Shown piece after piece: positions 1 to 64,000 of a stretch of DNA of 64,000 nucleotides; position 1 is the first letter of the stretch; the number at the start of each line of letters is the position of its first letter. The notes beneath the pieces were generated by a model that was not told the origin of the DNA, made no database searches, and was given only the letters and a program-made list of their open reading frames with translations. Made by a program: the position numbers and the translations under genes. Source of the stretch: a virus; the IMG/VR virus record IMGVR_UViG_3300030328_002748, positions 52,398 through 116,397 of that record; one strand, given 5' to 3'.

Positions 1-289
1 GGGCATTAATGTCAATGGATTAACTTCTTGTATCCTGATGAGAAATATGGATTATATTTCTATGGCTCAGACAATAGGTAGAGTCATTAGGATTGACCCT
101 CGTGACCGAGCCAGAATGTCCTCAGGCGAGTTAAAAGCGGGTGACATACCTTCTTATACTAAAGGCGTGGGATTACTCTGTGTTCCTATTCTAGGTAAGG
201 TTGGCATTTCTACTCATCGTAGGCTACAGACTGTAGTAGATACTATCTTTGAGAAGGGAGAACCAGCAATTTCAGTGGTCAGCCGATAA
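1..289 (+). CDS. SF2 helicase, C-terminal end (partial)
   Basis: The frame is open from the left edge (first full codon at base 2) to the stop at 287-289, so the 5' part lies outside the window. The segment QTIGRVIR is a good superfamily 2 helicase motif VI (Q-x-x-G-R-x-x-R), which contacts ATP and nucleic acid. Downstream, the STHRRLQTVVD stretch resembles the tail of phage SF2 helicases. In T4-like phages this position could be UvsW or a related recombination/repair helicase. The family call rests on motif VI only, so the exact helicase is not assigned. A terminator overlaps its stop. Confidence 0.7.
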   Translation, partial: GINVNGLTSCILMRNMDYISMAQTIGRVIRIDPRDRARMSSGELKAGDIPSYTKGVGLLCVPILGKVGISTHRRLQTVVDTIFEKGEPAISVVSR

Positions 290-303
290 ACTGGCCACTT
301 TTC
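274..303 (+). terminator. Intrinsic terminator overlapping helicase stop
   Basis: AGTGGTCAG (274-282) pairs with CTGGCCACT (291-299) with one G-U pair, followed by TTTT. The stop codon of the helicase lies in the loop. Confidence 0.7.
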
Positions 304-304
304 A

Positions 305-332
305 TTGAAATCCACTTCTGTGGTACTATAAT
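305..332 (+). promoter_or_regulatory. Sigma70-type promoter
   Basis: TTGAAA (305-310), a 16-base spacer, then TATAAT (327-332). The initially transcribed bases GGCCATGTAA closely match those after the promoters at 3407 and 3643. It lies just after a terminator and 30 bases before the start of the 167-residue gene. Confidence 0.75.
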
Positions 333-361
333 GGCCATGTAACCAAAAGGAAACACCCCTT

Positions 362-865
362 ATGACAACTTCTTATCAAACAAGGGAAATTCCTACAATC
401 GCAGTTTTCCCTGACGAAAAATTGACTCTCGATCAAAAGGTTGAGAAGTGGACATGGCAGTTATGCCGTGCTTTAGAACAGAATTATTTTGATTATCATA
501 AAAGAATGATAATGAACAATTCTGAGAGATTCTCAGCAAATGGAGAATTATCAGCCTATGCTAACAAACAGTTAGCAGAGATTGAGAATGGCACTGCTAA
601 ACTTATGAGATTCCGTATGGAATTTGGCAGAAAATACATTAAAATCATTCAACAAGATTACGATACATTTCAAGATCGTAATGAATATAGAGATGGCAGT
701 GTTCATGCTTTTGTTGACAAGAAAACTGGTGAGGTTTACAAACCAGCCTCTTGGAAGTCTCCAGCTAAGTACGTTAGATATGATATGAGAATCATTAGAG
801 AGCGTGAATTCATCCATAACCCTGCTAATTGCGGCTGGGCTGGTGGTTATCTTTACATGAGGTGA
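362..865 (+). CDS. Conserved phage protein, function unknown (167 aa)
   Basis: Soluble, charged protein with a C-terminal part containing VHAFVDKKTGEVYKPASW and a KYVRYDMR segment. That block is familiar from many small proteins of marine T4-like and other tailed phages whose function is not known. An aromatic and basic middle (FGRKYIKIIQQDY) precedes it. The start is the first ATG after the promoter at 327, with AAAGGAAA upstream. It is the first gene of a unit that continues through the genes at 871, 1121 and 1348. No catalytic motif is seen. Confidence 0.8.
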   Translation: MTTSYQTREIPTIAVFPDEKLTLDQKVEKWTWQLCRALEQNYFDYHKRMIMNNSERFSANGELSAYANKQLAEIENGTAKLMRFRMEFGRKYIKIIQQDYDTFQDRNEYRDGSVHAFVDKKTGEVYKPASWKSPAKYVRYDMRIIREREFIHNPANCGWAGGYLYMR

Positions 866-870
866 TTGAA

Positions 871-1119
871 ATGGCTATTGAACACAAAGAACTATTAACT
901 GAGGCCGTTTACGCCTACTTGGATGATAATGAAAGTCCTGTATCCTTTTATGAGGATCTCAGGGCTATTCTAGAGAGTCGTATTGATTATCACAATCGCC
1001 AAAAAAGTCAGGTGAGTGATATACTAAAGATGGTTAATGGACATCGGCCATTAACAATGGAAACTGATTTGCCAGAGGATGTAATGGAGTATAGAAGTAT
1101 AATACCAGCGAGGTATTGA
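871..1119 (+). CDS. Small hypothetical protein (82 aa)
   Basis: Unrecognised, predicted mostly helical and acidic. I place the start at ATG 871 rather than at the in-frame upstream ATG (829), because GAGGTGA lies just before 871 and the longer version would overlap the previous gene by 37 bases. The five-base gap to the previous stop and one-base gap to the next start suggest translational coupling within one transcript. Confidence 0.65.
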   Translation: MAIEHKELLTEAVYAYLDDNESPVSFYEDLRAILESRIDYHNRQKSQVSDILKMVNGHRPLTMETDLPEDVMEYRSIIPARY

Positions 1120-1120
1120 A

Positions 1121-1348
1121 ATGAAACTAACAAAAAAACAACGCCATCAGGTTAAATCTAGATGGTACTACATCTTCTGGGGAGCTGCAACTATTTCAGT
1201 ATTTGCTGGACAAATGTATGTTGGCTCTGGTTATCGTAGGATGGCTGAATCTTTCGATAAAATACTAAATGGTATTATTGTTAATGTGATTGAAGACGAT
1301 TTTCGTAGAGATTTTCGTAGAGATCACACAGGCACTTATTATCATTAA
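1121..1348 (+). CDS. Small membrane protein (75 aa)
   Basis: A basic N-terminus (KKQRHQVKSR) is followed by one hydrophobic segment at about residues 16-33 (YYIFWGAATISVFAGQMYVG), consistent with a single membrane span with the basic end in the cytoplasm. The tail contains a duplicated DFRRDFRRD motif. Function unknown. It sits one base after the previous gene and its stop overlaps the next ATG. Confidence 0.65.
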   Translation: MKLTKKQRHQVKSRWYYIFWGAATISVFAGQMYVGSGYRRMAESFDKILNGIIVNVIEDDFRRDFRRDHTGTYYH

Positions 1349-1587
1349 TGGATAAAAAAGAACTAAAATCTATAGCACGATTCTATAAGGATTGTGAACA
1401 CGGTTTTGCTACTAATGATGGGTACTATGGTGTGCCTGTCATGGGCAGTAAAACAAAACTGGCCATTGTCCACGATGGCATAATACTACATTATGCTAGA
1501 AATGAACAGTCGGCCCGTAATTTTATTACCAAACACAAGGCCAGTCTACGAACTGGCCAAAAGAGGGTTGCAAGGGGTCAGAAATAG
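1348..1587 (+). CDS. Small conserved phage protein (79 aa)
   Basis: Begins in a TAATG overlap with the previous stop. The middle (LAIVHDGIILHYARNEQSARNF) resembles a short motif seen in small cyanophage proteins of unknown role. The C-terminus is basic. A 7-base inverted repeat, GGCCAGT (1539-1545) with ACTGGCC (1552-1558), lies within its end and a promoter overlaps its last codons. Confidence 0.65.
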   Translation: MDKKELKSIARFYKDCEHGFATNDGYYGVPVMGSKTKLAIVHDGIILHYARNEQSARNFITKHKASLRTGQKRVARGQK

Positions 1588-1595
1588 ACTATACT
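1568..1595 (+). promoter_or_regulatory. Sigma70-type promoter
   Basis: TTGCAA (1568-1573), 16-base spacer, TATACT (1590-1595), with downstream bases GGCCACATAG resembling those of the promoters at 327, 3407 and 3643. It would drive the 35-residue gene at 1663. Confidence 0.55.
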
Positions 1596-1662
1596 GGCCA
1601 CATAGAGGAAAGGGTTCGCCTCCACCAAAGTTACCCGCCTCCGTACTTCGTTTTTTTTAAAA

Positions 1663-1770
1663 ATGTCTGAAGCAATCGTTTCAACTCCTGACTATGTAAA
1701 CTGGCTATTTGAAGATTGCCTAACAGGCAGTGAGATTCTAGCTAGACTTGAGGAGATTGCTGGAGAGTAA
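1663..1770 (+). CDS. Very small protein (35 aa)
   Basis: Short acidic peptide, helical in character (LFEDCLTGSEILARLEEIAGE). It follows a promoter and a pyrimidine-rich leader, and ends just before the inverted repeat at 1779. There is no strong ribosome binding site. Unknown function; it is called on position and clean boundaries, so confidence is modest. Confidence 0.45.
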   Translation: MSEAIVSTPDYVNWLFEDCLTGSEILARLEEIAGE

Positions 1771-1778
1771 CAAAAACC

Positions 1779-1832
1779 GCCCCTCTATACCTTATGCTAA
1801 CTAGGGCGAGGTTAATGCGAAAATAGAGGGGC
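1779..1832 (+). repeat. 10-bp perfect inverted repeat, structured leader or terminator-like
   Basis: GCCCCTCTAT (1779-1788) is the exact reverse complement of ATAGAGGGGC (1823-1832). The 34-base loop can form an inner TAAC/GTTA stem. There is no T-tract right after it, so it is not a standard intrinsic terminator. It lies 30 bases upstream of the 142-residue gene and could be a folded leader RNA. Confidence 0.55.
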
Positions 1833-1861
1833 TCTCTATTCACACTAATTTCTTTTTTCAA

Positions 1862-2290
1862 ATGGCTACACGTTCTCGAATCGGGTTAAGATTAGCAGAT
1901 GATTCTATTCTATCTGTTTATCATCATTGGGATGGTTATCCTGAGTGGTTAGGTGTTACTTTAAAATCAAAGTTTAACACTAGAGACAAAGTAGCTGAGT
2001 TAATCGATGGTGGCAATATGTCATCATGTGATTCAGATAATGTCTATGATTATGAAAAGAAAGAGTTTGTAAAACGTGCTCCACAAGTTGAGTATTATGG
2101 TGGAGCTGATGAAGCACCACGTTTAGATGTAAATGAGTACAATTATTTCAAAAATAATGAGGAATATGCCTACATTTTTGAAAATGATGATTGGACTTGT
2201 TATAAAATAGATGGTGGTTATAGTGATGTTGGCTTACAAATTAGAAAAGTTAATATTCCTGAGCCAGAACTTGAATCAGTAGCAGCGTAA
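1862..2290 (+). CDS. Conserved phage/bacterial protein, MATRSRIG family (142 aa)
   Basis: The N-terminus MATRSRIGLRLADDSIL followed by YHHWDGYPEWLGVTL and a later ELIDGGNMSS segment marks a small family common in phages and some bacteria, without known function. The protein is soluble and rich in Tyr, Asp and Glu. It follows the inverted repeat at 1779 and its stop overlaps the start of the epimerase by one base, so the two are probably co-translated. Confidence 0.75.
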   Translation: MATRSRIGLRLADDSILSVYHHWDGYPEWLGVTLKSKFNTRDKVAELIDGGNMSSCDSDNVYDYEKKEFVKRAPQVEYYGGADEAPRLDVNEYNYFKNNEEYAYIFENDDWTCYKIDGGYSDVGLQIRKVNIPEPELESVAA

Positions 2291-3009
2291 TGATCGAACA
2301 GAGAGTTTTAATAACTGGACATAAGGGTTTTATAGGTCGGCATGTATATGCCGACTTTAAAGATTCTCATGGTGACGCCAATGTTATGGGTATTGATTTA
2401 CCTGATAACATTGGCGATTTTACTATGGGTAATTATGATCTTGTTATACATTTGGCAGCCTTTGCCGATATTAGAGAGAGTTTAGATAACCCAAGAAAAT
2501 ACTACGAAAATAATGTACTTAAGGCCAAACCATTATTTGACTGGTGTGCTAAGACTGATACAAGATTAGTATATGCCTCATCTAGTGCAGTTTTATGTAA
2601 GTATTGGGAGAATCCTTATGCTATGAGTAAATGGATTAATGAACAAATGGCTCCGCCTAATAGTGTAGGATTGAGGCTAACTACGGTTTATAGTGAAATG
2701 AATAGTCGCCCAGATATGTTATACCGTAGACTGGAGAATAAGACAGCCACATATCTAACAAATCATAAAAGAGATTGGATACATGTAGAGGATGTATGTA
2801 GAGCAATACGTTACCTTGCTGATAGTAATATAAGGGGGCCTATATCGGTTGGCACAGGCGAAAGTGTTAAGGTAATAGATTTAGCGCATAAGATGGGTAT
2901 GGCGCACTTGCCGCTGAAGGAACATACGCCTGGCGAGGCACAAGACAATAAGGCAGATATATCATTACTACTCACAACTGGCTGGTATCCTACTCATTCA
3001 GTATTATGA
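2290..3009 (+). CDS. NAD-dependent epimerase/dehydratase (239 aa)
   Basis: Short-chain dehydrogenase/reductase-type nucleotide-sugar enzyme. A Rossmann glycine motif GHKGFIG (G10, G13, G16) binds NAD(P), LVIHLAA follows the second strand unit, and the catalytic YxxxK is Y110-AMS-K114, with a serine run at 97-99. The family interconverts nucleotide sugars for surface polysaccharide. At 239 residues it is shorter than typical cellular members (about 300 or more), with a reduced C-terminal substrate domain, so the substrate is unclear. Cyanophages often carry such genes, perhaps to alter host surface sugars or glycosylate virions. Starts in a TAATG overlap. Confidence 0.85.
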   Translation: MIEQRVLITGHKGFIGRHVYADFKDSHGDANVMGIDLPDNIGDFTMGNYDLVIHLAAFADIRESLDNPRKYYENNVLKAKPLFDWCAKTDTRLVYASSSAVLCKYWENPYAMSKWINEQMAPPNSVGLRLTTVYSEMNSRPDMLYRRLENKTATYLTNHKRDWIHVEDVCRAIRYLADSNIRGPISVGTGESVKVIDLAHKMGMAHLPLKEHTPGEAQDNKADISLLLTTGWYPTHSVL

Positions 3010-3383
3010 CAATACTTAAAGAAGGCACTTATGTTATTGGCGATCCTAAGAACTTGTTAAAGGAAGGCGTGGAACCAGATTTAGCCTTAAAGGTTGAAAA
3101 TGGACGTTACTTAGATCAATATAAGAGCTCTTATGTCATAGAGAGTGGAATAATGGCCATTGTGAGTAAGAAAATGGTAAAACATCCGCACTTGTTTACT
3201 AATGTAATTAATCTCAATAGTGGATGTTGCAATAAGGGAGTACAGGGCGATAATTGGGTACTAGGATGGACTAGACAGTTTACGGTTTTAGTGTCATATA
3301 CTGACTTTGAAGTTAGCCAAGATAACATAATAGAGATCGGGCCACTCAGGATCAAGGCCAGAGAAAATAGTGTCACAAGGTAG
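3006..3383 (+). CDS. Conserved phage protein with YxIGDP motif (125 aa)
   Basis: Begins GTYVIGDPKNLL and continues with IESGIMAIVSKK and IIEIGPLRIKA, the pattern of a beta-rich phage family that often carries a GDP motif near the start and has no known function. Overlaps the epimerase stop by four bases (ATGA). It ends just after a TGTCACA element that belongs to the next promoter. Confidence 0.65.
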   Translation: MTILKEGTYVIGDPKNLLKEGVEPDLALKVENGRYLDQYKSSYVIESGIMAIVSKKMVKHPHLFTNVINLNSGCCNKGVQGDNWVLGWTRQFTVLVSYTDFEVSQDNIIEIGPLRIKARENSVTR

Positions 3384-3412
3384 GATGATTTTTACCTGAG
3401 AGGCTCTATAAT
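3371..3412 (+). promoter_or_regulatory. Promoter with upstream TGTCACA element
   Basis: TATAAT at 3407-3412 followed by GGCTATGTAAAC; TGTCACAAGG begins at 3371, 36 bases upstream of the -10. The -35 hexamer is weak. The downstream sequence is almost identical to that of the promoter at 3643. Confidence 0.6.
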
Positions 3413-3438
3413 GGCTATGTAAACAACACAGCAGTCTT

Positions 3439-3600
3439 ATGAGGTATTCAGTTCATTGCCCATCTGCACCATTTGAGAATTCCTCATTTGTTGACCTAGA
3501 TGATTGCTGGGGTCTATGCCTTGACCTATCCGAGGAATATGGATATGCCGAGGTCAGACATGGTAATTCTGTACTAGGTTCTTATACAGATGGACGGTAA
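3439..3600 (+). CDS. Small hypothetical protein (53 aa)
   Basis: A complete small frame between the promoter at 3407 and the terminator at 3617, with start ATG at 3439 and stop at 3598-3600. It contains three cysteines (C7, C23, C27) and an acidic centre (FVDLDDCWGLCLDLSEEYG). It forms a one-gene cassette. Not recognised. Confidence 0.55.
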   Translation: MRYSVHCPSAPFENSSFVDLDDCWGLCLDLSEEYGYAEVRHGNSVLGSYTDGR

Positions 3601-3606
3601 AGAAAC

Positions 3607-3648
3607 TGTCACTAGATGCCCCTAATAGGGGCATTTTTGCCCTATAAT
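3607..3648 (+). promoter_or_regulatory. Promoter with upstream TGTCACT element
   Basis: TATAAT at 3643-3648, then GGCTATGTAAAC; TGTCACT begins at 3607, again 36 bases upstream. The terminator lies between the two. This is the only clear promoter before the long overlapping gene chain at 3679-6939. Confidence 0.6.
3617..3638 (+). terminator. Intrinsic terminator
   Basis: TGCCCC (3617-3622), loop TAATA, GGGGCA (3628-3633), then TTTTT. It ends the 53-residue cassette and is followed within five bases by the next -10 box. Confidence 0.75.
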
Positions 3649-3678
3649 GGCTATGTAAACACCAAAGGAGTTTATTCC

Positions 3679-3945
3679 ATGCAACTTAAATCAGGTGGAA
3701 AGGGCTCCATGAAAATCGATTTCTATCCAACAAAGTATTGGAGTGGAGAGCCTTCTGATAAATTCCTTAAGGTTTTGACCTTAGAGGGATTTGGAACACA
3801 ATCCAAGCGGGTTGTGGATATTGTTGAAATGAATCAGATTGTCAAAGACCGTCTTGATTTTGGTTATGAGGTTACAGGCTTCAATACCAGTCCTCAATTC
3901 ATACAAAGAAACCGTATGACTAAGGAGGGCTACAATGGAAAGTAA
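3679..3945 (+). CDS. Small hypothetical protein (88 aa)
   Basis: The start is set at ATG 3679, with AAAGGAG eight bases upstream. An in-frame earlier ATG at 3616 would begin inside the terminator and upstream of the promoter. Mixed alpha/beta, basic, with no recognised motif. It is the first gene of a chain of small coupled genes; the next start (3935) overlaps its end by 11 bases. Confidence 0.65.
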   Translation: MQLKSGGKGSMKIDFYPTKYWSGEPSDKFLKVLTLEGFGTQSKRVVDIVEMNQIVKDRLDFGYEVTGFNTSPQFIQRNRMTKEGYNGK

Positions 3946-4075
3946 TGAATTACAACTTGCTTTAGATTGTGTGGCATTTACATTAGATAATGCCCCAGAT
4001 TTAGAGCAAGAAGATATTCTTGAGTTAAGAAGTTTGAATTCAAGATTATTCAGAGAATGGGAGCGTAGTTTATAA
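3935..4075 (+). CDS. Very small acidic protein (46 aa)
   Basis: A 46-residue frame overlapping the previous gene by 11 bases and the next by one (TAATG), with AAGGAGGG before the start. Helical and acidic in its middle (DNAPDLEQEDILELRSL). The strong ribosome site and coupled spacing support it. Function unknown. Confidence 0.6.
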   Translation: MESNELQLALDCVAFTLDNAPDLEQEDILELRSLNSRLFREWERSL

Positions 4076-4287
4076 TGGCATTACAAGAAATCACATTCAC
4101 AGCCCGTATAATGGTTGATGAAAATGATGACATAAATGGTGAACATTTATGTGAAGAAATTCAGGCCTATTTGAATAGTGCTTATTACTATGATGAGCCT
4201 GATGATGTTGAAAGAGCAGAAGTTACTGGATGGAATATATGTAATCCTTTTAAATTTAATTCATTTATCTCTAAAGAGGTCTACTAA
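4075..4287 (+). CDS. Small acidic protein (70 aa)
   Basis: Begins with a beta-like stretch (LQEITFTARIMVDENDDI) then a helix with HLCEEIQAYLNSAYY. Overlaps both neighbours by one base. A similar opening is seen in other small marine phage proteins, but no function is known. Part of the coupled chain. Confidence 0.6.
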   Translation: MALQEITFTARIMVDENDDINGEHLCEEIQAYLNSAYYYDEPDDVERAEVTGWNICNPFKFNSFISKEVY

Positions 4288-4604
4288 TGCCAAAACTCAA
4301 TCCAGCTCAATTTGATTCTATTGCCGAACAATTCACAGAAATGATTGTTGACGGTATGGATTATAAAACAATGGAACAATATGTTTATGATAATTTAATA
4401 GATTATTATTATAATCTATCTGAACCAGAGCTTCAAGAAATGGTTGATAACCATGATGAGGAATTATGGGAAGAGTTAGTTGATAATGTAAAGGATGTAA
4501 AAACAAATAATGTTGCTGATAATGTAGCCAAATGTATTGTTGATACTAATGGTGCTTATGCTGAATGTATCGATCAACTTGTTAATACAATGGAGAAGGG
4601 CTAA
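4287..4604 (+). CDS. Small acidic protein (105 aa)
   Basis: Strongly acidic and predicted helical, with many Asp, Glu, Asn and Tyr residues (NLIDYYYNLSEPELQEM, DNHDEELWEELVDNV). Acidic helical phage proteins can be DNA mimics or inhibitors, but nothing in the sequence shows this here. One-base overlaps on both sides place it in the same translationally coupled chain. Confidence 0.6.
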   Translation: MPKLNPAQFDSIAEQFTEMIVDGMDYKTMEQYVYDNLIDYYYNLSEPELQEMVDNHDEELWEELVDNVKDVKTNNVADNVAKCIVDTNGAYAECIDQLVNTMEKG

Positions 4605-4786
4605 TGACAGTATCAGAACTAATAGAAACTCTATCAAACTATGATGGGGATGATAGTATTACTTTTTACTATCTTAAGAATGATAATCTCACTAACTGTC
4701 AATTAGAGAGTACCTGTTGGTATCCTGATATGGGAATTGAATTTACTATTCAAGATACAAGTGAAGTCATGGAGGAAGTGTTATGA
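4604..4786 (+). CDS. Small acidic protein (60 aa)
   Basis: N-terminal TVSELIETLSNYDGDDSITFYY resembles a helix-then-strand fold found in small phage proteins (V-x-E-L-I-x-x-L-x-x-Y/F-x-x-D). Function unknown. Overlaps the next gene by four bases (ATGA). Confidence 0.6.
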   Translation: MTVSELIETLSNYDGDDSITFYYLKNDNLTNCQLESTCWYPDMGIEFTIQDTSEVMEEVL

Positions 4787-4968
4787 GCCAATTACAACAA
4801 AGAAAAGATTTAATTACTGATCTCATGTATGCTATTAAACAAGAAGATGATAAGTTTTTGGAATCAATTATAGATGACTTTGTTTATCATTTAAGTGATA
4901 AAGAAGTAGCTGAATATGAGGTATTAGTTGGTACTGTATTTGGCGAGGTTGATCCATATGAAAGTTAA
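4783..4968 (+). CDS. Small acidic protein (61 aa)
   Basis: Acidic and helical (ITDLMYAIKQEDDKFLESIIDDFVYHLSDKEVAEYEVL). Starts in a four-base overlap with the previous stop and overlaps the next start by 11 bases. GAGGAAG precedes the start. Not recognised. Confidence 0.6.
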   Translation: MSQLQQRKDLITDLMYAIKQEDDKFLESIIDDFVYHLSDKEVAEYEVLVGTVFGEVDPYES

Positions 4969-5110
4969 ATTGATATTAACACTTCTCATTGCCTGGCTTA
5001 CATTTTTAGTATATAATGCAACTAAAGTCGGCAACAAAGCAATCGAACTTAAACAAGATCGATATGCTGAATTATGTAAAATTGACCCATCCATTTGCTC
5101 TAACAACTAA
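4958..5110 (+). CDS. Small membrane or exported protein (50 aa)
   Basis: Start placed at ATG 4958 (GGCGAGG upstream). The N-terminus is a single hydrophobic segment (residues 4-20, KLILTLLIAWLTFLVY) followed by a soluble tail with two cysteines (C40, C47). It could be a signal anchor with an exposed tail. Unknown role. Confidence 0.6.
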   Translation: MKVKLILTLLIAWLTFLVYNATKVGNKAIELKQDRYAELCKIDPSICSNN

Positions 5111-5286
5111 TGCACGATTCTACTCTTGATCTATTCTGTAATCACGAACAAAGTGAGCCTAATGTTGATCCTTATACAAAGGCACAGATTGATGCTTCAA
5201 TCGAACAATTTTGGAAAGAATGTGAAGCTGAGGCCGCTGAATTAGAAATAACAGTTGATTATTATGTGTCGGAGTTTATGATATGA
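5110..5286 (+). CDS. Small acidic protein (58 aa)
   Basis: Complete frame beginning in a TAATG overlap with the previous gene and ending at the TGA at 5284-5286. Acidic, with the segment PYTKAQIDASIEQFWKECEAEAAELE forming a likely long helix. No known family. Its start coupling to the gene before supports it. Confidence 0.55.
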   Translation: MHDSTLDLFCNHEQSEPNVDPYTKAQIDASIEQFWKECEAEAAELEITVDYYVSEFMI

Positions 5287-5335
5287 TGACTACATACAAC
5301 AGTCACATTTATCAAGAAATTGTGGAGTATTTTAA

Positions 5336-5524
5336 ATGGCATCAGAAACACTCATACGGCTCAGATCAGCACTTGATAGAATCATCGAAGTTGAGGAACT
5401 CGTCTTTGAGAATAGACAACAATCGATGCTTCATAGACACTTAAGTCATGTAAAAACTGAATTACGCCGACAAATAAGAATAGAATCTGAGGAGGAATTG
5501 GCACCATTGCTTGATGCTTTATGA
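5336..5524 (+). CDS. Small helical protein (62 aa)
   Basis: Charged, probably coiled-coil protein (LIRLRSALDRIIEVEELVFENRQQ, then RRQIRIESEEELAPLLDAL). GGAG lies about 12 bases before the start. A second frame (5283-5444) overlaps it and is less convincing. The next gene starts in a four-base overlap with its stop. Confidence 0.55.
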   Translation: MASETLIRLRSALDRIIEVEELVFENRQQSMLHRHLSHVKTELRRQIRIESEEELAPLLDAL

Positions 5525-5778
5525 AGGCCAAAGATTTTAAACAAGGCCTAATCATCAGTTATAAAAGTGATATTGATGTATGGGAAGGTTATGTTAATTT
5601 TATTAGTAAACAATACATAACTATTTGTTTACATGAATGGGACACTCCTCACACAATGCACGGCTATTCACAATGTAACTTGTTAGTCTATCCTGATTAT
5701 TATCAACATTGCAGTTCAAATGAAACATACCACGATAGGACTATTTCCACAGCCTTTAACAAAGATCGAATTGAATAA
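5521..5778 (+). CDS. Small hypothetical protein (85 aa)
   Basis: Begins MKAKDFKQGLIISYKSDIDVWEGYVNFISKQYITIC, a beta-rich opening that looks like a small SH3-like or OB-like barrel, though no family is recognised. Its last 59 bases overlap the start of the dioxygenase-like gene in another frame, a larger overlap than elsewhere in the chain. Either its C-terminus is tolerant or its true product is shorter. Confidence 0.5.
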   Translation: MKAKDFKQGLIISYKSDIDVWEGYVNFISKQYITICLHEWDTPHTMHGYSQCNLLVYPDYYQHCSSNETYHDRTISTAFNKDRIE

Positions 5779-6367
5779 AGATCTTTGTACTTTGGCTGCG
5801 GAGATATTTGATAAGAAGGTAAGGGAAGAAGTAGAAGCATTAAAGGAGGATGATGGCGAACAATTAAAACATTTTCACAATCACGAAAATGTATTTGATT
5901 TATATTCAGAATTACAGCCACTCCATGACACTTTATTGGAGATGGCTGATTTTGTTTATTGTGATGTAATGAACTATGAATATGGTATGCGATTCACTCA
6001 AGCTTGGTATAATGAATGTCAAGTAGGAGGACGGCAGAAAGCTCATTCACATTGTAATTGCACAATATCAGGAACATTATATTTGAGAACTGATGAAAAT
6101 AGTATTCTTAATTTCTTTAATGATGGAAATAATAATGAAAAGAGTCCAGCCATCTTTGATGAACCAAGTAAGAAGAATAACAAGTTTGGATATATGTTCC
6201 ATGCAAATAGTGTTACAGCTCCAGTAAATACAGGAGATGCTTTATTTTGGCCGTCATATATTAATCATGGTTATCCTGATAATAAAACACCAAATAGATT
6301 ATCGTTAAGTTTTAATTTAATGCCAACAGCTTTAAATTCATTATATGGAAACATAGGAGTACAATGA
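5720..6367 (+). CDS. 2-oxoglutarate/Fe(II)-dependent oxygenase-like protein (215 aa)
   Basis: The C-terminal half fits the phage 2OG-Fe(II) oxygenase family (PF13759-like): a KAHSHCNCTISGTLYL segment with H109-x-H111, then GDALFWPSYINHGY with D173 and H183, and R193 in NRLSLSFN as a likely 2-oxoglutarate ligand. These enzymes hydroxylate or otherwise oxidise proteins, nucleic acids or small molecules using oxygen. The target here is unknown. Start at ATG 5720 keeps the usual N-terminus but overlaps the previous frame by 59 bases. Overlaps the next dioxygenase-like gene by four bases. Cyanophage genomes often carry several members. Confidence 0.8.
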   Translation: MKHTTIGLFPQPLTKIELNKDLCTLAAEIFDKKVREEVEALKEDDGEQLKHFHNHENVFDLYSELQPLHDTLLEMADFVYCDVMNYEYGMRFTQAWYNECQVGGRQKAHSHCNCTISGTLYLRTDENSILNFFNDGNNNEKSPAIFDEPSKKNNKFGYMFHANSVTAPVNTGDALFWPSYINHGYPDNKTPNRLSLSFNLMPTALNSLYGNIGVQ

Positions 6368-6939
6368 CAATGACAATACCTACATTTATTGGCCAATATG
6401 ATGATGTACTATCACAAGAAGATTGTGATATATTAATTGATGAATTTGAAAAACATCCTAATAAGATAGAAGGATATGTATGGACTGAAGAAGGCACAAG
6501 TTATCATCCTGAGAGAAAGAAAGCCAGAGAATTACATAGACAATCATTAACTGAGGATAATATAATTAATAAGATTGTATTAAAAGGTTTAAATCCATGT
6601 ATGAAATTATATGATGAAGAATTTGAACAATTACAATACAATGGTAATTGGGGAATAGATCGATGGTTTAATTTTCAAAAGTATGAGGATGAAACTGATG
6701 GATTTAAAATATGGCATTGTGAACATGGTATGGGCAATTCCTCATATAGAATATTAGCATGGATGATCTATTTGAATGATGCAATATCAGGAACAGAATT
6801 TCAGATGTATCCAACAGTAGAAGCCAAACGAGGAAGATGTTTAATATGGCCGTCACAATTCACTCATACTCATCGATCAGAAATACCTAATCAAGGACTA
6901 AAGTATTTGGTAACAGGCTGGGTAAGTTTAATGCCGTAA
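6364..6939 (+). CDS. 2OG-Fe(II) oxygenase, prolyl hydroxylase-like (191 aa)
   Basis: Opens with FIGQYDDVLSQEDCDILIDEFEK, the helix typical of prolyl 4-hydroxylase-like dioxygenases. Likely iron ligands are H118 and E120 in WHCEHG and a histidine in FTHTHR (H168 or H170); GTEF at 143-146 and RGRCLIWPS fit the jelly-roll core. H-x-E in place of H-x-D is a known variation. The substrate is unknown. It ends the coupled chain that began at 3679 and meets a minus-strand dioxygenase-like gene tail to tail. Confidence 0.8.
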   Translation: MTMTIPTFIGQYDDVLSQEDCDILIDEFEKHPNKIEGYVWTEEGTSYHPERKKARELHRQSLTEDNIINKIVLKGLNPCMKLYDEEFEQLQYNGNWGIDRWFNFQKYEDETDGFKIWHCEHGMGNSSYRILAWMIYLNDAISGTEFQMYPTVEAKRGRCLIWPSQFTHTHRSEIPNQGLKYLVTGWVSLMP

Positions 6940-6950
6940 TGCCTGACGGC
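6933..6950. terminator. Possible bidirectional terminator hairpin
   Basis: GCCGT (6933-6937) and ACGGC (6946-6950) form a five-base stem between two convergent genes, followed by CTTAATTAAT. The stem is short and the T-tract poor, so this is tentative. Confidence 0.3.
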
Positions 6951-6951
6951 C

Positions 6952-7701
6952 TTAATTAATCTGCCGACTAAATCTTTTATTATCATCATCTACAACAGTC
7001 TCCATAAACTGAACATTACCAGAAATAGAAATACGAGGTTTATCTGATGTATAGAATGGATAAACCTGATGACTTAATTCACTAGGAAAGAAACATCCCC
7101 AACCATTCATATTAGGCGTCATAGGTATAACTTCATTACTAATACCTCTACCATCAGCATAGGTAAAAACAAAATTGCCGATATAATCATTAATACTGCC
7201 ACGTGCTATATCTAACTTACGCTCATCATAATGTGAATAAGGTATATCAATCCATATAACAAAGGAATAAATTCCATGATGATTATGTAATGGATTAAAT
7301 TCATGTTTATATTGCCAATTAGCCCATAATGCAGAAAGATAAGGTTCTAAGTTATGACCAGTATCTACATGGCCAGGAAATATCTTTTTATATGCCTCAG
7401 TAATCTCCTTATCCATTAACTCTACAGTAAAAGGATCATTCTCAGGTGAATGTAATAAATCAATGAACATGCCATGTATAAGCATATTCTCAGGATCTTC
7501 TAATTTAAGTGAACGTGATATATTACCAGCAAGGTTATCTTTCCAATCAATATTATTATCTTCTGCTATCTTTATTCTATTAAGTAAGTAAGTATAGATG
7601 TTATCAGGTAGTTTAAACAGATGAGCTACAGTCTGTTTAGTTAATAGAATAGGTTTAATTTCAGGCCTTTTATATGTTGAATAAGGGGTGGGATTAGACA
7701 T
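6952..7701 (-). CDS. 2OG-Fe(II) oxygenase-like protein (249 aa)
   Basis: Minus-strand gene. The segment NPLHNHHGIYSFVIWIDIP carries H139-x-H141, and GWGCFFPSELSHQVYPF carries H211, with R223 in KPRISISGNV as the likely 2-oxoglutarate ligand. This is the double-stranded beta-helix pattern of 2OG-Fe(II) oxygenases. The N-terminal 130 residues are a helical extension that may bind the substrate, which is unknown. It is the third such gene in 2 kb and the only one on this strand. No clear promoter was identified upstream in the AT-rich 7702-7900 stretch. Confidence 0.75.
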   Translation of the reverse strand: MSNPTPYSTYKRPEIKPILLTKQTVAHLFKLPDNIYTYLLNRIKIAEDNNIDWKDNLAGNISRSLKLEDPENMLIHGMFIDLLHSPENDPFTVELMDKEITEAYKKIFPGHVDTGHNLEPYLSALWANWQYKHEFNPLHNHHGIYSFVIWIDIPYSHYDERKLDIARGSINDYIGNFVFTYADGRGISNEVIPMTPNMNGWGCFFPSELSHQVYPFYTSDKPRISISGNVQFMETVVDDDNKRFSRQIN

Positions 7702-8042
7702 AATAAATAATTGGTTTTAAAATAAAAGCCTTTTTTTAATTAAGCTGTGTTTTTTATGTAGTTTATAATCTGTACGGAATATGTGTAGATTGAGTATAGA
7801 TTATGTGTTGATAATTTATGGGCCTTATAGTCATCTTGGCGCTCAGCTTATCATAAAATCTCTAAGAAGTCAACATAAAACTCTGAAATTCTCACAAAAC
7901 TTTATGGGAGGGGTCTTATGTTGCGAAGTATTGCGATGTTTATGACAGCTCTCAAAGTGTCACACAGCATATTGACTTCGCAGTAGCCTGCGTGTAGCCT
8001 GAAGGGGTGCAGGGGAGGGCGCAGTAGATATACTTCGCACGA

Positions 8043-8157
8043 AGCATAAGGCCTGCGGGCACAGCATAAGGCCTGCGTCCATCCGCAGCACATATAATGC
8101 GTAACGCAGGCAATAAACTGCACGGGCCCACCAACCCGCCTGCCCACGTAACGCAGG
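8043..8157. repeat. Short direct repeats, iteron-like
   Basis: AGCATAAGGCCTGCG occurs at 8043-8057 and 8063-8077 (20-base period). CGTAACGCAGG occurs at 8100-8110 and 8147-8157. The core CCTGCG of the first pair is the reverse complement of the CGCAGG core of the second. A further CCTGCG lies near 7989. Spaced repeats in both orientations suggest a protein-binding or origin-like site, which is inference. Confidence 0.65.
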
Positions 8158-8195
8158 GGCCAGCTTAACATGTGTCTGCGCCTTATGTCAAGCGC

Positions 8196-8224
8196 TTGCC
8201 TTTTGGGCGCGGAGGCCTTATAAT
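8196..8224 (+). promoter_or_regulatory. Sigma70-type promoter in gene-free block
   Basis: TTGCCT (8196-8201), exactly 17-base spacer, TATAAT (8219-8224). No credible protein gene starts within 300 bases downstream, so the product may be an RNA. Confidence 0.6.
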
Positions 8225-8230
8225 AGGTAC

Positions 8231-8330
8231 AACTGGGAGCCCGAGAGCAGACGCGGCCCCAGCCAACCACTGTGACACCTCGGCGACTGGGCTGGGGCTT
8301 GTGACAGTCAGGGAACTGGCCGCTCTTTTG
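8231..8330 (+). ncRNA. Possible small non-coding RNA
   Basis: Transcription from the promoter at 8196-8224 would start near 8231. Within 70 bases GCCCCAGCC (8256-8264) can pair with GGCTGGGGC (8290-8298), a 9-bp GC stem whose loop holds TGTGACA. A short T-run follows at 8326-8329 but without a strong adjoining stem. No known RNA family is recognised. The 3' end is a guess. Confidence 0.3.
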
Positions 8331-8422
8331 GTGTGGGGTCGGTCAGTTTCAGAAGTGTCACAGTGGTTCGTGTTGGGGTCATATCGGATGGATAGACCAG
8401 TTATATAATTGTCACAAGGGCC

Positions 8423-8452
8423 TTCGCAGTCCGGCCAGAGGCCGGTTGCGAA
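8423..8452 (+). terminator. Strong hairpin, possible terminator
   Basis: TTCGCA (8423-8428) with TGCGAA (8447-8452) encloses CCGGCC (8431-8436), loop AGA, GGCCGG (8440-8445). AGTGTCCTTTTC follows. The stem is very stable but the T-tract is delayed, so termination is plausible and not certain. Confidence 0.5.
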
Positions 8453-8510
8453 AGTGTCCTTTTCTGTTAAGTTTTTGTTGTAAATATTCCTATAGGGTCG
8501 GGTGAGATTT

Positions 8511-8516
8511 TATAAT
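8511..8516 (+). promoter_or_regulatory. -10 box of small-gene promoter
   Basis: TATAAT at 8511-8516, with GAGGGAG just downstream in the presumed leader and a start codon at 8541. No good -35 hexamer is seen. Confidence 0.5.
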
Positions 8517-8540
8517 GAGGGAGTACCAAACCAATTCGTG

Positions 8541-8708
8541 ATGAATCAACTTGAAACTGTGAAGTCATTTTTCACGGACACTCAATGGGATTTGATTGAC
8601 TCCGCACTTTCGGAATATCAAGACCATGATGAGGAATATCTCAAAGAGGTTTTTGACGATGAGAATATTCTCAGGTCAACCCAAAAACGTCTTAATGAAC
8701 TTTTCTAA
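8541..8708 (+). CDS. Small protein of a duplicated pair (55 aa)
   Basis: Start at ATG 8541, because the in-frame upstream extension would begin before the -10 box. The segment VKSFFTDTQWDLIDSALSEYQD matches VRDFFTSEEWDAIDSALCDFQD of the 55-residue protein at 8989, so the two are paralogues. Acidic and helical. Small proteins of this kind occur in cyanophages without known function. Followed two bases later by another small gene, with a shared terminator. Confidence 0.65.
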   Translation: MNQLETVKSFFTDTQWDLIDSALSEYQDHDEEYLKEVFDDENILRSTQKRLNELF

Positions 8709-8710
8709 TC

Positions 8711-8860
8711 ATGAAACAATTTTCAATTCATATGGATACCGACCAATGGAGGACTGTTCTTGATGCACTTCTTGACAAGTACCCCGATTGTGATGTAGTT
8801 GACCTAATCATTGAAACTATTCCAAATTGCAAGGAGTATTATTATCAGAGAGGGTTTTAA
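8711..8860 (+). CDS. Small hypothetical protein (49 aa)
   Basis: Complete frame of 49 residues, beta-alpha in character (KQFSIHMDTDQWRTVLDALLDKYPDCDVVDLIIE). Its stop codon lies in the loop of the terminator at 8849-8872. It would be co-transcribed with the gene before it. Not recognised. Confidence 0.6.
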   Translation: MKQFSIHMDTDQWRTVLDALLDKYPDCDVVDLIIETIPNCKEYYYQRGF

Positions 8861-8872
8861 CCCTCTTTTTTT
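8849..8872 (+). terminator. Intrinsic terminator
   Basis: AGAGGG (8849-8854), loop TTTTAA, CCCTCT (8861-8866), then a run of T to 8872. The preceding stop codon is in the loop. Confidence 0.8.
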
Positions 8873-8874
8873 CT

Positions 8875-8900
8875 GACAGGTCGGCCGAAGCCGGTCTGTC
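8875..8900 (+). repeat. GC-rich hairpin between cassettes
   Basis: GACAGGTCGGC (8875-8885) pairs with GCCGGTCTGTC (8890-8900) including two G-U pairs, loop CGAA. It directly follows the terminator and precedes a TGTCACA element. Similar GGCC-containing hairpins lie at 8423, 9356 and 9931. Confidence 0.6.
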
Positions 8901-8903
8901 AAT

Positions 8904-8947
8904 TGTCACAAAGAGGTTTAATATTCTTTTAACAAGTTTTGTATCAT
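8904..8947 (+). promoter_or_regulatory. Promoter with upstream TGTCACA element
   Basis: TATCAT at 8942-8947 is the likely -10; TGTCACAAAG begins at 8904, 38 bases upstream. The -35 hexamer is poor. The gene at 8989 starts about 40 bases downstream. Confidence 0.45.
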
Positions 8948-8988
8948 GGTGAACTACGTGTTCCCTGAGATTCCTATACAATAAAAAT

Positions 8989-9156
8989 ATGAATAACACA
9001 CCTTCAAAAACAGTGCGTGATTTTTTCACTTCCGAAGAGTGGGACGCAATCGACTCCGCACTATGCGATTTCCAAGACTACGGTGAAAAGGAATCTGACC
9101 TTGCAAATTCCGTAGGTAACAAAATCTACAATCTTTTTAAGGAGGATCTAAAATGA
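8989..9156 (+). CDS. Small protein of a duplicated pair (55 aa)
   Basis: Paralogue of the protein at 8541 (shared FFT-x-x-x-W-D-x-IDSAL-x-x-x-QD block). The C-terminal part differs (LANSVGNKIYNLFKEDLK). Both are acidic and helical. GGAGGATCT at its 3' end serves as the ribosome site for the next gene, which overlaps by four bases. Confidence 0.65.
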   Translation: MNNTPSKTVRDFFTSEEWDAIDSALCDFQDYGEKESDLANSVGNKIYNLFKEDLK

Positions 9157-9320
9157 GTTTAATCAAAGAATTTTATTCTGGACTCCTTGACAAGGGTTAC
9201 ACTGAACGAGAAATCCGAGAGTCTTGTAAGAAACACCAGACCCGAACCGCACCCGATTGGTTCAACGGATCATACGAGGATTATCTGGAATCAATGCACG
9301 ATTTTCTGAACGGTCTCTAA
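9153..9320 (+). CDS. Small hypothetical protein (55 aa)
   Basis: Starts in an ATGA overlap with a strong GGAGG site upstream. Contains a predicted helix (LDKGYTEREIRESCKKHQT) and an aromatic acidic tail (WFNGSYEDYLESMHDF). Its stop lies in the loop of a strong terminator. Not recognised. Confidence 0.65.
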   Translation: MSLIKEFYSGLLDKGYTEREIRESCKKHQTRTAPDWFNGSYEDYLESMHDFLNGL

Positions 9321-9335
9321 GACCGTTCTTTTTTT
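9308..9335 (+). terminator. Intrinsic terminator
   Basis: GAACGGTC (9308-9315), loop TCTAA containing the stop codon, GACCGTTC (9321-9328), then seven T. A perfect eight-base stem. Confidence 0.85.
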
Positions 9336-9355
9336 ATGTGTGACGGTTAGCGAAG

Positions 9356-9395
9356 CGGCCAAGGCCGAAGGCCAGTTGGGAAACTGGACTTTTTT
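9356..9395 (+). terminator. Tandem hairpins, second terminator-like
   Basis: CGGCCAAGGCCG (9356-9367) is a palindrome. It is followed by CCAGTT (9372-9377), loop, AACTGG (9382-9387) and ACTTTTTT. This second terminator-like element sits only 36 bases after the first, with no gene between them. Confidence 0.5.
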
Positions 9396-9417
9396 GTTTC
9401 AAACCCGTTACAATCGA

Positions 9418-9447
9418 TTTACGAGGCAACCCCTTACCGTTTATAAT
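9418..9447 (+). promoter_or_regulatory. Sigma70-type promoter
   Basis: TTTACG (9418-9423), 18-base spacer, TATAAT (9442-9447), then GGGAG. The basic-protein gene starts at 9475. No TGTCAC element is present at the usual distance. Confidence 0.55.
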
Positions 9448-9474
9448 TTGGGAGTAACAAACGCACCACGTTTT

Positions 9475-9885
9475 ATGCCTCGTAAGTCAACCGCATCCAA
9501 GTCAACCGCAACTGCTCCAAAAGCACCACGTAAGACAAGGACTCGTAAGACTACACCCGCTGCAATCAAGACCGTAACAAGTCCAGCAGTAACCAAAGAG
9601 AAAATTGAGCAGTGCATTAATGCACCTGTTAGAACTCTCAAACCAGTTGAACCAAAGGCAACGACTGTAACCACTTTCAAAGCAGGTAAGGTCGTTTCTA
9701 AAGAGTTGATGAGACCAACAGCACCACTAATCCAATTAAAGGATTATCGCCGAGACATCATCAACCGCTGGAACATTCATAATTATGAAATCCAGCAACT
9801 AGGTAAAGACTTTCAAAAGTTCTTTAACTTCGTTCAACCCTTACATTCAGACCTAGTTAACCGCATAAAAACGGTTGAACTCTAA
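9475..9885 (+). CDS. Basic Lys/Ala/Thr/Pro-rich protein (136 aa)
   Basis: Start at ATG 9475, after the promoter; the in-frame GTG at 9340 would precede it. The first 45 residues are a disordered, basic tail with PRKSTASKST and APRKTRTRKTT, similar in composition to histone H1 tails and AT-hook-like DNA-binding tails. The C-terminal 60 residues look helical (YRRDIINRWNIHNYEIQQLGKDFQKFFNF). Nucleic-acid binding is plausible from composition only. No family is recognised. A strong terminator follows. Confidence 0.6.
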   Translation: MPRKSTASKSTATAPKAPRKTRTRKTTPAAIKTVTSPAVTKEKIEQCINAPVRTLKPVEPKATTVTTFKAGKVVSKELMRPTAPLIQLKDYRRDIINRWNIHNYEIQQLGKDFQKFFNFVQPLHSDLVNRIKTVEL

Positions 9886-9894
9886 ACCCCAAGA

Positions 9895-9919
9895 CCCCGC
9901 CGCAAGGTGGGGTTTTTTT
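9895..9919 (+). terminator. Intrinsic terminator
   Basis: CCCCGCC (9895-9901), tetraloop GCAA, GGTGGGG (9906-9912) with one G-U pair, then seven T. Confidence 0.85.
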
Positions 9920-9958
9920 ATTGCTCAACTGAGAAGGCCAGCTGGCCAGTCAAAAAAC

Positions 9959-10001
9959 TGTCACAAGTGTAGGTAGACAGGTTCCCAAAATCGACTATAA
10001 T
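9959..10001 (+). promoter_or_regulatory. Promoter with upstream TGTCACA element
   Basis: TATAAT at 9996-10001; TGTCACAAGTG begins at 9959, 37 bases upstream. A GGCCAGCTGGCC palindrome lies just before the element (9937-9948). The leader to the start at 10127 is long (about 120 bases) with no gene seen in it. Confidence 0.6.
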
Positions 10002-10126
10002 TTAAAATGTAAGGGACATGAGAGACACGGACATGGGATTCGTTTCTAGACCGTTTCCAGACATGTATACCCTCTGAACTCTGGAGTTCCTTACAACAAA
10101 AATTTCACACCAAAGGAGTTTTAAAA

Positions 10127-10255
10127 ATGTCAGTTCTACATCATGCGGAAATTCAAGAGACCTTATTAGATGAGGTTTGCGAAGAGTTCCCAAATATGTC
10201 CTACGACACTCAAATTGAAATTGCAATGCAACGTTTTGAGGATCTCTGTCAGTAG
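10127..10255 (+). CDS. Very small acidic protein (42 aa)
   Basis: Complete frame with AAAGGAG just upstream. Helical and acidic (AEIQETLLDEVCEEFPNMSYDTQIEIAMQRFEDLC). It forms a single-gene cassette between promoter 9996 and terminator 10271. Unknown function. Confidence 0.6.
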   Translation: MSVLHHAEIQETLLDEVCEEFPNMSYDTQIEIAMQRFEDLCQ

Positions 10256-10270
10256 GTAACGAATTATTAC

Positions 10271-10298
10271 AGACCCCTTCTCAGGGGTCTTTCCTTTT
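10271..10298 (+). terminator. Intrinsic terminator
   Basis: AGACCCC (10271-10277), loop TTCTCA, GGGGTCT (10284-10290), then TTCCTTTT. Confidence 0.8.
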
Positions 10299-10299
10299 G

Positions 10300-10305
10300 T
10301 ATAAT
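10300..10305 (+). promoter_or_regulatory. -10 box directly after terminator
   Basis: TATAAT at 10300-10305, two bases past the T-tract of the terminator, followed by AAAGGAGTGGG. It precedes the gene at 10357. Confidence 0.5.
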
Positions 10306-10356
10306 AAAGGAGTGGGAGAGAAACCCACAAATCACACCCCACGATTTTTTTCTAAC

Positions 10357-10698
10357 ATGCGTAAAATTGAAAGACAAATGAACTTCGCAATTTCCAACAA
10401 AGGGAATTGGTCACTTTCCAACACCTCAGTCGAGTACAACGAAAGTACAAACTGTTCAAACGTTTTTCTACATGGTCACAACATCGCAACTGTAGACCAC
10501 GGAACCAATTCTGTAAAATTGAGTTCATGCGGATGGGAAACCGTAACGACCAAATCAAGACTGAACGCAATTTTGCAAGAGGTCAAAACTGGTTTTTCAG
10601 TTTTCCAAAAACAGTTCGAGTGGTTTCTAAATGGTCAAGGTCAGACGGTTGATTTTATTGACGGAATGATTTTACTTGATTCGGGTGAGGTCGTTTAA
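10357..10698 (+). CDS. Conserved cyanophage protein, MRKIE family (113 aa)
   Basis: Start at ATG 10357; the longer frame would begin inside the -10 box. The layout MRKIERQMNFAI, then VFLHGHNIATVD, then LSSCGWETVTTKSRLNAIL is that of a small protein family frequent in marine cyanophages and other marine viruses, with no known function. Mixed alpha/beta and soluble. Followed directly by two more tiny genes without gaps. Confidence 0.75.
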   Translation: MRKIERQMNFAISNKGNWSLSNTSVEYNESTNCSNVFLHGHNIATVDHGTNSVKLSSCGWETVTTKSRLNAILQEVKTGFSVFQKQFEWFLNGQGQTVDFIDGMILLDSGEVV

Positions 10699-10845
10699 AT
10701 GTACGACGGAATCACACCTTGGCAAATACCCGTCTATTCTGACGGGTATCGCCCCGCCGACGATGACGAATTAATGAACGTATTCTACGACGACATTAAG
10801 GAAGACATCGACCCCGAAACCCAAAAACTTTTAAACAACTTTTAA
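10699..10845 (+). CDS. Very small acidic protein (48 aa)
   Basis: Starts immediately after the previous stop. Proline- and aspartate-rich (WQIPVYSDGYRPADDDELMNVFYDDIKEDIDP). No recognised family. Zero-gap spacing on both sides indicates coupled translation. Confidence 0.55.
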   Translation: MYDGITPWQIPVYSDGYRPADDDELMNVFYDDIKEDIDPETQKLLNNF

Positions 10846-10995
10846 ATGCCATCATTCGCTAACACCACTGTCCGCTATTGGATGCCCCATGATCAGAAAT
10901 GCCGTTACATTTCTTTCAGCACTTATCTCAAGGCATTAGAAATGCAAAAATGGTATAGCGATATTGCCGGGTTCAAAGCAGAGATAGTCGTATGA
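10846..10995 (+). CDS. Very small protein (49 aa)
   Basis: Starts immediately after the previous stop. Contains TTVRYWMPHDQKCRYISFSTYLKALEMQKWY; basic and aromatic. The strong terminator at 11001 begins five bases after its stop. Not recognised. Confidence 0.55.
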   Translation: MPSFANTTVRYWMPHDQKCRYISFSTYLKALEMQKWYSDIAGFKAEIVV

Positions 10996-11000
10996 CACCC

Positions 11001-11032
11001 AAGGAACTGGCCAGCTGGCCGGTTCCTTTTTT
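11001..11032 (+). terminator. Strong intrinsic terminator
   Basis: AAGGAACTGGCC (11001-11012), loop AGCT, GGCCGGTTCCTT (11017-11028), with one G-U pair, continuing into a six-T tract to 11032. Confidence 0.85.
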
Positions 11033-11044
11033 CATGCCATCGCC

Positions 11045-11050
11045 TATAAT
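11045..11050 (+). promoter_or_regulatory. -10 box after terminator
   Basis: TATAAT at 11045-11050 followed by GACTATAGGACAC. A TGGCCAG word begins 37 bases upstream, inside the terminator stem, at the spacing where other cassettes have TGTCAC. Confidence 0.5.
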
Positions 11051-11084
11051 GACTATAGGACACACACCCCGCTTCGTCTTCACT

Positions 11085-11330
11085 ATGACTCTTTCTGAAT
11101 TAGGATCTTGCTCAAAGTTAGATCTACTCATCGCCGAAACACAGGGCAAATGCTGCGTTACAAGATTGAAAACCAGAAAACCCCGTAAGGGTGAACTGGT
11201 TATGAGCATGACCAAGGGGAGCAGAACTAACACAAATCGCAGGGGGCAGGCATACTCCGCCCACGCACTGCGACCTGAAACCAACGTTATCTCCGCCCCT
11301 GCCTCATCGTATTTCAAGACCAGCGGATAA
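11085..11330 (+). CDS. Hypothetical protein (81 aa), uncertain
   Basis: Start placed at ATG 11085 because the in-frame ATG at 10992 lies before the terminator. The product is basic, with two adjacent cysteines and a low-complexity tail (TNTNRRGQAYSAHALRPET). There is no clear ribosome site and the region is GC-richer than average, with GCAGGGGGC and GCCCCTGC able to pair, so a structured RNA is an alternative. Confidence 0.4.
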   Translation: MTLSELGSCSKLDLLIAETQGKCCVTRLKTRKPRKGELVMSMTKGSRTNTNRRGQAYSAHALRPETNVISAPASSYFKTSG

Positions 11331-11338
11331 TCACACCT

Positions 11339-11367
11339 TGCCCCTGAGCGCTTCGTGTTCAGGGGCA
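11339..11367 (+). terminator. Strong hairpin, possible terminator
   Basis: TGCCCCTGA (11339-11347) is the exact reverse complement of TCAGGGGCA (11359-11367), enclosing GCGCTTCGTGT. No T-run follows directly, so it may be an RNA structure with another role. Confidence 0.5.
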
Positions 11368-11506
11368 GTTAATTGGGGGGTTTATAAAAAAAGCGAACTT
11401 CCCTAACCTACAAAAGTCTGCTTTCGCTATAAAATACAAAACGCATAAGTGTTTTCCGTGGCATACAAAAAATTTTGGTGGCCTAGAAATTTCCCACAGG
11501 ATGTGT

Positions 11507-11512
11507 TATAAT
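11507..11512 (+). promoter_or_regulatory. -10 box of small-gene promoter
   Basis: TATAAT at 11507-11512, upstream of the gene at 11539. The 140 bases before it, after the hairpin, hold no gene; AGCGAA (11392-11397) and TTCGCT (11423-11428) form a weak inverted repeat. Confidence 0.5.
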
Positions 11513-11538
11513 TAGAAGTGAAGCCACTCAAAGGATCT

Positions 11539-11706
11539 ATGAGCGACTTAAGGTTCCATGTTTATGGGAGGAAGAACAAAGTTAAAGCAATCAATATATC
11601 GCATGAAGAACTGGAAGATCTCATAAAAACACGGAAATTTGATCCGTGTATAGATGAAGTAGTTCCAGTACTTGATGAATATCAAAATGAGGATGCGTCT
11701 TATTGA
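11539..11706 (+). CDS. Small hypothetical protein (55 aa)
   Basis: Start at ATG 11539 with AAAGGA a few bases upstream, preferred over the in-frame GTG at 11518. Begins SDLRFHVYGRKNKVKAINISHEELEDLI and ends acidic. Not recognised. Its stop codon lies within the -35 box of the next promoter. Confidence 0.6.
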   Translation: MSDLRFHVYGRKNKVKAINISHEELEDLIKTRKFDPCIDEVVPVLDEYQNEDASY

Positions 11707-11731
11707 CAAAGCCTAAATAAAATGGTATGAT
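11703..11731 (+). promoter_or_regulatory. Consensus sigma70 promoter
   Basis: TTGACA (11703-11708), 17-base spacer, TATGAT (11726-11731). This is the best host-type promoter in the window and drives the glycosyltransferase. A late-promoter-like CCTAAATA (11712-11719) lies in the spacer. Confidence 0.75.
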
Positions 11732-11770
11732 TTGATCAACATTAAAACTCACTGAATTTTTTAATCACTA

Positions 11771-12523
11771 ATGGCAAAAGGATTTAAAGTCCAAGCGGCG
11801 GCTCCCTCCGTACCGAAGGACGACTTCGATTTGGATAGATGTCGAAGCGAAATAAAAGGGAAAAAGATAGTTTTCTGTTTGCCTGGGAGAGGATGCAGTT
11901 ATACATTTCTAAAGAACTTTGTACAACTGTGTTTTGATATAGTACAGGCCGGTGGAAGTATACAGATATCACAAGATTATTCATCTATGGTAAACTTTGC
12001 AAGATGCAAAGTACTAGGTGCAAATGTACTCAGAGGAAAGAATCAAATACCTTGGGATGGAAAATTAGAATATGATTATCAGTTATGGATAGACAATGAT
12101 ATAGTTTTCAATACTGAAAGTTTCTATCGTTTATTCCAGTTAGCTTTAGATAAAGAAATCGCAGCAGGGTGGTATGCCACTGAAGACGGACAGACCACTT
12201 CCATTGCACACTGGCTCGAAGAAGATGACTTTGTGAAGAACAAAGGAGTCATGAACCACGAGACTGTGGAGACAATGAGTAAGAGACGTAAACCATTCAC
12301 ATGTGATTACACAGGTTTCGGATGGGTTCTTATCAAGAAGGGAGTATTCGAGAATCTTCCATATCCTTGGTTTGCACCACAAATGCAAGTCTTCGAGAGT
12401 GGTGATGTACAGGATATGTGTGGTGAGGATGTCAGCTTCTGTTTAGATGCCAAGAAGGAAGGTTATGAGATATGGTGTGATCCTAGAATCCGTGTAGGCC
12501 ATGAAAAGATGCGAGTCCTTTGA
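11771..12523 (+). CDS. Glycosyltransferase, GT-A type (250 aa)
   Basis: GT-A fold glycosyltransferase related to family 2. The strand-acid motif YDYQLWIDNDIVF carries D108-N109-D110, the DxD that binds a divalent metal and nucleotide sugar. GEDVSFCLDAKKEGYEIWCDP (E219, D220) looks like the acceptor-side acidic motif, and H244 in VGHEK is a common late metal ligand. Such genes are conserved in cyanophages next to baseplate genes and may glycosylate virion or host surface structures; the target is unknown. It has its own consensus promoter and overlaps the next gene by 23 bases. Confidence 0.8.
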   Translation: MAKGFKVQAAAPSVPKDDFDLDRCRSEIKGKKIVFCLPGRGCSYTFLKNFVQLCFDIVQAGGSIQISQDYSSMVNFARCKVLGANVLRGKNQIPWDGKLEYDYQLWIDNDIVFNTESFYRLFQLALDKEIAAGWYATEDGQTTSIAHWLEEDDFVKNKGVMNHETVETMSKRRKPFTCDYTGFGWVLIKKGVFENLPYPWFAPQMQVFESGDVQDMCGEDVSFCLDAKKEGYEIWCDPRIRVGHEKMRVL

Positions 12524-12662
12524 CATTTATGTTGATGATAAGCTCGTTTTCTCGACTGAAGACGAGCTTGAAGCACTTGATAAAATACAAGACCTTTCCG
12601 AAGAATACTTTGAGAAAGGTCATCCAGACCCCTCTACAGTTCAATTAGTACGTTATGGCTAA
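12501..12662 (+). CDS. Small acidic protein (53 aa)
   Basis: Frame overlapping the end of the glycosyltransferase by 23 bases and the next gene by eight. Opens with a strand (SFDIYVDDKLVFSTEDELEAL) and continues helical. Similar small proteins sit beside the glycosyltransferase in cyanophages, but no function is known. Confidence 0.6.
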   Translation: MKRCESFDIYVDDKLVFSTEDELEALDKIQDLSEEYFEKGHPDPSTVQLVRYG

Positions 12663-12807
12663 AATTAAATCGTCTCTTACCGGCGGCGGTAACTCGCACA
12701 TTGAAACGATCCCCAAAAAATCTCGGCAAGGAACGGGCAAACACTCGAAGTTCTCGGCAACCTCTCGAAATGCAAGGAAAAAAAGATATCGCGGCCAGGG
12801 AAAATAA
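12655..12807 (+). CDS. Small basic conserved cyanophage protein (50 aa)
   Basis: Very basic, glycine- and lysine-rich (MAKIKSSLTGGGNSHIETIP, then ARKKRYRGQG). This pattern is well conserved among cyanophages upstream of the baseplate genes. It could bind nucleic acid, but this rests on charge only. The base composition in its middle is GC-richer than its neighbours. Confidence 0.7.
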   Translation: MAKIKSSLTGGGNSHIETIPKKSRQGTGKHSKFSATSRNARKKRYRGQGK

Positions 12808-12848
12808 TAAAAACGTAAATAAGCTGTTTAGTTTGAAAGTATACTAAG

Positions 12849-13139
12849 ATGAGCTACAACGTTACCCTTATTACCGAAGAAGGTGAAGTTCAAATAACTT
12901 GTGATGATGACACTCCAATTTTGGATGCTGCTGAAGAACAAGGTGTTGATGCTCCTTATTCATGTCGTGCAGGTGCATGTTCCACATGTGCAGGTAAACT
13001 ATTAGAAGGTACAGTCGATCAAGAAGATCAAAGTTTCCTTGATGAAGATCAGCTTGAAGAAGGTTATATCCTTACATGTGTCGCAAGACCTACTTCCGAC
13101 TGTATTGTTGAATTAAATCAAGAAGAAAAACTATATTAA
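12849..13139 (+). CDS. petF: Plant-type [2Fe-2S] ferredoxin (96 aa)
   Basis: Full-length ferredoxin with the cluster ligands C39, C44, C47 and C77 in the C-x4-C-x2-C-x29-C arrangement of photosynthetic-type ferredoxins. The acidic surface ([18 protein letters not shown]) fits docking to electron-transfer partners. In cyanophages, phage ferredoxin can supply electrons to ferredoxin-dependent enzymes such as bilin reductases, and could also use host partners; no bilin reductase is present in this window. This is the strongest sign of a photosynthetic host. A terminator follows. A late-like CGTAAATA lies upstream at 12814-12821. Confidence 0.93.
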
Positions 13140-13154
13140 TAGTTGAGTTTGTGA

Positions 13155-13183
13155 GGGAGTCCTAGACTCCCTTTTATAATTTT
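13155..13183 (+). terminator. Intrinsic terminator
   Basis: GGGAGT (13155-13160), loop CCTAG, ACTCCC (13166-13171), then TTTTATAATTTTT. Ends the ferredoxin transcript. Confidence 0.8.
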
Positions 13184-13188
13184 TAACC

Positions 13189-13485
13189 ATGTATCAAGCA
13201 TTACCAACTGGACTCCATATAAAAGATAGTCCTATCGCAGGCCAAGGTATCTTTACCAAAGAAGATATGCCTGCTGATCTAGAATTAGGTGTATCTCATG
13301 TGGTTGTAGATGATGATATAATGAGAACTCCTATAGGTGGTTTTGTTAACCATAGTGATGACCCTAATTGTGTTAAGTATCCTATCGAACAGGATTGGGG
13401 TTTAATTTATCACATGAAAACGATTAAACCCATAAAAAAAGGTGAAGAATTGTTTTTAAAATATACTTTTTATTCAGTAGTATAA
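13189..13485 (+). CDS. SET-domain protein (98 aa)
   Basis: Compact SET domain: the opening IAGQGIFTKEDM (about 16-27), the conserved GGFVNHSDDPNC (50-61), which contacts S-adenosylmethionine, and the closing KKGEELFLKYTFY with its aromatic end (83-95). SET proteins methylate lysines. At 98 residues it is a minimal domain with no pre-SET region, similar to small SET proteins in cyanophages and other viruses. The target is unknown. The ribosome site is weak, and the TATAAT in the preceding T-tract ends only eight bases before the ATG. Confidence 0.85.
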   Translation: MYQALPTGLHIKDSPIAGQGIFTKEDMPADLELGVSHVVVDDDIMRTPIGGFVNHSDDPNCVKYPIEQDWGLIYHMKTIKPIKKGEELFLKYTFYSVV

Positions 13486-13488
13486 ATA
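13481..13488 (+). promoter_or_regulatory. T4-type late promoter
   Basis: TATAAATA at the end of the SET gene, 26 bases before the gp25 start. Exact match to the T4 late consensus and first of the series in the virion region. Confidence 0.75.
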
Positions 13489-13513
13489 TATAAGACCAAA
13501 TTATGTCGTTTAG

Positions 13514-13918
13514 ATGCCAACCATTGGACAATCACGCTATTTTAAGGATATTTCCTTAAGTTTTAAGCGGCATCCAGTTACTAATGACCTACTTTCGTTA
13601 ACAAACGAAGCAGCAATTAAGAAATCAGTTAGGAATTTAGTTGAAACCATTAATGGTGAACGCTTTTTTAACTCTTTGATTGGTTCGGCAGTTCGTGAAA
13701 GTCTGTTTGAACAGGCTGATACTGAAGTTTTATTCAGATTAGAGCAAGAAATACGAACTTCCATTGAAAATTTTGAACAACGGGTGAATTTGACATCGGT
13801 TAATGCTAAGCATCCTCCCGATACCAATGAAATTCAGATAGATATTAATTATACAATTATTGGCGAAGTCTTTCCGCCTCAAGAAATATCGTTCATTCTT
13901 CAACCAACTAGACAATAA
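13514..13918 (+). CDS. 25: Baseplate wedge protein gp25 (134 aa)
   Basis: Homologue of T4 gp25, the small wedge protein that joins gp6 and gp53 and resembles lysozyme-like GpW/gp25 proteins of other contractile machines. The pattern RHPVTNDLLSLTNEAAIKKSVRNLVETINGERFF, followed by LEQEIRTSIENFEQRV, is characteristic. Length is close to T4 gp25 (132). It is the first gene after the late promoter, and its stop overlaps the gp6 start. Confidence 0.95.
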   Translation: MPTIGQSRYFKDISLSFKRHPVTNDLLSLTNEAAIKKSVRNLVETINGERFFNSLIGSAVRESLFEQADTEVLFRLEQEIRTSIENFEQRVNLTSVNAKHPPDTNEIQIDINYTIIGEVFPPQEISFILQPTRQ

Positions 13919-15801
13919 TGGCGTTAACTCAATATACTACTCTAGATTTTGAAGAAATTAAGGGTTCTATACGTGATTATTTGAGATCTAACTCAAATTT
14001 TACGGATTTTGACTTTGAAGGGTCAAATATGTCGATATTAATCGACACTTTAGCGTATAACACCTATGTTAATTCATATAATACTAACATGGTCGCTAAC
14101 GAGGCCTTCCTCGATAGTGCTACTTTAAGGGAAAATATCGTTGCTTTAGCGAGAAATATTGGTTATGTACCCAAATCTCGTACATCTGCCACTGCACAAA
14201 TTAATTTTAACGTAGATTTAGGTGCAGGAGCTACTAAATCAGCTCTTACTTTAAAGGCCGGACTAGTTGCAATAGGTGATTTTCAGAATTCTAACTATAC
14301 TTTTTGTCTGCCAGAGGATGTTACCAACCCAGTTGTTAATGGAATATGTCAATTTACAGTAAATGTTAAGGAAGGTAACTTTTTATCAAAACAATTTGTT
14401 GTAGATACCTCTCAACCTAACCAAAGATTCATTATTCCTAACTCATATGTTGATACATCTACTATTGTAGTGAAAGTTAGGCAATCAACGACTGCCACAA
14501 CGAAGAGAGTATGGAATTTAGTTGATAATATTGTTGGAGTTTCTACAATTACAGAGAATTATTTGATTCAAGAGGTTCAAGATGAACGTTATGAGTTACT
14601 TTTCGGTGATGGTAAGTTTGGTAAGAAATTAGATAATGGAAATGTCGTTGAAGTATCGTATATTACATCAAATGGTGCAGATGGTAACGGTGTAAGTAAT
14701 TTTGCTTTCTCTGGAACCATAAAAGATAATGATGGAGGAGAAGTTGTAACAGGTATTTCCAATATTATTACAAATCAGAACTCTGCTAATGGTGCCGCAA
14801 TAGAATCTGTATCGACTGTCAAGAATTTAGCACCAAGATACTATGCTGCACAGTATCGTGCTGTTACGGCCTCTGATTATGAAGCATTAATACCAACAAT
14901 TTACCCAAATATTGAAAGTGTAACTGCTTATGGAGGTGAATCTTCAAATCCACCTCAATTTGGTAAGGTTTTTATATCAGTAAAACCAAATAATGCACAA
15001 TTTATCTCTGACTTTGATAAAAGAACCATATTAGACAAGTTAAAAGGGTATTCTGTTGCTGGTATTAAACCAGAATTTATCGATCTTAAGTACCTTTACG
15101 TTGAACTTGATAGTACTGTCTACTATAACGCTAATGCTATTGACAGTCCATCAACAATTAAGACCGAAGTTACAAGTACTTTATCCGAATATGCTACATC
15201 CGATGATTTAAACAAATTTGGAGGTAGATTTAAGTACTCTAAGGTACTAAAAATCATTGATGACACCAGTATTGCTATTACTTCTAATATTACAAAGGTA
15301 AAATTAAGAAGAGATCTTGAGGTAGAGACTAAAAATCCTGCTCAATATGAACTTTGTTATGGAAATGCTTTCCATAATAAGAGATCTGGTTATAACATTA
15401 AATCTAGTGGATTTACTATCGATGGAGTTAATGGTCTTGTCTACATGGCCGATGCTTATGTTTCTGAAACTAGAGGAAGATTATTCTTCTTTACAATTGG
15501 TCTAGATCAGGAACCATCTATCGTTAAAACTAACGCTGGCACAGTTAAATATGACGAGGGTGAAGTGCTTATAGATACAGTACGGATTCTATCAACTCAG
15601 GAAACATTGAATGTTATTCAGATTGAAGCAATCCCAGATTCTAATGACGTTTTAGGGTTAAAAGACCTCTATGTGCAGTTATCATTAGATTCATCCAAGA
15701 TTACACCACTAGTTGATGTTGTATCATCTGGGGCAGATACTTCTGGTACTACATTCACTTCAACTTCTAGCTTCGTTAACGGCAAATACATCAGAGAATA
15801 A
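13918..15801 (+). CDS. 6: Baseplate wedge protein gp6 (627 aa)
   Basis: Homologue of T4 gp6, which forms the inner ring of the baseplate and is essential for wedge dimerisation. Opening motifs LRSNSNFTDFDFEGSNMSIL and DTLAYNTYVNSYNTNMVANEAFLDSA are typical of gp6/gpJ-type baseplate proteins, as is ELLFGDGKFGKKLDNG. Length is close to T4 gp6 (660). One-base overlaps on both sides show tight coupling with gp25 and the giant gene. Confidence 0.93.
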   Translation: MALTQYTTLDFEEIKGSIRDYLRSNSNFTDFDFEGSNMSILIDTLAYNTYVNSYNTNMVANEAFLDSATLRENIVALARNIGYVPKSRTSATAQINFNVDLGAGATKSALTLKAGLVAIGDFQNSNYTFCLPEDVTNPVVNGICQFTVNVKEGNFLSKQFVVDTSQPNQRFIIPNSYVDTSTIVVKVRQSTTATTKRVWNLVDNIVGVSTITENYLIQEVQDERYELLFGDGKFGKKLDNGNVVEVSYITSNGADGNGVSNFAFSGTIKDNDGGEVVTGISNIITNQNSANGAAIESVSTVKNLAPRYYAAQYRAVTASDYEALIPTIYPNIESVTAYGGESSNPPQFGKVFISVKPNNAQFISDFDKRTILDKLKGYSVAGIKPEFIDLKYLYVELDSTVYYNANAIDSPSTIKTEVTSTLSEYATSDDLNKFGGRFKYSKVLKIIDDTSIAITSNITKVKLRRDLEVETKNPAQYELCYGNAFHNKRSGYNIKSSGFTIDGVNGLVYMADAYVSETRGRLFFFTIGLDQEPSIVKTNAGTVKYDEGEVLIDTVRILSTQETLNVIQIEAIPDSNDVLGLKDLYVQLSLDSSKITPLVDVVSSGADTSGTTFTSTSSFVNGKYIRE

Positions 15802-18800
15802 TGATCGATACCACTTCTCAGAAGGTTAAAGTCAATCAGGTAATCTTTAGCCAGATACCTTCTTTCGTTCAAGAAGAAAATCCTCTTTTTGTTGAATTTC
15901 TGAAGTCTTACTATCAAGGCCAAGAATATCAAGGCGGATCGATTGACATTATTCAGAACTTAAATGAGTATCAAAAGGTAGAAACGTATAGTAATAATGA
16001 TAGTCTTATAGGGTTTACTACTTGTAGTGGAGCCGTTACTTTTTATGATTCAACCATAAATGTAGTGTCAACAGAGGGTTGGCCCGATACATATGGATTG
16101 TTGAAAATCAATGATGAAGTAATTTCATATACTGGTAAGACAAAGACCTCCTTTACGGGGTGCCTAAGGGGTTTCAGTGGGGTCGAAAACCTTCATACCC
16201 CCTCTAATCCAGAACAACTGGTATTTAAGGATACTAACGCTGCTCAACACAAAGATGAGACGCAAGTAGTAAACCTTAGTAACCTATTTTTACAAGAATT
16301 TTGGAAAAAGACTAAAACTCTTTTCCTTCCAGGCTTTGAAGATAGAAAATTAGTTAATGAAGTTGATAAAGCTAATTTCTTACGTCAGGCCAAAGATTTT
16401 TATGCGTCTAAAGGTACAAACGAAGCGGTTTCGATACTTTTCAAAGTCTTATATGGTAAAGATGTTGAAGTTATCAAACCAATTGATTATTTGCTCGCTC
16501 CTTCTGACGCTGATTATGTAATAACTGAAGATATTGTTGCAGAATTGATAAGTGGTGATGCACTTAAGACGATTGGACAAGTAATAAAACAGAATGGTGA
16601 TGATTATTCAGAGGCATCAATCTTTAATATAAGATATTTGCCTAAAAATGGAAAAGACTACTATGTAATCAGTCTCAGTAAGAGTACTGCTAAAGGTGAG
16701 TTCTCAATTACTGGAGGAACTGCTCTTACTAACAACATTGGGATTGGTGCAACAGTTTTAACAGTTGATTCTACTCTTGGATTCCCAAATATAGGAGATT
16801 TCTATGTTGGTGCAGGTATTACTGTAGGTATTGCAACATATACTAGTAGATCATCTACACAGTTCTTCGGTGTTAGTGGTATATCGTCGTCCTACCAACA
16901 AGGATCCACTGTACGGTCTTCTAACACGCTTGTTTCCTATGAAGAGGGTGATCTTAAGAAACCAGTCATTTTCAGGATGACGGCGGTTGCCAATAACGCT
17001 GATTTGAGTGATGTTGGGTTCTTATATCCTGGCGATATTCTTAGGGCCAAAAATCTTGGTAATTATACAAAGTCAAGCAACCAAAGATTGAATAGTTGGA
17101 TTCATAATGTTAAAACTACATCAAATGTAGCAAAAGATATCTATACAAATACATCAAATATTAATGTAGGAACAAATGAAATTAATACAACTGATCCACA
17201 TCTGTTAAGACTTGGAGATCCTATTACTGTAATGGATCTCACCTCTAATACACCACAAAATGTAGAGGGAACCGTATCTCAGATTGTTGATAACAATACA
17301 TTCCAGATTAACATCACATCTGGTACATTAAGTATCAATAGAACCTATAAAGTAAGAAATAACACCATATTTGCGAATAGTAATGATCCTAAGTTGGGAG
17401 TTAGTCAATTTGTTGCTAACGTCCAGAATACCTATAGTGACGATGAAGAGAATAATAGTTATGTGGCTAGTGGATCACTACCAGCGTACACAATCTACGC
17501 AACAGAGAGGGTAAAGGCGTTCACTGGCGCTAATGTAGGCGATAATGAGATAATCATCAATAATCATGGATTCTTTACAGGAGATCTTATAAAGTATAGG
17601 CCAACTGGGGTTGGAAGAACTACATTAGTTGGATTGGCTACAGATGCTAACTATGCAGTAACTAAAATTGATAATAATACTGTAAAACTATCGCAAAGTA
17701 TTGGTGATGCGGCTGTAAAGAGATTTTTAGATATTAATAGTGGTAGTTTACCAACATTAACACATGAACTCGTTCCATATGAATTATCTGGAAAGAGTGT
17801 TGAACATCAAAGATTCCTTAGAAAGATTCCAACAGAAGTATCTCTTAATGAGTTTAATAAGGAGTTAAAAAATGAACCCGTCGGTATGTTCCGTAACGGT
17901 GTTGAGATAATGTCCAATAGATCTGGTGATTATATCAGATATGGAACAGTAAGGACTATTGAAGTCCAAAATGGTGGTAAGGAGTATGATGTAGCTTATC
18001 CACCTAATATCAACATTAAAGATACCGTTGGTACTGGTGCAACTGCATATGCTATTGTAGAAAGTGGTAAAGTTGAAAGAATTGATATCCTTTCTGGTGG
18101 ATATGACTTAAGAGATGTTCCAAAAATAACAATTGAAGGTGCAAATGGTGTTGGTGCGGCTGCTGTTGGTAGACTTAGAAGAGTTCAGACTGTTAGGGGA
18201 TTTAGCCCAGACTTGAATGTTAATTTATCTACTGATACAGTTACTTTAGATGATAGACACTTATTTGACAATGGAGAATCGGTTTATTATAGAAAGGGTG
18301 TAGGATATGCAGCTATTGGAGGTTTGGTTGATAACTCCTTATATTATCTCCATACTCCAAATGAAACTCAAGTTCAGTTTATGGCAACTTATGATGATGC
18401 CGTTGCTGGAATCAATGCTATCAATCTTACCAGTAAATCTGCTGGTAGTAATACATTAACTTCTACAAAATTCAGAAATATTCTGGATAGTGTTGTTATT
18501 ACTAATCAAGGATCTGGTTATTCTAATAGAAGAAACGTAGTTAATAATACATTATATCCACCTATTAGTTACCTATCGGAAGGAGAAGTTAATTCTGGTA
18601 TTAATACAGCTAATCATTACGTATATTTCAAAGATCATGGATTTAATCATGGTGATTTAATTGAATATGATTCAACTGGCCCAATATCAGGTCTATCTAC
18701 TGATCAGAACTATTATGTTATAAAATTAGATGAAAGTAAATTTAGACTCAGTTCAGCTGGTATTGGTACTACTTTAACTGATGTAAATTATGTTAAGGAT

Positions 18801-21800
18801 GATTATGTTGAATTTGGTAATATTGGTAGTGCAAATCATACTTTCAAATACCCTGATCTTCATATTGGAGTTGAGGCTATTTCTGGTGTTGCAAATACAT
18901 CATATTCAACACCAAAATTAAGACCAGTTTGTTTAGGTGAACTCATTCAATGTCCTATAACTTCTAGTGGTACTGGATATGGCGTTACTGATTGTATTAA
19001 TGTCCATAGAAGACCAGATGTAACCATATCTAATGGATCTAGGGGTCTTATTGATGTTGTTATTGCTGATGGAGAAATTGTACAGGCCTTTATTAAATCA
19101 GGTGGTGGTGGTTATGCGACTCCACCTAAACTTGAGGTTAGGGGTGATGGTCAATTCGCAAAATTAGTTGCTAATACAACTGATGGTGTTATTACTTCTG
19201 TTACTATTGTAAGTACAGGTAAAGGTTATACTTCAAAGAATACAACTGTTGCAGTACTTCCTTCTGGTTCTGGTGCAAAATTAGTTGGAAATGTTCAAAA
19301 ATGGGATGTATCGTTCCTTGCTAAGTATAGAGGAAATATATCTGAGAATGATGATGGAGTTATTATTCCAAGTCAGGGTGATTATGGTTTAAAATATGTT
19401 CATGCTTATGCATCAAGAAAATTAAGACAAGTATTAGATGATAATATCGAAAATGATTTCTCAGAGAAGTCTAGTGTATCTCATTCACCCATTTTAGGAT
19501 GGGCCTATGATGGTTCTCCAATATACGGGCCATATGGTTTTGGAACACCTACTGGTGGTCTAGTAAGACGTATGATTTCTGGATATACCAAGGTAACTAA
19601 GAGTAATAGACCTCCTGTATTAGAGTTCCCAACAGGTACGTTCATTAATGACTATGTTTATACTGCAACTGGTGATTTAGATCAATATAATGGTAGATTT
19701 TGTAAAACACCAGAATTCCCTAATGGAATCTATGCATATTTCGCTACTATTGAGGCAACAAATAGTTCAGATGCACCATTTGTTAATACTAGAGAACCCG
19801 AATTTCCTTATATAATCGGTGGTTACAAGTATAAGAGAGAAGATTTCAACGTTGATCCAAGTTCTATTCAGACTTTAGATCTTCTTAATAGTGGTGAGTT
19901 AGTTAGAAACACATATTATTATAAGTTTGGTTCTTCTAGTTCTGAATACGATTATTTGACTAGAAATCAATTAGAAGATACAGAATTAATTGTTAGATCA
20001 ACCCAAAAAGCCGGAATTAGTACTGTTAATGTTATTATTCCAGGCCAAAGTTATCAAGTAGGTGATAGAATTACATTTAACAATTTGAATTCTGGTGGTT
20101 CTGGTGCTAGTGCTAAAGTTAAAACTTTGGTTGGTAAAGGATTATCTACTTTAAGTTATGAGAGATTAGTTGTACCTAATGTAAAATTCAGATATGAAAA
20201 TGATGTTGTTGTGGGTGTTGCAACAACAGCACATAATTTGAATGATAAAGATTTAGTTGTTGTAGGTGGAATTGGTACAGGTGAACTAAATTTCATACAG
20301 GGATCCTATAAGATTGGTGTTTCTTCTGTTGTTGTTAAGACTGATGAGTTCTTAGGATATGCTTCTACTACTGGAATAACAACATTTGTTACCCTTAATA
20401 CTTCTGGTGCTGATGAGACTATAGAAGTTGATGATATTCTCGGTATTGGTACAGAAAGGGTAACTGTTCTTGATGTAAATGAGACTACTAATAAGTACAG
20501 AATCCTTAGAGATTTTGGTATATGGCCAAATTCAAGTCATCCATCTGGAACAAGGGTTCATGTTGATCAAAGAAGATTTACTTATGATGTTGGAATTAAA
20601 ACTGATTTAACAACTAGGAAGAATAGAAAGATTGTTTTTGATCCTTTTGGATCTATAGGTATAGGAACTACTGTTCAGGTTGTAAGTGTAACTGGTATTG
20701 GAACTACTACTAGAATTGTTGTTAAGGCATCGGATGAATCTGTTCTTTTTGATCATGCAATTCCACCAGAGGGATCTAGTGCTGATAATTCAATAACTTT
20801 ATTAGAACATGGATTTGTTACAGGTCAGAAATTAAAATACAATAAGGGAAGTGTTGGTAATGGATTAACATGTTCCAATAGTGTAGCCTTATCAGGTTTA
20901 TTAACACTTCAAGATGGCCAGACTGTTTATGCTGTTAGAAAATCACCAAATCTTCTTGGTATAACCACTACTATTGCAGGTATTGGTACTACAACAGGAT
21001 CGTTATATTTTGCATTTGGTGGTAGTATTGGTAAGGATCATTCATTCACTACTACAGAAAAAGAATATATTGGTCATATTGAAAGATTTGATGTAAATGC
21101 AAAAACATCATCTGATCACACTTTACAGACTGGTAATGAAGTCAAGATTAGTATTCTTCCATCACAAACCACAACTACTCTTATTGAGTATGATACTCTA
21201 GCTAGAAAGACTATTGTGGATCCATATTATGTTGGTTCTGCGACTACATTTGTTGGTGTTGGTGCTTCTGATTCACTTATAACGATTACAGATCATGGAT
21301 GGGATGCTGGTGATAAAGTTCTTTATAAATCTGGTTCAAGTGTTATTGCCCCATTAGTAGATCGTGGAGAATATTTTGTTCAAAAGATAAATGATAATCA
21401 ATTTAGATTAACAACTAACTATACGGATGCAACTAACTATGGTGGTGAATTTATTGGAATTACTACTTTTGGATCTGGAATTCATAAAATCTCTAGAATT
21501 AATCCACATCTTCTAGGAACTAGAGGATCAACAATAGGATTTGCTGTTTCTGATCCCACCTTAACCGATTTAAGATTAGAGTTTTATGAAGATGAGAACT
21601 TTGTAACTAGATTTGAAGGTGTTGGTATATCAACTGAACTGGTTAGAAGTGGTACTCCAGGCCAAGCTGGTTCATTGGTTAATTTAAAACTTACCGATAA
21701 TGTTCCAACTCCATTATATTACAAATTAGTTCCAACTGATCTTAATAGTATTGATGTTAATAAGAGAGATGCCGTTCCCGATCAAACCGTTGCAGCTGGA

Positions 21801-24800
21801 TCTAAAATTATAATCAATAACAGTACTTTTGCTGGAAACTTTGGTATAAGAACTACCAGTAATACTGATTTTACATACCAAGTTACTAAAGCACCAGAGA
21901 GTAGTAGCTACAACACTCTAGGTGTTACCACTTTTAGTTATAGTACTGGTTCAAAGGATGCATTAGGTGGTGTTAATGAAATTGATGTTACCTTTGCTGG
22001 ACTTGGGTATGAAAGGAATCCTGGCGTATCTACTATTACCACAACTACTGGTTTAAATGCATTATTACGTCTTTATGATGATAATATTGGTAAGGCAGGT
22101 CTTACAGAGATGATAAAGATTGGATATGAGTATCCATCTGACAAATCTATTCAGCCTAGTGTTGATATTCCTACCATACTAACAGTTAGTAATAACTTCA
22201 CTCTTTCTAATGTTGGTGTAATTACCGCTGGTAGAAACTATGTTTCTGCTCCAGATTTGGTTGTTCCTGATAGTTCAGAGGTAAAATTAAAGGCGTATCT
22301 TAATGGTACATCAATTGGAGAAGTTGAAGTACAAAGAAAGGGTAGGGGATTTAATGAAGTTCCAAACCCACCAAGAATCATTCCAGTTAATAATACCAAT
22401 GGTACTGGTATTGTATCTACAAGTTCTAATGGAACTACTAATTTCTTAACAATTACACAACCTACTAATGGTTGGAAACCAGATGGATCTGATTTCCCAT
22501 TCGCAGTTGGTGATAATGTCTATGTTGAAGGAGTTGGTACAGCACAAACCCAGTTTAGTGCTACTAAAGGTGGATATAACTCAGATCTTTATGATTATAA
22601 GTTATTTGAAGTTGTAACAACTAATCCTGGCAATTCACAATTAACTTACTCAATTGCTGGTCTTGGTACTACTGGTGGTACATTTGATCCAGATAATTCT
22701 GCTGGCCGAGTCATCAGACAACAAGATTTACCAACATTTACCGCTTTATTGACTCCAGAACCATTCTTTAGTGGAGAAAGAGTAACATACGGTGCAAATG
22801 GTAAGGCTTTTGTTTTGGAAAATGCTGGATATAACCCAGTTACTAATACTCTTAGATTAAGAACACCAACTGCTGACTTTGCTTTAGGTCAAGTTATTAA
22901 AGGACAACTTTCTGGTGCAGAAGGTACTATAAGGAATATTGAGAAATTTAGTTCGTTCTATAAGACAAGTTACTTTGCAGATAGACCAAAAGGATGGCAA
23001 AGAGAGACGGGTAAACCAAATAATGACTTCCAAAAGATAGAAGACAATGATTATTATCAGAATTTCTCATATTCTGTTAAGAGTGAGGTTCCTATTGAAA
23101 CATGGAAACCAGCTGTAGATAGTCTTATTCACCCAACTGGATATAAGAATTTCTCTGATTTAGTTGTACCTTCTGTTACTACTTCTGGTGTTGGTAGAAG
23201 TGTTGATCTTAGAATTAATGAATCTACTCCTCCTGGCATCGCAAACTTAAGTGTTTCAATTGATAATGAAGAATCATTCTTTACTAGAAAAGACTTTGAT
23301 GAGGCCGGAGAAGAAACACTTACAAATGGACTTTCTAAGTTTATTACACTTAGAAATAGAAAGATTGCAGCGTTTATTAACGTAAAATCCAATAAAGTTG
23401 ATGTTATTGATGATCTTTCTGATCAATTTACAGGTATTGGAACTACTACTTCTGCTTTAATAGTTGGATTGAGTAGTTTTAGAATAACTACTAATGAAGG
23501 ACAAATAACCCCATTTACCAAGACATTTAATCCCACAGGGACTATTAGTATTGGTTCTTCACTGATTAATTACAATAATCATAACTTCCAGACTGGAGAG
23601 AGAATTAAGTACGATCCAGGCGGTGCTTATGGTAGTAATAGATTAGCTATTAATGCTACTAATGTAGTTCTTGGTGGTGTAACAACCAACTTCTTACCAG
23701 CAGAACTTTATGCGATTAAATTCAATAATAATCAATTTGCTGTTGCTGGACTTGCAACTGCTGCGGAACAAAATTCACCATTAATCTTTAGTTCTGTTGG
23801 AAGTGGTACTTCTCATTCATTTGATGTTAATAGACCAGATGATAGAGTAGTTATTCAGGTTGATGGAATTCTTCAACCACCTCTCTTCAGAAGAAAGGTT
23901 GATGTTGCATTGGCCGAGGCTGTAGGTGTTGGATCAACTACTATTAAAGTTGTTGGTGTTACTTCTATTACAGGTAACGACCTATTAAACATTGGTAATG
24001 AAATAGTAAGAATTACCAATGTTGGTTTTGGATCAACTAATGTATTGGCGGTTAATCGTGGTGTATTGGGAAGTGTAGCTGCTGCACATACTGTTGGTGC
24101 TGCTTGTACCATGAGAGGAGGAACATTCCATATTGTGAAAGATGTTCTTCACTTTGTTACACCTCCATATGGTACAGTTGGTGTTACAACATTTAGTGGG
24201 CCTGGTATTGGTACTAATTCTACTTTCCAAGGAAGAATATTTAATAGAGCTGATCCCACAACTAACTTCATCTTTGATGATCTATCTCAAGATTTCACTG
24301 GTGTTGGTAAGACATTTACATTATTACAGGATAATGAGGATGTAACTGGTATTGTTACTACTATCTTAGGCCCAGAAGTTATTAATCAAGGTATTATTTG
24401 TATTAATAACATATTCCAGAGACCAGCTTTCGACTATAACATGGCCGAGAGACAAGATCCTGGCATAGGTGCTTCAATATTCTTTACTGGAGATGATAGA
24501 GAAAGTCTACCTAGAGGTGGTAAGGTTAATGAATATACTATTGGTTTTGGAACCAACTATCAACCATTAGTTGCTGCTGGTGCAACAGCTATTGTTAATA
24601 ATGATGGTTCTATACAAAGTGTAGTTGTAACGGGTGGTGGTGCAGGTTACAGAAATGGCCCAATTGATATTATGGTTTATAACCAAACACCAACTGGTGC
24701 TGGTATTGGATCAACTGCTGTTTTAACTGCTACTGTTGGTAATGCAGGTATCCACACATACAATGGTGGAACCTCATCTAACGCAGTTACTATTGGTAGT

Positions 24801-27800
24801 ACTGCTAAGAATGTAACTAATGCTACGTATGATGCTATAACGGGTGAGTTGGTGATGACCATTGGTACTCACACATTTACAACCAGTGATACCGCTACTA
24901 TCGGTGCGAACAAGTTATCATTTACATGTTCTGTTGATAAACATCAGACAAGTCATACATATCCTCGTGCTACTGACCCTGTAAGTGGTGTAGCCATTGG
25001 AATTCAGGCAGTATCAAGTACCACAATTACTGTTAATGTTGGTGCTGTTAGGGGTACTGTTACTGGTATTACAACTGTAAGTGGTGGTACTGGTTATTCC
25101 TCACCAGACCCAGTGTTTGCTAAGGATATTCCAGTTGTATCAACAGCAGGAACAACCATTACTGTTAACGTAAATCCATCATATCCTGGCTCAATATATG
25201 AGCATCAATATGTAAGTGCTGCAACAAGTGCTGTATATAATGGTGGTAATTACGTTCATACCTTTAAACCAGCATCTAGTTCCTTATCTGATGCAGTATT
25301 TACGGGTGGTGATTATAATCATAGGTTCGTTCGTGTATTAGGTAACGCAGTTAATGTAACAAGTGGTGCTGAATCTGGTAATCAGAAGACACCTAATGAT
25401 GTTGCTTATGTGGCCTCTACAGGTGTATTGACATTAACATTTGGTTCTGCACATGGAATGTCAACTAGTGATACTATCACTCTTGATGCTAATTCCATAT
25501 TCATGAGTTGTGAAAGAGATAATTATCAATCAGAACATGGTTATCCAAGATCTACTGACCCCATATCTGGTGTTACAACTGCGGTTACAGTAACTTCTAG
25601 CACTGCATTTACTATTAATGTTGGTTCATCACCTCAAGTTAACCATGCAATAACAACCTCAACTTACACCCCAACAGACGGTAATTTAGTATTAAATGTT
25701 GGTGCTGGGCATCCATTTACTGCTCCAACATCTCATACTATTAGTACATGTTCATATAATCCTCATAATGGATATATGGACTTTGAGATAACCAGTCATG
25801 GATTCTCTGCTGGTGAATATATTCAAATTCCTGGCAATGCATTGACATTCACATGTTCAATGGATGGACATGCTACTCAACATACTTATCCTAGAACAGG
25901 TTCAAGAGACACAGATAGAATTGGCCAAGGTTGGATGCCTATTGATCAGGTTGGTGTAAATACATTCCGTGTTTATGTTGGTGCTGCAAATGAAACTTCT
26001 GTAGGTGTTCATACTTTCGTAAGTTCTAAATCTAATTCAGTTAATATAACAAGTGGTTCTGAATCTGGTAATCAGAAGACTCCAAATGCTGCAGATTACA
26101 ATCCAGAAACAGGTATTTTAGAATTATCATTTGCATCTAATCATGGAGTTTCAACTGGTGATACTCTTACATTAGATAATAGTTCCTTGACATTCACATG
26201 TTCTAAGGATAATCATGCAACTGAACACACATATCCTCGTGCTGCCGTAGATCCAATAGCTGGTGTTGGAACCGTTGTTACTAAGACATCTGACAAATCA
26301 TTTAATATATTTGTTGGATTGGCTGAGCCAGGATCAGTTGGAGTTCATACATTTGTTTCTGCATCTTCACAGATTAAGAGAGCTAAGAGTGTTATTGGTA
26401 TTAAGACTGATTCTCTAGGATTTACATGTTCTCAGAATAATCATGGTACAGTTCATACATATCCTCGTCCAACTGGTGATCCTGTTCATGATAGACAAAT
26501 TGGTGTAGGTGCGACAGCTACTTCAACGGTTACTGTATTTGTTGGTATAACAACTGCTGAGTCATATCAAGTTGATAATGCAGATTATGATCAAAATGAT
26601 GGTGATCTTATATTATCAATTGGTGCAAATAATTTAACAACCCCAACATCATTCTGCCCAACAAAATCCATATATGATCCTACATCTGGAATAGTAACAT
26701 GTACACAAGTTGGACATGAATTGCAAACTGGTGACAAGATCAAACCTGGCCAAGGTACATTACAATTTAAGTGTACTTATGATGTTAGTGGTGCATCTTA
26801 CAGTCCAGTAACAGGTGATCTTACATTAACTGTTGGTGCTGGACATGGTTTAGTTGCTGAAGTTGATAGTATCAGAATCCCAGAAAATGCATTGACATTT
26901 ACTTGTGATTACAATGGTGATGGTAATACCACTAATAAATCATATCCTCGTTCTTCTGGTGCATCAACATCTGATGGTGCTGACTATGCATACAATACAG
27001 ATTTATTAATCAAATCTGTTGGTAATACAACAATTACTGTAAATGTAAATGGTGGTCAAGGCCCAATTACAGACCTTACTACACATAACTTTGTTTCTGG
27101 TAGTACTGCTAATCCAGCTGTTATCTTTGGAACTAAGAAATATCCAAGATCAAGTGATCCTATTAGAGATCCTTTGAACAGACATCAAGGATGGATGCCA
27201 GTTACTAGAGAAAGTAAAGATGAGTTTAGTTTCTGGTGTGGCACTTCTCCTAATATAAGTACACATACATTTGTAGCCAATGATTTCTTAACACCTACTA
27301 ATGCAAATTATAATGGAGCTAGTGGTTTACTAACAGTTGAAACTAATGTAGATCACAAATTAGCAGAAGGTGATTTTGTTAAATTTGAGAAAGGTGCTTT
27401 CACATTGAGTTGTGAAATGAATAATAATGCAACTACTCATGATTATCCACGTAAGACAGACCCAACTTACTTCCAATGGCTACCAATTTCTAATGTTGGG
27501 CCTAAGAATTTTGATGTAAGTGTTGGTACTTCTCCAGTTGGAATCTTAACAGTTTCCGCTGCAACTTATAACCCAAGTTCAGGAGCACTTGTATTAACCA
27601 TGAACAGTCATGGTTTGAAGGCAGGTCAAGCAATTAGACTCTGTGCAAACTCCTTAATATTCACATGTAATTACAATGGCGATGGTAACACTACTGAAAA
27701 AACTTATCCTCGTGCAACTGGTGCTGCAACAACAACAGGAGCTGATTATCTTTACGACACCTCTATTAGTATTGGTTCAACGACAACTAACACCGTTACT

Positions 27801-30800
27801 ATAAATGCAAACGGTGGAATGGGTGCTATTACAGACACCACTGGTCATGTCTTTGTTGTTAACTCTAAACTAACTCCAAGTGATGCAGATTACAATCCTA
27901 ACACTGGTGTTGTAACGATTACAGTTAATGGTCATGGTATGGCCAATGGTGATTATGTCAAACTTGATGATAGTTGTTTGAAGTTTAGTTGTACTTATGG
28001 TGCTGGTGGTAATGGAGATTATCCTAGAGCATCTGATCCAATTAGTGGCCAATGGGTAAGAGTATTTGGTGTAACTGCTAATACATTCGATATTCAAGTT
28101 TTAACCGCAGATCCATCTACAACTGGAAATGTACCTCCATCTTCTAATGTAGATCCACATACGTTTGTTTCTGCTGTTTCTAACAGTATTACAAGAGGTG
28201 TAGTTAGAACAGGTGGTGATTATCCACATACATTTGTAAATGCTGTTGGAACTCACATTTATGTTGGTGGAACCTCATCTAATGCTATTACAATAACTGC
28301 TGGTAGTGTTCAGAAGGATGTAACTGCTGCAACTTATATCCCAAGTACAGGTCTATTGACCATGACCATTGGTTCTCATTCCTTCACAACTTCGGATACT
28401 GTGACAATTGGTGCTGATAAGTTGGCCTTTACTTGTGATGCTGATAATCATGCAACAACTCATTATTATCCTCGTGCAACTGATCCAGTATACAATATAG
28501 CAAGTCCAATTGAATCAGTTACTTCAACAACAATAACTGTTGATGTAGGTTCACCGAAACAACAAGACGGTATTACTAAAGGTATTATTACAAAACCAAC
28601 TTCTGTAATTAGACTTGCTGATAAATCATTAACATTTAAGTGTTCTAGTGATAACTTCGTTACTCCACAGTCTTATCCACGTAACGGTACACAGAATCCA
28701 CCAATAGTAACTGTTGGATTGGGAAGTGGATATAGTGATTTACAATATAGTGGTGGTTCTGGTAGTGGATTTAAGGCCTCTATTCAGATTGGTAGTGGTG
28801 GAAGTGTTACTGACTTTACTGTAGTAGATTCTGGTATAGGATATAAGAATGATGAAGTATTGACTGTTGTGGGTGTTCCAACTGCAAATGGTGGATATAG
28901 CGCACATACAATTACAGTTAATTCTATTACCAATGATTTGTTCTCTGGTTGGTCATTCGGTCAGTTATTAGAACTTGACAGTTTTGCCGATCAATTTGAT
29001 GGTGGTCAAACTACATTTACATTAACTAGAACAACTGTTACTAAGGACATTGTAAATATCGCAAGTAATGATACTAGTATTGATGTTGGTAATAACTTAT
29101 TAGTATTCTTGAATGATATATTGCAACAGCCAGGATCAAACTATACATTCAGTGGCGGTACTCAATTAACATTTAGTGAACCACCTAAAGCTGGTAGTAA
29201 GTTACAAGTTCTATTCTTTAGAGGATCTAATAAGGATGTAGATGATGGTAGTCCATTCATAACTATTAAGAAAGGTGATTACTTACAACTTGAAGAGAAT
29301 GGAGTATATGAACAACAGGATCCAAGAAGAGTTATTGAAATTACTGGTGTTCAAAAAGTTGAAACAAACATTTATAATGGAGTTGGTATTAATGCTGATA
29401 AGACGTTTACTAGGCAAATGGCCTGGACTAAACAGAAACAGGATTTGATTCTTGATAATCAACCACTTGCTAAAGATAGGAGTAATTATATCCCAAGAAT
29501 AAGTCCTACTGCTTACATTATTCAGCCTGTAGGAGTTGGTTCACAGGAGATATTTGTTGATAACGCCTATCCAACATTCAGTGCATATGATAACAGAGCA
29601 ACACCTAATGAAGTTCCTGGCGCTGGTATTGAGTTAGTTAAAGCTAATATTGTTGATCGTGCAGATGCCACAGTATCGGTTTCTGCTGGTGGAACAGTGT
29701 TTAATGCAGTTGTTACTGACGGTGGTGCAGGTTATCAAACTGTTCCAACTGTTTCCTTTGCTGCAACTATTCCTAGAGTTCGTGAAATTGGTAAGAATTG
29801 GTCTTCCAGACTATCTGCTCTCGATCAGGATTGGAGAACTGTTACACGTAACGGTTATGGATTATTTGTTATTGCTGGTGATAGTAGTGGTATTAATACA
29901 TCATCTAATGGTAAACAGTGGTATGCTAGTGGTAACTCTACTACCTTTGGTGATATTAAAGGAATCGTTGGTATGGGCACCCATACTGTTTTGGTTGGTG
30001 CAAGTGGAACTTGTGGATTCTCAACAAATGGTAGAACATTCAGTAAATCAACAGTTTATAGAAGGAGAAATGTATTCCCATTAGTATTCTGGGATGATAT
30101 TACTCTTGCTGGTGATATGAATGCCCTCGCATATGGTGATGGAATTGGTGTTGCGGTTGGTGCTGCTGGATCAATTATGTTCACTAAGCCTGGTGCGGCT
30201 GGATTTGGTACTGCTTTTGAATTGGCCCAGAAGTTTAGTTCTACTAATCTAAATGGTGTTGGTAATAACGGTAATGTATTTGTTGCCGTTGGTGTTAATG
30301 GAGAAATGTTGAGATCACCTAATGGTGAAAACTATACTGGTGTAACTACTACAACTGTTTCTACTACTCTAAATGATGTTACTTATGCAGATGGTAAGTG
30401 GATTGCAGTTGGTGTTGCTGGAACTATTATCAAGTCTACCGATGATGGTCAGAATTGGGCTGTAGTTTCTGCTGGTGGTACATTTGACTTGAATAAAGTT
30501 GGATATGCAAACAGTGTCTTTGTTGCAGTTGGTCAAAGTGGAATGGTTATGAATTCCGTTGACGGAACAAATTGGTATAAGAAATTTATTGGAGTTGGGA
30601 CTGACTTTGCTGGTCTTGCATTTGGTGATAATAAATTTGTTGCTGCTGGTCTATCATCAGCAATATACACATCTGAGTTTGAATCTGTATCTGCTGCTGG
30701 TACTGCAACCGTTTCAGCTGCTGGAACAATAACTTCAATTAATATTGATGATGGTGGTTTTGGTTATGATATAAATGCTCCTGTTGAAGTACTTGTTTCT

Positions 30801-31367
30801 GTTGAACCAGTTATTAGAGAAGTTATTACTAGTGTAAATGCTGAAGGTGACTTTGGAGATGTTGTTAGTGTTGCAACTTCTGCTGCTGGAATAAACACCA
30901 CAAGTCCAATGTTGATATTTGAACTTGATTCATCATCATTCTTGAATCAGGCTGGATTTGGTAATATCTCTAAATCTGGTATCGCTGCTGGTGATTACTT
31001 TGTTGTTACTAATTCAACAGCTGGAGTCGCCTGTACTTCTATAAATCTTGGTAATGAGATCGTCGGAGCTGGTACAACATTCTTAGATAATGTCTATGTT
31101 GTTGGCCAAAGAGATGAATCAACTAGTGGTATTGTTACTGTATTCTGTAATGTACGGAGTATCGCTGGAATAGGAACGACTACTTATAGTCCTAGAATTG
31201 GTAAATATAGTTGGGGAAGATTCTATAGTTTCCAAAGAGATAGACTTTCTCCTCAAGCTTTCCCTGCTTACACCAACAACGGTTCGGCAGGTATTGACAC
31301 CAATCCAACAGTAGTCAGGATCAAACCACTCGCTGAAAATTACAGCGACTTTGATCAGACATCATAA
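15801..31367 (+). CDS. Giant virion structural protein with YHYH domain, gp7 position (5188 aa)
   Basis: A single uninterrupted frame of 15.6 kb. The N-terminus (VIFSQIPSFVQEENPLFVEFLKSYY, later FYASKGTNEAVSILFKVLYG) is typical of the large cyanophage virion protein that follows gp6, the position of T4 gp7 (1032 aa). A YHYH-type domain lies near residue 1229 (GWAYDGSPIYGPYGF). Many beta modules follow, including NHGF-x-x-GD repeats, then about a dozen FTCS...HTYPR units at roughly residues 3030-4300, then a propeller-like region (about 4683-4963) with repeated S-x-DG-x-x-W. Probably a baseplate or peripheral fibre scaffold. Five times the T4 length. The gp7 equivalence is positional. Confidence 0.85.
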   Translation: MIDTTSQKVKVNQVIFSQIPSFVQEENPLFVEFLKSYYQGQEYQGGSIDIIQNLNEYQKVETYSNNDSLIGFTTCSGAVTFYDSTINVVSTEGWPDTYGLLKINDEVISYTGKTKTSFTGCLRGFSGVENLHTPSNPEQLVFKDTNAAQHKDETQVVNLSNLFLQEFWKKTKTLFLPGFEDRKLVNEVDKANFLRQAKDFYASKGTNEAVSILFKVLYGKDVEVIKPIDYLLAPSDADYVITEDIVAELISGDALKTIGQVIKQNGDDYSEASIFNIRYLPKNGKDYYVISLSKSTAKGEFSITGGTALTNNIGIGATVLTVDSTLGFPNIGDFYVGAGITVGIATYTSRSSTQFFGVSGISSSYQQGSTVRSSNTLVSYEEGDLKKPVIFRMTAVANNADLSDVGFLYPGDILRAKNLGNYTKSSNQRLNSWIHNVKTTSNVAKDIYTNTSNINVGTNEINTTDPHLLRLGDPITVMDLTSNTPQNVEGTVSQIVDNNTFQINITSGTLSINRTYKVRNNTIFANSNDPKLGVSQFVANVQNTYSDDEENNSYVASGSLPAYTIYATERVKAFTGANVGDNEIIINNHGFFTGDLIKYRPTGVGRTTLVGLATDANYAVTKIDNNTVKLSQSIGDAAVKRFLDINSGSLPTLTHELVPYELSGKSVEHQRFLRKIPTEVSLNEFNKELKNEPVGMFRNGVEIMSNRSGDYIRYGTVRTIEVQNGGKEYDVAYPPNINIKDTVGTGATAYAIVESGKVERIDILSGGYDLRDVPKITIEGANGVGAAAVGRLRRVQTVRGFSPDLNVNLSTDTVTLDDRHLFDNGESVYYRKGVGYAAIGGLVDNSLYYLHTPNETQVQFMATYDDAVAGINAINLTSKSAGSNTLTSTKFRNILDSVVITNQGSGYSNRRNVVNNTLYPPISYLSEGEVNSGINTANHYVYFKDHGFNHGDLIEYDSTGPISGLSTDQNYYVIKLDESKFRLSSAGIGTTLTDVNYVKDDYVEFGNIGSANHTFKYPDLHIGVEAISGVANTSYSTPKLRPVCLGELIQCPITSSGTGYGVTDCINVHRRPDVTISNGSRGLIDVVIADGEIVQAFIKSGGGGYATPPKLEVRGDGQFAKLVANTTDGVITSVTIVSTGKGYTSKNTTVAVLPSGSGAKLVGNVQKWDVSFLAKYRGNISENDDGVIIPSQGDYGLKYVHAYASRKLRQVLDDNIENDFSEKSSVSHSPILGWAYDGSPIYGPYGFGTPTGGLVRRMISGYTKVTKSNRPPVLEFPTGTFINDYVYTATGDLDQYNGRFCKTPEFPNGIYAYFATIEATNSSDAPFVNTREPEFPYIIGGYKYKREDFNVDPSSIQTLDLLNSGELVRNTYYYKFGSSSSEYDYLTRNQLEDTELIVRSTQKAGISTVNVIIPGQSYQVGDRITFNNLNSGGSGASAKVKTLVGKGLSTLSYERLVVPNVKFRYENDVVVGVATTAHNLNDKDLVVVGGIGTGELNFIQGSYKIGVSSVVVKTDEFLGYASTTGITTFVTLNTSGADETIEVDDILGIGTERVTVLDVNETTNKYRILRDFGIWPNSSHPSGTRVHVDQRRFTYDVGIKTDLTTRKNRKIVFDPFGSIGIGTTVQVVSVTGIGTTTRIVVKASDESVLFDHAIPPEGSSADNSITLLEHGFVTGQKLKYNKGSVGNGLTCSNSVALSGLLTLQDGQTVYAVRKSPNLLGITTTIAGIGTTTGSLYFAFGGSIGKDHSFTTTEKEYIGHIERFDVNAKTSSDHTLQTGNEVKISILPSQTTTTLIEYDTLARKTIVDPYYVGSATTFVGVGASDSLITITDHGWDAGDKVLYKSGSSVIAPLVDRGEYFVQKINDNQFRLTTNYTDATNYGGEFIGITTFGSGIHKISRINPHLLGTRGSTIGFAVSDPTLTDLRLEFYEDENFVTRFEGVGISTELVRSGTPGQAGSLVNLKLTDNVPTPLYYKLVPTDLNSIDVNKRDAVPDQTVAAGSKIIINNSTFAGNFGIRTTSNTDFTYQVTKAPESSSYNTLGVTTFSYSTGSKDALGGVNEIDVTFAGLGYERNPGVSTITTTTGLNALLRLYDDNIGKAGLTEMIKIGYEYPSDKSIQPSVDIPTILTVSNNFTLSNVGVITAGRNYVSAPDLVVPDSSEVKLKAYLNGTSIGEVEVQRKGRGFNEVPNPPRIIPVNNTNGTGIVSTSSNGTTNFLTITQPTNGWKPDGSDFPFAVGDNVYVEGVGTAQTQFSATKGGYNSDLYDYKLFEVVTTNPGNSQLTYSIAGLGTTGGTFDPDNSAGRVIRQQDLPTFTALLTPEPFFSGERVTYGANGKAFVLENAGYNPVTNTLRLRTPTADFALGQVIKGQLSGAEGTIRNIEKFSSFYKTSYFADRPKGWQRETGKPNNDFQKIEDNDYYQNFSYSVKSEVPIETWKPAVDSLIHPTGYKNFSDLVVPSVTTSGVGRSVDLRINESTPPGIANLSVSIDNEESFFTRKDFDEAGEETLTNGLSKFITLRNRKIAAFINVKSNKVDVIDDLSDQFTGIGTTTSALIVGLSSFRITTNEGQITPFTKTFNPTGTISIGSSLINYNNHNFQTGERIKYDPGGAYGSNRLAINATNVVLGGVTTNFLPAELYAIKFNNNQFAVAGLATAAEQNSPLIFSSVGSGTSHSFDVNRPDDRVVIQVDGILQPPLFRRKVDVALAEAVGVGSTTIKVVGVTSITGNDLLNIGNEIVRITNVGFGSTNVLAVNRGVLGSVAAAHTVGAACTMRGGTFHIVKDVLHFVTPPYGTVGVTTFSGPGIGTNSTFQGRIFNRADPTTNFIFDDLSQDFTGVGKTFTLLQDNEDVTGIVTTILGPEVINQGIICINNIFQRPAFDYNMAERQDPGIGASIFFTGDDRESLPRGGKVNEYTIGFGTNYQPLVAAGATAIVNNDGSIQSVVVTGGGAGYRNGPIDIMVYNQTPTGAGIGSTAVLTATVGNAGIHTYNGGTSSNAVTIGSTAKNVTNATYDAITGELVMTIGTHTFTTSDTATIGANKLSFTCSVDKHQTSHTYPRATDPVSGVAIGIQAVSSTTITVNVGAVRGTVTGITTVSGGTGYSSPDPVFAKDIPVVSTAGTTITVNVNPSYPGSIYEHQYVSAATSAVYNGGNYVHTFKPASSSLSDAVFTGGDYNHRFVRVLGNAVNVTSGAESGNQKTPNDVAYVASTGVLTLTFGSAHGMSTSDTITLDANSIFMSCERDNYQSEHGYPRSTDPISGVTTAVTVTSSTAFTINVGSSPQVNHAITTSTYTPTDGNLVLNVGAGHPFTAPTSHTISTCSYNPHNGYMDFEITSHGFSAGEYIQIPGNALTFTCSMDGHATQHTYPRTGSRDTDRIGQGWMPIDQVGVNTFRVYVGAANETSVGVHTFVSSKSNSVNITSGSESGNQKTPNAADYNPETGILELSFASNHGVSTGDTLTLDNSSLTFTCSKDNHATEHTYPRAAVDPIAGVGTVVTKTSDKSFNIFVGLAEPGSVGVHTFVSASSQIKRAKSVIGIKTDSLGFTCSQNNHGTVHTYPRPTGDPVHDRQIGVGATATSTVTVFVGITTAESYQVDNADYDQNDGDLILSIGANNLTTPTSFCPTKSIYDPTSGIVTCTQVGHELQTGDKIKPGQGTLQFKCTYDVSGASYSPVTGDLTLTVGAGHGLVAEVDSIRIPENALTFTCDYNGDGNTTNKSYPRSSGASTSDGADYAYNTDLLIKSVGNTTITVNVNGGQGPITDLTTHNFVSGSTANPAVIFGTKKYPRSSDPIRDPLNRHQGWMPVTRESKDEFSFWCGTSPNISTHTFVANDFLTPTNANYNGASGLLTVETNVDHKLAEGDFVKFEKGAFTLSCEMNNNATTHDYPRKTDPTYFQWLPISNVGPKNFDVSVGTSPVGILTVSAATYNPSSGALVLTMNSHGLKAGQAIRLCANSLIFTCNYNGDGNTTEKTYPRATGAATTTGADYLYDTSISIGSTTTNTVTINANGGMGAITDTTGHVFVVNSKLTPSDADYNPNTGVVTITVNGHGMANGDYVKLDDSCLKFSCTYGAGGNGDYPRASDPISGQWVRVFGVTANTFDIQVLTADPSTTGNVPPSSNVDPHTFVSAVSNSITRGVVRTGGDYPHTFVNAVGTHIYVGGTSSNAITITAGSVQKDVTAATYIPSTGLLTMTIGSHSFTTSDTVTIGADKLAFTCDADNHATTHYYPRATDPVYNIASPIESVTSTTITVDVGSPKQQDGITKGIITKPTSVIRLADKSLTFKCSSDNFVTPQSYPRNGTQNPPIVTVGLGSGYSDLQYSGGSGSGFKASIQIGSGGSVTDFTVVDSGIGYKNDEVLTVVGVPTANGGYSAHTITVNSITNDLFSGWSFGQLLELDSFADQFDGGQTTFTLTRTTVTKDIVNIASNDTSIDVGNNLLVFLNDILQQPGSNYTFSGGTQLTFSEPPKAGSKLQVLFFRGSNKDVDDGSPFITIKKGDYLQLEENGVYEQQDPRRVIEITGVQKVETNIYNGVGINADKTFTRQMAWTKQKQDLILDNQPLAKDRSNYIPRISPTAYIIQPVGVGSQEIFVDNAYPTFSAYDNRATPNEVPGAGIELVKANIVDRADATVSVSAGGTVFNAVVTDGGAGYQTVPTVSFAATIPRVREIGKNWSSRLSALDQDWRTVTRNGYGLFVIAGDSSGINTSSNGKQWYASGNSTTFGDIKGIVGMGTHTVLVGASGTCGFSTNGRTFSKSTVYRRRNVFPLVFWDDITLAGDMNALAYGDGIGVAVGAAGSIMFTKPGAAGFGTAFELAQKFSSTNLNGVGNNGNVFVAVGVNGEMLRSPNGENYTGVTTTTVSTTLNDVTYADGKWIAVGVAGTIIKSTDDGQNWAVVSAGGTFDLNKVGYANSVFVAVGQSGMVMNSVDGTNWYKKFIGVGTDFAGLAFGDNKFVAAGLSSAIYTSEFESVSAAGTATVSAAGTITSINIDDGGFGYDINAPVEVLVSVEPVIREVITSVNAEGDFGDVVSVATSAAGINTTSPMLIFELDSSSFLNQAGFGNISKSGIAAGDYFVVTNSTAGVACTSINLGNEIVGAGTTFLDNVYVVGQRDESTSGIVTVFCNVRSIAGIGTTTYSPRIGKYSWGRFYSFQRDRLSPQAFPAYTNNGSAGIDTNPTVVRIKPLAENYSDFDQTS

Positions 31368-31370
31368 ATA
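31363..31370 (+). promoter_or_regulatory. T4-type late promoter
   Basis: CATAAATA overlapping the stop of the giant gene, 25 bases before the gp8 start. Confidence 0.65.
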
Positions 31371-31394
31371 AATCTATAGGAAAACCGTAGTAAA

Positions 31395-33002
31395 ATGCCC
31401 GCAATTATTAGTGATCAGTTTAGGATCTTAAATGCTGCGAATTTTGTAGCTGGTGTGGCGGATACCACCCAATCATATTACACTTATCTTGGTTTGCCCA
31501 ATTCAGGTGATTTTGGTGCTGGTTACGGTACTACGGATTGGAATACAAACACTCCCGCCCCCAAGGACGGATTTAGAGAATATAATGATGATTACGACAC
31601 AATGATCGCACTCAAGAAATTGAGTACAGGTGACGTAAAGAGAATGATCAGAAAATATTCGTGGTCTGGTGGTACAGTTTTTGAGATGTATAAGAATAAT
31701 TATACTCGAAGTAACTTATCTCCACAGACTTCTTCAACTAATCTGTATGATGCAAAATATTATATTGTAAACAGTCAATTTAAGGTTTATCTTTGTATTA
31801 ACAATGGCCAAGATCCTGCTAACCCATTAGGTAAGCAGTCACTTGACGAACCAACTTTTACTGATTTAGAACCAAAGGCTGCTGGTACTTCTGGTGATGG
31901 ATATCTCTGGAAGTATATGTACACCATTAATCCAAGTGATATTGTTAAATTTGATTCTATTGACTATATCCCTGTTCCTGATAATTGGGGTGATGGAGAT
32001 ACAACAGATGTTAAAAATGCATCTGTTGATGGTAAAGTCGAAACAGCCTTAATTGTTAACTCTGGTGGTGGATATCAACCAATTTCTACTACATTTAATA
32101 ATATTCCAATTTTAGGTGATGGTACTGGAGGTAAAGCTTCTGTTACTGTTGATGCTCAAGGTAAAGTTTCGGATGTTACTGTAACTAATGGTGGTGTTAA
32201 TTATACAAGAGGTGTTATTAATTTCTTCCCAGGCGCTCCTGGCTCTGAAACTGGTGGCCCTATTGTAGGACTTTCTGCTGTTGGTGTTGGTACAACATCT
32301 GTTGCCGAATTTGAAGTTGTAATGCCTCCTCCTGGCGGTCATGGTTCTGATGTTTATCGTGAATTAGGTGCATTTAGAGTCTTATTGTATAGTAGATTTG
32401 AAAATGATGCATCAAACCCAGATTTTATTATCGGGAATGATTTTGCAAGAATTGGAGTAGTTAAAAATCCATTAACTCCATCTGGATCAGTTTTAAATTC
32501 ATCTAGGGCTAGTGCTTTAGTTGGATTGAAATTACAGAGTTTGACTCCTGGCGGAAGTGTAGTTAATACTACTTTCAAGGTTGATAGTCCTGTATATCAA
32601 ACAATTGGTGTTGGTTCAACAGCAGTTGGATATGTTGCTAGTTGGGATAGTGCTACTGCTGTATTGAAAATCTATAATCCAGTTGGATTAGGTTCTACCG
32701 CCTATGGATTTAGACTTAATGATTTCACACCACAAATAGGTGTTGGTGGAAGTTATGCTGTTAATGGTCAATCAGCTGGTGGAACTCTTGGTATTGATAC
32801 AAGTTTTGGAAATGTTAGTACGCCAGGTACAGCTACCACTGTTGGTAATGCTTTAGTCCAATTAGGACAAAGTTTTGTGGAGGGTGTTGCATCACCCGAA
32901 ATTAAAAAATATTCTGGGGATATGTTATACATAGATAACAGGGCTGCGATACAACGTAGCGCTAACCAGAAAGAAGACATTAAGATCGTATTAGAGTTCT
33001 AA
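31395..33002 (+). CDS. 8: Baseplate wedge protein gp8 (535 aa)
   Basis: Matches the cyanophage form of T4 gp8 (334 aa), a dimeric wedge protein: MPAIISDQFRILNAANFVAG, WKYMYTINPSDIVKFDSIDY and the C-terminal YSGDMLYIDNRAAIQRSANQKEDIKIVLEF are characteristic. The extra length comes from beta-rich insertions, including GGGYQPISTTF and GGVNYTRGVINFFPG units like those in gp14 and the giant protein. Own late promoter upstream; the next gene starts four bases after its stop. Confidence 0.9.
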   Translation: MPAIISDQFRILNAANFVAGVADTTQSYYTYLGLPNSGDFGAGYGTTDWNTNTPAPKDGFREYNDDYDTMIALKKLSTGDVKRMIRKYSWSGGTVFEMYKNNYTRSNLSPQTSSTNLYDAKYYIVNSQFKVYLCINNGQDPANPLGKQSLDEPTFTDLEPKAAGTSGDGYLWKYMYTINPSDIVKFDSIDYIPVPDNWGDGDTTDVKNASVDGKVETALIVNSGGGYQPISTTFNNIPILGDGTGGKASVTVDAQGKVSDVTVTNGGVNYTRGVINFFPGAPGSETGGPIVGLSAVGVGTTSVAEFEVVMPPPGGHGSDVYRELGAFRVLLYSRFENDASNPDFIIGNDFARIGVVKNPLTPSGSVLNSSRASALVGLKLQSLTPGGSVVNTTFKVDSPVYQTIGVGSTAVGYVASWDSATAVLKIYNPVGLGSTAYGFRLNDFTPQIGVGGSYAVNGQSAGGTLGIDTSFGNVSTPGTATTVGNALVQLGQSFVEGVASPEIKKYSGDMLYIDNRAAIQRSANQKEDIKIVLEF

Positions 33003-33006
33003 GAAC

Positions 33007-36000
33007 ATGCCACAAGAGACAAACCTCAATGTAAGTCCTTATTTTGACGATTTTAATGAGGACAAGAATTTTAATAGGGTTCTGTTTAAGCCCGCTACGC
33101 CAATTCAGGCTAGAGAATTAACACAATTACAATCGATCCTCCAAAATCAGATTGAAAGATTTGGACAACATTTCTTCAAAGAAGGATCTCAGGTTATCCC
33201 TGGCCAGATTGCTTATGACTCTCAATATAATTCCGTAGAACTTACTGAAAGTTTCTTAGGTATACAACTGACCAATTATATTGATCAATTAGTAGGTAAA
33301 ACTATTAAAGGTGAACAATCTGGTGTTGTAGCTAAAGTTGTTAATAATTTAACCTCAACTAAGTCTGACAGAGGAAATAATACTCTTTATGTAAAGTATC
33401 AGAAGTCTGGTGATGATTTTGAGACCGTAACGTTTCAGGACGGGGAAAATTTAATCTGTACTAGTGATATTGAATATGGTAATACTAGAATTGTAGCTAA
33501 TAACCCTTTTGCTGCTTGTATTCCATCCAATGCATGTTCTATTGGATCTGCTGCTTCTATTGCGGATGGTGTTTATTTTGTTAGAGGATTCTTTGTAAAA
33601 GTAACTGCAAGTACTGTAATTCTTGATCAGTATACTAATGATCCAACATGTAGAGTTGGTCTGTTTATTAGTGAAAATTTAGTTACTGCTTATTCAGATG
33701 ATACATTATTTGATAATGCATCTGGTTTTTCTAACTATGCTGCGCCTGGTGCTGATAGACTTCAACTTCAAACTACTCTTATAAGGAAAGATATTGATGA
33801 ATTTAACGATGAGAATTTCGTTGAATTGATGAGATTGAAGAGTGGTAATATTGAAAAATTTGTAGAAAAGACAGATTATAATATTTTAAAGGATGAATTG
33901 GCCAGAAGAACATATGAAACTAGTGGTGATTATTATGTAAAACCTTTCCAAGTCAATATTAAGGAATCTCTTAATAATAGACAAGGAAATGGTGGTATCT
34001 ATTATCAGGATCAAAAAACTGCTGAAGGTAATGATCCATCAAAAGAGTTGATGGTTTATCAGATGTCGCCTGGTAAGGCATATGTAAAAGGATATGATAT
34101 AAAGAAAATTACTTCTACAAATATTGATGTAGAAAAACCAAGAACAATTAAGACTATAGAAAGTGATCTAGTTCCTGTTGAAACAACATCTAGTGTTATT
34201 GTTAATAATGTTTATGGATCTCCAAAAATAGGTTTTGGATCAACAGCTACAATAGATCTTTATACTGATAGAATTAATAGTGGTGGTAGTGCAAATGGTA
34301 CATATATCGGTAATGCAAAGGTATATGACTTTAAATTAGAGAATACTCCATATGAAAATGTTGCAACCGCCTATGAAGTTTCATTATACGATGTACAGAC
34401 ATTTACAGTATTAACTGTTAATACTGCACAAACATTATCAACTCCAATTTATGTGGAGGGTGCAAGAAGTGGGGCCTCTGGTTATCTTAAGAGTAATGTT
34501 AGTAGTAGTGTTTCTTTAACACTTACTGGTACTAAAGGAGCCTTTATTGTAGATGAACCACTTAAAATAAATGGAGTTCAAGAATCTGTTAGTGTAACTT
34601 CAGTTGTTGAATATGATTTTGGAGATGTTAAATCATTCCATCAAAATAATTCACCTAATGTTTTTACAGCTGACTTAGATCTTACAGAAAAATTCTCTAT
34701 TGCGCCTCCAGGCACACAGTTTACAATAACTAGTGGTGGTACTGTTACGGTTCCTGGCAAGAGATTTGCTGTAGGAATTAAAACTGGTGATATTGTTTCA
34801 TATAATTTACAGAGTAATAGTGATATAACCTATAACAAGGTATCAGCATTGTCAGCTGATGGATCTACCATGACAGTTGTTGCTTGCCCTCAAGATATTG
34901 CTGGGGTTTGTGATAAAGATCTACCAGGCGGTACTGTATCTCCAAGTGATTTTGGTGTTGTAAAACCAGCTTTACGTAATGCTCAGAATTCAAGATTAAC
35001 ATCAAATTTATCTCAAAGGTTTATTTCTTCTGTTGATCTTAAAAATGCTCAACTTTTAATTAGAAAACAGTATGTTCTTAATATAGCCTCTAAGAGGGGT
35101 ACTGTTACTGTAGATGATCCAGATTTATTCTTCCAACCTTTTGATGAACAAGATTATAACTTAACATATTCAGATGGATCGATAGAAACTCTTTCATCTC
35201 AAAATGTTCAGTTTAACGCTGATTTTAAAACAATTACTTTACGAAGTTTAACTAAGACTTCTGATACTAATGCAGTTCTTGTTACCACACTTAAAAAGAT
35301 AAATGTAACTTCAAAAGCTAAAACTCTTTCTAAATGTGCAAAAGTAACATTTAATAGATCAAAACATGATTATTCTGGAACTAATACTACATCATTCAAT
35401 AATGGATTAACATATAATGCAATCTATGGAACTAGGGTAGAAGATGATCAGATATGTTTAAATGTTCCAGATGGTCTTAGGGTTCATGCTATATTTGAAT
35501 CTTCAGGAACATCAGATCCATCTTTGCCTGGAGCTACTTTAATTAACAGAAGTGATGCTTTAACAAATACAATTCAAGGTGAACAAGTTCTTGGTGTAGA
35601 GAGTGGTGCTTTGGGCCAAGTTGTATCTACAACTACTAGCACATTTGAAGTAGTTTATAAGAATGAATTTATCTTCCAAGTTGGAGAAACACTTATTTTC
35701 CAATCTTCTGGTATAACTGGAGAAGTTTCTCAAGTTGTAGCTGGTGATAAAAATGTTGGTGAAGATTTCCAGTTTGATAATGGAGATAGGAAGGAATATT
35801 TAGATTATTGTAGAATTGTCAGAGAACCAACTGCTGATGAACCCAAGAAACGACTAACTGTTGTATTTGACCATTATGTTGTTGATGCTGGATCTGGTGG
35901 TGATTTAGTTACTGTAAACAGTTATCCTTCAGATGCCTTTGAATATGATTTACCAAAAATTCGTGGTAGAGCTGCTACTGATTTTATTGATATTAGGCCT

Positions 36001-39000
36001 AGAGTAAAGGATTATAGTACAGGTGATAGTGACTCTCCATTTGAATATGATTATCGTGATTTTTCAAGTACTGGAGCAAGTGCTGCGAATATATTAGTAC
36101 CTAATGAGGCTTTAATTTTAGGTTATTCTTATTATTTGGGTAGAATTGATAAGATTCTTTTAAGTAGAGATGGATTCTTTGAAATTAAAAAAGGAGCTCC
36201 TTCTGAAAATCCTATAGCTCCAGATACTCCTACTGGAGGATTCTTAGTATCAACTGTATTCAATGCTCCTTACATTAGAAACGCTACATACGAATCTAAT
36301 AGTATTCTTTCTTCTCATAAGAGATATACGATGTTTGACATCGGTAGACTTGAGAATAGGGTTAAGAATATAGAGTTCTATACACAATTATCTTTACTTG
36401 AAACTGAAACATCAAATTTAAACATAAGGGATGCTGGTACTGGTCTTGATAGATTTAAGTCTGGATTCTTTGTAGATAATTTTAGAGGACATGGTTCTCA
36501 TTCTATCTCACATCCATTATTCAAGGCATCTGTTGATAAGGCCAAAGGTGAATGCCGTCCTTCTCATTACACTACATCATATGATCTTTTAATTGGATCA
36601 GAACAAGTTGTTGGAATTGGTACAACTGCCGATCCTAATGCTGATTTAACTCAGGTTTCTGATTTACAATCCAATTCACTACAGAGAACGGGTGATGTTG
36701 TTACTTTAAAATATACTGAAACTAAATTTATTGAACAGAAGTTTGCTACTACTGTTGAGAATGTAAACCCATTTGCGGTTATTAACTGGGTTGGTGTTAT
36801 TACTTTAAGTCCAGCATCAGATACTTGGTTAGATGAAAAACATTTAGATGTTAATAATATCATCATGGAAGGTGAATACCAATCCTTGATGGCTGAATTA
36901 AATATTGATCCTAATACTGGATTCTCTCCTATTGATTGGAATGCTTGGGAAGAAGATTGGAGTTCTGTAGATGTTGCTCAGAGAGAATTAGGCCAAAAAA
37001 TAACCGAAACTGATAGAAAAGTAGGTGGCTGGAGTAGAGGATTTACTGAAGGTGGAGAACTTTTACCACCTATACATGGCGGACATATATCCAGAACTAG
37101 AAAAATTGATATTAAGGAAACTATTGAAACAGAATTTGAAGAAACTACAACTGTTACAACTGGTTTAAGTAGAAGTGGTGTTCAGTTTAATGTTACTGAA
37201 AGATGGGATACAGAAAGTCTTGGGACTAGATTAGTTAATAAGGAAATAATTCCTTATATGAGATCAAGAAATATAGAATTTACTTCATATAGAATTAAAC
37301 CAAGAACTCAATTCTATCCATTCTTAGATGGACAGGATATTGCGAAGTATTGTACTCCAAAACTTATTGAAATGGAGATGCAGAGTGGTGTCTTCCAAGT
37401 TGGTGAAACGGTTTATGGTACTACAGATGCGTTCTTCCAATTTGGTGTTGATCCAGGCCCTCACATAATTTTCAGAGTTGCTCAAACCAACCATAAATTT
37501 GGTGCCTATAATAATCCAGAAATTACTTATGCGGTAAACCCATATTCCGATACTGTTGGATTAAGTTCTACTTATTCTGCTACAAGTGGTGTTATGAACG
37601 TTGATTGTGGTTCATTACAACTTGAAGTACTTGGTGATTTCTATGGTTATATCAGTAAGGGTATGAAACTGGTTGGTCAAACCAGTGGTGCAGAGGCTAT
37701 TGTTCAGAAGAATAGATTAATCACTGATGAGAAAGGTAATCTACTAGGAACTATATTTGTTCCTGATAATGATACTTCTATATCAGCTCCACAATTTACT
37801 ACTGGAACCAAGACATTTAGATTATCAAGTTCTAAGGTTAATTCTCAAAGTCCAGTTGATAATCCATCAACTGCGGAAACTACTTATGCTGCAGAAGGTA
37901 CTCTCGATATATTCCAAGAGGATATTCTGAGTGTTCGTAATGCTGATGTTTCTAGACAAACATTTAGTGATTCTACAGTAAGAACCAATACAACTCAGAA
38001 GACATTTAAGACACAATCATTTGAGAATAGAACGGTCTTCCAAAACCAGTGGTATGATCCTCTTGCTCAATCATTTGAGATTACAGAAGATAATGGTGTA
38101 TTCATAACTTCCTTGGATGTATTTTTCAAATCTAAGGATAATGCTATTCCAGTTACAGCACAGATTAGAACTATGTTGACTGGTATGCCTACTTCTACCA
38201 TAGTTCCATTTGGTGAAGTAATATATGAACCAACTCAGATTAACTTATCAAATAATGGTACTGTTGCTACCAACTTTAAGTTCCCATCTCCAGTTTATCT
38301 TGAGCCTGGAGAATATGCTTTAGTACTCTTATCAGCATCTAATGATTATGAATGTTTCATATCTGTTATGGAACAAGAAGATATTACGACGGCTGATCTA
38401 CCAGAAAGTGAGAGAATTATTGTTTCTCAACAACCATACATGGGATCGTTATTCAAATCCCAAAATGGTTCTACATGGACTCCAGCGCAGTTTGAAGATC
38501 TCAAATTCAGTCTTTATAAGGCCCAATTTGTTCAAGAGCCAGGTACTCTTAAGTATTATAATCCAGAGTTGGGTGTTGGTAAATTAGCTAGACCAAAATT
38601 AAGGAATAATCCTTTAACATTCTTATCACAAGAGATTAGAGTTGGTCTTGGTAGTACAGTACAAACACAGGACTTTAGTAATGGTTCTAGATTAACTCAA
38701 GTAAGTAATCTCACTGCTGAAGGTAATATTATTAAGTCTTTAGGTAAGATTAAGATTGATACTATTGCTACAGCAGCTGGTGGTATAACAACCAACTCTG
38801 TTGGAACAGGATTAACTCCATCAGGATCTAATTTAACATATACTGGAATAGCATTAACTACTATAACAGGTGAAGGTTCTGGAGCAATTGCGAATATACA
38901 AGTTGTTTCTGGTGGTGTTGGTGTAGTAACTGTTACTACTGGTGGTAATGGATATGCTGTTGGAGATGTTATTGGATGTAATCTTGGTGAAACTGGTAAG

Positions 39001-40542
39001 AATTTACGATTTAATGTTGGTATTGTTTCCGCAACTAATGCCTTTATATTAGACAAAGTGGTTGGTGATTTCAATACCAGTACAGAATTGATGACTATTA
39101 ATGCTGTTGGTGTTGCATCTACATTAGTTGGTTCTTTACCTGCTACAATTTCAAATACTTATCCATACAGAGATGGCCTTCATGTTAAGGTAAATCATAG
39201 AAATCATGGTATGCACTCTAGAACTAATAGAGTGACTATATCAGGAGCTGTTGGTGTACAGACAGCTGGTAAAGTATCTGAGATATATCCTAGTACTTCA
39301 ACTGAAGATATCAGACTTGATTCTGCTTCTGTCTTTAGTTCATTTGAAAATGTTGGTGTATCTACTACTAACCCAGGCTATGTCAAGATTGGTAATGAAG
39401 TACTTGAATACACGGGAGTTAATGGTGCATCTACACCAAACAGATTGACTGGTATTACCAGAAGTATTGATAATACAAAGGCCTCAGAACATAAGGTTAG
39501 TGATACGATTTATAAGTATGAATCTTCTGGAGTTTCCTTAAGGAGAATTAATAAGACACATTCATTTGCAGATATTGATAGTAATATTAATATTGGGTTA
39601 GATGAATACTATATTAAAGTTGATACCACTGCTACAGGTGTTGGTACAGTTAGGGATGGTACAAGTACTTTACCTAAGTTGAAGATTTCTGAAACTGAAA
39701 AAATTGGTAGAAATGCTGTAAGGGCCACACAAAATACTCAATTTGAAACTATCACACCAAATATCCAGTTTATGACTCCAAGGGATACTGGAATATCAGC
39801 TAGAATGAGAACTACCTCTGCTACTAGTGTTGATGGTAATGAGACTTCATTTGTGGATCAGGGATTTGAAGCTATTGATATGGGAGGTTCTACTCAGTTG
39901 AGTTCTCCAAGAATCATTGCTTCTAAGATTAATGAGTCTAATAATCTTACATCATTGCCTGGCAGTAAATCATTTACAATGGAACTAGTCTTTGAAACAG
40001 AAGACATTAATGTTTCACCAGTAATTGATACTGATAGAGCTGCTATCATTACTACAACAAATAGAATTGATAGACCTATTACTAATTTTGCTGATGATCC
40101 AAGAGTGAATGCTAGATTTGGTGATCCAAATAGTGCAATTTATATAAGTAAGAAGATTAATTTGGAAAATCCCGCAACCTTCTTACAAGTGAAATTAGCT
40201 GGATATAGACCTGATTCTGGTGATATTCGTGTTCTTTACAAGTTGTTTAGAGCAGATAGTGTATCAGCTGAACAACCATTTGAATTATTCCCTGGCTGGA
40301 ATAATTTAACCGATACTAATGGAGATGGTTTTGGTAATCAAGTAGTTAATCCTAAGAGTAATAATGGTAGACCTGATAAAAGAGTACCTGCTGCAAGATT
40401 TGATGGAGATTGGAAAGATTATCAATTTACCAATGATAAACTTCCTGAATTTAATGGATTCCAAGTTAAAATTATTATGAGTGGTACGGATCAGGCAAAT
40501 CCACCAAGAATTAAAGACCTTAGAGTAATTGCTTTCGCATGA
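33007..40542 (+). CDS. Large virion structural protein, DUF4815 (2511 aa)
   Basis: The N-terminus (LNVSPYFDDFNEDKNFNRVL, QARELTQLQSILQNQIERFG, then HFFKEGSQVIPG) is the hallmark of the DUF4815 family of large phage structural proteins. In cyanophages this gene occupies the place of T4 gp9/gp10, the peripheral baseplate and pin proteins. The centre includes helix-rich segments (about 1100-1300) and a beta-rich C-terminal half with a GYVKIGNEVLEYTG...RS...EHK module at about 2107-2175 also seen in gp15 and gp18. Its role in the baseplate rim or fibre network is inferred from position. Confidence 0.85.
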   Translation: MPQETNLNVSPYFDDFNEDKNFNRVLFKPATPIQARELTQLQSILQNQIERFGQHFFKEGSQVIPGQIAYDSQYNSVELTESFLGIQLTNYIDQLVGKTIKGEQSGVVAKVVNNLTSTKSDRGNNTLYVKYQKSGDDFETVTFQDGENLICTSDIEYGNTRIVANNPFAACIPSNACSIGSAASIADGVYFVRGFFVKVTASTVILDQYTNDPTCRVGLFISENLVTAYSDDTLFDNASGFSNYAAPGADRLQLQTTLIRKDIDEFNDENFVELMRLKSGNIEKFVEKTDYNILKDELARRTYETSGDYYVKPFQVNIKESLNNRQGNGGIYYQDQKTAEGNDPSKELMVYQMSPGKAYVKGYDIKKITSTNIDVEKPRTIKTIESDLVPVETTSSVIVNNVYGSPKIGFGSTATIDLYTDRINSGGSANGTYIGNAKVYDFKLENTPYENVATAYEVSLYDVQTFTVLTVNTAQTLSTPIYVEGARSGASGYLKSNVSSSVSLTLTGTKGAFIVDEPLKINGVQESVSVTSVVEYDFGDVKSFHQNNSPNVFTADLDLTEKFSIAPPGTQFTITSGGTVTVPGKRFAVGIKTGDIVSYNLQSNSDITYNKVSALSADGSTMTVVACPQDIAGVCDKDLPGGTVSPSDFGVVKPALRNAQNSRLTSNLSQRFISSVDLKNAQLLIRKQYVLNIASKRGTVTVDDPDLFFQPFDEQDYNLTYSDGSIETLSSQNVQFNADFKTITLRSLTKTSDTNAVLVTTLKKINVTSKAKTLSKCAKVTFNRSKHDYSGTNTTSFNNGLTYNAIYGTRVEDDQICLNVPDGLRVHAIFESSGTSDPSLPGATLINRSDALTNTIQGEQVLGVESGALGQVVSTTTSTFEVVYKNEFIFQVGETLIFQSSGITGEVSQVVAGDKNVGEDFQFDNGDRKEYLDYCRIVREPTADEPKKRLTVVFDHYVVDAGSGGDLVTVNSYPSDAFEYDLPKIRGRAATDFIDIRPRVKDYSTGDSDSPFEYDYRDFSSTGASAANILVPNEALILGYSYYLGRIDKILLSRDGFFEIKKGAPSENPIAPDTPTGGFLVSTVFNAPYIRNATYESNSILSSHKRYTMFDIGRLENRVKNIEFYTQLSLLETETSNLNIRDAGTGLDRFKSGFFVDNFRGHGSHSISHPLFKASVDKAKGECRPSHYTTSYDLLIGSEQVVGIGTTADPNADLTQVSDLQSNSLQRTGDVVTLKYTETKFIEQKFATTVENVNPFAVINWVGVITLSPASDTWLDEKHLDVNNIIMEGEYQSLMAELNIDPNTGFSPIDWNAWEEDWSSVDVAQRELGQKITETDRKVGGWSRGFTEGGELLPPIHGGHISRTRKIDIKETIETEFEETTTVTTGLSRSGVQFNVTERWDTESLGTRLVNKEIIPYMRSRNIEFTSYRIKPRTQFYPFLDGQDIAKYCTPKLIEMEMQSGVFQVGETVYGTTDAFFQFGVDPGPHIIFRVAQTNHKFGAYNNPEITYAVNPYSDTVGLSSTYSATSGVMNVDCGSLQLEVLGDFYGYISKGMKLVGQTSGAEAIVQKNRLITDEKGNLLGTIFVPDNDTSISAPQFTTGTKTFRLSSSKVNSQSPVDNPSTAETTYAAEGTLDIFQEDILSVRNADVSRQTFSDSTVRTNTTQKTFKTQSFENRTVFQNQWYDPLAQSFEITEDNGVFITSLDVFFKSKDNAIPVTAQIRTMLTGMPTSTIVPFGEVIYEPTQINLSNNGTVATNFKFPSPVYLEPGEYALVLLSASNDYECFISVMEQEDITTADLPESERIIVSQQPYMGSLFKSQNGSTWTPAQFEDLKFSLYKAQFVQEPGTLKYYNPELGVGKLARPKLRNNPLTFLSQEIRVGLGSTVQTQDFSNGSRLTQVSNLTAEGNIIKSLGKIKIDTIATAAGGITTNSVGTGLTPSGSNLTYTGIALTTITGEGSGAIANIQVVSGGVGVVTVTTGGNGYAVGDVIGCNLGETGKNLRFNVGIVSATNAFILDKVVGDFNTSTELMTINAVGVASTLVGSLPATISNTYPYRDGLHVKVNHRNHGMHSRTNRVTISGAVGVQTAGKVSEIYPSTSTEDIRLDSASVFSSFENVGVSTTNPGYVKIGNEVLEYTGVNGASTPNRLTGITRSIDNTKASEHKVSDTIYKYESSGVSLRRINKTHSFADIDSNINIGLDEYYIKVDTTATGVGTVRDGTSTLPKLKISETEKIGRNAVRATQNTQFETITPNIQFMTPRDTGISARMRTTSATSVDGNETSFVDQGFEAIDMGGSTQLSSPRIIASKINESNNLTSLPGSKSFTMELVFETEDINVSPVIDTDRAAIITTTNRIDRPITNFADDPRVNARFGDPNSAIYISKKINLENPATFLQVKLAGYRPDSGDIRVLYKLFRADSVSAEQPFELFPGWNNLTDTNGDGFGNQVVNPKSNNGRPDKRVPAARFDGDWKDYQFTNDKLPEFNGFQVKIIMSGTDQANPPRIKDLRVIAFA

Positions 40543-40754
40543 CGTACAAAAAAGTTGAAGGACATGATGATCTTATAAGAGATATGGCCAATGGTGCTAT
40601 TATAAACAAAGACACCAGTGGTTATAAGGATTATATTACATTGAGGAACCAGAAGATAAAAGAACAAGAACGAATTGATTCTATAGAAGATGAGATTAGT
40701 GAAATCAAATCTTTACTTAAAGAATTAGTTCAGAATATAAATACATCTAGATAA
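40539..40754 (+). CDS. Small coiled-coil protein (71 aa)
   Basis: Short protein ending in a clear coiled coil (IKEQERIDSIEDEISEIKSLLKELVQNI). Overlaps the preceding structural gene by four bases. Similar small proteins are conserved in this spot in cyanophages and may help fibre assembly, in the manner of small fibre chaperones; this is inference. Confidence 0.75.
   Translation: MTYKKVEGHDDLIRDMANGAIINKDTSGYKDYITLRNQKIKEQERIDSIEDEISEIKSLLKELVQNINTSR
40736..40743 (+). promoter_or_regulatory. T4-type late promoter
   Basis: TATAAATA within the last codons of the coiled-coil gene, 31 bases before the start at 40774. Confidence 0.65.
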
Positions 40755-40773
40755 AGTACCAAGTATTTGAAAT

Positions 40774-41112
40774 ATGTCAATTTACGTTGTAAATTTGGGT
40801 ATTGAACAAGGTACTGACTTTCAACAGACCTTCGATCTGACTGCTACAAACGGTCAACCTCTAAACTTAGAGAATTACTCCGGCCTTTCTCAAATGAGAA
40901 AATATGCTGGGAGTAGAAATGCTTATGACTTTACCGTAACTTTTACGGATAGAGCATCTGGACAGATCAAACTATCGATAACCGATACAATTACTAAAAG
41001 AATTAAACCAGGCCGATATATTTACGATATCCAATTAACGGATTCTAATGATGAAAAACTTAGGGTTTGTGAAGGTCAGGTGCTTGTGAGAGAAAGCGCT
41101 ACTAAGGGGTAA
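40774..41112 (+). CDS. Conserved virion-associated protein (112 aa)
   Basis: Beta-sandwich-like protein: GTDFQQTFDLTATNGQPLNL, FTVTFTDRASGQIKLSITDTIT, IKPGRYIYDIQLTDSNDEKLRVCEGQVLV. This resembles the small Ig-like BppU or fibre-adaptor domains found next to phage tail fibre genes. Conserved in cyanophages between the large structural gene and the fibre-like gene. An adaptor role is inference. Confidence 0.75.
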   Translation: MSIYVVNLGIEQGTDFQQTFDLTATNGQPLNLENYSGLSQMRKYAGSRNAYDFTVTFTDRASGQIKLSITDTITKRIKPGRYIYDIQLTDSNDEKLRVCEGQVLVRESATKG

Positions 41113-41117
41113 GCTAA

Positions 41118-41336
41118 ATGGCTGGATCTTCACGATTTAGAGGTGGGGGTGTCAACGCAATAAAAGTGGCTGCTACGTCTCGTGCTGAGGCTGGCGGTAC
41201 ATTTCGATCACTTTCGGACACTGATGTGAGTAACCTAGGCGATGGTTATCTTGCAGTATATAATGTCACAACAGGTAAATGGACATCTCAAGTTAACTTG
41301 GGTGCCAATACTGAAATAGACGGAGGCACCTTCTAA
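41118..41336 (+). CDS. Small conserved fibre-region protein (72 aa)
   Basis: Begins MAGSSRFRGGGVNAIKVA and contains FRSLSDTDVSNLGDGYLAVYN, a segment often found at the base of cyanophage fibre proteins (LSDTDLSGLADGY-like). Its stop overlaps the next ATG. Possibly a fibre collar or trimerisation piece, by position. Confidence 0.7.
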   Translation: MAGSSRFRGGGVNAIKVAATSRAEAGGTFRSLSDTDVSNLGDGYLAVYNVTTGKWTSQVNLGANTEIDGGTF

Positions 41337-43156
41337 TGGCCGTCATAAGAATTAAACGGAGTACTGGCTCAACTGCTCCTGTATCATTGGGTGTAGGTGA
41401 ACCTGCGGCTACCGTAGAAACCGCTACCCAAGGTGCATGGAATAATAAAGCTGGTCGTCTTTTTGTAGGTAACGCTTCTGGAGTGCCTGTAGAAGTAGGT
41501 GGAGAATATTATACAGAATTATTAAATCATCAACAGAGTATTCTTACTAACGATTCAGCTGTAATCGTAGGTGCTGCTGGTTCCATAGATCATTGGAACG
41601 TTGTTGGTATTGCGACATTCCAACAAATAAAAGTAACAGCAGCTGCTGAATTTTTAGGTGATGTAACACTTAGTAATCCAGTAACATTTGATTATCTATC
41701 TGGTACTTCACTAACAGTCAATAGTAATTTTTATTCTGCTGGTGTTACTACTTTACAGAGAGCTTATATTCCAGAAGATCTGAATGTTGTTGGATTATCA
41801 ACTTTTGTTGGATTCTCAACATTTGGGGCTAATGTTGCTGTTGCCGATTCTGTTGGAGTAGGTAGTAATTTCTATGCAACTAATGCTGGAGATGTTAAAT
41901 TACAATCCTTAACCATAACTGGGTTAAGTACTAATAGGATCCCATACCTTACACCTAATGGTGATGGTGAACCTGGCAAACCACAGTTAACTACTGGTAA
42001 TGGATTAATATACAATGTAGCTGGTTTTGGAACTGGCCCGACTCCAGAATTTGTTACTGATGCAGTCGCTGTATCTATAGCTGGTACGGTTTATGCACCA
42101 GCTGGTGTTGTTACTACTATTAATGGTACAACATTAACATATACCAATGGATCTATTAATGATCTAACCCTTGGTGTGGGAACAGAGGCATATTCTTTCC
42201 CTAATCAAGATGCAACAACTGCTGGTTGGATTCTAAGAAGTGATTCTAATGGTACATTAAATTGGGCTCCAAATGATGCTCGACTTAATTACATTGGTAG
42301 AACTGGAGCTGGATCAACTAGTGCTGGTACTGTTGGTCTTAACACTGAGACTTTTGAAATATGGGGTTCAGCAAACGAGATTGATACTGTTGCTGTAGGT
42401 AGAACTATAACAATCAGTTTACCAGATGAAGTTATTATTGGTACTGCATTAACAGTTAGTGGCCCAGTAAGTATTGCTGGAAGTCTATCTGTTGAAGGAA
42501 GTGTTACTTATCTCGATTCTACGATTACGCAGATTAAAGATAAGAAAATTGATCTCGCATATTCAGACTCTCCAAATGATACTGGTGCCGATGGTGGTGG
42601 TATATCCATTAAGGGTAATAGTGATTATGAAATAACTTGGGCAAGTGGTGTTGGTGCTTTCCAAGTAAATCAAAGTTGGCTACCATATAGTAACAACACA
42701 TATGATCTTGGTTCTGATTCTGTTCAATGGAGAAATATATACGTTGATGGATATGTTGATACTGATGAAATATTAGTTTCTGGTATTGGTACTCTAACAT
42801 CAGCTGATATTAACGGTGGTAATATAGACGGTACTGTTATTGGTGCTGCTGTATCAACTACGGCATATTTTGAAAGAATTGGATGGGGTGCAACTGCACA
42901 TGCAACTCAATTAACTCTTTTAAGTGGTACTGTAACTAGTTTACAAGTTACTGGTATTACTACATTAGGAAGATTATTCTCATCAACCTCTCCAGATGAA
43001 AATGGAGTTGGTTATGCTGGTTCTACTGGTGAAGTAGGATTTACATCCTCGCCATCAGCTGGAATATCAACTTCCCATTACTTACTTACTTCAGTAGGTA
43101 TCGCAACCGATGATCGGCCTGTATGGACTGATACTATAGATTGTGGAACTTATTGA
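41336..43156 (+). CDS. Tail fibre-like virion protein (606 aa)
   Basis: An N-terminal IRIKRSTGSTAP...GEPAAT region common in cyanophage fibre-like proteins, then repeated thin beta segments (VVGLSTFVGFSTFGANVAV, LQVTGITTLGRLF), and a C-terminal NNTYDLGSDSVQWRNIYVDG motif often seen in phage fibre and appendage proteins. No intramolecular chaperone domain is seen at the end. Probably a distal fibre or attachment protein, so possibly a host-range determinant. Confidence 0.75.
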   Translation: MAVIRIKRSTGSTAPVSLGVGEPAATVETATQGAWNNKAGRLFVGNASGVPVEVGGEYYTELLNHQQSILTNDSAVIVGAAGSIDHWNVVGIATFQQIKVTAAAEFLGDVTLSNPVTFDYLSGTSLTVNSNFYSAGVTTLQRAYIPEDLNVVGLSTFVGFSTFGANVAVADSVGVGSNFYATNAGDVKLQSLTITGLSTNRIPYLTPNGDGEPGKPQLTTGNGLIYNVAGFGTGPTPEFVTDAVAVSIAGTVYAPAGVVTTINGTTLTYTNGSINDLTLGVGTEAYSFPNQDATTAGWILRSDSNGTLNWAPNDARLNYIGRTGAGSTSAGTVGLNTETFEIWGSANEIDTVAVGRTITISLPDEVIIGTALTVSGPVSIAGSLSVEGSVTYLDSTITQIKDKKIDLAYSDSPNDTGADGGGISIKGNSDYEITWASGVGAFQVNQSWLPYSNNTYDLGSDSVQWRNIYVDGYVDTDEILVSGIGTLTSADINGGNIDGTVIGAAVSTTAYFERIGWGATAHATQLTLLSGTVTSLQVTGITTLGRLFSSTSPDENGVGYAGSTGEVGFTSSPSAGISTSHYLLTSVGIATDDRPVWTDTIDCGTY

Positions 43157-43166
43157 TCAAGCCCAT

Positions 43167-43174
43167 ACTAAATA
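43167..43174 (+). promoter_or_regulatory. T4-type late promoter
   Basis: ACTAAATA, 23 bases before the gp13 start; the same octamer drives the leftward operon at 51477. Confidence 0.55.
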
Positions 43175-43196
43175 GATAGGAGCTAGTTTTATATAC

Positions 43197-44324
43197 ATGG
43201 CGAAACCTAGCAGTAGACAAGAACTAATCGATTATTGCCTGAGACAGCTGGGCGAGCCCGTCTTGGAAGTAAACGTTGATGAGGATCAAATTGACGATAT
43301 AGTTGATGATTCTCTTCAGTATTTCCAAGAGCGACACATGGATGGTGTTGAGAGAATGTATCTCAAACACCAAATACAACAATGGGAAATTGATGCAGCA
43401 AGAACTAAACAGATAGGATCTGTTGGACTTTCTTCACAGTCATTCAATGGAGCCACTGGAGTAAATACAAGTACAAACGGAAATAATATATTAATACCAA
43501 ATCATGGCCTAGCAACAGGGTCACAGATATGGTATAGTGTTGGTGCAGGTTGTACTCCTATTGGAATAACAAGTGATATAGTTCTTGCTGGAGTAGGTAC
43601 TACTTCTTTCTTGGGTATAGGAACTGATAGTGTAGAACTTTATGCTATTGCGGATAATAAGAATCAAATCAGAGTTGCTGCAAGTAGTAGTGAGGCTGGT
43701 GCTGGAGTTGCGATAACATTTACTTCAGCTGGTATTGGTTCAACACACTTTGTTACAACACAATCACAATTTTACGAAGCAAGAAATTATATAGAAGTAC
43801 CAGATCATGTTATAGGTGTTCAAGGTATTTTCAGATTTGATGATAATACCATCTCTCAGAATATGTTTAGTATATCTTATCAGATATTCTTGAATGATGT
43901 TTATAATTTTAGTTCTGTGGAACTACTTAATTATACAATGGTTAAACAGTATCTTGAGACTATTCAATTCTTGATAAGTCCAGATAAAAAGATTAGATAT
44001 AATAAACGTGGTAATAGATTGTATCTTGACATGGATTGGGCCTCAGCCACAGCTAGTGATTATCTTGTAATTGATTGTTTTAGGATTTTAGATCCAAGTA
44101 CTAATACAGAAGTTTTTAATGATAGTTTCTTAAAGAAATATCTGACTGCAAAGATTAAACGTCAATGGGGTCAGAATTTAATGAAATTTACTGGGGTTAA
44201 ATTGCCTGGTGGTCTTGAATTAAATGGTAGACAATTGTATGAAGATTCTCTAAGAGAGTTAGACGAAATACAAAATAGAATGTCAACCGATTATGAATTA
44301 CCACCTCTTGACTTGATAGGATAA
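43197..44324 (+). CDS. 13: Neck protein gp13 (375 aa)
   Basis: Homologue of T4 gp13 (309 aa), which with gp14 completes the head after packaging and forms the tail-joining site. The opening LIDYCLRQLGEPVLEVNVDEDQIDDIVDDSL and the C-terminal half (NVYNFSSVELLNYTMVKQYL..., KIKRQWGQNLMKFTGVKLPGG) are conserved. Residues about 97-186 form an extra module (NHGLATGSQIWYS to LYAIADNKNQIRV) of the kind repeated in the giant protein. The stop overlaps the gp14 start. Confidence 0.93.
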   Translation: MAKPSSRQELIDYCLRQLGEPVLEVNVDEDQIDDIVDDSLQYFQERHMDGVERMYLKHQIQQWEIDAARTKQIGSVGLSSQSFNGATGVNTSTNGNNILIPNHGLATGSQIWYSVGAGCTPIGITSDIVLAGVGTTSFLGIGTDSVELYAIADNKNQIRVAASSSEAGAGVAITFTSAGIGSTHFVTTQSQFYEARNYIEVPDHVIGVQGIFRFDDNTISQNMFSISYQIFLNDVYNFSSVELLNYTMVKQYLETIQFLISPDKKIRYNKRGNRLYLDMDWASATASDYLVIDCFRILDPSTNTEVFNDSFLKKYLTAKIKRQWGQNLMKFTGVKLPGGLELNGRQLYEDSLRELDEIQNRMSTDYELPPLDLIG

Positions 44325-46294
44325 TGGCACCATTAAATCCGTTTTATAGACAAGAAGTTGCTAGTGAACAGAGACTAGTACAAGATTTGGTCAATGAGCA
44401 TCTAAGGATGTATGGCCAAGAAGTGTACTATTTGCCTAGAAAGTACATTGGTACTGATAGCATCATGAAGGAGAATGTTCTCGCAAAGTTTGATGATGCT
44501 TATCCAATAGAAGCCTATGTTATGAATGTTGATGGTTTTCAGGGTTCTGGAGACTTGATGACCAAATTTGGAATAAGAGTAACAGATGAAGCAACCTTTA
44601 TAATTTCAAGAGAAAGATTTGAGGATTATATTTTTAACCTTATTAGTACTATTGATGATACACAAGATTCTCGTAGAGCTCTTGGTTTAGATCTTGGAAT
44701 GAGACCATATGAAGGAGATTTAATATATTTTGGATTAACAGATAGTCTTTTTGAAATTAAGTTTGTAGAACACGAAAATCCATTCTATCAACTTGGTCAA
44801 TTAACCACTTATGAATTAAGGTGTGAACTCTTTGAATATGAGGATGAGGTCATTGACACTGACATCGCTGATATCGACGATAACGCAGCAGACATAGGTT
44901 ATGTTGTTACATTGACCCTGGCGGGTCTTGGAGTGACCGCTGGGGCGCAAGCTGGCCTATCTACGGGATCTGTTAGTAGGGTAGTTATTGAAAATGATGG
45001 ATATGGGTATTCTACAGTTCCAATAGTTGCGATTTCATCTTCGCCAAATACGGCTCCTTTTGCAGATGCAAGAGCTGTCGCTATAGGTACAGTTGGTACT
45101 GGTTTAACAACATACTCTGTACAAGAGATTAAATTAATAAATCCTGGCTTTGGATATACTCAACCACCAACCGTAACTCTCGTTGGAGATGGTGGTGGTG
45201 CTCAATTAAGAGCAGATATTGCTGCAATTGGTGCTGTTAGGATTGACCAAGTTGCTCCATTCGTGGGCGGATTGGGTTATAGGCCTGGTGCAAATATTAA
45301 TGTTTCTATTAGTACTTCTCCAGTAGGTCTTGCTACTGCAAATGCTACTGCTGACGGAGTTGTATCCGCTGCTGGTACAGTTGCACAAATAAGATTCAGT
45401 AGTGCTGGTTTTGGATATACCGTAGTACCATCCTTTAATATTGATAGTCCATATCAAACTAGAAATGCTATTGCAAATATTGGATTTACAACTGTTGGTA
45501 TGGGAACAATTACCAATATTACTATAGCGGATGCTGGTCTCGGAAATACTACTCCTCCAGCTATTACAATATCCAGTCCATCAGGATTTAGACAAGGTAT
45601 TGTTACATCTGGAGTTGGTATAGGAAGTACTGTTAATTCCTTGTCTATAGGTAATACTGGAGCATATTATGGATCTGCCCCAGTAGTAACCATCGCTGAT
45701 CCTCCTACTATTGGTGTTGGTTCAGGTGTAACTGCTACCGCAACTGCTTATGTTAATGTAACAACTGGTATACTTACTGGATTAACTATAACAAATCCTG
45801 GCTTAGGATATACTGCCGCACCAGATGTATCATTGAGTAGTGGTATTGCAACTGCTACTGCAACTGCACTTGTTAATGCAATAACTGGAATTGTTACTGA
45901 TATTAATATCACTTATGTTGGTGCTGGATATACTACACAACCAACTGTATCCTTCTCTGAACCTCCAGTTGGTGTTAATACAGGTGTCTTTATGTTGAAT
46001 GAGGTGGTTACAGGAACCACAGGCCTAGCAACTGCTCTTGTTAAGGATTATGATGATGTCAATAAGACATTGAAGGTTTATCGTGTTGCTGGCACATTTG
46101 TTAATGATGAGAAGATAGTTGGATCTGCAACTACTTTAGATGGAGTAGATAGAGCAGGTAGTTACTATATTAATCAAGTTTCCTATGAAGATACTGATGA
46201 TAAATGGGAAGCAAATACAGAAATCCAAGATGCTGCTACAGATATAGATGGCATAGTTGATTGGACAGAGACTAATCCATTCGGAACATTTTAG
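44324..46294 (+). CDS. 14: Neck protein gp14 with beta-repeat insertion (656 aa)
   Basis: The N-terminal 190 residues match T4 gp14 (NPFYRQEVASEQRLVQDLVN, VYYLPRK, FGIRVTDEATFIISRERFE), and the C-terminal 100 residues close the gp14 fold (NQVSYEDTDDKWEANTEIQDAA). Between them, about residues 222-550, are eight units of a G-x-G-Y-x-x-x-P-x-V-x-I repeat, making it over twice the T4 length (256 aa). The repeats may project from the collar. Joined to gp13 by a one-base overlap. Confidence 0.92.
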   Translation: MAPLNPFYRQEVASEQRLVQDLVNEHLRMYGQEVYYLPRKYIGTDSIMKENVLAKFDDAYPIEAYVMNVDGFQGSGDLMTKFGIRVTDEATFIISRERFEDYIFNLISTIDDTQDSRRALGLDLGMRPYEGDLIYFGLTDSLFEIKFVEHENPFYQLGQLTTYELRCELFEYEDEVIDTDIADIDDNAADIGYVVTLTLAGLGVTAGAQAGLSTGSVSRVVIENDGYGYSTVPIVAISSSPNTAPFADARAVAIGTVGTGLTTYSVQEIKLINPGFGYTQPPTVTLVGDGGGAQLRADIAAIGAVRIDQVAPFVGGLGYRPGANINVSISTSPVGLATANATADGVVSAAGTVAQIRFSSAGFGYTVVPSFNIDSPYQTRNAIANIGFTTVGMGTITNITIADAGLGNTTPPAITISSPSGFRQGIVTSGVGIGSTVNSLSIGNTGAYYGSAPVVTIADPPTIGVGSGVTATATAYVNVTTGILTGLTITNPGLGYTAAPDVSLSSGIATATATALVNAITGIVTDINITYVGAGYTTQPTVSFSEPPVGVNTGVFMLNEVVTGTTGLATALVKDYDDVNKTLKVYRVAGTFVNDEKIVGSATTLDGVDRAGSYYINQVSYEDTDDKWEANTEIQDAATDIDGIVDWTETNPFGTF

Positions 46295-46302
46295 GAGGTA
46301 GT

Positions 46303-46635
46303 ATGACGAGTAGTTATGATAAGGATTGGTTTCAAGATCCACCAGATTTAGCACCTTCATCTTATGAGCCTCCTGAAAATCCACTAGATAGTATGCCGAT
46401 AGCAACATATAAAAATAGATATGCTGATCCAGAACGTCAATCAGAAATAGAAGCTATCTTAGAACAAAACCCAAGACCAGAGGAAGATATGGCAGAATGG
46501 TTTAATGATAAATCAGAAAAGAAAGAAGATAAGAGTATACATCAAAAGATGTATGAGATTGCAACTAATAGATATAACCCATTTTCTATAGGTGGATCTG
46601 AGAATTGTGATTCTGATATATCTTGCAATCAATAA
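46303..46635 (+). CDS. Hypothetical protein between gp14 and gp15 (110 aa)
   Basis: Hydrophilic and proline-rich at its start (DWFQDPPDLAPSSYEPPENP), acidic and helical later (DPERQSEIEAILEQNPRPEEDMAEWF). Likely disordered. It has GGAGGTAG before the start and lies eight bases after gp14. Similar small proteins occur here in cyanophages. Function unknown. Confidence 0.7.
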   Translation: MTSSYDKDWFQDPPDLAPSSYEPPENPLDSMPIATYKNRYADPERQSEIEAILEQNPRPEEDMAEWFNDKSEKKEDKSIHQKMYEIATNRYNPFSIGGSENCDSDISCNQ

Positions 46636-46638
46636 ATA
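46631..46638 (+). promoter_or_regulatory. T4-type late promoter
   Basis: AATAAATA overlapping the stop at 46633-46635, 15 bases before the gp15 start. Confidence 0.55.
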
Positions 46639-46652
46639 GTTAAAAAATTGTC

Positions 46653-47738
46653 ATGATAGGAAATTATTTCTACCATCAGATATTGAGACGTACCGTAATT
46701 GGATTCGGTACTCTTTTCAATAATATTGAGATCCGTCATAATGATGATGATGGTAAAGCTCAGAGTAGAATGAAGGTGCCATTGGCTTATGGGCCAATGC
46801 AGAAATTCCTTGCGAAGGTTGATACACAGAGAGATTTGGCTGGTAGAGCTGCAATTACTTTACCTCGTCTTTCTTTTGAGATGATTTCCATAACATATGA
46901 TTCGACACGTAAGGCATCAATAACTCAAACATTTAGAACTAATACTGGTGCGAAAGTAGATCAGACTAAAAAAGTCTTCATGCCAGTTCCATATAATATT
47001 GGATTCCAACTTAGTATTGCAACTAAATTAAATGATGATATGTTGCAAATCATGGAACAAATTCTTCCATATTTTCAACCTGCACTTAATGTCACAATAA
47101 ATCTAGTTGATAGTATTGGTGAGAAAAGAGATGTTCCTATAGTATTAGAATCTATCAACATGTCCGATGATTATGAAGGTAGTTTTGATAATCGTCGTGC
47201 AATGATATCGACTCTTAATTTTTCGGCTAAGACATATTTGTTTGGTGCAATTGCTGATTCTCCAGAGGGTCTTATCAAGAAAGTTCAAGTTGATTACTTC
47301 CTTGACACTAATACAGAAAGATCAAGAAGAGAAGTTCGTTATCGTGTTACTCCTAGAGCTGTTAAGGATTATGATAATGATGACACCACTACATTAAGAG
47401 GTGCAATTACAGCAGAAGAGACACTTCTTAAACTTAAGAGTGTTGCTGGCCTTAATGTTGATGACTACATTCGTATTGGTGATGAAAATATGCAGATCAG
47501 AGAAATTGATACAATTGAGAAGAACTTAGTTGTATTCCGTGGTGTTGATAACACTCCTGTTTCTGCACATATAACCAATACATCAGTTGATATTATTTCT
47601 GGTACTAGAACTCCAGATCTACCTCTAACTGGTGATGATGCTCTTATACTTGATGGTGATGACTTTGGATTTAATGAACTTACTTCCGAATATTCAGACT
47701 ATAAGGCTTATTCACCATCATTAGGTGAAGATGTATAA
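46653..47738 (+). CDS. 15: Tail terminator / sheath stabiliser gp15 (361 aa)
   Basis: Homologue of T4 gp15 (272 aa), the hexamer that caps the tail and joins it to the neck. FYHQILRRTVIGFGTLFNNIEI, MQKFLAKVDTQRDLAGRAAITLPRLSFEM and YNIGFQLSIATKLNDDMLQIMEQILPYF are conserved. Residues about 250-316 add a module (DYIRIGDENMQIRE, FRGVDNTPVSAH) that recurs in gp18, the giant protein and the DUF4815 protein. Confidence 0.93.
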   Translation: MIGNYFYHQILRRTVIGFGTLFNNIEIRHNDDDGKAQSRMKVPLAYGPMQKFLAKVDTQRDLAGRAAITLPRLSFEMISITYDSTRKASITQTFRTNTGAKVDQTKKVFMPVPYNIGFQLSIATKLNDDMLQIMEQILPYFQPALNVTINLVDSIGEKRDVPIVLESINMSDDYEGSFDNRRAMISTLNFSAKTYLFGAIADSPEGLIKKVQVDYFLDTNTERSRREVRYRVTPRAVKDYDNDDTTTLRGAITAEETLLKLKSVAGLNVDDYIRIGDENMQIREIDTIEKNLVVFRGVDNTPVSAHITNTSVDIISGTRTPDLPLTGDDALILDGDDFGFNELTSEYSDYKAYSPSLGEDV

Positions 47739-47753
47739 TTTGGAGATATTATT

Positions 47754-48155
47754 ATGTCATTTAACGAAATTAACAAAGCACTTGATATTGATAGTGATGA
47801 TATAGTTTCTGTTGACAAAACGGAAGTAGAAGTAGGGATAACTAAACCAGATATAGATAGAGATTATGAATATACTCGTGGTCAACTCTATTCTTTAATA
47901 GAGAAGGGTCAAGAGGCTATTGATGGTATTATGGAAATATCACAAGAAACTGGATCTGCCAGGGCTTATGAAGTTACTGGACAGATAATTAAGAGTGTGG
48001 CTGATGCCACAGATAAATTATTAGACCTACAGAAAAAACTTAGAGATATTGAGGATCCTAAAGAAAAAGGCCCCTCAACTGTTAATAACGCTTTATTCGT
48101 GGGGTCAACTGCTGAGTTGCAAAAATTACTCAAAAAAGGTAAACTAGATGACTGA
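47754..48155 (+). CDS. 16: Terminase small subunit gp16 (133 aa)
   Basis: Matches cyanophage gp16, the oligomeric partner that regulates the packaging motor. The core YTRGQLYSLIEKGQEAIDGIMEI, ARAYEVTGQIIKSVADATDKLLDLQKKL is a helical hairpin typical of this protein; the tail ends in LFVGSTAELQKLLKKG. Slightly shorter than T4 gp16 (164). Its end overlaps the next gene by eight bases. The large subunit lies 5.2 kb away, beyond an insert of membrane and exported proteins. Confidence 0.92.
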   Translation: MSFNEINKALDIDSDDIVSVDKTEVEVGITKPDIDRDYEYTRGQLYSLIEKGQEAIDGIMEISQETGSARAYEVTGQIIKSVADATDKLLDLQKKLRDIEDPKEKGPSTVNNALFVGSTAELQKLLKKGKLDD

Positions 48156-48591
48156 AGAGGTAAAAAAGAAAGAGGAGAAGAAAAGTTTATTTGCTAAGGC
48201 AAAGGATGCGATTCTTCCCGATCAAGACGAGCAAGCTGCTATCATTAGTACATTTGTTCGTCTCGGCGTTTTGGTTTGGAGTGGCGGAATTTTGACTTTA
48301 AATTACGTGGCCATACCTGGCGTACCACAACAAAAAATAGATCCAACATTTATAGCTTCAGTTTTTACTGGCGTGCTAGCTAGCTTTGGCATTCAGACTG
48401 CATCTAAAAAAGGTGACGGTACTATGAAAATGGATGCTGCTGCAAAGGCTGCTGCTAATGGAGGTAGTGGTAATGGTAATGGAGGAACAGTTCAAACAAT
48501 TAGAATTGAACAAGCACCTCTAAAAATTATTGCAGCTGATATTCCTCCTACATTGGATCCTAAGAAAGATCCTTCTAAACCTATCGTATAA
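48148..48591 (+). CDS. Membrane protein (147 aa)
   Basis: A charged N-terminus (about 20 residues of Lys and Glu) precedes two hydrophobic stretches (about residues 34-52 LGVLVWSGGILTLNYVAIPG and 64-80 FIASVFTGVLASFGIQT), then a glycine-rich linker and a proline-rich end. Holin-like in size and layout, but without family evidence. Conserved in cyanophages between the terminase subunits. Confidence 0.75.
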   Translation: MTEEVKKKEEKKSLFAKAKDAILPDQDEQAAIISTFVRLGVLVWSGGILTLNYVAIPGVPQQKIDPTFIASVFTGVLASFGIQTASKKGDGTMKMDAAAKAAANGGSGNGNGGTVQTIRIEQAPLKIIAADIPPTLDPKKDPSKPIV

Positions 48592-48595
48592 AATT

Positions 48596-48841
48596 ATGCA
48601 AAAAATTGTAAATGTACTTGCTGTTGCGTCTTTCGCTGTATCTGGTGCCGTTGTCTGTAGTGGGTTATACGTATTTGTCAATCGTGCATCCATCATTGAT
48701 GGAATTAAATCTCAAGCTTTGGAAGCAGTTGCAGGTTCTTTGGGAAGTCTTGTAGACGATTCAATGCCTGAGATGCCATCCACAACTGGTGGGGTTGCTC
48801 CAATACCTTCTCCTGCTGCTCCAACAACTCCAAGTCTATGA
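48596..48841 (+). CDS. Small exported or membrane-anchored protein (81 aa)
   Basis: Start at ATG 48596, four bases after the previous stop; an overlapping upstream ATG at 48530 is less likely. The N-terminal hydrophobic segment (VNVLAVASFAVSGAVVCSGLYV) can act as signal anchor, followed by a small helix and a proline/threonine-rich tail (PSTTGGVAPIPSPAAPTTP). The tail overlaps the next ATG. Confidence 0.7.
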   Translation: MQKIVNVLAVASFAVSGAVVCSGLYVFVNRASIIDGIKSQALEAVAGSLGSLVDDSMPEMPSTTGGVAPIPSPAAPTTPSL

Positions 48842-49002
48842 GTGTAATTATCTATCAAGATCACATAGAGGAACTTGAAAGAGAATTGATTCAAGCGAAA
48901 GAAGAGATTGTTTTTTTAAAAGAACAATTGGAAGTAAAGACTTATGGTTTACCTGAGATAACTATGTTATCCCAAGTTTACCGTAAGGAAACTTCTGGTT
49001 GA
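48838..49002 (+). CDS. Small coiled-coil protein (54 aa)
   Basis: Starts in an ATGA overlap. The first 32 residues form a good coiled coil (YQDHIEELERELIQAKEEIVFLKEQLEV), then a short tail. Unknown function. Its stop overlaps the late promoter at 49001. Confidence 0.65.
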   Translation: MSVIIYQDHIEELERELIQAKEEIVFLKEQLEVKTYGLPEITMLSQVYRKETSG

Positions 49003-49008
49003 TAAATA
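49001..49008 (+). promoter_or_regulatory. T4-type late promoter
   Basis: GATAAATA, 20 bases before the GTG start at 49029. Confidence 0.6.
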
Positions 49009-49028
49009 GAATCGCTTCATTTTGAAAT

Positions 49029-49832
49029 GTGGAAATACCTAATATTAATGATATTAATGTTAGATCGACTAATATTAATGTAAGATCTATTAATGTATCG
49101 GATATACGTAATCCGAACATTAGACAGTTATGGCTTAGGCCTATTTTCGACGTATATACTCCGAGAGTCTTTGTTCCTATTGCACCAATCACGGCTACTC
49201 TACGCAGACCTGTAGTAAATTATCCAGGCTGCGTAGAACATGCTGTAGCAATAGAAGATGATAGAAAGTTAATAAGGTGTGATGGTGAAGTTCCGCATTA
49301 TAGTGCGATGGACTATACACCAGAAAATTTAATTGTTACAAGAGAGATTCCACCACCATCAGTTGATCCTCCAACACCTCCAGAAACCCCAGAAATAGAA
49401 CCACCTAATATTCCTAAGACCGATGGAGACCCTCCATGTCCTAGCCCCAATCAACCAAGGATAGGAGATGTAGCTCAAAATCAAAAAGAAAAGGTGTCTG
49501 GATACGAGTTACAACCCGATCCAAACAACCAAGGAAAACAAATTTGTGTGATATTATATGAAGATATAGGAGTAGTAGAACAATTTTTGCCTTCTAGTCA
49601 AGTAGTTTCAACTACGGCTGTTATTGCGACGGTTGCAACAACTTCGGCACTTCTCGCAAAACCTCTTGCCGATTTACTTCTAAAGGTGGTAAAACCTGCT
49701 GTGAAGAAGTTGATGACGAAGTTGAAGAGTCTTGCTGGGAAAACAGGGGTGATTGAATCGAAAGGGGAGCGCCTAGTGGCCCAGCGTGAGAGGAATCGGA
49801 CGATTCTTGCTCTGAGAAGGTCTTTGAAGTAA
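49029..49832 (+). CDS. Conserved cyanophage protein, proline-rich (267 aa)
   Basis: The frame opens with GTG at 49029; an ATG two bases earlier is in a different, closed frame. The N-terminus has a repeated IN-x-x-S/D-I-N-V-R pattern, then a globular centre with VNYPGCVEHAVAIEDDRKLIRCDGEVPHYSAMDY, a long proline-rich linker (PPPSVDPPTPPETPEIEPP), and a hydrophobic then basic C-terminus (ATVATTSALLAKPLADLLLKVV) that may span a membrane. Conserved in cyanophages, function unknown. Its last 212 bases overlap a convergent minus-strand gene. Confidence 0.75.
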   Translation: MEIPNINDINVRSTNINVRSINVSDIRNPNIRQLWLRPIFDVYTPRVFVPIAPITATLRRPVVNYPGCVEHAVAIEDDRKLIRCDGEVPHYSAMDYTPENLIVTREIPPPSVDPPTPPETPEIEPPNIPKTDGDPPCPSPNQPRIGDVAQNQKEKVSGYELQPDPNNQGKQICVILYEDIGVVEQFLPSSQVVSTTAVIATVATTSALLAKPLADLLLKVVKPAVKKLMTKLKSLAGKTGVIESKGERLVAQRERNRTILALRRSLK

Positions 49833-50499
49833 TATTTTTATCAGTATATGTTAATGAATGTGCATGAGGTTGTATAGCATTTTTGCCCATAACTACCACA
49901 TCAGAACATACAACAGCATAAGGCGATTGTGGATGGAACATAATGCCAGCTTTAATGAGTTCACCACAGTTCTTAAGTCTTGCAATCTCAAAATCTAATC
50001 TTTTATTGGCAAGTAATTGAGCACGATATTCATTATGTGTTTTTGCTGCTTCTGTACATAATTTTTGTTGTTTTTTATTCAGTGGTATACTGAGTGTAGC
50101 TGAAAATCCAGCATTAAAATTATGGTTATCTTTTTGACCAGTTCTTGTAGGTACGTAATATAAAATTTCGCCAGGGTTATCCAACACGCCATCATTGTTG
50201 GCGTCTGTCATGTCATATACGGGATCTTGATAGTAATATTCTCTTGGAATTTGATGGCTTTCGCTTTGAGTCACATATGGCGTGAAGTTAAATGTGGCTC
50301 CTTGACAGCTAATACCATCACCGTATTGATTGGTTATGTAAGGCCCTTGTAAGACCTGTATGGCTTGATTGGTGACGGAGCCTGTACTGTTCGCTATCGG
50401 CGATGCTGTCGCTGATACTCCACCAACTGTCTCTGATCGAACAGATACAGGGGTCACGCAAGCACTTAAGGCAAGGCCTAAAGTGGCTAGTCGCTGAAT
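49621..50499 (-). CDS. Exported or lipoprotein-like protein, third gene of leftward operon
   Basis: The frame is open on the minus strand from 50781 to the stop at 49621, but its upstream part overlaps the previous gene and looks like a shadow. The segment LGLALSAC just before VTPVSVRSE has a lipobox (L-S-A-C), which argues for including it. The only start that does so near the previous stop is ATT at 50499-50497, an unusual start; a GTG at 50457-50455 would drop the signal. The body has TNQYGDGISCQGATFNFTPY, a DANNDGVLD calcium-type loop, and a helical region with conserved cysteines. Conserved hypothetical in cyanophages. A Ser/Gln-rich tail overlaps the plus-strand gene. Confidence 0.65.
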   Translation of the reverse strand: MQRLATLGLALSACVTPVSVRSETVGGVSATASPIANSTGSVTNQAIQVLQGPYITNQYGDGISCQGATFNFTPYVTQSESHQIPREYYYQDPVYDMTDANNDGVLDNPGEILYYVPTRTGQKDNHNFNAGFSATLSIPLNKKQQKLCTEAAKTHNEYRAQLLANKRLDFEIARLKNCGELIKAGIMFHPQSPYAVVCSDVVVMGKNAIQPHAHSLTYTDKNITSKTFSEQESSDSSHAGPLGAPLSIQSPLFSQQDSSTSSSTSSQQVLPPLEVNRQEVLREVPKLLQPSQ

Positions 50500-50939
50500 A
50501 CACTGGTTGTGTCGGTTACGCTTGTTATTTCTGTAGTTCTCTGAATTACTGTCTGGTTCGTAACGCCTGGCCCCATATAGCTTTCCGTAAATTGGAAACT
50601 GCCTGCGCCTGGAGTTATTGTGAAGTTTCCTCTGGTTCCCAGATCTAAACCAGAAGTTGATGTTGTAACTGATCCACTTACTCCTCCCAATGGATCTAGG
50701 GTTACTGTGTTTATATTTGCTGAAGGACTTAAGGTTGTTCCATCGTGCGAAACCCCTGTCCCTGTTACCGTATAGCTCCATCCTGTTGAATAATCTATTG
50801 AATTTATCGTCTCAGTCACCTTGGAGCTAGTCTCCGTGTGGCTAGTCATCGAGCCCTGAGTAAAGTTTGGCACCACAGGAACCGCACTAACAGGCGTCGC
50901 CATACTCAACAACGCAAATGTTGTTAGTAGACGTTTCAT
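50487..50939 (-). CDS. Exported beta-rich protein (150 aa)
   Basis: Clear signal peptide: KRLL, hydrophobic core FALLSMATPV, and a likely cut after S-A near residue 19. The mature part is rich in Thr, Ser, Gly and Val with alternating patterns (TGWSYTVTGTGVSHDG, GNFTITPGAGSFQFTESYMG), suggesting an extracellular beta protein. Shares the SF-x-x-T/SESY-x block with the neighbour upstream. Five bases separate it from that gene. Confidence 0.75.
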   Translation of the reverse strand: MKRLLTTFALLSMATPVSAVPVVPNFTQGSMTSHTETSSKVTETINSIDYSTGWSYTVTGTGVSHDGTTLSPSANINTVTLDPLGGVSGSVTTSTSGLDLGTRGNFTITPGAGSFQFTESYMGPGVTNQTVIQRTTEITSVTDTTSVFSD

Positions 50940-50944
50940 GGACT

Positions 50945-51454
50945 TTACTTAACTGTTACTTCACTAACAAACTGGCCTACGGCTGAAGTGCCGGCGCCTC
51001 CTGCTGTTAATGTCATGGCTCCCGCTGAAGTGATTGTGCCGGCTAAATTGCCCGCTACACCGCCAGAACTCGTGGTAACATTACCAAAAGCCGGTAATGC
51101 ACCTACAACACCAGCAGAAACAGACGTTCCATCAGTATCGACACTATCACCCATAACATAACTCTCACTAAATGAATAGGCTGAGCCAGCAGTGGTAATT
51201 GTGTATGTCGCATCAGTCATGGTAGCAGGTGCAGTTAAAGCACTGTCACCGCTTGCCGCTGTCAATCCACCGAAGGTTGATGCTGTGATATTAGATCCAG
51301 AACTTGTGTAAGTCGAGCCAATTCGCTCAGCAACTGAGCCAGCTCCATCCACCGTAATTTGAGTTGAGCTAGTTAACCGATGTATTAAATCGGCCTTAGC
51401 ACTCATAGGTGCAACCAATGAGAGTAATAATACTATAGGTAAATATCTTTTCAT
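50945..51454 (-). CDS. Exported beta-rich protein (169 aa)
   Basis: First gene of the leftward set. Signal peptide KRYLPIVLLLSLVAPMSAKA with a likely cut after residue 19-21. The mature protein is Ser/Thr/Gly/Ala-rich and cysteine-free, with TYTITTAGSAYSFSESYVMG similar to the block in the 150-residue protein, so the two may be related. No known family; outer-membrane association or secretion is possible. Preceded by a late-promoter octamer on the same strand. Confidence 0.75.
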   Translation of the reverse strand: MKRYLPIVLLLSLVAPMSAKADLIHRLTSSTQITVDGAGSVAERIGSTYTSSGSNITASTFGGLTAASGDSALTAPATMTDATYTITTAGSAYSFSESYVMGDSVDTDGTSVSAGVVGALPAFGNVTTSSGGVAGNLAGTITSAGAMTLTAGGAGTSAVGQFVSEVTVK

Positions 51455-51476
51455 AAAGATAATGAGTTACCAATTT

Positions 51477-51484
51477 TATTTAGT
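51477..51484 (-). promoter_or_regulatory. Leftward T4-type late promoter
   Basis: Minus-strand ACTAAATA, about 23 bases before the start of the 169-residue exported protein. The same octamer precedes gp13 on the plus strand. Confidence 0.55.
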
Positions 51485-51512
51485 AAAAAGTTTTGTAAAG
51501 ATTATTCTACGA

Positions 51513-51520
51513 TATAAATA
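51513..51520 (+). promoter_or_regulatory. T4-type late promoter
   Basis: TATAAATA, 31 bases before the start at 51551. Together with the leftward site it makes a divergent late promoter region. Confidence 0.7.
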
Positions 51521-51550
51521 AACAAGTGAGCTGTATCTTGTTTTACGGAA

Positions 51551-51817
51551 ATGCTTAATGAAAAAGTAGAAAGATATATGGAAATTGGCCACACTATAGT
51601 GGTTAATCTTTTATGGAGAGGTCAGATATATAATCTTCAAATGTTTTTTCCTGGCGCTGGTTTTCCGTCCAGACAACAAGTACAGAGACAGGTTCAAGGA
51701 ATTTATCCTGGCGCTGTAGTGCAAACCGTATTTCCAGCAACTACAGATCCTACTAAACCAACAATTCGTGTAGCTGAAGAATCCACTTATAAAACTTTTA
51801 AAGAATTTAAACAATGA
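51551..51817 (+). CDS. Conserved cyanophage protein (88 aa)
   Basis: Soluble alpha/beta protein with NLLWRGQIYNLQMFFPGAGFPSRQQVQRQVQGIYPGAVVQTVFP, a pattern seen in small cyanophage proteins of unknown role. The start could be ATG 51551 or the in-frame ATG 51581; the first is closer to the late promoter. Overlaps the next start by four bases. Confidence 0.7.
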   Translation: MLNEKVERYMEIGHTIVVNLLWRGQIYNLQMFFPGAGFPSRQQVQRQVQGIYPGAVVQTVFPATTDPTKPTIRVAEESTYKTFKEFKQ

Positions 51818-52098
51818 CTTTTTTGATAGCAATAATGTCCTTTGCCAATTTTGTGTTTTATCCATTGGTAATAGGAACTCTTGTAGCCGTAGTAATAGAA
51901 CAAATCTTTAGAGCAAGAGGTAAGGAAGATAACCCAGAAGATGTAAAGAAGGTTATACTCTCTATGGGTATTAGAAAGTATCTTTATAGACAGGCCTGGT
52001 TGTTTAATATCATATGGTTTGTTGGATATTTTATTCTTATGTTTACGATAGGAAGACAACAACCATCAGCAATGCCTGACATGATCTGGCAAGGTTAG
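51814..52098 (+). CDS. Small membrane protein with two spans (94 aa)
   Basis: Two hydrophobic segments (about residues 5-29 and 60-78) separated by a charged loop (RARGKEDNPEDVKKVILSMGIRKYLYRQ). The layout resembles class II holins or small inner membrane proteins, but there is no family match from memory. ATGA overlap with the gene before. Confidence 0.7.
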   Translation: MTFLIAIMSFANFVFYPLVIGTLVAVVIEQIFRARGKEDNPEDVKKVILSMGIRKYLYRQAWLFNIIWFVGYFILMFTIGRQQPSAMPDMIWQG

Positions 52099-52138
52099 TA
52101 AGTCCACACATTAATGCGTAAAAATACTTACATGGTAT

Positions 52139-52146
52139 AATAAATA
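52139..52146 (+). promoter_or_regulatory. T4-type late promoter
   Basis: AATAAATA, 24 bases before the start at 52171; TATAATAAATATT also contains a TATAAT word. Confidence 0.6.
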
Positions 52147-52170
52147 TTGACAGTATGGGATTGAAAGATC

Positions 52171-52386
52171 ATGCCCCTTGCTCATTATACGGTAGGCTAT
52201 CACGACCTACAACAACATAAGTATGAGATCTGCGAGTACGCAACAGATTCATACGAAGCAATAGAACACAGTAAAGAGGATGTGCCTTATCTACAGGCTC
52301 ATCCTCATTTTATTGATTACTGTAAGAACTCAGAGGTCGAGAATATTTCTCGATTAATGGCCTCAGGTATACCAATGGGACGTTAA
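52171..52386 (+). CDS. Small hypothetical protein (71 aa)
   Basis: Begins MPLAHYTVGYHDLQQHKYEICEYATDSYEAIEHSKEDVPYL; soluble and histidine/tyrosine-rich. This opening is familiar from small cyanophage proteins near gp17, with no known function. The next small gene starts two bases after its stop. Confidence 0.7.
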   Translation: MPLAHYTVGYHDLQQHKYEICEYATDSYEAIEHSKEDVPYLQAHPHFIDYCKNSEVENISRLMASGIPMGR

Positions 52387-52387
52387 T

Positions 52388-52489
52388 ATGACAACCTTAA
52401 GAAAGAAACAAATAAGTCTTTGGACTTATAGATTTGTTGCGTGGACAATGATTTTTAGTACTCTTACGATGATTGCCAAAATGGCGTAA
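52388..52489 (+). CDS. Very small membrane peptide (33 aa)
   Basis: MTTLRKKQISLWTYRFVAW then IFSTLTMIAKMA: a basic start followed by one hydrophobic segment. It begins two bases after the previous stop, which supports translation. Size and charge resemble small toxic or regulatory membrane peptides; function unknown. Confidence 0.5.
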   Translation: MTTLRKKQISLWTYRFVAWTMIFSTLTMIAKMA

Positions 52490-52546
52490 AGTCAGTGTTT
52501 GTGAAGATAGGTGCCAAGTAACCTGTCGTATTGTATAATATAGAGT

Positions 52547-52876
52547 ATGAGTCCAGACAGACACGACATACCCATATTAGGGGATTTTTATACTAAGAAG
52601 GAAGTTGATGCTATGATTGCAGCAGCTCTTGAAGAGGCTCGTGCCATTGACGAAGCATCGATGGCAGAACATAACTTCAAAGCTACTGTTATTAGTATGA
52701 TTCTAGGATTCATATGTCTAGCGCTATTTGTAGATGGTTTACTTCGCATACTTGGTATCGTTCCACCATTCATGGATCTTGATGTTAATATCTTGGATGA
52801 TATTGCAGAGAAGACTAAGATTATTGTAGAAAATGATTTGGTCAAAGCTGGTCTAAATAAAATACCAAGGCTATAG
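52547..52876 (+). CDS. Small membrane protein (109 aa)
   Basis: A soluble helical N-terminus (YTKKEVDAMIAAALEEARAIDEASMAEHNF), one strong membrane span (about 46-72, VISMILGFICLALFVDGLLRILGIV) and an amphipathic tail. TATAAT at 52534-52539 ends only seven bases before the ATG, so its relevance is unclear. Unknown function. Confidence 0.7.
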   Translation: MSPDRHDIPILGDFYTKKEVDAMIAAALEEARAIDEASMAEHNFKATVISMILGFICLALFVDGLLRILGIVPPFMDLDVNILDDIAEKTKIIVENDLVKAGLNKIPRL

Positions 52877-52879
52877 ACT

Positions 52880-53032
52880 ATGGTATTAGTTTTTATCATT
52901 ATAGGTATTCTTTTACTTTTGGTGGGAGGAGGCCTCTGGTTTACATTTGGGCCAGGCGGTAATGATGTAAGAGACCCCATAGACGAACATGCAAAAATGC
53001 ATGAATTAGGAATAGCCCATAAACATGATTGA
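52880..53032 (+). CDS. Small membrane protein (50 aa)
   Basis: Residues 2-24 are hydrophobic (VLVFIIIGILLLLVGGGLWF), followed by a short tail with several histidines (DEHAKMHELGIAHKHD). The start is three bases after the previous stop and the end overlaps the next ATG by eight bases. Confidence 0.6.
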   Translation: MVLVFIIIGILLLLVGGGLWFTFGPGGNDVRDPIDEHAKMHELGIAHKHD

Positions 53033-53132
53033 CACTTCATGGCCATCAATAAGAATGTTTCTTATTATCGTGATGGGCGTGGTGTGGTTTTATTTGTTAA
53101 ACATAGAACTTAGAAGTACAGACAAGGACTAA
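53025..53132 (+). CDS. Very small membrane protein (35 aa)
   Basis: A single predicted span (IRMFLIIVMGVVWFYLLNIEL) with a short charged tail. Overlaps the previous gene by eight bases and the next ATG by one (TAATG). Tight coupling on both sides supports it despite its size. Confidence 0.55.
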   Translation: MIDTSWPSIRMFLIIVMGVVWFYLLNIELRSTDKD

Positions 53133-53401
53133 TGTACCAACTCCAGAACATTTTATTTTTAGTATTACTCGTTTCTCTTTTAGGAACAACCATATGGTTT
53201 ATGGCCTCAATCTGGCTTAAAGAGGAAAAGAAACCAGTCCGTCCTATGCATCCAGAAATGTTGGAAGTGGAAGAGGGTACTAAATTAATGGGAGTAACCT
53301 TTACACCTAAAGACAGTTGTAATATATCTGAATATAAGAAACTTCAAGAAAGGATAGATAAGATACGTACTCAGTTGGAGAATGATCCAGAATTGGCATG
53401 A
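53132..53401 (+). CDS. Small membrane-anchored protein (89 aa)
   Basis: N-terminal span (about 5-27, QNILFLVLLVSLLGTTIWFMASIW) followed by a basic-acidic soluble part ending in a coiled coil (SEYKKLQERIDKIRTQLENDPEL). One membrane span plus periplasmic-type coiled coil is also the layout of inner-membrane spanins, but orientation and partner are unknown. Four-base overlap with gp17. Confidence 0.65.
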   Translation: MYQLQNILFLVLLVSLLGTTIWFMASIWLKEEKKPVRPMHPEMLEVEEGTKLMGVTFTPKDSCNISEYKKLQERIDKIRTQLENDPELA

Positions 53402-55065
53402 CTGATAACATATACTTAGGTAATCCCAATTTAAAAAAAGCTAATACTCCTGTTGAGTTCACTAAGGAACAGATACAGGAGTTTATTAAATGTAAGGATG
53501 ATCCTGTATATTTTGCCAAGAATCATATACAAATAGTTTCTCTTGATGAAGGTCTAGTACCTTTTGAACCTTACAGATTTCAAGAGAAATTAATTAATAG
53601 GTTTCATGAGAATAGATTTAATATATGCATGATGCCACGACAGACTGGTAAATCAACAACGTCTGTATCATATCTTTTACATTATATTGTTTTTAATGAT
53701 AGTGTTAATGTTGGTATTCTGGCCAACAAGGCATCTACTGCAAGAGAATTATTGGGTAGGTTGCAACTGGCATATGAAAATTTACCTAAATGGATGCAAC
53801 AAGGTATAATATCATGGAACAAAGGTTCAATGGAGTTGGAAAATGGATCTAAAGTACTGGCTGCGTCTACTTCTGCTAGTGCTGTTAGGGGTATGTCTTT
53901 CAATATCTTATTCTTGGATGAATTTGCTTTTGTTCCCAACCACATCGCTGATTCTTTCTTCGCTAGTGTTTATCCTACTATTACTTCTGGTAAATCCACC
54001 AAAGTTATAATGGTTTCAACGCCACATGGTATGAATCATTTCTACCGTATGTGGCATGATGCAGAAAGAAAACAAAATGAATATGTTCCCACATCAGTTC
54101 ATTGGTCAGAAGTCCCTGGCAGAGACGCTGAATGGAAAGCACAAACTATTGCAAACACTTCAGAGCAACAGTTTAAGGTTGAGTTTGAATGTGAGTTCTT
54201 AGGATCTGTAGATACTTTAATCAATCCAGCTAAACTTAGAGCATTAGTATATGATAATCCCATTAAATCACATAATGGTTTAGATGTTTATGAAAATCCA
54301 ATCAAGGAACATGACTATCTTTGTACTGTTGACGTAGCAAGAGGTGGTGGCCAAGATTATTCTGCATTTGTAGTTATTGATATTACGACTTATCCACATA
54401 AAGTAGTTGCTAAGTATAGAAATAATGAAATTAAACCAATGTTATTTCCATCTATCATCTATGATACTATAAGAGGATATAATAGTGCATGGGTTTTATG
54501 TGAGGTAAATGATATTGGAGATCAGATTGCAGCTATCTTAAATTATGATATGGAATATCCAAATCTACTTCAGTGTTCTATGAGAGGTAGAGCTGGACAG
54601 ATAGTAGGTCAGGGATTCTCTGGTAAGAAAACTCAACTTGGAGTTAAGATGTCTAAGGCAGTAAAGGCTCTTGGATGTTCTAACCTTAAGACTATAATTG
54701 AGTCTGATAAAATTTTATTCAGGGATTATGATATTCTCTCAGAATTAACTACATTTATTCATAAACGTAATTCATTTGAAGCAGAAGATGGATGTAATGA
54801 TGATTTGGCCATGTGTCTTGTGATATATGCATGGTTAGTTCATCAGGAATATTTTAGAGAACTTACTGATCAGGATGTTCGTAAAAAACTATATGAAGAT
54901 CAAAGGGATCAAATTGAACAGGATATGGCTCCTTTTGGGTTTATATCAACAGCAACCGATGAGGAAATCATTGAAGAGAAAGATGGTACTGTTTGGAAGA
55001 AGACGGATATTCAAGATATTGATTCTACATATGGCGATATGAGTTATATGTGGGATTATCAGTAA
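53398..55065 (+). CDS. 17: Terminase large subunit gp17 (555 aa)
   Basis: Packaging motor ATPase-nuclease. Walker A MMPRQTGKST (K85 region), Walker B ILFLDEFAF (D174, E175) and VSTPHG coupling motif at 207-211. The RNase H-like nuclease has D312 in CTVDVARGGGQDYSAF, E369 in WVLCEVNDIGDQ and D469 in GCNDDLAMCLVIYAW; the D312-E369 spacing equals that of T4 gp17 (D401-E458). Slightly shorter than T4 gp17 (610). No intron or intein is seen. Starts in an ATGA overlap with a membrane protein gene and its stop overlaps the next ATG. Confidence 0.97.
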   Translation: MTDNIYLGNPNLKKANTPVEFTKEQIQEFIKCKDDPVYFAKNHIQIVSLDEGLVPFEPYRFQEKLINRFHENRFNICMMPRQTGKSTTSVSYLLHYIVFNDSVNVGILANKASTARELLGRLQLAYENLPKWMQQGIISWNKGSMELENGSKVLAASTSASAVRGMSFNILFLDEFAFVPNHIADSFFASVYPTITSGKSTKVIMVSTPHGMNHFYRMWHDAERKQNEYVPTSVHWSEVPGRDAEWKAQTIANTSEQQFKVEFECEFLGSVDTLINPAKLRALVYDNPIKSHNGLDVYENPIKEHDYLCTVDVARGGGQDYSAFVVIDITTYPHKVVAKYRNNEIKPMLFPSIIYDTIRGYNSAWVLCEVNDIGDQIAAILNYDMEYPNLLQCSMRGRAGQIVGQGFSGKKTQLGVKMSKAVKALGCSNLKTIIESDKILFRDYDILSELTTFIHKRNSFEAEDGCNDDLAMCLVIYAWLVHQEYFRELTDQDVRKKLYEDQRDQIEQDMAPFGFISTATDEEIIEEKDGTVWKKTDIQDIDSTYGDMSYMWDYQ

Positions 55066-55304
55066 TGATAGACGATGATATTGAAAAACAATTTGACTTA
55101 GATCATTTATTTCTCACAGAAAGAACATGTAGAGTATGTGGAGAAAGTAAAGATTTAGTAAGTGAGTTTTATCTAACTCGTAAGGGTAGAGGTGATATTC
55201 CTTCAGCATATTCTTATGAATGTAAGATATGTACAGTTAAAAGAATAGTTAAGAATAGAAGAGACAAAAAACCCTTTACTGACTGGCTTTATCCAGACTG
55301 GTAG
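55065..55304 (+). CDS. Small zinc-binding protein (79 aa)
   Basis: Start at ATG 55065, overlapping the gp17 stop by one base. Two CxxC knuckles, CRVCGE and ECKICTV, 30 or so residues apart, form a probable zinc ribbon, followed by a basic segment (KRIVKNRRDKKPF). This spacing resembles the zinc site of HNH/endonuclease VII-like proteins, but the catalytic His region is not evident. Conserved next to gp17 in cyanophages; a role with DNA in packaging is a guess. Confidence 0.75.
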   Translation: MIDDDIEKQFDLDHLFLTERTCRVCGESKDLVSEFYLTRKGRGDIPSAYSYECKICTVKRIVKNRRDKKPFTDWLYPDW

Positions 55305-55344
55305 CTGTTCATGTGCTGTTTCCCCAGCCGAAAGTGTTGTTTAG

Positions 55345-55352
55345 GATAAATA
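55345..55352 (+). promoter_or_regulatory. T4-type late promoter
   Basis: GATAAATA, about 40 bases before the gp18 start, with GGGGAATTC as leader. Confidence 0.65.
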
Positions 55353-55391
55353 AATTTAGATAAAAATTGTCAATTTTTACGGGGAATTCAG

Positions 55392-58031
55392 ATGGCTGGT
55401 TTAGGCTTAGTATCTCCTGGCATTAAGGTAAAAGAAGTTGATCTTACTAGGGGTGGAATCACTGGAGTCAGTGATCAGACCGGCGCTATTGCTGGCCCTT
55501 TTCTACAAGGCCCCGTAGAAGATCCTATCCTGATCGAAAATGAGAAGGATTTACTTGATACTTTCGGAGAACCAAAGAATACAAGCTCCCAATACGAGTA
55601 TTGGATGGCTGCTTCTTCATATCTTTCATATGGAGGAGTTTTAAGAGTAGTAAGATCCGATGGATCTACTCTCAACAATGCAAACGCTGCTGTTGCTACT
55701 GGGTCTGGTAGTTCAGAAGCTGCATTAAAAATTAAGAATACGGAGGATTATTATAATTCATTCGATAGTGCAACCACTTGGTATTGGGCTTCTAAGAACC
55801 CAGGCACTTGGGCTAATGATATTAAGGTCTGTGTTATTGATGCAAAGGCTGACCAGACTTTAACTGGTATTGATACTTCAGGTATTGTAGTTGGTGCTGC
55901 AGTTACTCAATCATTTGGTGGATCACAAGTTGGTGGTATCGGAACATCCGTTACACTAAACGGTTATCTTAAGGGTATCATTACTGGAATCGGTGCAAGT
56001 ACAGTTGATGTTAAGATCACAAATCAAGTTTCTACTGCTGGAACTGAAGCAACAGCTGAATATGGAAAAGGTGGGGCTTATTCATTCGATACAGCTTCTG
56101 CAACTACCATTGCAGGTGCAACTGCTTCTGCTGAAAACGTAATAACTGCAACTAGATCTCTTAATGGTGCTGGTGCAGGTCAAATCGGTATTGGAAGTGC
56201 TTTATACCGTTGGGATTTACAGAGTTCAACCATAACAGTTGACCAAGCTGGTGGTGCTACTCTTGGTGCTGGTGATACTGGTGTTTATGTTTCAAGTACT
56301 AGTGGTATTAATACAATTGGTGTTGGAACTGGTAACGTCGTATTAATTGGATCAGAACTAATTGGTATTGGTGAAACCATTGGTAGTGGATTCGTTGGAT
56401 TCTCTACTAGAGGTCTTGATAACACTACTGCTGCTGCACACGCAGATGGTGCTACTATCAATGTTCTAACAAACGCTGGTGCTGCAACAACAGTTAAGAC
56501 TGCACAAAGTAGTGCTTCTGATACAAACTTCATTGTTAATTCAATTGGTGGTTTTGAGAATAATGATTACTTTAGACTTGGAACACCAGCTGCTGGAGAA
56601 CTTTGTCAGGTAACTGGAGTAAGTACAAACTCTGCTTTAACACCTTCTACTGCTATTGATTGGTATGAGGCTCAAACATTAGGTCTTGAGAACTCAACAG
56701 TATTCTGGAAGAATATTGCACCAAAACCTGGCACATCTAACTACGCTTCAGGACGTAAGGGTAGATTCGATGAAATTAACGTAGTTGTTGTTGATGATGA
56801 TGGTACTATTACTGGAACTTCTGGCCAGATCCTAGAGAAATTTGTTGGGTTATCCAAGGCACTTGATGCAAAACAGTTTAACTCTAAGATCTACTACAAG
56901 AACTATCTTGCAGATAATTCTGAGTATATCTTTGCTGGATATGCACCATTAGGTTCACCAACTGGATTCTCTACTGGTACTACTGCATTTACTGCTTCTG
57001 CATCTGCATGGGGATTAAATGCTCAAGGAGTTACATTCTCTGGTATTGGTAAGACAACATACAATCTACAAGGTGGTAAGGATTACGGCGGTGATTACGC
57101 TAATCCTACATACGTCGCAACTCTCGGTGATTTAATGTCTGCTTACGATAAGTTTGCAAACATAAGAGAGTATCCAATCAATTACTTAATTATGGGCCCA
57201 GGCCTATCATCTAGAGATGAAACTGTAGGTAAGGCCAATAAGTTAATATCACTTGCTGAAAATAGAAAGGACTGCATTGCAGTTATTTCTCCTGCTAAGT
57301 CAGACGTTTGTAGTGGAAATGCTCCAATAACAAACTCTGATACACAGACAGATAATGTGATCAAGACAATGGATCAGGTTAATTCCTCTTCCTATGCAGT
57401 TCTTGACTCAGGTTATAAGTATGCATTTGATCGTTTCAATAACAAATTCCGTTATCTTGCTTGCAACCCTGATGTTGCTGGTATGATGGCAAGAACATCT
57501 CAGAATTCCTATCCTTGGTTCTCACCAGCTGGAGTTGCAAGAGGTGTTGTAAATAATGCTGTTAAACTTGCATACAACCCATCACAAGCACAAAGGGATC
57601 TTCTCTATACTAGAAGAATTAATCCTATAATTGCTGCTCCTGGCGCTGGAATTATCTTGTTCGGAGATAAGACTGCACTCTCTTATGTTTCTGCTTTCGA
57701 TAGAATCAACGTTCGTCGTTTGTTCTTGACAATAGAAACTGCAATTGAAAGAGCTGCAAGAGCACAACTCTTCGAGTTCAACGATGCTATTACAAGAGCA
57801 AACTTTGTAAATATAACCGAACCATATTTACGTGACGTTCAGGCCAAGAGAGGTGTCAGTGAATTCCTCATCGTATGTGATGAGACCAATAACACTCCAG
57901 ATGTTATTGATGCAAATGAATTCCGAGCTGATATCTTTGTCAAACCTGCTCGCTCAATCAACTTCATCGGACTAACATTCGTTGCAACTCGCACGGGAAT
58001 TAGTTTTGAAGAAGTAGTCGGTACAGTCTGA
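55392..58031 (+). CDS. 18: Tail sheath protein gp18 (879 aa)
   Basis: Contractile sheath subunit. The N-terminus VSPGIKVKEVDLTRGG and the C-terminal domain (NPIIAAPGAGIILFGDKTAL, FDRINVRRLFLTIETAIERAAR, then LIVCDETNNTPDVIDANEF) are classic for sheath proteins. It is longer than T4 gp18 (659) because of beta-rich insertions at about residues 150-380, which include a VLIGSELIGIG...STRGLDNTTAAAHADG module at about 310-360. The insert probably faces outward, as variable sheath domains do. Own late promoter. Confidence 0.96.
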   Translation: MAGLGLVSPGIKVKEVDLTRGGITGVSDQTGAIAGPFLQGPVEDPILIENEKDLLDTFGEPKNTSSQYEYWMAASSYLSYGGVLRVVRSDGSTLNNANAAVATGSGSSEAALKIKNTEDYYNSFDSATTWYWASKNPGTWANDIKVCVIDAKADQTLTGIDTSGIVVGAAVTQSFGGSQVGGIGTSVTLNGYLKGIITGIGASTVDVKITNQVSTAGTEATAEYGKGGAYSFDTASATTIAGATASAENVITATRSLNGAGAGQIGIGSALYRWDLQSSTITVDQAGGATLGAGDTGVYVSSTSGINTIGVGTGNVVLIGSELIGIGETIGSGFVGFSTRGLDNTTAAAHADGATINVLTNAGAATTVKTAQSSASDTNFIVNSIGGFENNDYFRLGTPAAGELCQVTGVSTNSALTPSTAIDWYEAQTLGLENSTVFWKNIAPKPGTSNYASGRKGRFDEINVVVVDDDGTITGTSGQILEKFVGLSKALDAKQFNSKIYYKNYLADNSEYIFAGYAPLGSPTGFSTGTTAFTASASAWGLNAQGVTFSGIGKTTYNLQGGKDYGGDYANPTYVATLGDLMSAYDKFANIREYPINYLIMGPGLSSRDETVGKANKLISLAENRKDCIAVISPAKSDVCSGNAPITNSDTQTDNVIKTMDQVNSSSYAVLDSGYKYAFDRFNNKFRYLACNPDVAGMMARTSQNSYPWFSPAGVARGVVNNAVKLAYNPSQAQRDLLYTRRINPIIAAPGAGIILFGDKTALSYVSAFDRINVRRLFLTIETAIERAARAQLFEFNDAITRANFVNITEPYLRDVQAKRGVSEFLIVCDETNNTPDVIDANEFRADIFVKPARSINFIGLTFVATRTGISFEEVVGTV

Positions 58032-58067
58032 TTCGTCTTAACACTTAACAGGAGAGAGTAAAGAACA

Positions 58068-58694
58068 ATGCCTCAACAAATCCCAAATACAGGGGCTAAT
58101 GCGAGAGTCCTTGATACATTCAAATCAAAGTTATTGGGCGGCGGTGTACGTCCCAATTTCTTTGAAGTGGAACTTAAGTTTCCAACTCTTGCCATTGATG
58201 ATAACGATATCAGTGACAAGACTCGCTTTTTAGTCAAAGGTGCAAATTTACCTGCATCAAATATCGCTCCAATTTCTGTTCCATTCAGAGGAAGGGAACT
58301 AAAGATTGCTGGAGAGAGAACCTTTGACACTTGGACAATTACAGCTATTAACGACACAAGTTTCTCATTGCGTGATGCATTTGAGAAATGGATGAACTTA
58401 ATGAACAAAGTTTCTGATAATGGTGGTGAAGTCGATCCGACAATCTATCAACAAGAAGCTTACGTTCATCAGTTAGGTAGAGCTCCTATCAGTAACCCTG
58501 GCGCAGAGCCTGTGGCCACTGGTAATGTAATTCCAATTTTACGTTCATATCATTTCCATGGCGTATTCCCAACTCAGGTTGCTCCCATAGAACTCAGTTA
58601 CGATCAAAACAACGTAATCGAAGAGTTCGCTGTTGAATTCCAAGTTCAGTGGTGGGAAGCTCTCAATGAGGCCGGAACAGTTGTTGTGGGCTGA
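58068..58694 (+). CDS. 19: Tail tube protein gp19 (208 aa)
   Basis: Tail tube subunit. DTFKSKLLGGGVRPNFFEVEL, TRFLVKGANLPASNI, and later YHFHGVFPTQVAPIELSYDQ are conserved in gp19 proteins. Somewhat longer than T4 gp19 (163), as in other cyanophages. GGAGAGAG precedes the start. The short gap after gp18 suggests co-transcription. Confidence 0.95.
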   Translation: MPQQIPNTGANARVLDTFKSKLLGGGVRPNFFEVELKFPTLAIDDNDISDKTRFLVKGANLPASNIAPISVPFRGRELKIAGERTFDTWTITAINDTSFSLRDAFEKWMNLMNKVSDNGGEVDPTIYQQEAYVHQLGRAPISNPGAEPVATGNVIPILRSYHFHGVFPTQVAPIELSYDQNNVIEEFAVEFQVQWWEALNEAGTVVVG

Positions 58695-58700
58695 TAAATA
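58693..58700 (+). promoter_or_regulatory. T4-type late promoter
   Basis: GATAAATA overlapping the gp19 stop, 24 bases before the gp20 start. Confidence 0.65.
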
Positions 58701-58723
58701 AGACATAGGCAACGGTTTATAAC

Positions 58724-60373
58724 ATGGCTGGTAGATTATTTGGGTTTTCAATCCAAGGATCCGATGGCGATAATCTGCCTTCTTCAGCGGTTACTCCTGT
58801 TCCGCAGAATGAGGCAGATGCATCGGATTATTATGTGAGTAGTGGCTTTTATGGCCAATACGTTGATATAGAAGGCGTATTCAGAAATGAATATGACCTA
58901 ATAAAACGATATAGAGAGATGTCGCTTCATCCAGAGTGTGATGAGGCGATTGAAGATATTGTTAATGAAGCCATAGTTTCTGATATAAACGATAGTCCTG
59001 TTCAAATTGACTTATCGAATTTGAACGTGAGTGATCAAATGAAAAAGATCATTCGTGAAGAGTTTAAGTTTGTTAAGGATCTTTTAGATTTTGATGGTAA
59101 AGCTCATGAGTTATTCCGTAATTGGTATATTGATGGCCGTGTTTATTATCATAAAGTAATTGACCTTAAAAAGCCAGAAGAGGGATTACAAGAACTAAGA
59201 TTTATTGATGCATTAAAGATCAAATATGTTCGTAGACAAAAGAAAGAAGATAATAATATAGTTCCTATAAAAAATCAGAATGATCAGAATGTATTAACTA
59301 AGAGTCCTGAGATTGAAGAGTATTTTGAATATAATCCTAACTCTGGTAAATCTGGTCAAGGTTATCTTCCAACCCCAGCAGGTACAAAACAGGGAGCTGT
59401 TAGGATTGCAAAAGATGCAATTACATATTGTACTTCAGGACTAGTAGATCGCAATAAACATACAACACTTTCTTGGTTGCATAAGGGTATTAAGGCACTC
59501 AATCAACTTAGAATGATTGAAGATGCACTTGTAATTTATCGTTTATCTCGTGCTCCTGAAAGAAGAATATTCTATATTGATGTTGGTAATCTACCTAAAG
59601 TAAAGGCAGAACAATATCTTAGAGAAGTGATGAATCGTTATAGATCTAAATTGGTCTATGATGCAAACACTGGTGAAGTTAGAGATGATAAGAAATTCAT
59701 GTCTATGTTGGAAGATTTTTGGCTTCCACGTAGAGAAGGTGGTAGGGGAACTGAGATTACCACATTACCTGGCGGACAAAACTTAGGTGAAATTACAGAT
59801 ATACAATACTTCCAGAAAAAACTTTATAAGGCCTTAGGTGTTCCTGAGACTCGTTTAAATGCAGAAAGTGGATTTAATATGGGTAGATCTTCTGAGATCT
59901 TAAGGGATGAATTAAGATTTAATAAGTTTGTTGGTAGATTACGTAAGAGATTTTCAAACATGTTCTTAGACATGTTGAAGACACAATTACTTCTTAAGAA
60001 TATAGTATCTGCCAAGGATTGGCCTAGTATAGCTGAACATATACAATTTGATTATATTTACGATAATCACTTTACAGAGTTAAAAGAGTCTGAGTTATTC
60101 CAAAATAGAATGGGTAACTTGGCTCAAGCTGAACCATATGTGGGTAAATACTTCTCACAGGATTACTTACGTAGAGAAATACTTCGCCAGACTGATGATG
60201 AAATTGTTGAACAGAATAAGATTATGGATAAGGAGATTGAGGCTGGATTATATCCAGATCCAGCTATAGCTCAAGCGATGGAGATGCAAGCAGCTGCTGC
60301 GGATATAGAGAATACTGAGGCTCAAACGGCCAATACTTTAGATCCTGAAGCACCTGAAGGTGGCGAAATATAA
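58724..60373 (+). CDS. 20: Portal protein gp20 (549 aa)
   Basis: Portal vertex protein, close to T4 gp20 in length (524). Conserved stretches include YREMSLHPECDEAIEDIVNEAI, FRNWYIDGRVYYHKVID, LHKGIKALNQLRMIEDALVIYRLSRAPERRIFYIDVGNLP and YFQKKLYKALGVPETRLN, the region commonly used to type cyanophages. Forms the dodecameric ring through which DNA enters. Confidence 0.97.
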   Translation: MAGRLFGFSIQGSDGDNLPSSAVTPVPQNEADASDYYVSSGFYGQYVDIEGVFRNEYDLIKRYREMSLHPECDEAIEDIVNEAIVSDINDSPVQIDLSNLNVSDQMKKIIREEFKFVKDLLDFDGKAHELFRNWYIDGRVYYHKVIDLKKPEEGLQELRFIDALKIKYVRRQKKEDNNIVPIKNQNDQNVLTKSPEIEEYFEYNPNSGKSGQGYLPTPAGTKQGAVRIAKDAITYCTSGLVDRNKHTTLSWLHKGIKALNQLRMIEDALVIYRLSRAPERRIFYIDVGNLPKVKAEQYLREVMNRYRSKLVYDANTGEVRDDKKFMSMLEDFWLPRREGGRGTEITTLPGGQNLGEITDIQYFQKKLYKALGVPETRLNAESGFNMGRSSEILRDELRFNKFVGRLRKRFSNMFLDMLKTQLLLKNIVSAKDWPSIAEHIQFDYIYDNHFTELKESELFQNRMGNLAQAEPYVGKYFSQDYLRREILRQTDDEIVEQNKIMDKEIEAGLYPDPAIAQAMEMQAAAADIENTEAQTANTLDPEAPEGGEI

Positions 60374-60376
60374 ATA
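60369..60376 (+). promoter_or_regulatory. T4-type late promoter
   Basis: TATAAATA overlapping the gp20 stop, 25 bases before the start at 60401. Confidence 0.7.
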
Positions 60377-60400
60377 GATTGTAGTACATTTGTCAACATA

Positions 60401-60613
60401 ATGAATCCTGCTGAATTGATAGATAAAGTATTGGGTGATGCACCCGCACATGAGATATCCGATGGTATCAAAGATATTTTGATGCAAAAATCGGTTGATA
60501 GAATTGAAGCTGGTAAACCTGTTGTAGCCGACAGCATGTTTCAATCGCAATCTGAAAATGATGCTGAAAGTGAGGTAACTGAACAAGAACCTACTGGGGA
60601 ACAAGATGGCTAG
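60401..60613 (+). CDS. Small acidic prohead-region protein (70 aa)
   Basis: Lies between portal and protease, where T4 has gp67 and gp68 (prohead core). Acidic and helical (AELIDKVLGDAPAHEISDGIKDIL) with a Glu-rich tail. The position and acidity fit a prohead core protein, but sequence identity to gp67 or gp68 cannot be claimed. Overlaps the next gene by eight bases. Confidence 0.7.
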   Translation: MNPAELIDKVLGDAPAHEISDGIKDILMQKSVDRIEAGKPVVADSMFQSQSENDAESEVTEQEPTGEQDG

Positions 60614-60884
60614 GATTATTTTAAAGGGAAGTGAATTACGAATTGCTGCTGGCGTTGCTGCTAGTACAAATGTAGGTAATGCTACACTGGTTAGGGTATT
60701 GAATCCTACTGCTACTGCTGCAGTTATCCATGTCCAAGACCCAGCTGCATTAAACGAGTATTCGGGTATCGGTACTTATACAATAGCAGGTAGCGGGGTT
60801 GACTTTGTTGAGAAACAACCCACTTATACTATTCATAGTGAGTCAGCTGTGTACGTAACTAAAGTTGGATTTAGCGGAATCTAA
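60606..60884 (+). CDS. Small conserved head-region protein (92 aa)
   Basis: Beta-rich protein (ARIILKGSELRIAAGVAASTNVGNATLVRVLNPTATAAVI) without charged tails; probably a small virion decoration or head protein. Similar small proteins occur between gp20 and gp21 in cyanophages. No T4 counterpart is recognised. Confidence 0.7.
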   Translation: MARIILKGSELRIAAGVAASTNVGNATLVRVLNPTATAAVIHVQDPAALNEYSGIGTYTIAGSGVDFVEKQPTYTIHSESAVYVTKVGFSGI

Positions 60885-60885
60885 A

Positions 60886-61536
60886 ATGAAACTCATCAGA
60901 GAAGAAATTGAAAATGTAGAGGTTATCGTCGAAGAACGTGGCGGTAAGAAAAACCTTTATATTGAAGGTGTTTTCCTTCAAGGAGACATTAAAAACCGTA
61001 ATGGTAGAATGTATCCAGCGATGACTCTTGCAAAAGAGGTTGCTAGATATAATGAAGCCTTTGTCGGTAAAGGTCGTGCCTTAGGTGAACTAGGTCATCC
61101 AGATGGCCCTACTGTCAATCTTGACAGAGTTTCCCATAAGATTACTTCTTTGAGACAAGAGGGTTCTAATTTTGTTGGTCGTGCTAAAATCTTAAATACA
61201 CCTATGGGTGCTATCGCTAAGAATCTCCTTGATGAAGGAGTTAAACTTGGTGTTTCTTCTCGTGGTGTTGGTTCAGTTCGTACTAATAATGAAGGTGTTA
61301 ACATTGTAGGTGAAGACTTCATGTTAGCAACTGCGGCTGATATAGTTGCAGATCCTTCTGCACCTGATGCTTTCGTTGATGGCATTATGGAAGGAAGAGA
61401 TTGGGTATGGGATGGTGGAGTTCTTAGAGAAAGAGCAGCTGCTAGAACATATAAACAAATCAATACTCTTGCGAGTTCTAAAGAGCTTCAAGAGAATAAA
61501 CTAAAACTTTTCCAAAACTTTTTGGGAAGTTTATAA
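60886..61536 (+). CDS. 21: Prohead core protease gp21 (216 aa)
   Basis: Maturation protease of T4-like proheads, which cuts scaffold and capsid proteins before packaging. LGELGHPDGPTVNLDRVSHKI carries the likely catalytic H71, and KLGVSSRGVGSV carries S124 or S125; FLQGDIKNRNGRMYP is the typical N-terminal loop. Length fits T4 gp21 (212). Start at ATG 60886, one base after the previous stop, rather than the in-frame TTG at 60865. Confidence 0.95.
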   Translation: MKLIREEIENVEVIVEERGGKKNLYIEGVFLQGDIKNRNGRMYPAMTLAKEVARYNEAFVGKGRALGELGHPDGPTVNLDRVSHKITSLRQEGSNFVGRAKILNTPMGAIAKNLLDEGVKLGVSSRGVGSVRTNNEGVNIVGEDFMLATAADIVADPSAPDAFVDGIMEGRDWVWDGGVLRERAAARTYKQINTLASSKELQENKLKLFQNFLGSL

Positions 61537-61539
61537 ATC

Positions 61540-61547
61540 TATAAATA
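61540..61547 (+). promoter_or_regulatory. T4-type late promoter
   Basis: TATAAATA just after the gp21 stop, 51 bases before the preferred gp22 start. Confidence 0.7.
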
Positions 61548-61597
61548 AGTATAGATTAAATTCAAAAAAATCTATAGTCTAATTCGGAGTGGCAAAA

Positions 61598-62674
61598 ATG
61601 TCCCGTGGTAACGATTTACAAGAAATGGAAGTAGGCACTGTTCAATCCAAGACTGCCGTAAATGCTGGAGCTAAAGCTGGTGATCCTCAACAAGGGATTT
61701 CGGCCAGCTCTACGCCTGGCCAGTCCATTGAAGATCTCGGCGGGCCCACTCCACAAAACTATAAGCCGGATGATGATTCGGCTAAGTTAAAAGTACCTGG
61801 CAAAACACTCGCACAAGTTGCGAATGTTGTCAATAAAGGTGCAAAACCAGCAGAACCAATGCAATCTCTCGACAAGAAAGCAAGTTACGAGGAGAAAGAA
61901 TCTCCTGAAGAAGTAATTGCTGAAGAGCCAGTTGCAGAGGAGAAGGAGAAAGCTCCTGAGATTAATGTCGATGAAGACATGAGTGCTCTGTTCTCTGGTG
62001 AAGAACTCAGTGAAGAGTTCCAAGAAAAAGCAAAGACAATCTTTGAAGCAGCAATTAACTCCAAAGTTTCATCTATTGAAGAAGAGATGAAGAAGGAGAA
62101 TGAGTCTAAGATTGCCGAAGAAATTGAGTCCGTTAAAACCTCTCTAATCGAGCGTGTTGATGGTTACTTGGAGTATGTCGCAGATGAGTGGCTCCAAGCT
62201 AATGAGCTCGCTATTGAGCATGGACTTAAATCAGAAATGACAGAATCATTCCTAACTGGAATGAGAAGTCTCTTTGAAGCACATTATGTATCAATCCCTG
62301 AAGATAAATATGATGTCGTTGAGAATATGGTCAACAAACTTGATGAAATGGAGACCAAACTTAACGAGCAGATCGAGAGGAACGTATCGCTAAACTCTAG
62401 ACTCGCTGAGTCTACAGCAGATGGGATAATTTCTGAAGTGGCTGAAGGACTTGCCTTAAGTCAGAAAGAGAAGCTCCAAGAGCTCGCAAAGAGTGTTGAG
62501 TTTGAAAGTGAAGAATCATATCGTGAAAAACTGGGTACTCTAAAGGAGTCTTACTTCAATAAGAGTGTTCAGAAAGAAACCTCGGAACAGGTACTAAACG
62601 AAGAAACAGCCGGAGCAGATTATACTGGTTCAATGGCTCGTTACATGAGTATCCTAGACAAGGTTAATAAGTGA
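61598..62674 (+). CDS. 22: Scaffold / prohead core protein gp22 (358 aa)
   Basis: Acidic, helical scaffold protein located between protease and capsid as in T4. Long charged helices (EEEMKKENESKIAEEIESVKTSL, ENMVNKLDEMETKLNEQIERN) follow a disordered proline/glycine-rich N-terminus, and the end GADYTGSMARYMSILDKV is conserved in cyanophage gp22. Start at ATG 61598, nine bases after GGAG; an in-frame GTG at 61589 is too close to that site. Longer than T4 gp22 (269). Confidence 0.93.
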   Translation: MSRGNDLQEMEVGTVQSKTAVNAGAKAGDPQQGISASSTPGQSIEDLGGPTPQNYKPDDDSAKLKVPGKTLAQVANVVNKGAKPAEPMQSLDKKASYEEKESPEEVIAEEPVAEEKEKAPEINVDEDMSALFSGEELSEEFQEKAKTIFEAAINSKVSSIEEEMKKENESKIAEEIESVKTSLIERVDGYLEYVADEWLQANELAIEHGLKSEMTESFLTGMRSLFEAHYVSIPEDKYDVVENMVNKLDEMETKLNEQIERNVSLNSRLAESTADGIISEVAEGLALSQKEKLQELAKSVEFESEESYREKLGTLKESYFNKSVQKETSEQVLNEETAGADYTGSMARYMSILDKVNK

Positions 62675-62733
62675 ATTTAACATTATAGGTTAAACACAAC
62701 CCTACTCTTTATATCTTTTTAAAAGGAAAGGCA

Positions 62734-64000
62734 ATGTTCCAATCAGAGCACTTGCAAGAGAAGTGGGCCCCTCTACTAAATCATGAAGGTCTTGGTGAAA
62801 TTAAAGACCCTCATCGTAGAGCAGTTACCGCTTGCTTGCTAGAAAACCAAGAAAGATTCCTAGCTGAGGAAACTTCATTTTCCAGAGGGCAATCCCTCAT
62901 GGAACAACCAACAAACGCAGTTGGTTCAAACGGATTTACAGGGGATGCTACAGCAGCAGGCCCAACAGCAGGTTTTGACCCCGTATTGATCAGTCTAATT
63001 AGACGTTCAATGCCTAACTTGCTTGCATATGATCTATGCGGCGTTCAGCCAATGAACGGCCCAACAGGTCTTATATTCGCAATGCGTTCTCGCTACGACG
63101 GACAGGCAGGAGGAGAAGCTCTATTCGATGAGCCTAACTCAGCCTTCTCTGCTGAGCGTGAAGGTAACGACGCAACAGCAGGTTGGACATCAACCAACGC
63201 TGGTTTCGGTACAACTGGTCAAATCGGTTCTAATCCTTCCGTACTTGGTGCGACAGACGCTAACCAAGGTCTATACTCTGTTGGTCAGGGTATGCGTAAG
63301 GATGAGGCAGAAGGTCTTGGAGAATCTGGAAATGATTTCCATGAAATGGCCTTCAGCATTGAGAAAGTAACTGTTACAGCGAAATCTCGTGCGCTAAAAG
63401 CTGAGTATTCATTAGAACTTGCTCAAGACCTCAAGGCAATCCACGGATTGAACGCTGAGTCTGAGTTAGCAAATATTCTTTCTAGTGAGATCCTTGCTGA
63501 AATAAACAGAGAAGTTATCAGAACTATCTACAAAGTTGCTGAGTCAGGTGCTCAGAACAACGTAGCAACCGCTGGTACTTTCGACTTAGACGTTGACTCA
63601 AATGGTAGATGGTCTGTTGAGAAATTCAAAGGACTTCTATTCCAGATTGAAAGAGACGCAAACGCAGTTGCACAAAGAACTCGTCGTGGAAAGGGCAACA
63701 CAATCATCACTTCTGCTGATGTTGCTTCCGCACTAACCATGGCTGGTGTACTTGACTACACCCCAGCTCTTAATGCTAACCTAAACGTTGATGACACTGG
63801 CAACACATTTGCTGGAACAATCAATGGTAAGTATCGTGTATACATCGATCCTTATTCTGCAAACGTTGCTGCAAACCATTACTACGTAGTTGGTTACAAG
63901 GGTTCTAACCCATATGATGCAGGTTTATTCTACTGCCCATACGTACCGCTCCAGATGGTACGTGCCGTCAACGACGGAACCTTCCAGCCAAAAATCGGCT
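62734..64000 (+). CDS. 23: Major capsid protein gp23, 5' part (partial)
   Basis: Runs off the right edge after 422 codons. Start ATG 62734 with AAAAGGAAAG upstream. Contains RRSMPNLLAYDLCGVQPMNGPTGLIFAMRSRY, the conserved signature of T4-like capsid proteins, and YIDPYSANVAANHYYVVGYKGS. The N-terminal LAE at 43-45 is a possible cut site for the gp21 protease (L/I-x-E rule). No clear NATAAATA is seen in the 59 bases before it, although GTTAATAA lies at the gp22 end. Confidence 0.97.
   Translation, partial: MFQSEHLQEKWAPLLNHEGLGEIKDPHRRAVTACLLENQERFLAEETSFSRGQSLMEQPTNAVGSNGFTGDATAAGPTAGFDPVLISLIRRSMPNLLAYDLCGVQPMNGPTGLIFAMRSRYDGQAGGEALFDEPNSAFSAEREGNDATAGWTSTNAGFGTTGQIGSNPSVLGATDANQGLYSVGQGMRKDEAEGLGESGNDFHEMAFSIEKVTVTAKSRALKAEYSLELAQDLKAIHGLNAESELANILSSEILAEINREVIRTIYKVAESGAQNNVATAGTFDLDVDSNGRWSVEKFKGLLFQIERDANAVAQRTRRGKGNTIITSADVASALTMAGVLDYTPALNANLNVDDTGNTFAGTINGKYRVYIDPYSANVAANHYYVVGYKGSNPYDAGLFYCPYVPLQMVRAVNDGTFQPKIG

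Follow-up and report, generated by a model that had tools for sequence, protein, structure and literature searches.

Late-expressed exported beta proteins between the terminase genes of a cyanomyovirus as a possible arm of a conserved lysis or egress module

Results

A leftward gene trio between the terminase genes

We analysed a 64,000-nucleotide stretch of DNA (the window) that forms part of a 116,397-base IMG/VR virus record and belongs to a T4-like cyanomyovirus. Within it, gp16 (TerS; 47754-48155, plus strand; 54.6% identity to S-PM2 gp16, 97 aa, E = 2.5e-39) and gp17 (TerL; 53398-55065, plus strand; Terminase_6N, E = 6.6e-22; 69% identity to S-PM2 gp17) bound an interval in which genes for a DUF6450 protein, a phrog_568 protein and T4-GC234 read rightward and are followed by T4-GC235, T4-GC236 and T4-GC237, which read leftward. 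The DUF6450 protein, a candidate holin of 147 aa (48148-48591, plus strand; PF20048, E = 1.5e-34), has two transmembrane (TM) segments, at residues 31-49 and 64-82; the 81-aa phrog_568 protein (48596-48841, plus strand; E = 1.4e-21) has one N-terminal TM segment (4-22) and a Pro-rich end; and the 267-aa GC234 product (49029-49832, plus strand, GTG start; phrog_570, E = 1.4e-63), Pro-rich and with no signal peptide, carries a single C-terminal TM segment by hydropathy (192-210) and a Lys-rich tail. Between the last two genes we noticed by eye an unlisted ORF of 54 aa (48839-49003, plus strand) with a coiled-coil-like product.

The leftward genes are GC237 (50945-51454, minus strand; 169 aa; phrog_564, E = 1.3e-50), GC236 (50487-50939, minus strand; 150 aa; Pfam DUF6322, PF19847, E = 3.3e-33) and GC235, of the Syn9 gp165 family (49621-50781, minus strand; 386 aa from a conserved internal ATG; phrog_848, E = 2.6e-121). 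They are consecutive, as the original prediction from the bare sequence had it, and its further statement that the rest of the 13.5-64 kb region reads rightward holds for the other long ORFs, all of which lie on the plus strand; the two additional minus-strand ORFs in the non-overlapping list (52588-53046 and 60322-60537) both overlap rightward ones. Elsewhere in the window, three 2OG-Fe(II) oxygenase genes lie side by side (5720-7701), the third on the minus strand.

The trio converges on GC234, a rightward gene of its own module, and GC235 and GC234 overlap by 212 nt (49621-49832). Of 165 convergent pairs, 121 show such an antisense overlap, which extends to 215 nt in P-SSM2 and could couple the two transcripts. 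The annotated P-SSM2 record, the source of the gene-cluster numbers, has the same cassette order and the same tail-to-tail overlap. The window carries the published cassette: the phrog_570, phrog_848, phrog_650 and phrog_564 profiles all match (the PHROG E-values of the cassette being the three given above and 4.9e-49), and GC237-236-235 converge with GC234 in the published order. In cyanomyoviruses the stretch from gp16 to gp17 is known as a hot spot for insertions (PMC3037559), so location there says little.

A conserved late promoter

A T4-type late promoter core, ACTAAATA (51477-51484, minus strand), lies 22 nt before the GC237 ATG, bearing out the leftward promoter originally proposed ahead of the first start; the late promoter of S-PM2 is NATAAATA (PMC2984593). 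Among relatives, TAAATA stands upstream of GC237 in 68 of 84 distinct regions (9.7 expected from shuffles) and CTAAATA in 43 of the 84 (1.6 expected), mostly 29-35 nt 5' of the GC237 start. Because TAAATA is conserved above shuffle expectation, the promoter is not a chance match, and late expression of the trio, as originally suggested, is supported by this comparative sequence evidence. In the main texts that we searched, we found no transcript or proteome data on these genes.

Three proteins with conserved export signals

Alignments show that the signal peptides of GC237 and GC236 are conserved in every lineage sampled, and the signal sequences of the trio as a whole support its predicted export. 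GC237, a Ser/Thr/Gly-rich beta protein, and GC236, also predicted to be a beta protein, share the S/T-E-S-Y block noted at the outset, and hhalign shows them to be homologous (96.7%, E = 4e-10), making them paralogs; as the GC237 profile drifted into GC236 during iteration, this homology was tested separately and raw GC237 counts were left out of the synteny analysis. A C-terminal S-x-F-[ST]-Q motif in GC236 is likewise conserved across lineages, and no lipobox is apparent in the alignments of either family.

Of the checks recommended with the original prediction, remote-homology search linked the first two products, and structure prediction gave GC236 and GC235 models that match no solved structure at E 0.001. 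The AlphaFold2 model of GC236 (pLDDT 80) consists of two strands of about 24 residues each. The shapes nearest to it, none of them a significant match, form rings or barrels, phage collars and pore proteins among them; we take this likeness as a hint only, and in a viral structure library the GC236 model is well matched solely by its own relatives. In the GC235 model (mean pLDDT 68), beta strands fall within residues 35-117, and residues 120-161 form a confidently predicted helix.

GC235 carries a signal sequence at about 50434-50496, with a signal core and an AxA-type site, ahead of a mature part at about 49624-50433 with invariant cysteines. The first description saw a lipoprotein in this third product, and the window copy does contain a lipobox (LSAC); a lipobox occurs, however, in only 7 of 234 distinct homologs, which makes a signal-peptidase-I signal the more likely one. 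GC235 is thus probably not a lipoprotein, and on the same conservation we dropped it as an o-spanin.

GC235 is predicted to begin inside GC236

In 204 of 209 GC235 genes from T4-like and most T7-like cyanophages, no ATG, GTG or TTG lies within 75 nt upstream of the GC236 stop, the zone where the GC235 signal peptide should begin. Upstream of it, the -1 frame of GC236 is open for a mean of 268 nt, against 66 nt in synonymous-codon shuffles, and is open for at least 120 nt in 100% of cases, against 18%. A conserved GC236 Trp is preceded in myoviruses by a codon whose last base is A in 94 of 94 sequences (39 expected), with five different codons used, and podoviruses have ATG or GTG at -205 in 65 of 74; the sequences behind these counts are related, which makes the counts non-independent. 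The internal ATG lies at -292 in the window's relatives and at -163 to -175 in other myoviruses. In MPP-C podoviruses, where GC235 occupies the +1 frame of GC236, it is that frame which stays open.

In the window, the conserved position falls on an ATG at 50779-50781 (minus strand), which we checked in the sequence and predict to be the GC235 translation start; translation from it would add about 98 residues to the GC235 N terminus, a basic extension read in the -1 frame of GC236. The overlap itself is under strong selection. A programmed frameshift was considered and rejected: an in-frame slippery heptamer is missing from 156 of 211 overlaps, and GC235 was found to have a conserved out-of-frame ATG instead. 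Because GC235 starts inside GC236, one member of the pair is dropped or truncated in annotations: Cyanophage 9515-10a (locus L067, 4617-5558) has no annotated GC236, its gp165 call covering GC236 in another frame, and GC235 is truncated in the annotations of other T7-like cyanophages.

A linked unit across cyanophage lineages

Homologs are present in over 400 phage records, every one named as a cyanophage or marine virus. In a census of 307 loci, GC236, GC235 and DUF6450 genes are found together, with phrog_568 linked to the block; GC234 is convergent in T4-like, S37-C6, MED4-184 and MPP-C phages and codirectional in T7-like MPP-A/B. Counting only the 80 loci with 2.5 kb or more on each side, all 80 have GC236, 73 have DUF6450 and 63 have GC234. 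The DUF6450 family stands beside GC236/GC235 in T7-like, S37-C6 and MED4-184 phages, its membership lying above the Pfam cut-off in five divergent phages. GC236 and GC235 travel with DUF6450 and GC234 in S-TIM5-like phages too, and T4-like S-TIM5 keeps GC237-236-235 against GC234. One scan of 84,980 bacterial and archaeal genomes gave 14 hits, mostly on short or phage-size contigs, and none was a convincing copy; we read the family as phage-only, and an origin in the host is not supported.

Comparison with phage lysis genes

In T7-like cyanophages the block occupies the interval between the tail fibre gene and TerS. In P-SSP7, a one-TM protein, a two-TM protein, a signal-peptide protein, GC235 and one small gene precede TerS, and PSSP7_042-045 belong to the block. 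In T7, the interval from tail fibre to TerS contains a two-TM holin; between TerS and TerL comes an Rz/Rz1-like pair whose Rz1 is encoded in the -1 frame of Rz. Like class II holins, the window's DUF6450 protein is small and has two TM segments; two are also annotated in P-SSP7_043, the hydropathy threshold giving one or none in some podoviral members. Sequence searches matched the protein only to DUF6450 itself and to PHROGs of unknown function, and to no known holin family. No module member has a sequence or fold relation to a known holin, endolysin or spanin, and the block includes no endolysin.

Set against two-component spanins, the module has the gene arrangement, GC235 starting inside GC236 in the -1 frame with signal sequences on both, and lacks the lipoprotein partner (lipobox in 7 of 234 GC235 homologs, none apparent in GC236 or GC237). 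As to an inner-membrane partner, the phrog_568 protein has one N-terminal TM segment followed by some 60 residues and GC234 a C-terminal one, both placed by hydropathy. A survey found no spanin in 20 Prochlorococcus and Synechococcus viruses, and proposed that the outer-membrane step is perhaps not needed, or that an inner-membrane protein with a C-terminal TM segment or an outer-membrane protein might substitute (PMC6139136). P-SSP7, P-SSM2, Syn9, S-SSM7 and S-RSM4, all on its spanin-less list, carry the module; since S-PM2, P60 and Syn5 are listed too (PMC6139136), the listing does not mark carriers.

These last three are the block-less phages that we examined. P60 is without all six families; between its tail fibre gene and TerS lie an endolysin and a protein in which a hydrophobic stretch at the N terminus is followed by a coiled-coil-like region; Syn5, also without the module families, has a protein similar to the latter in the same interval. 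In S-PM2, other parts of the genome encode a short Phage_lysozyme protein, an exported DPBB (lytic transglycosylase-like) protein and a protein with a lipobox; the three lie close together at 16700-18430 of the S-PM2 locus L327, a candidate separate lysis cluster.

Discussion

The leftward exported trio is a sound observation, and its best reading, about which we are evenly divided, is as one arm of a conserved lysis or egress module. The original prediction left lysis, superinfection exclusion and a surface structure side by side; lysis is now the best supported of them, on the two-TM protein, the T7-like position and the exceptions that carry other lysis genes. A T4-type late promoter would drive GC237, GC236 and GC235 late in infection, and the three products, GC235 being translated from its internal start in GC236, would cross the inner membrane by secretion. 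On the inner-membrane side, the rightward DUF6450 protein may act as a holin-like pore former, accompanied by two Pro-rich proteins anchored by TM segments, GC234 and phrog_568. In the periplasm or outer membrane, the exported beta proteins would then form assemblies that open the outer membrane, doing the job of a spanin without a lipoprotein spanin. Sequence comparison supports the conserved signals, the late promoter, the dual-coded overlap, the cross-lineage linkage and the gene position; the lysis function, the DUF6450 holin role, ring or pore assembly and the division of labour are what we infer from them. That the trio forms the exported, outer-envelope arm of such a cassette, distinct from a canonical spanin, we hold at even odds, from its position, its linkage and the exceptions. 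The broader proposal, that several unrelated picocyanophage lineages share a new type of lysis system built from secreted, partly dual-coded beta proteins and a DUF6450 holin with no lipoprotein spanin, is more tentative.

Exported Ser/Thr-rich beta proteins with no lytic or holin match could also coat or remodel the outer membrane late in infection, exclude superinfection by blocking re-adsorption, or form fibres on the cell, with no part in lysis, and the paralogs GC236 and GC237 vary in sequence, which is common among surface proteins. Exclusion genes, however, are usually early and patchy, whereas the cassette genes are predicted to be late and are near-universal; surface modification, which we consider unlikely, would moreover not account for the T7 lysis-gene position or for the linkage with a two-TM protein. 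We put less weight still on GC235 and GC236 forming an outer-membrane or periplasmic channel that moves solutes or proteins during infection for another purpose, in the manner of the incomplete curli pores (CsgG/CsgF) of pelagiphages and methylophages. Such a channel would be in keeping with the modelled strand hairpin of GC236 and with the weak resemblance of its fold to ring- and pore-forming proteins, and curli-type pores do occur in other marine phages, where a lysis role has also been proposed (PMC9004378); but neither fold nor sequence comparison gave a significant match to CsgG or to any pore, the strands are Ser/Thr-rich and not clearly membrane-facing, and the idea overlaps the lysis model and is hard to separate from it. 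Homology to curli proteins themselves was dropped, with no CsgG or CsgF among the solved-structure or listed fold matches and no support from sequence.

Finally, the trio lies inside the virion gene cluster under the same type of late promoter, and phage collar proteins are among the nearest solved shapes to GC236, so that the proteins might be packaged in the particle. Against this stand the signal sequences kept in every lineage sampled, the invariant cysteines of GC235 and the S-TIM5 record, which lists the trio as hypothetical and not as 'virion structural'; we regard packaging as improbable.

For the study of how Prochlorococcus and Synechococcus viruses get through the outer membrane, the module offers named genes such as PSSP7_042-045 and Syn9 gp164-167: a unit of several cyanophage lineages, predicted to be late and exported and accompanied by a two-TM candidate holin. 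It is near-universal among the viruses of these hosts, the most abundant photosynthetic bacteria in the ocean, and may be the host-bursting machinery that has been missing from them; the shared system, if real, would be the main lysis route for most Prochlorococcus and Synechococcus viruses.

The genes themselves are known. GCs 218, 219, 234, 235 and 237, with a 'plasmid stability' gene, were described as a cassette present in all but one (S-PM2) of 16 cyanomyoviruses (PMC3037559). That cassette of Sullivan et al. (2010) is identical to the present one in gene clusters and order, but was described from T4-like phages only, as mobile hypotheticals with no function given (PMC3037559); to it we add the T7-like, S37-C6 and MED4-184 versions, the DUF6450 link, the internal GC235 start and the late promoter. 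We found nothing in support of the 'plasmid stability' label that PHROGs gives phrog_568, a short, TM-anchored protein. To our knowledge, no description exists of the dual-coded start, of the cross-lineage unit or of the function proposed here.

Two systems invite comparison. The curli genes csgG and csgF of pelagimyophages and methylophage Melnitz (PMC9004378) are, like the present module, late envelope genes with a proposed lysis role; they are different genes, with no detected relation between the module and CsgG or CsgF. The lysis genes of T7, holin gp17.5 and spanin 18.5/18.7, have no detected sequence relation to the module either: the T7 spanin combines a type II TM anchor with a lipoprotein, whereas GC236 and GC235 have signal-peptidase-I signals, and GC235 lies only partly inside GC236, unlike the 18.5/18.7 pair. 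Yet both systems place a two-TM protein beside TerS in the neighbourhood of tail fibre, TerS and TerL, and both the Rz/Rz1-like pair and GC236/GC235 are genes of exported proteins overlapping in the -1 frame, an arrangement that recalls spanin gene pairs.
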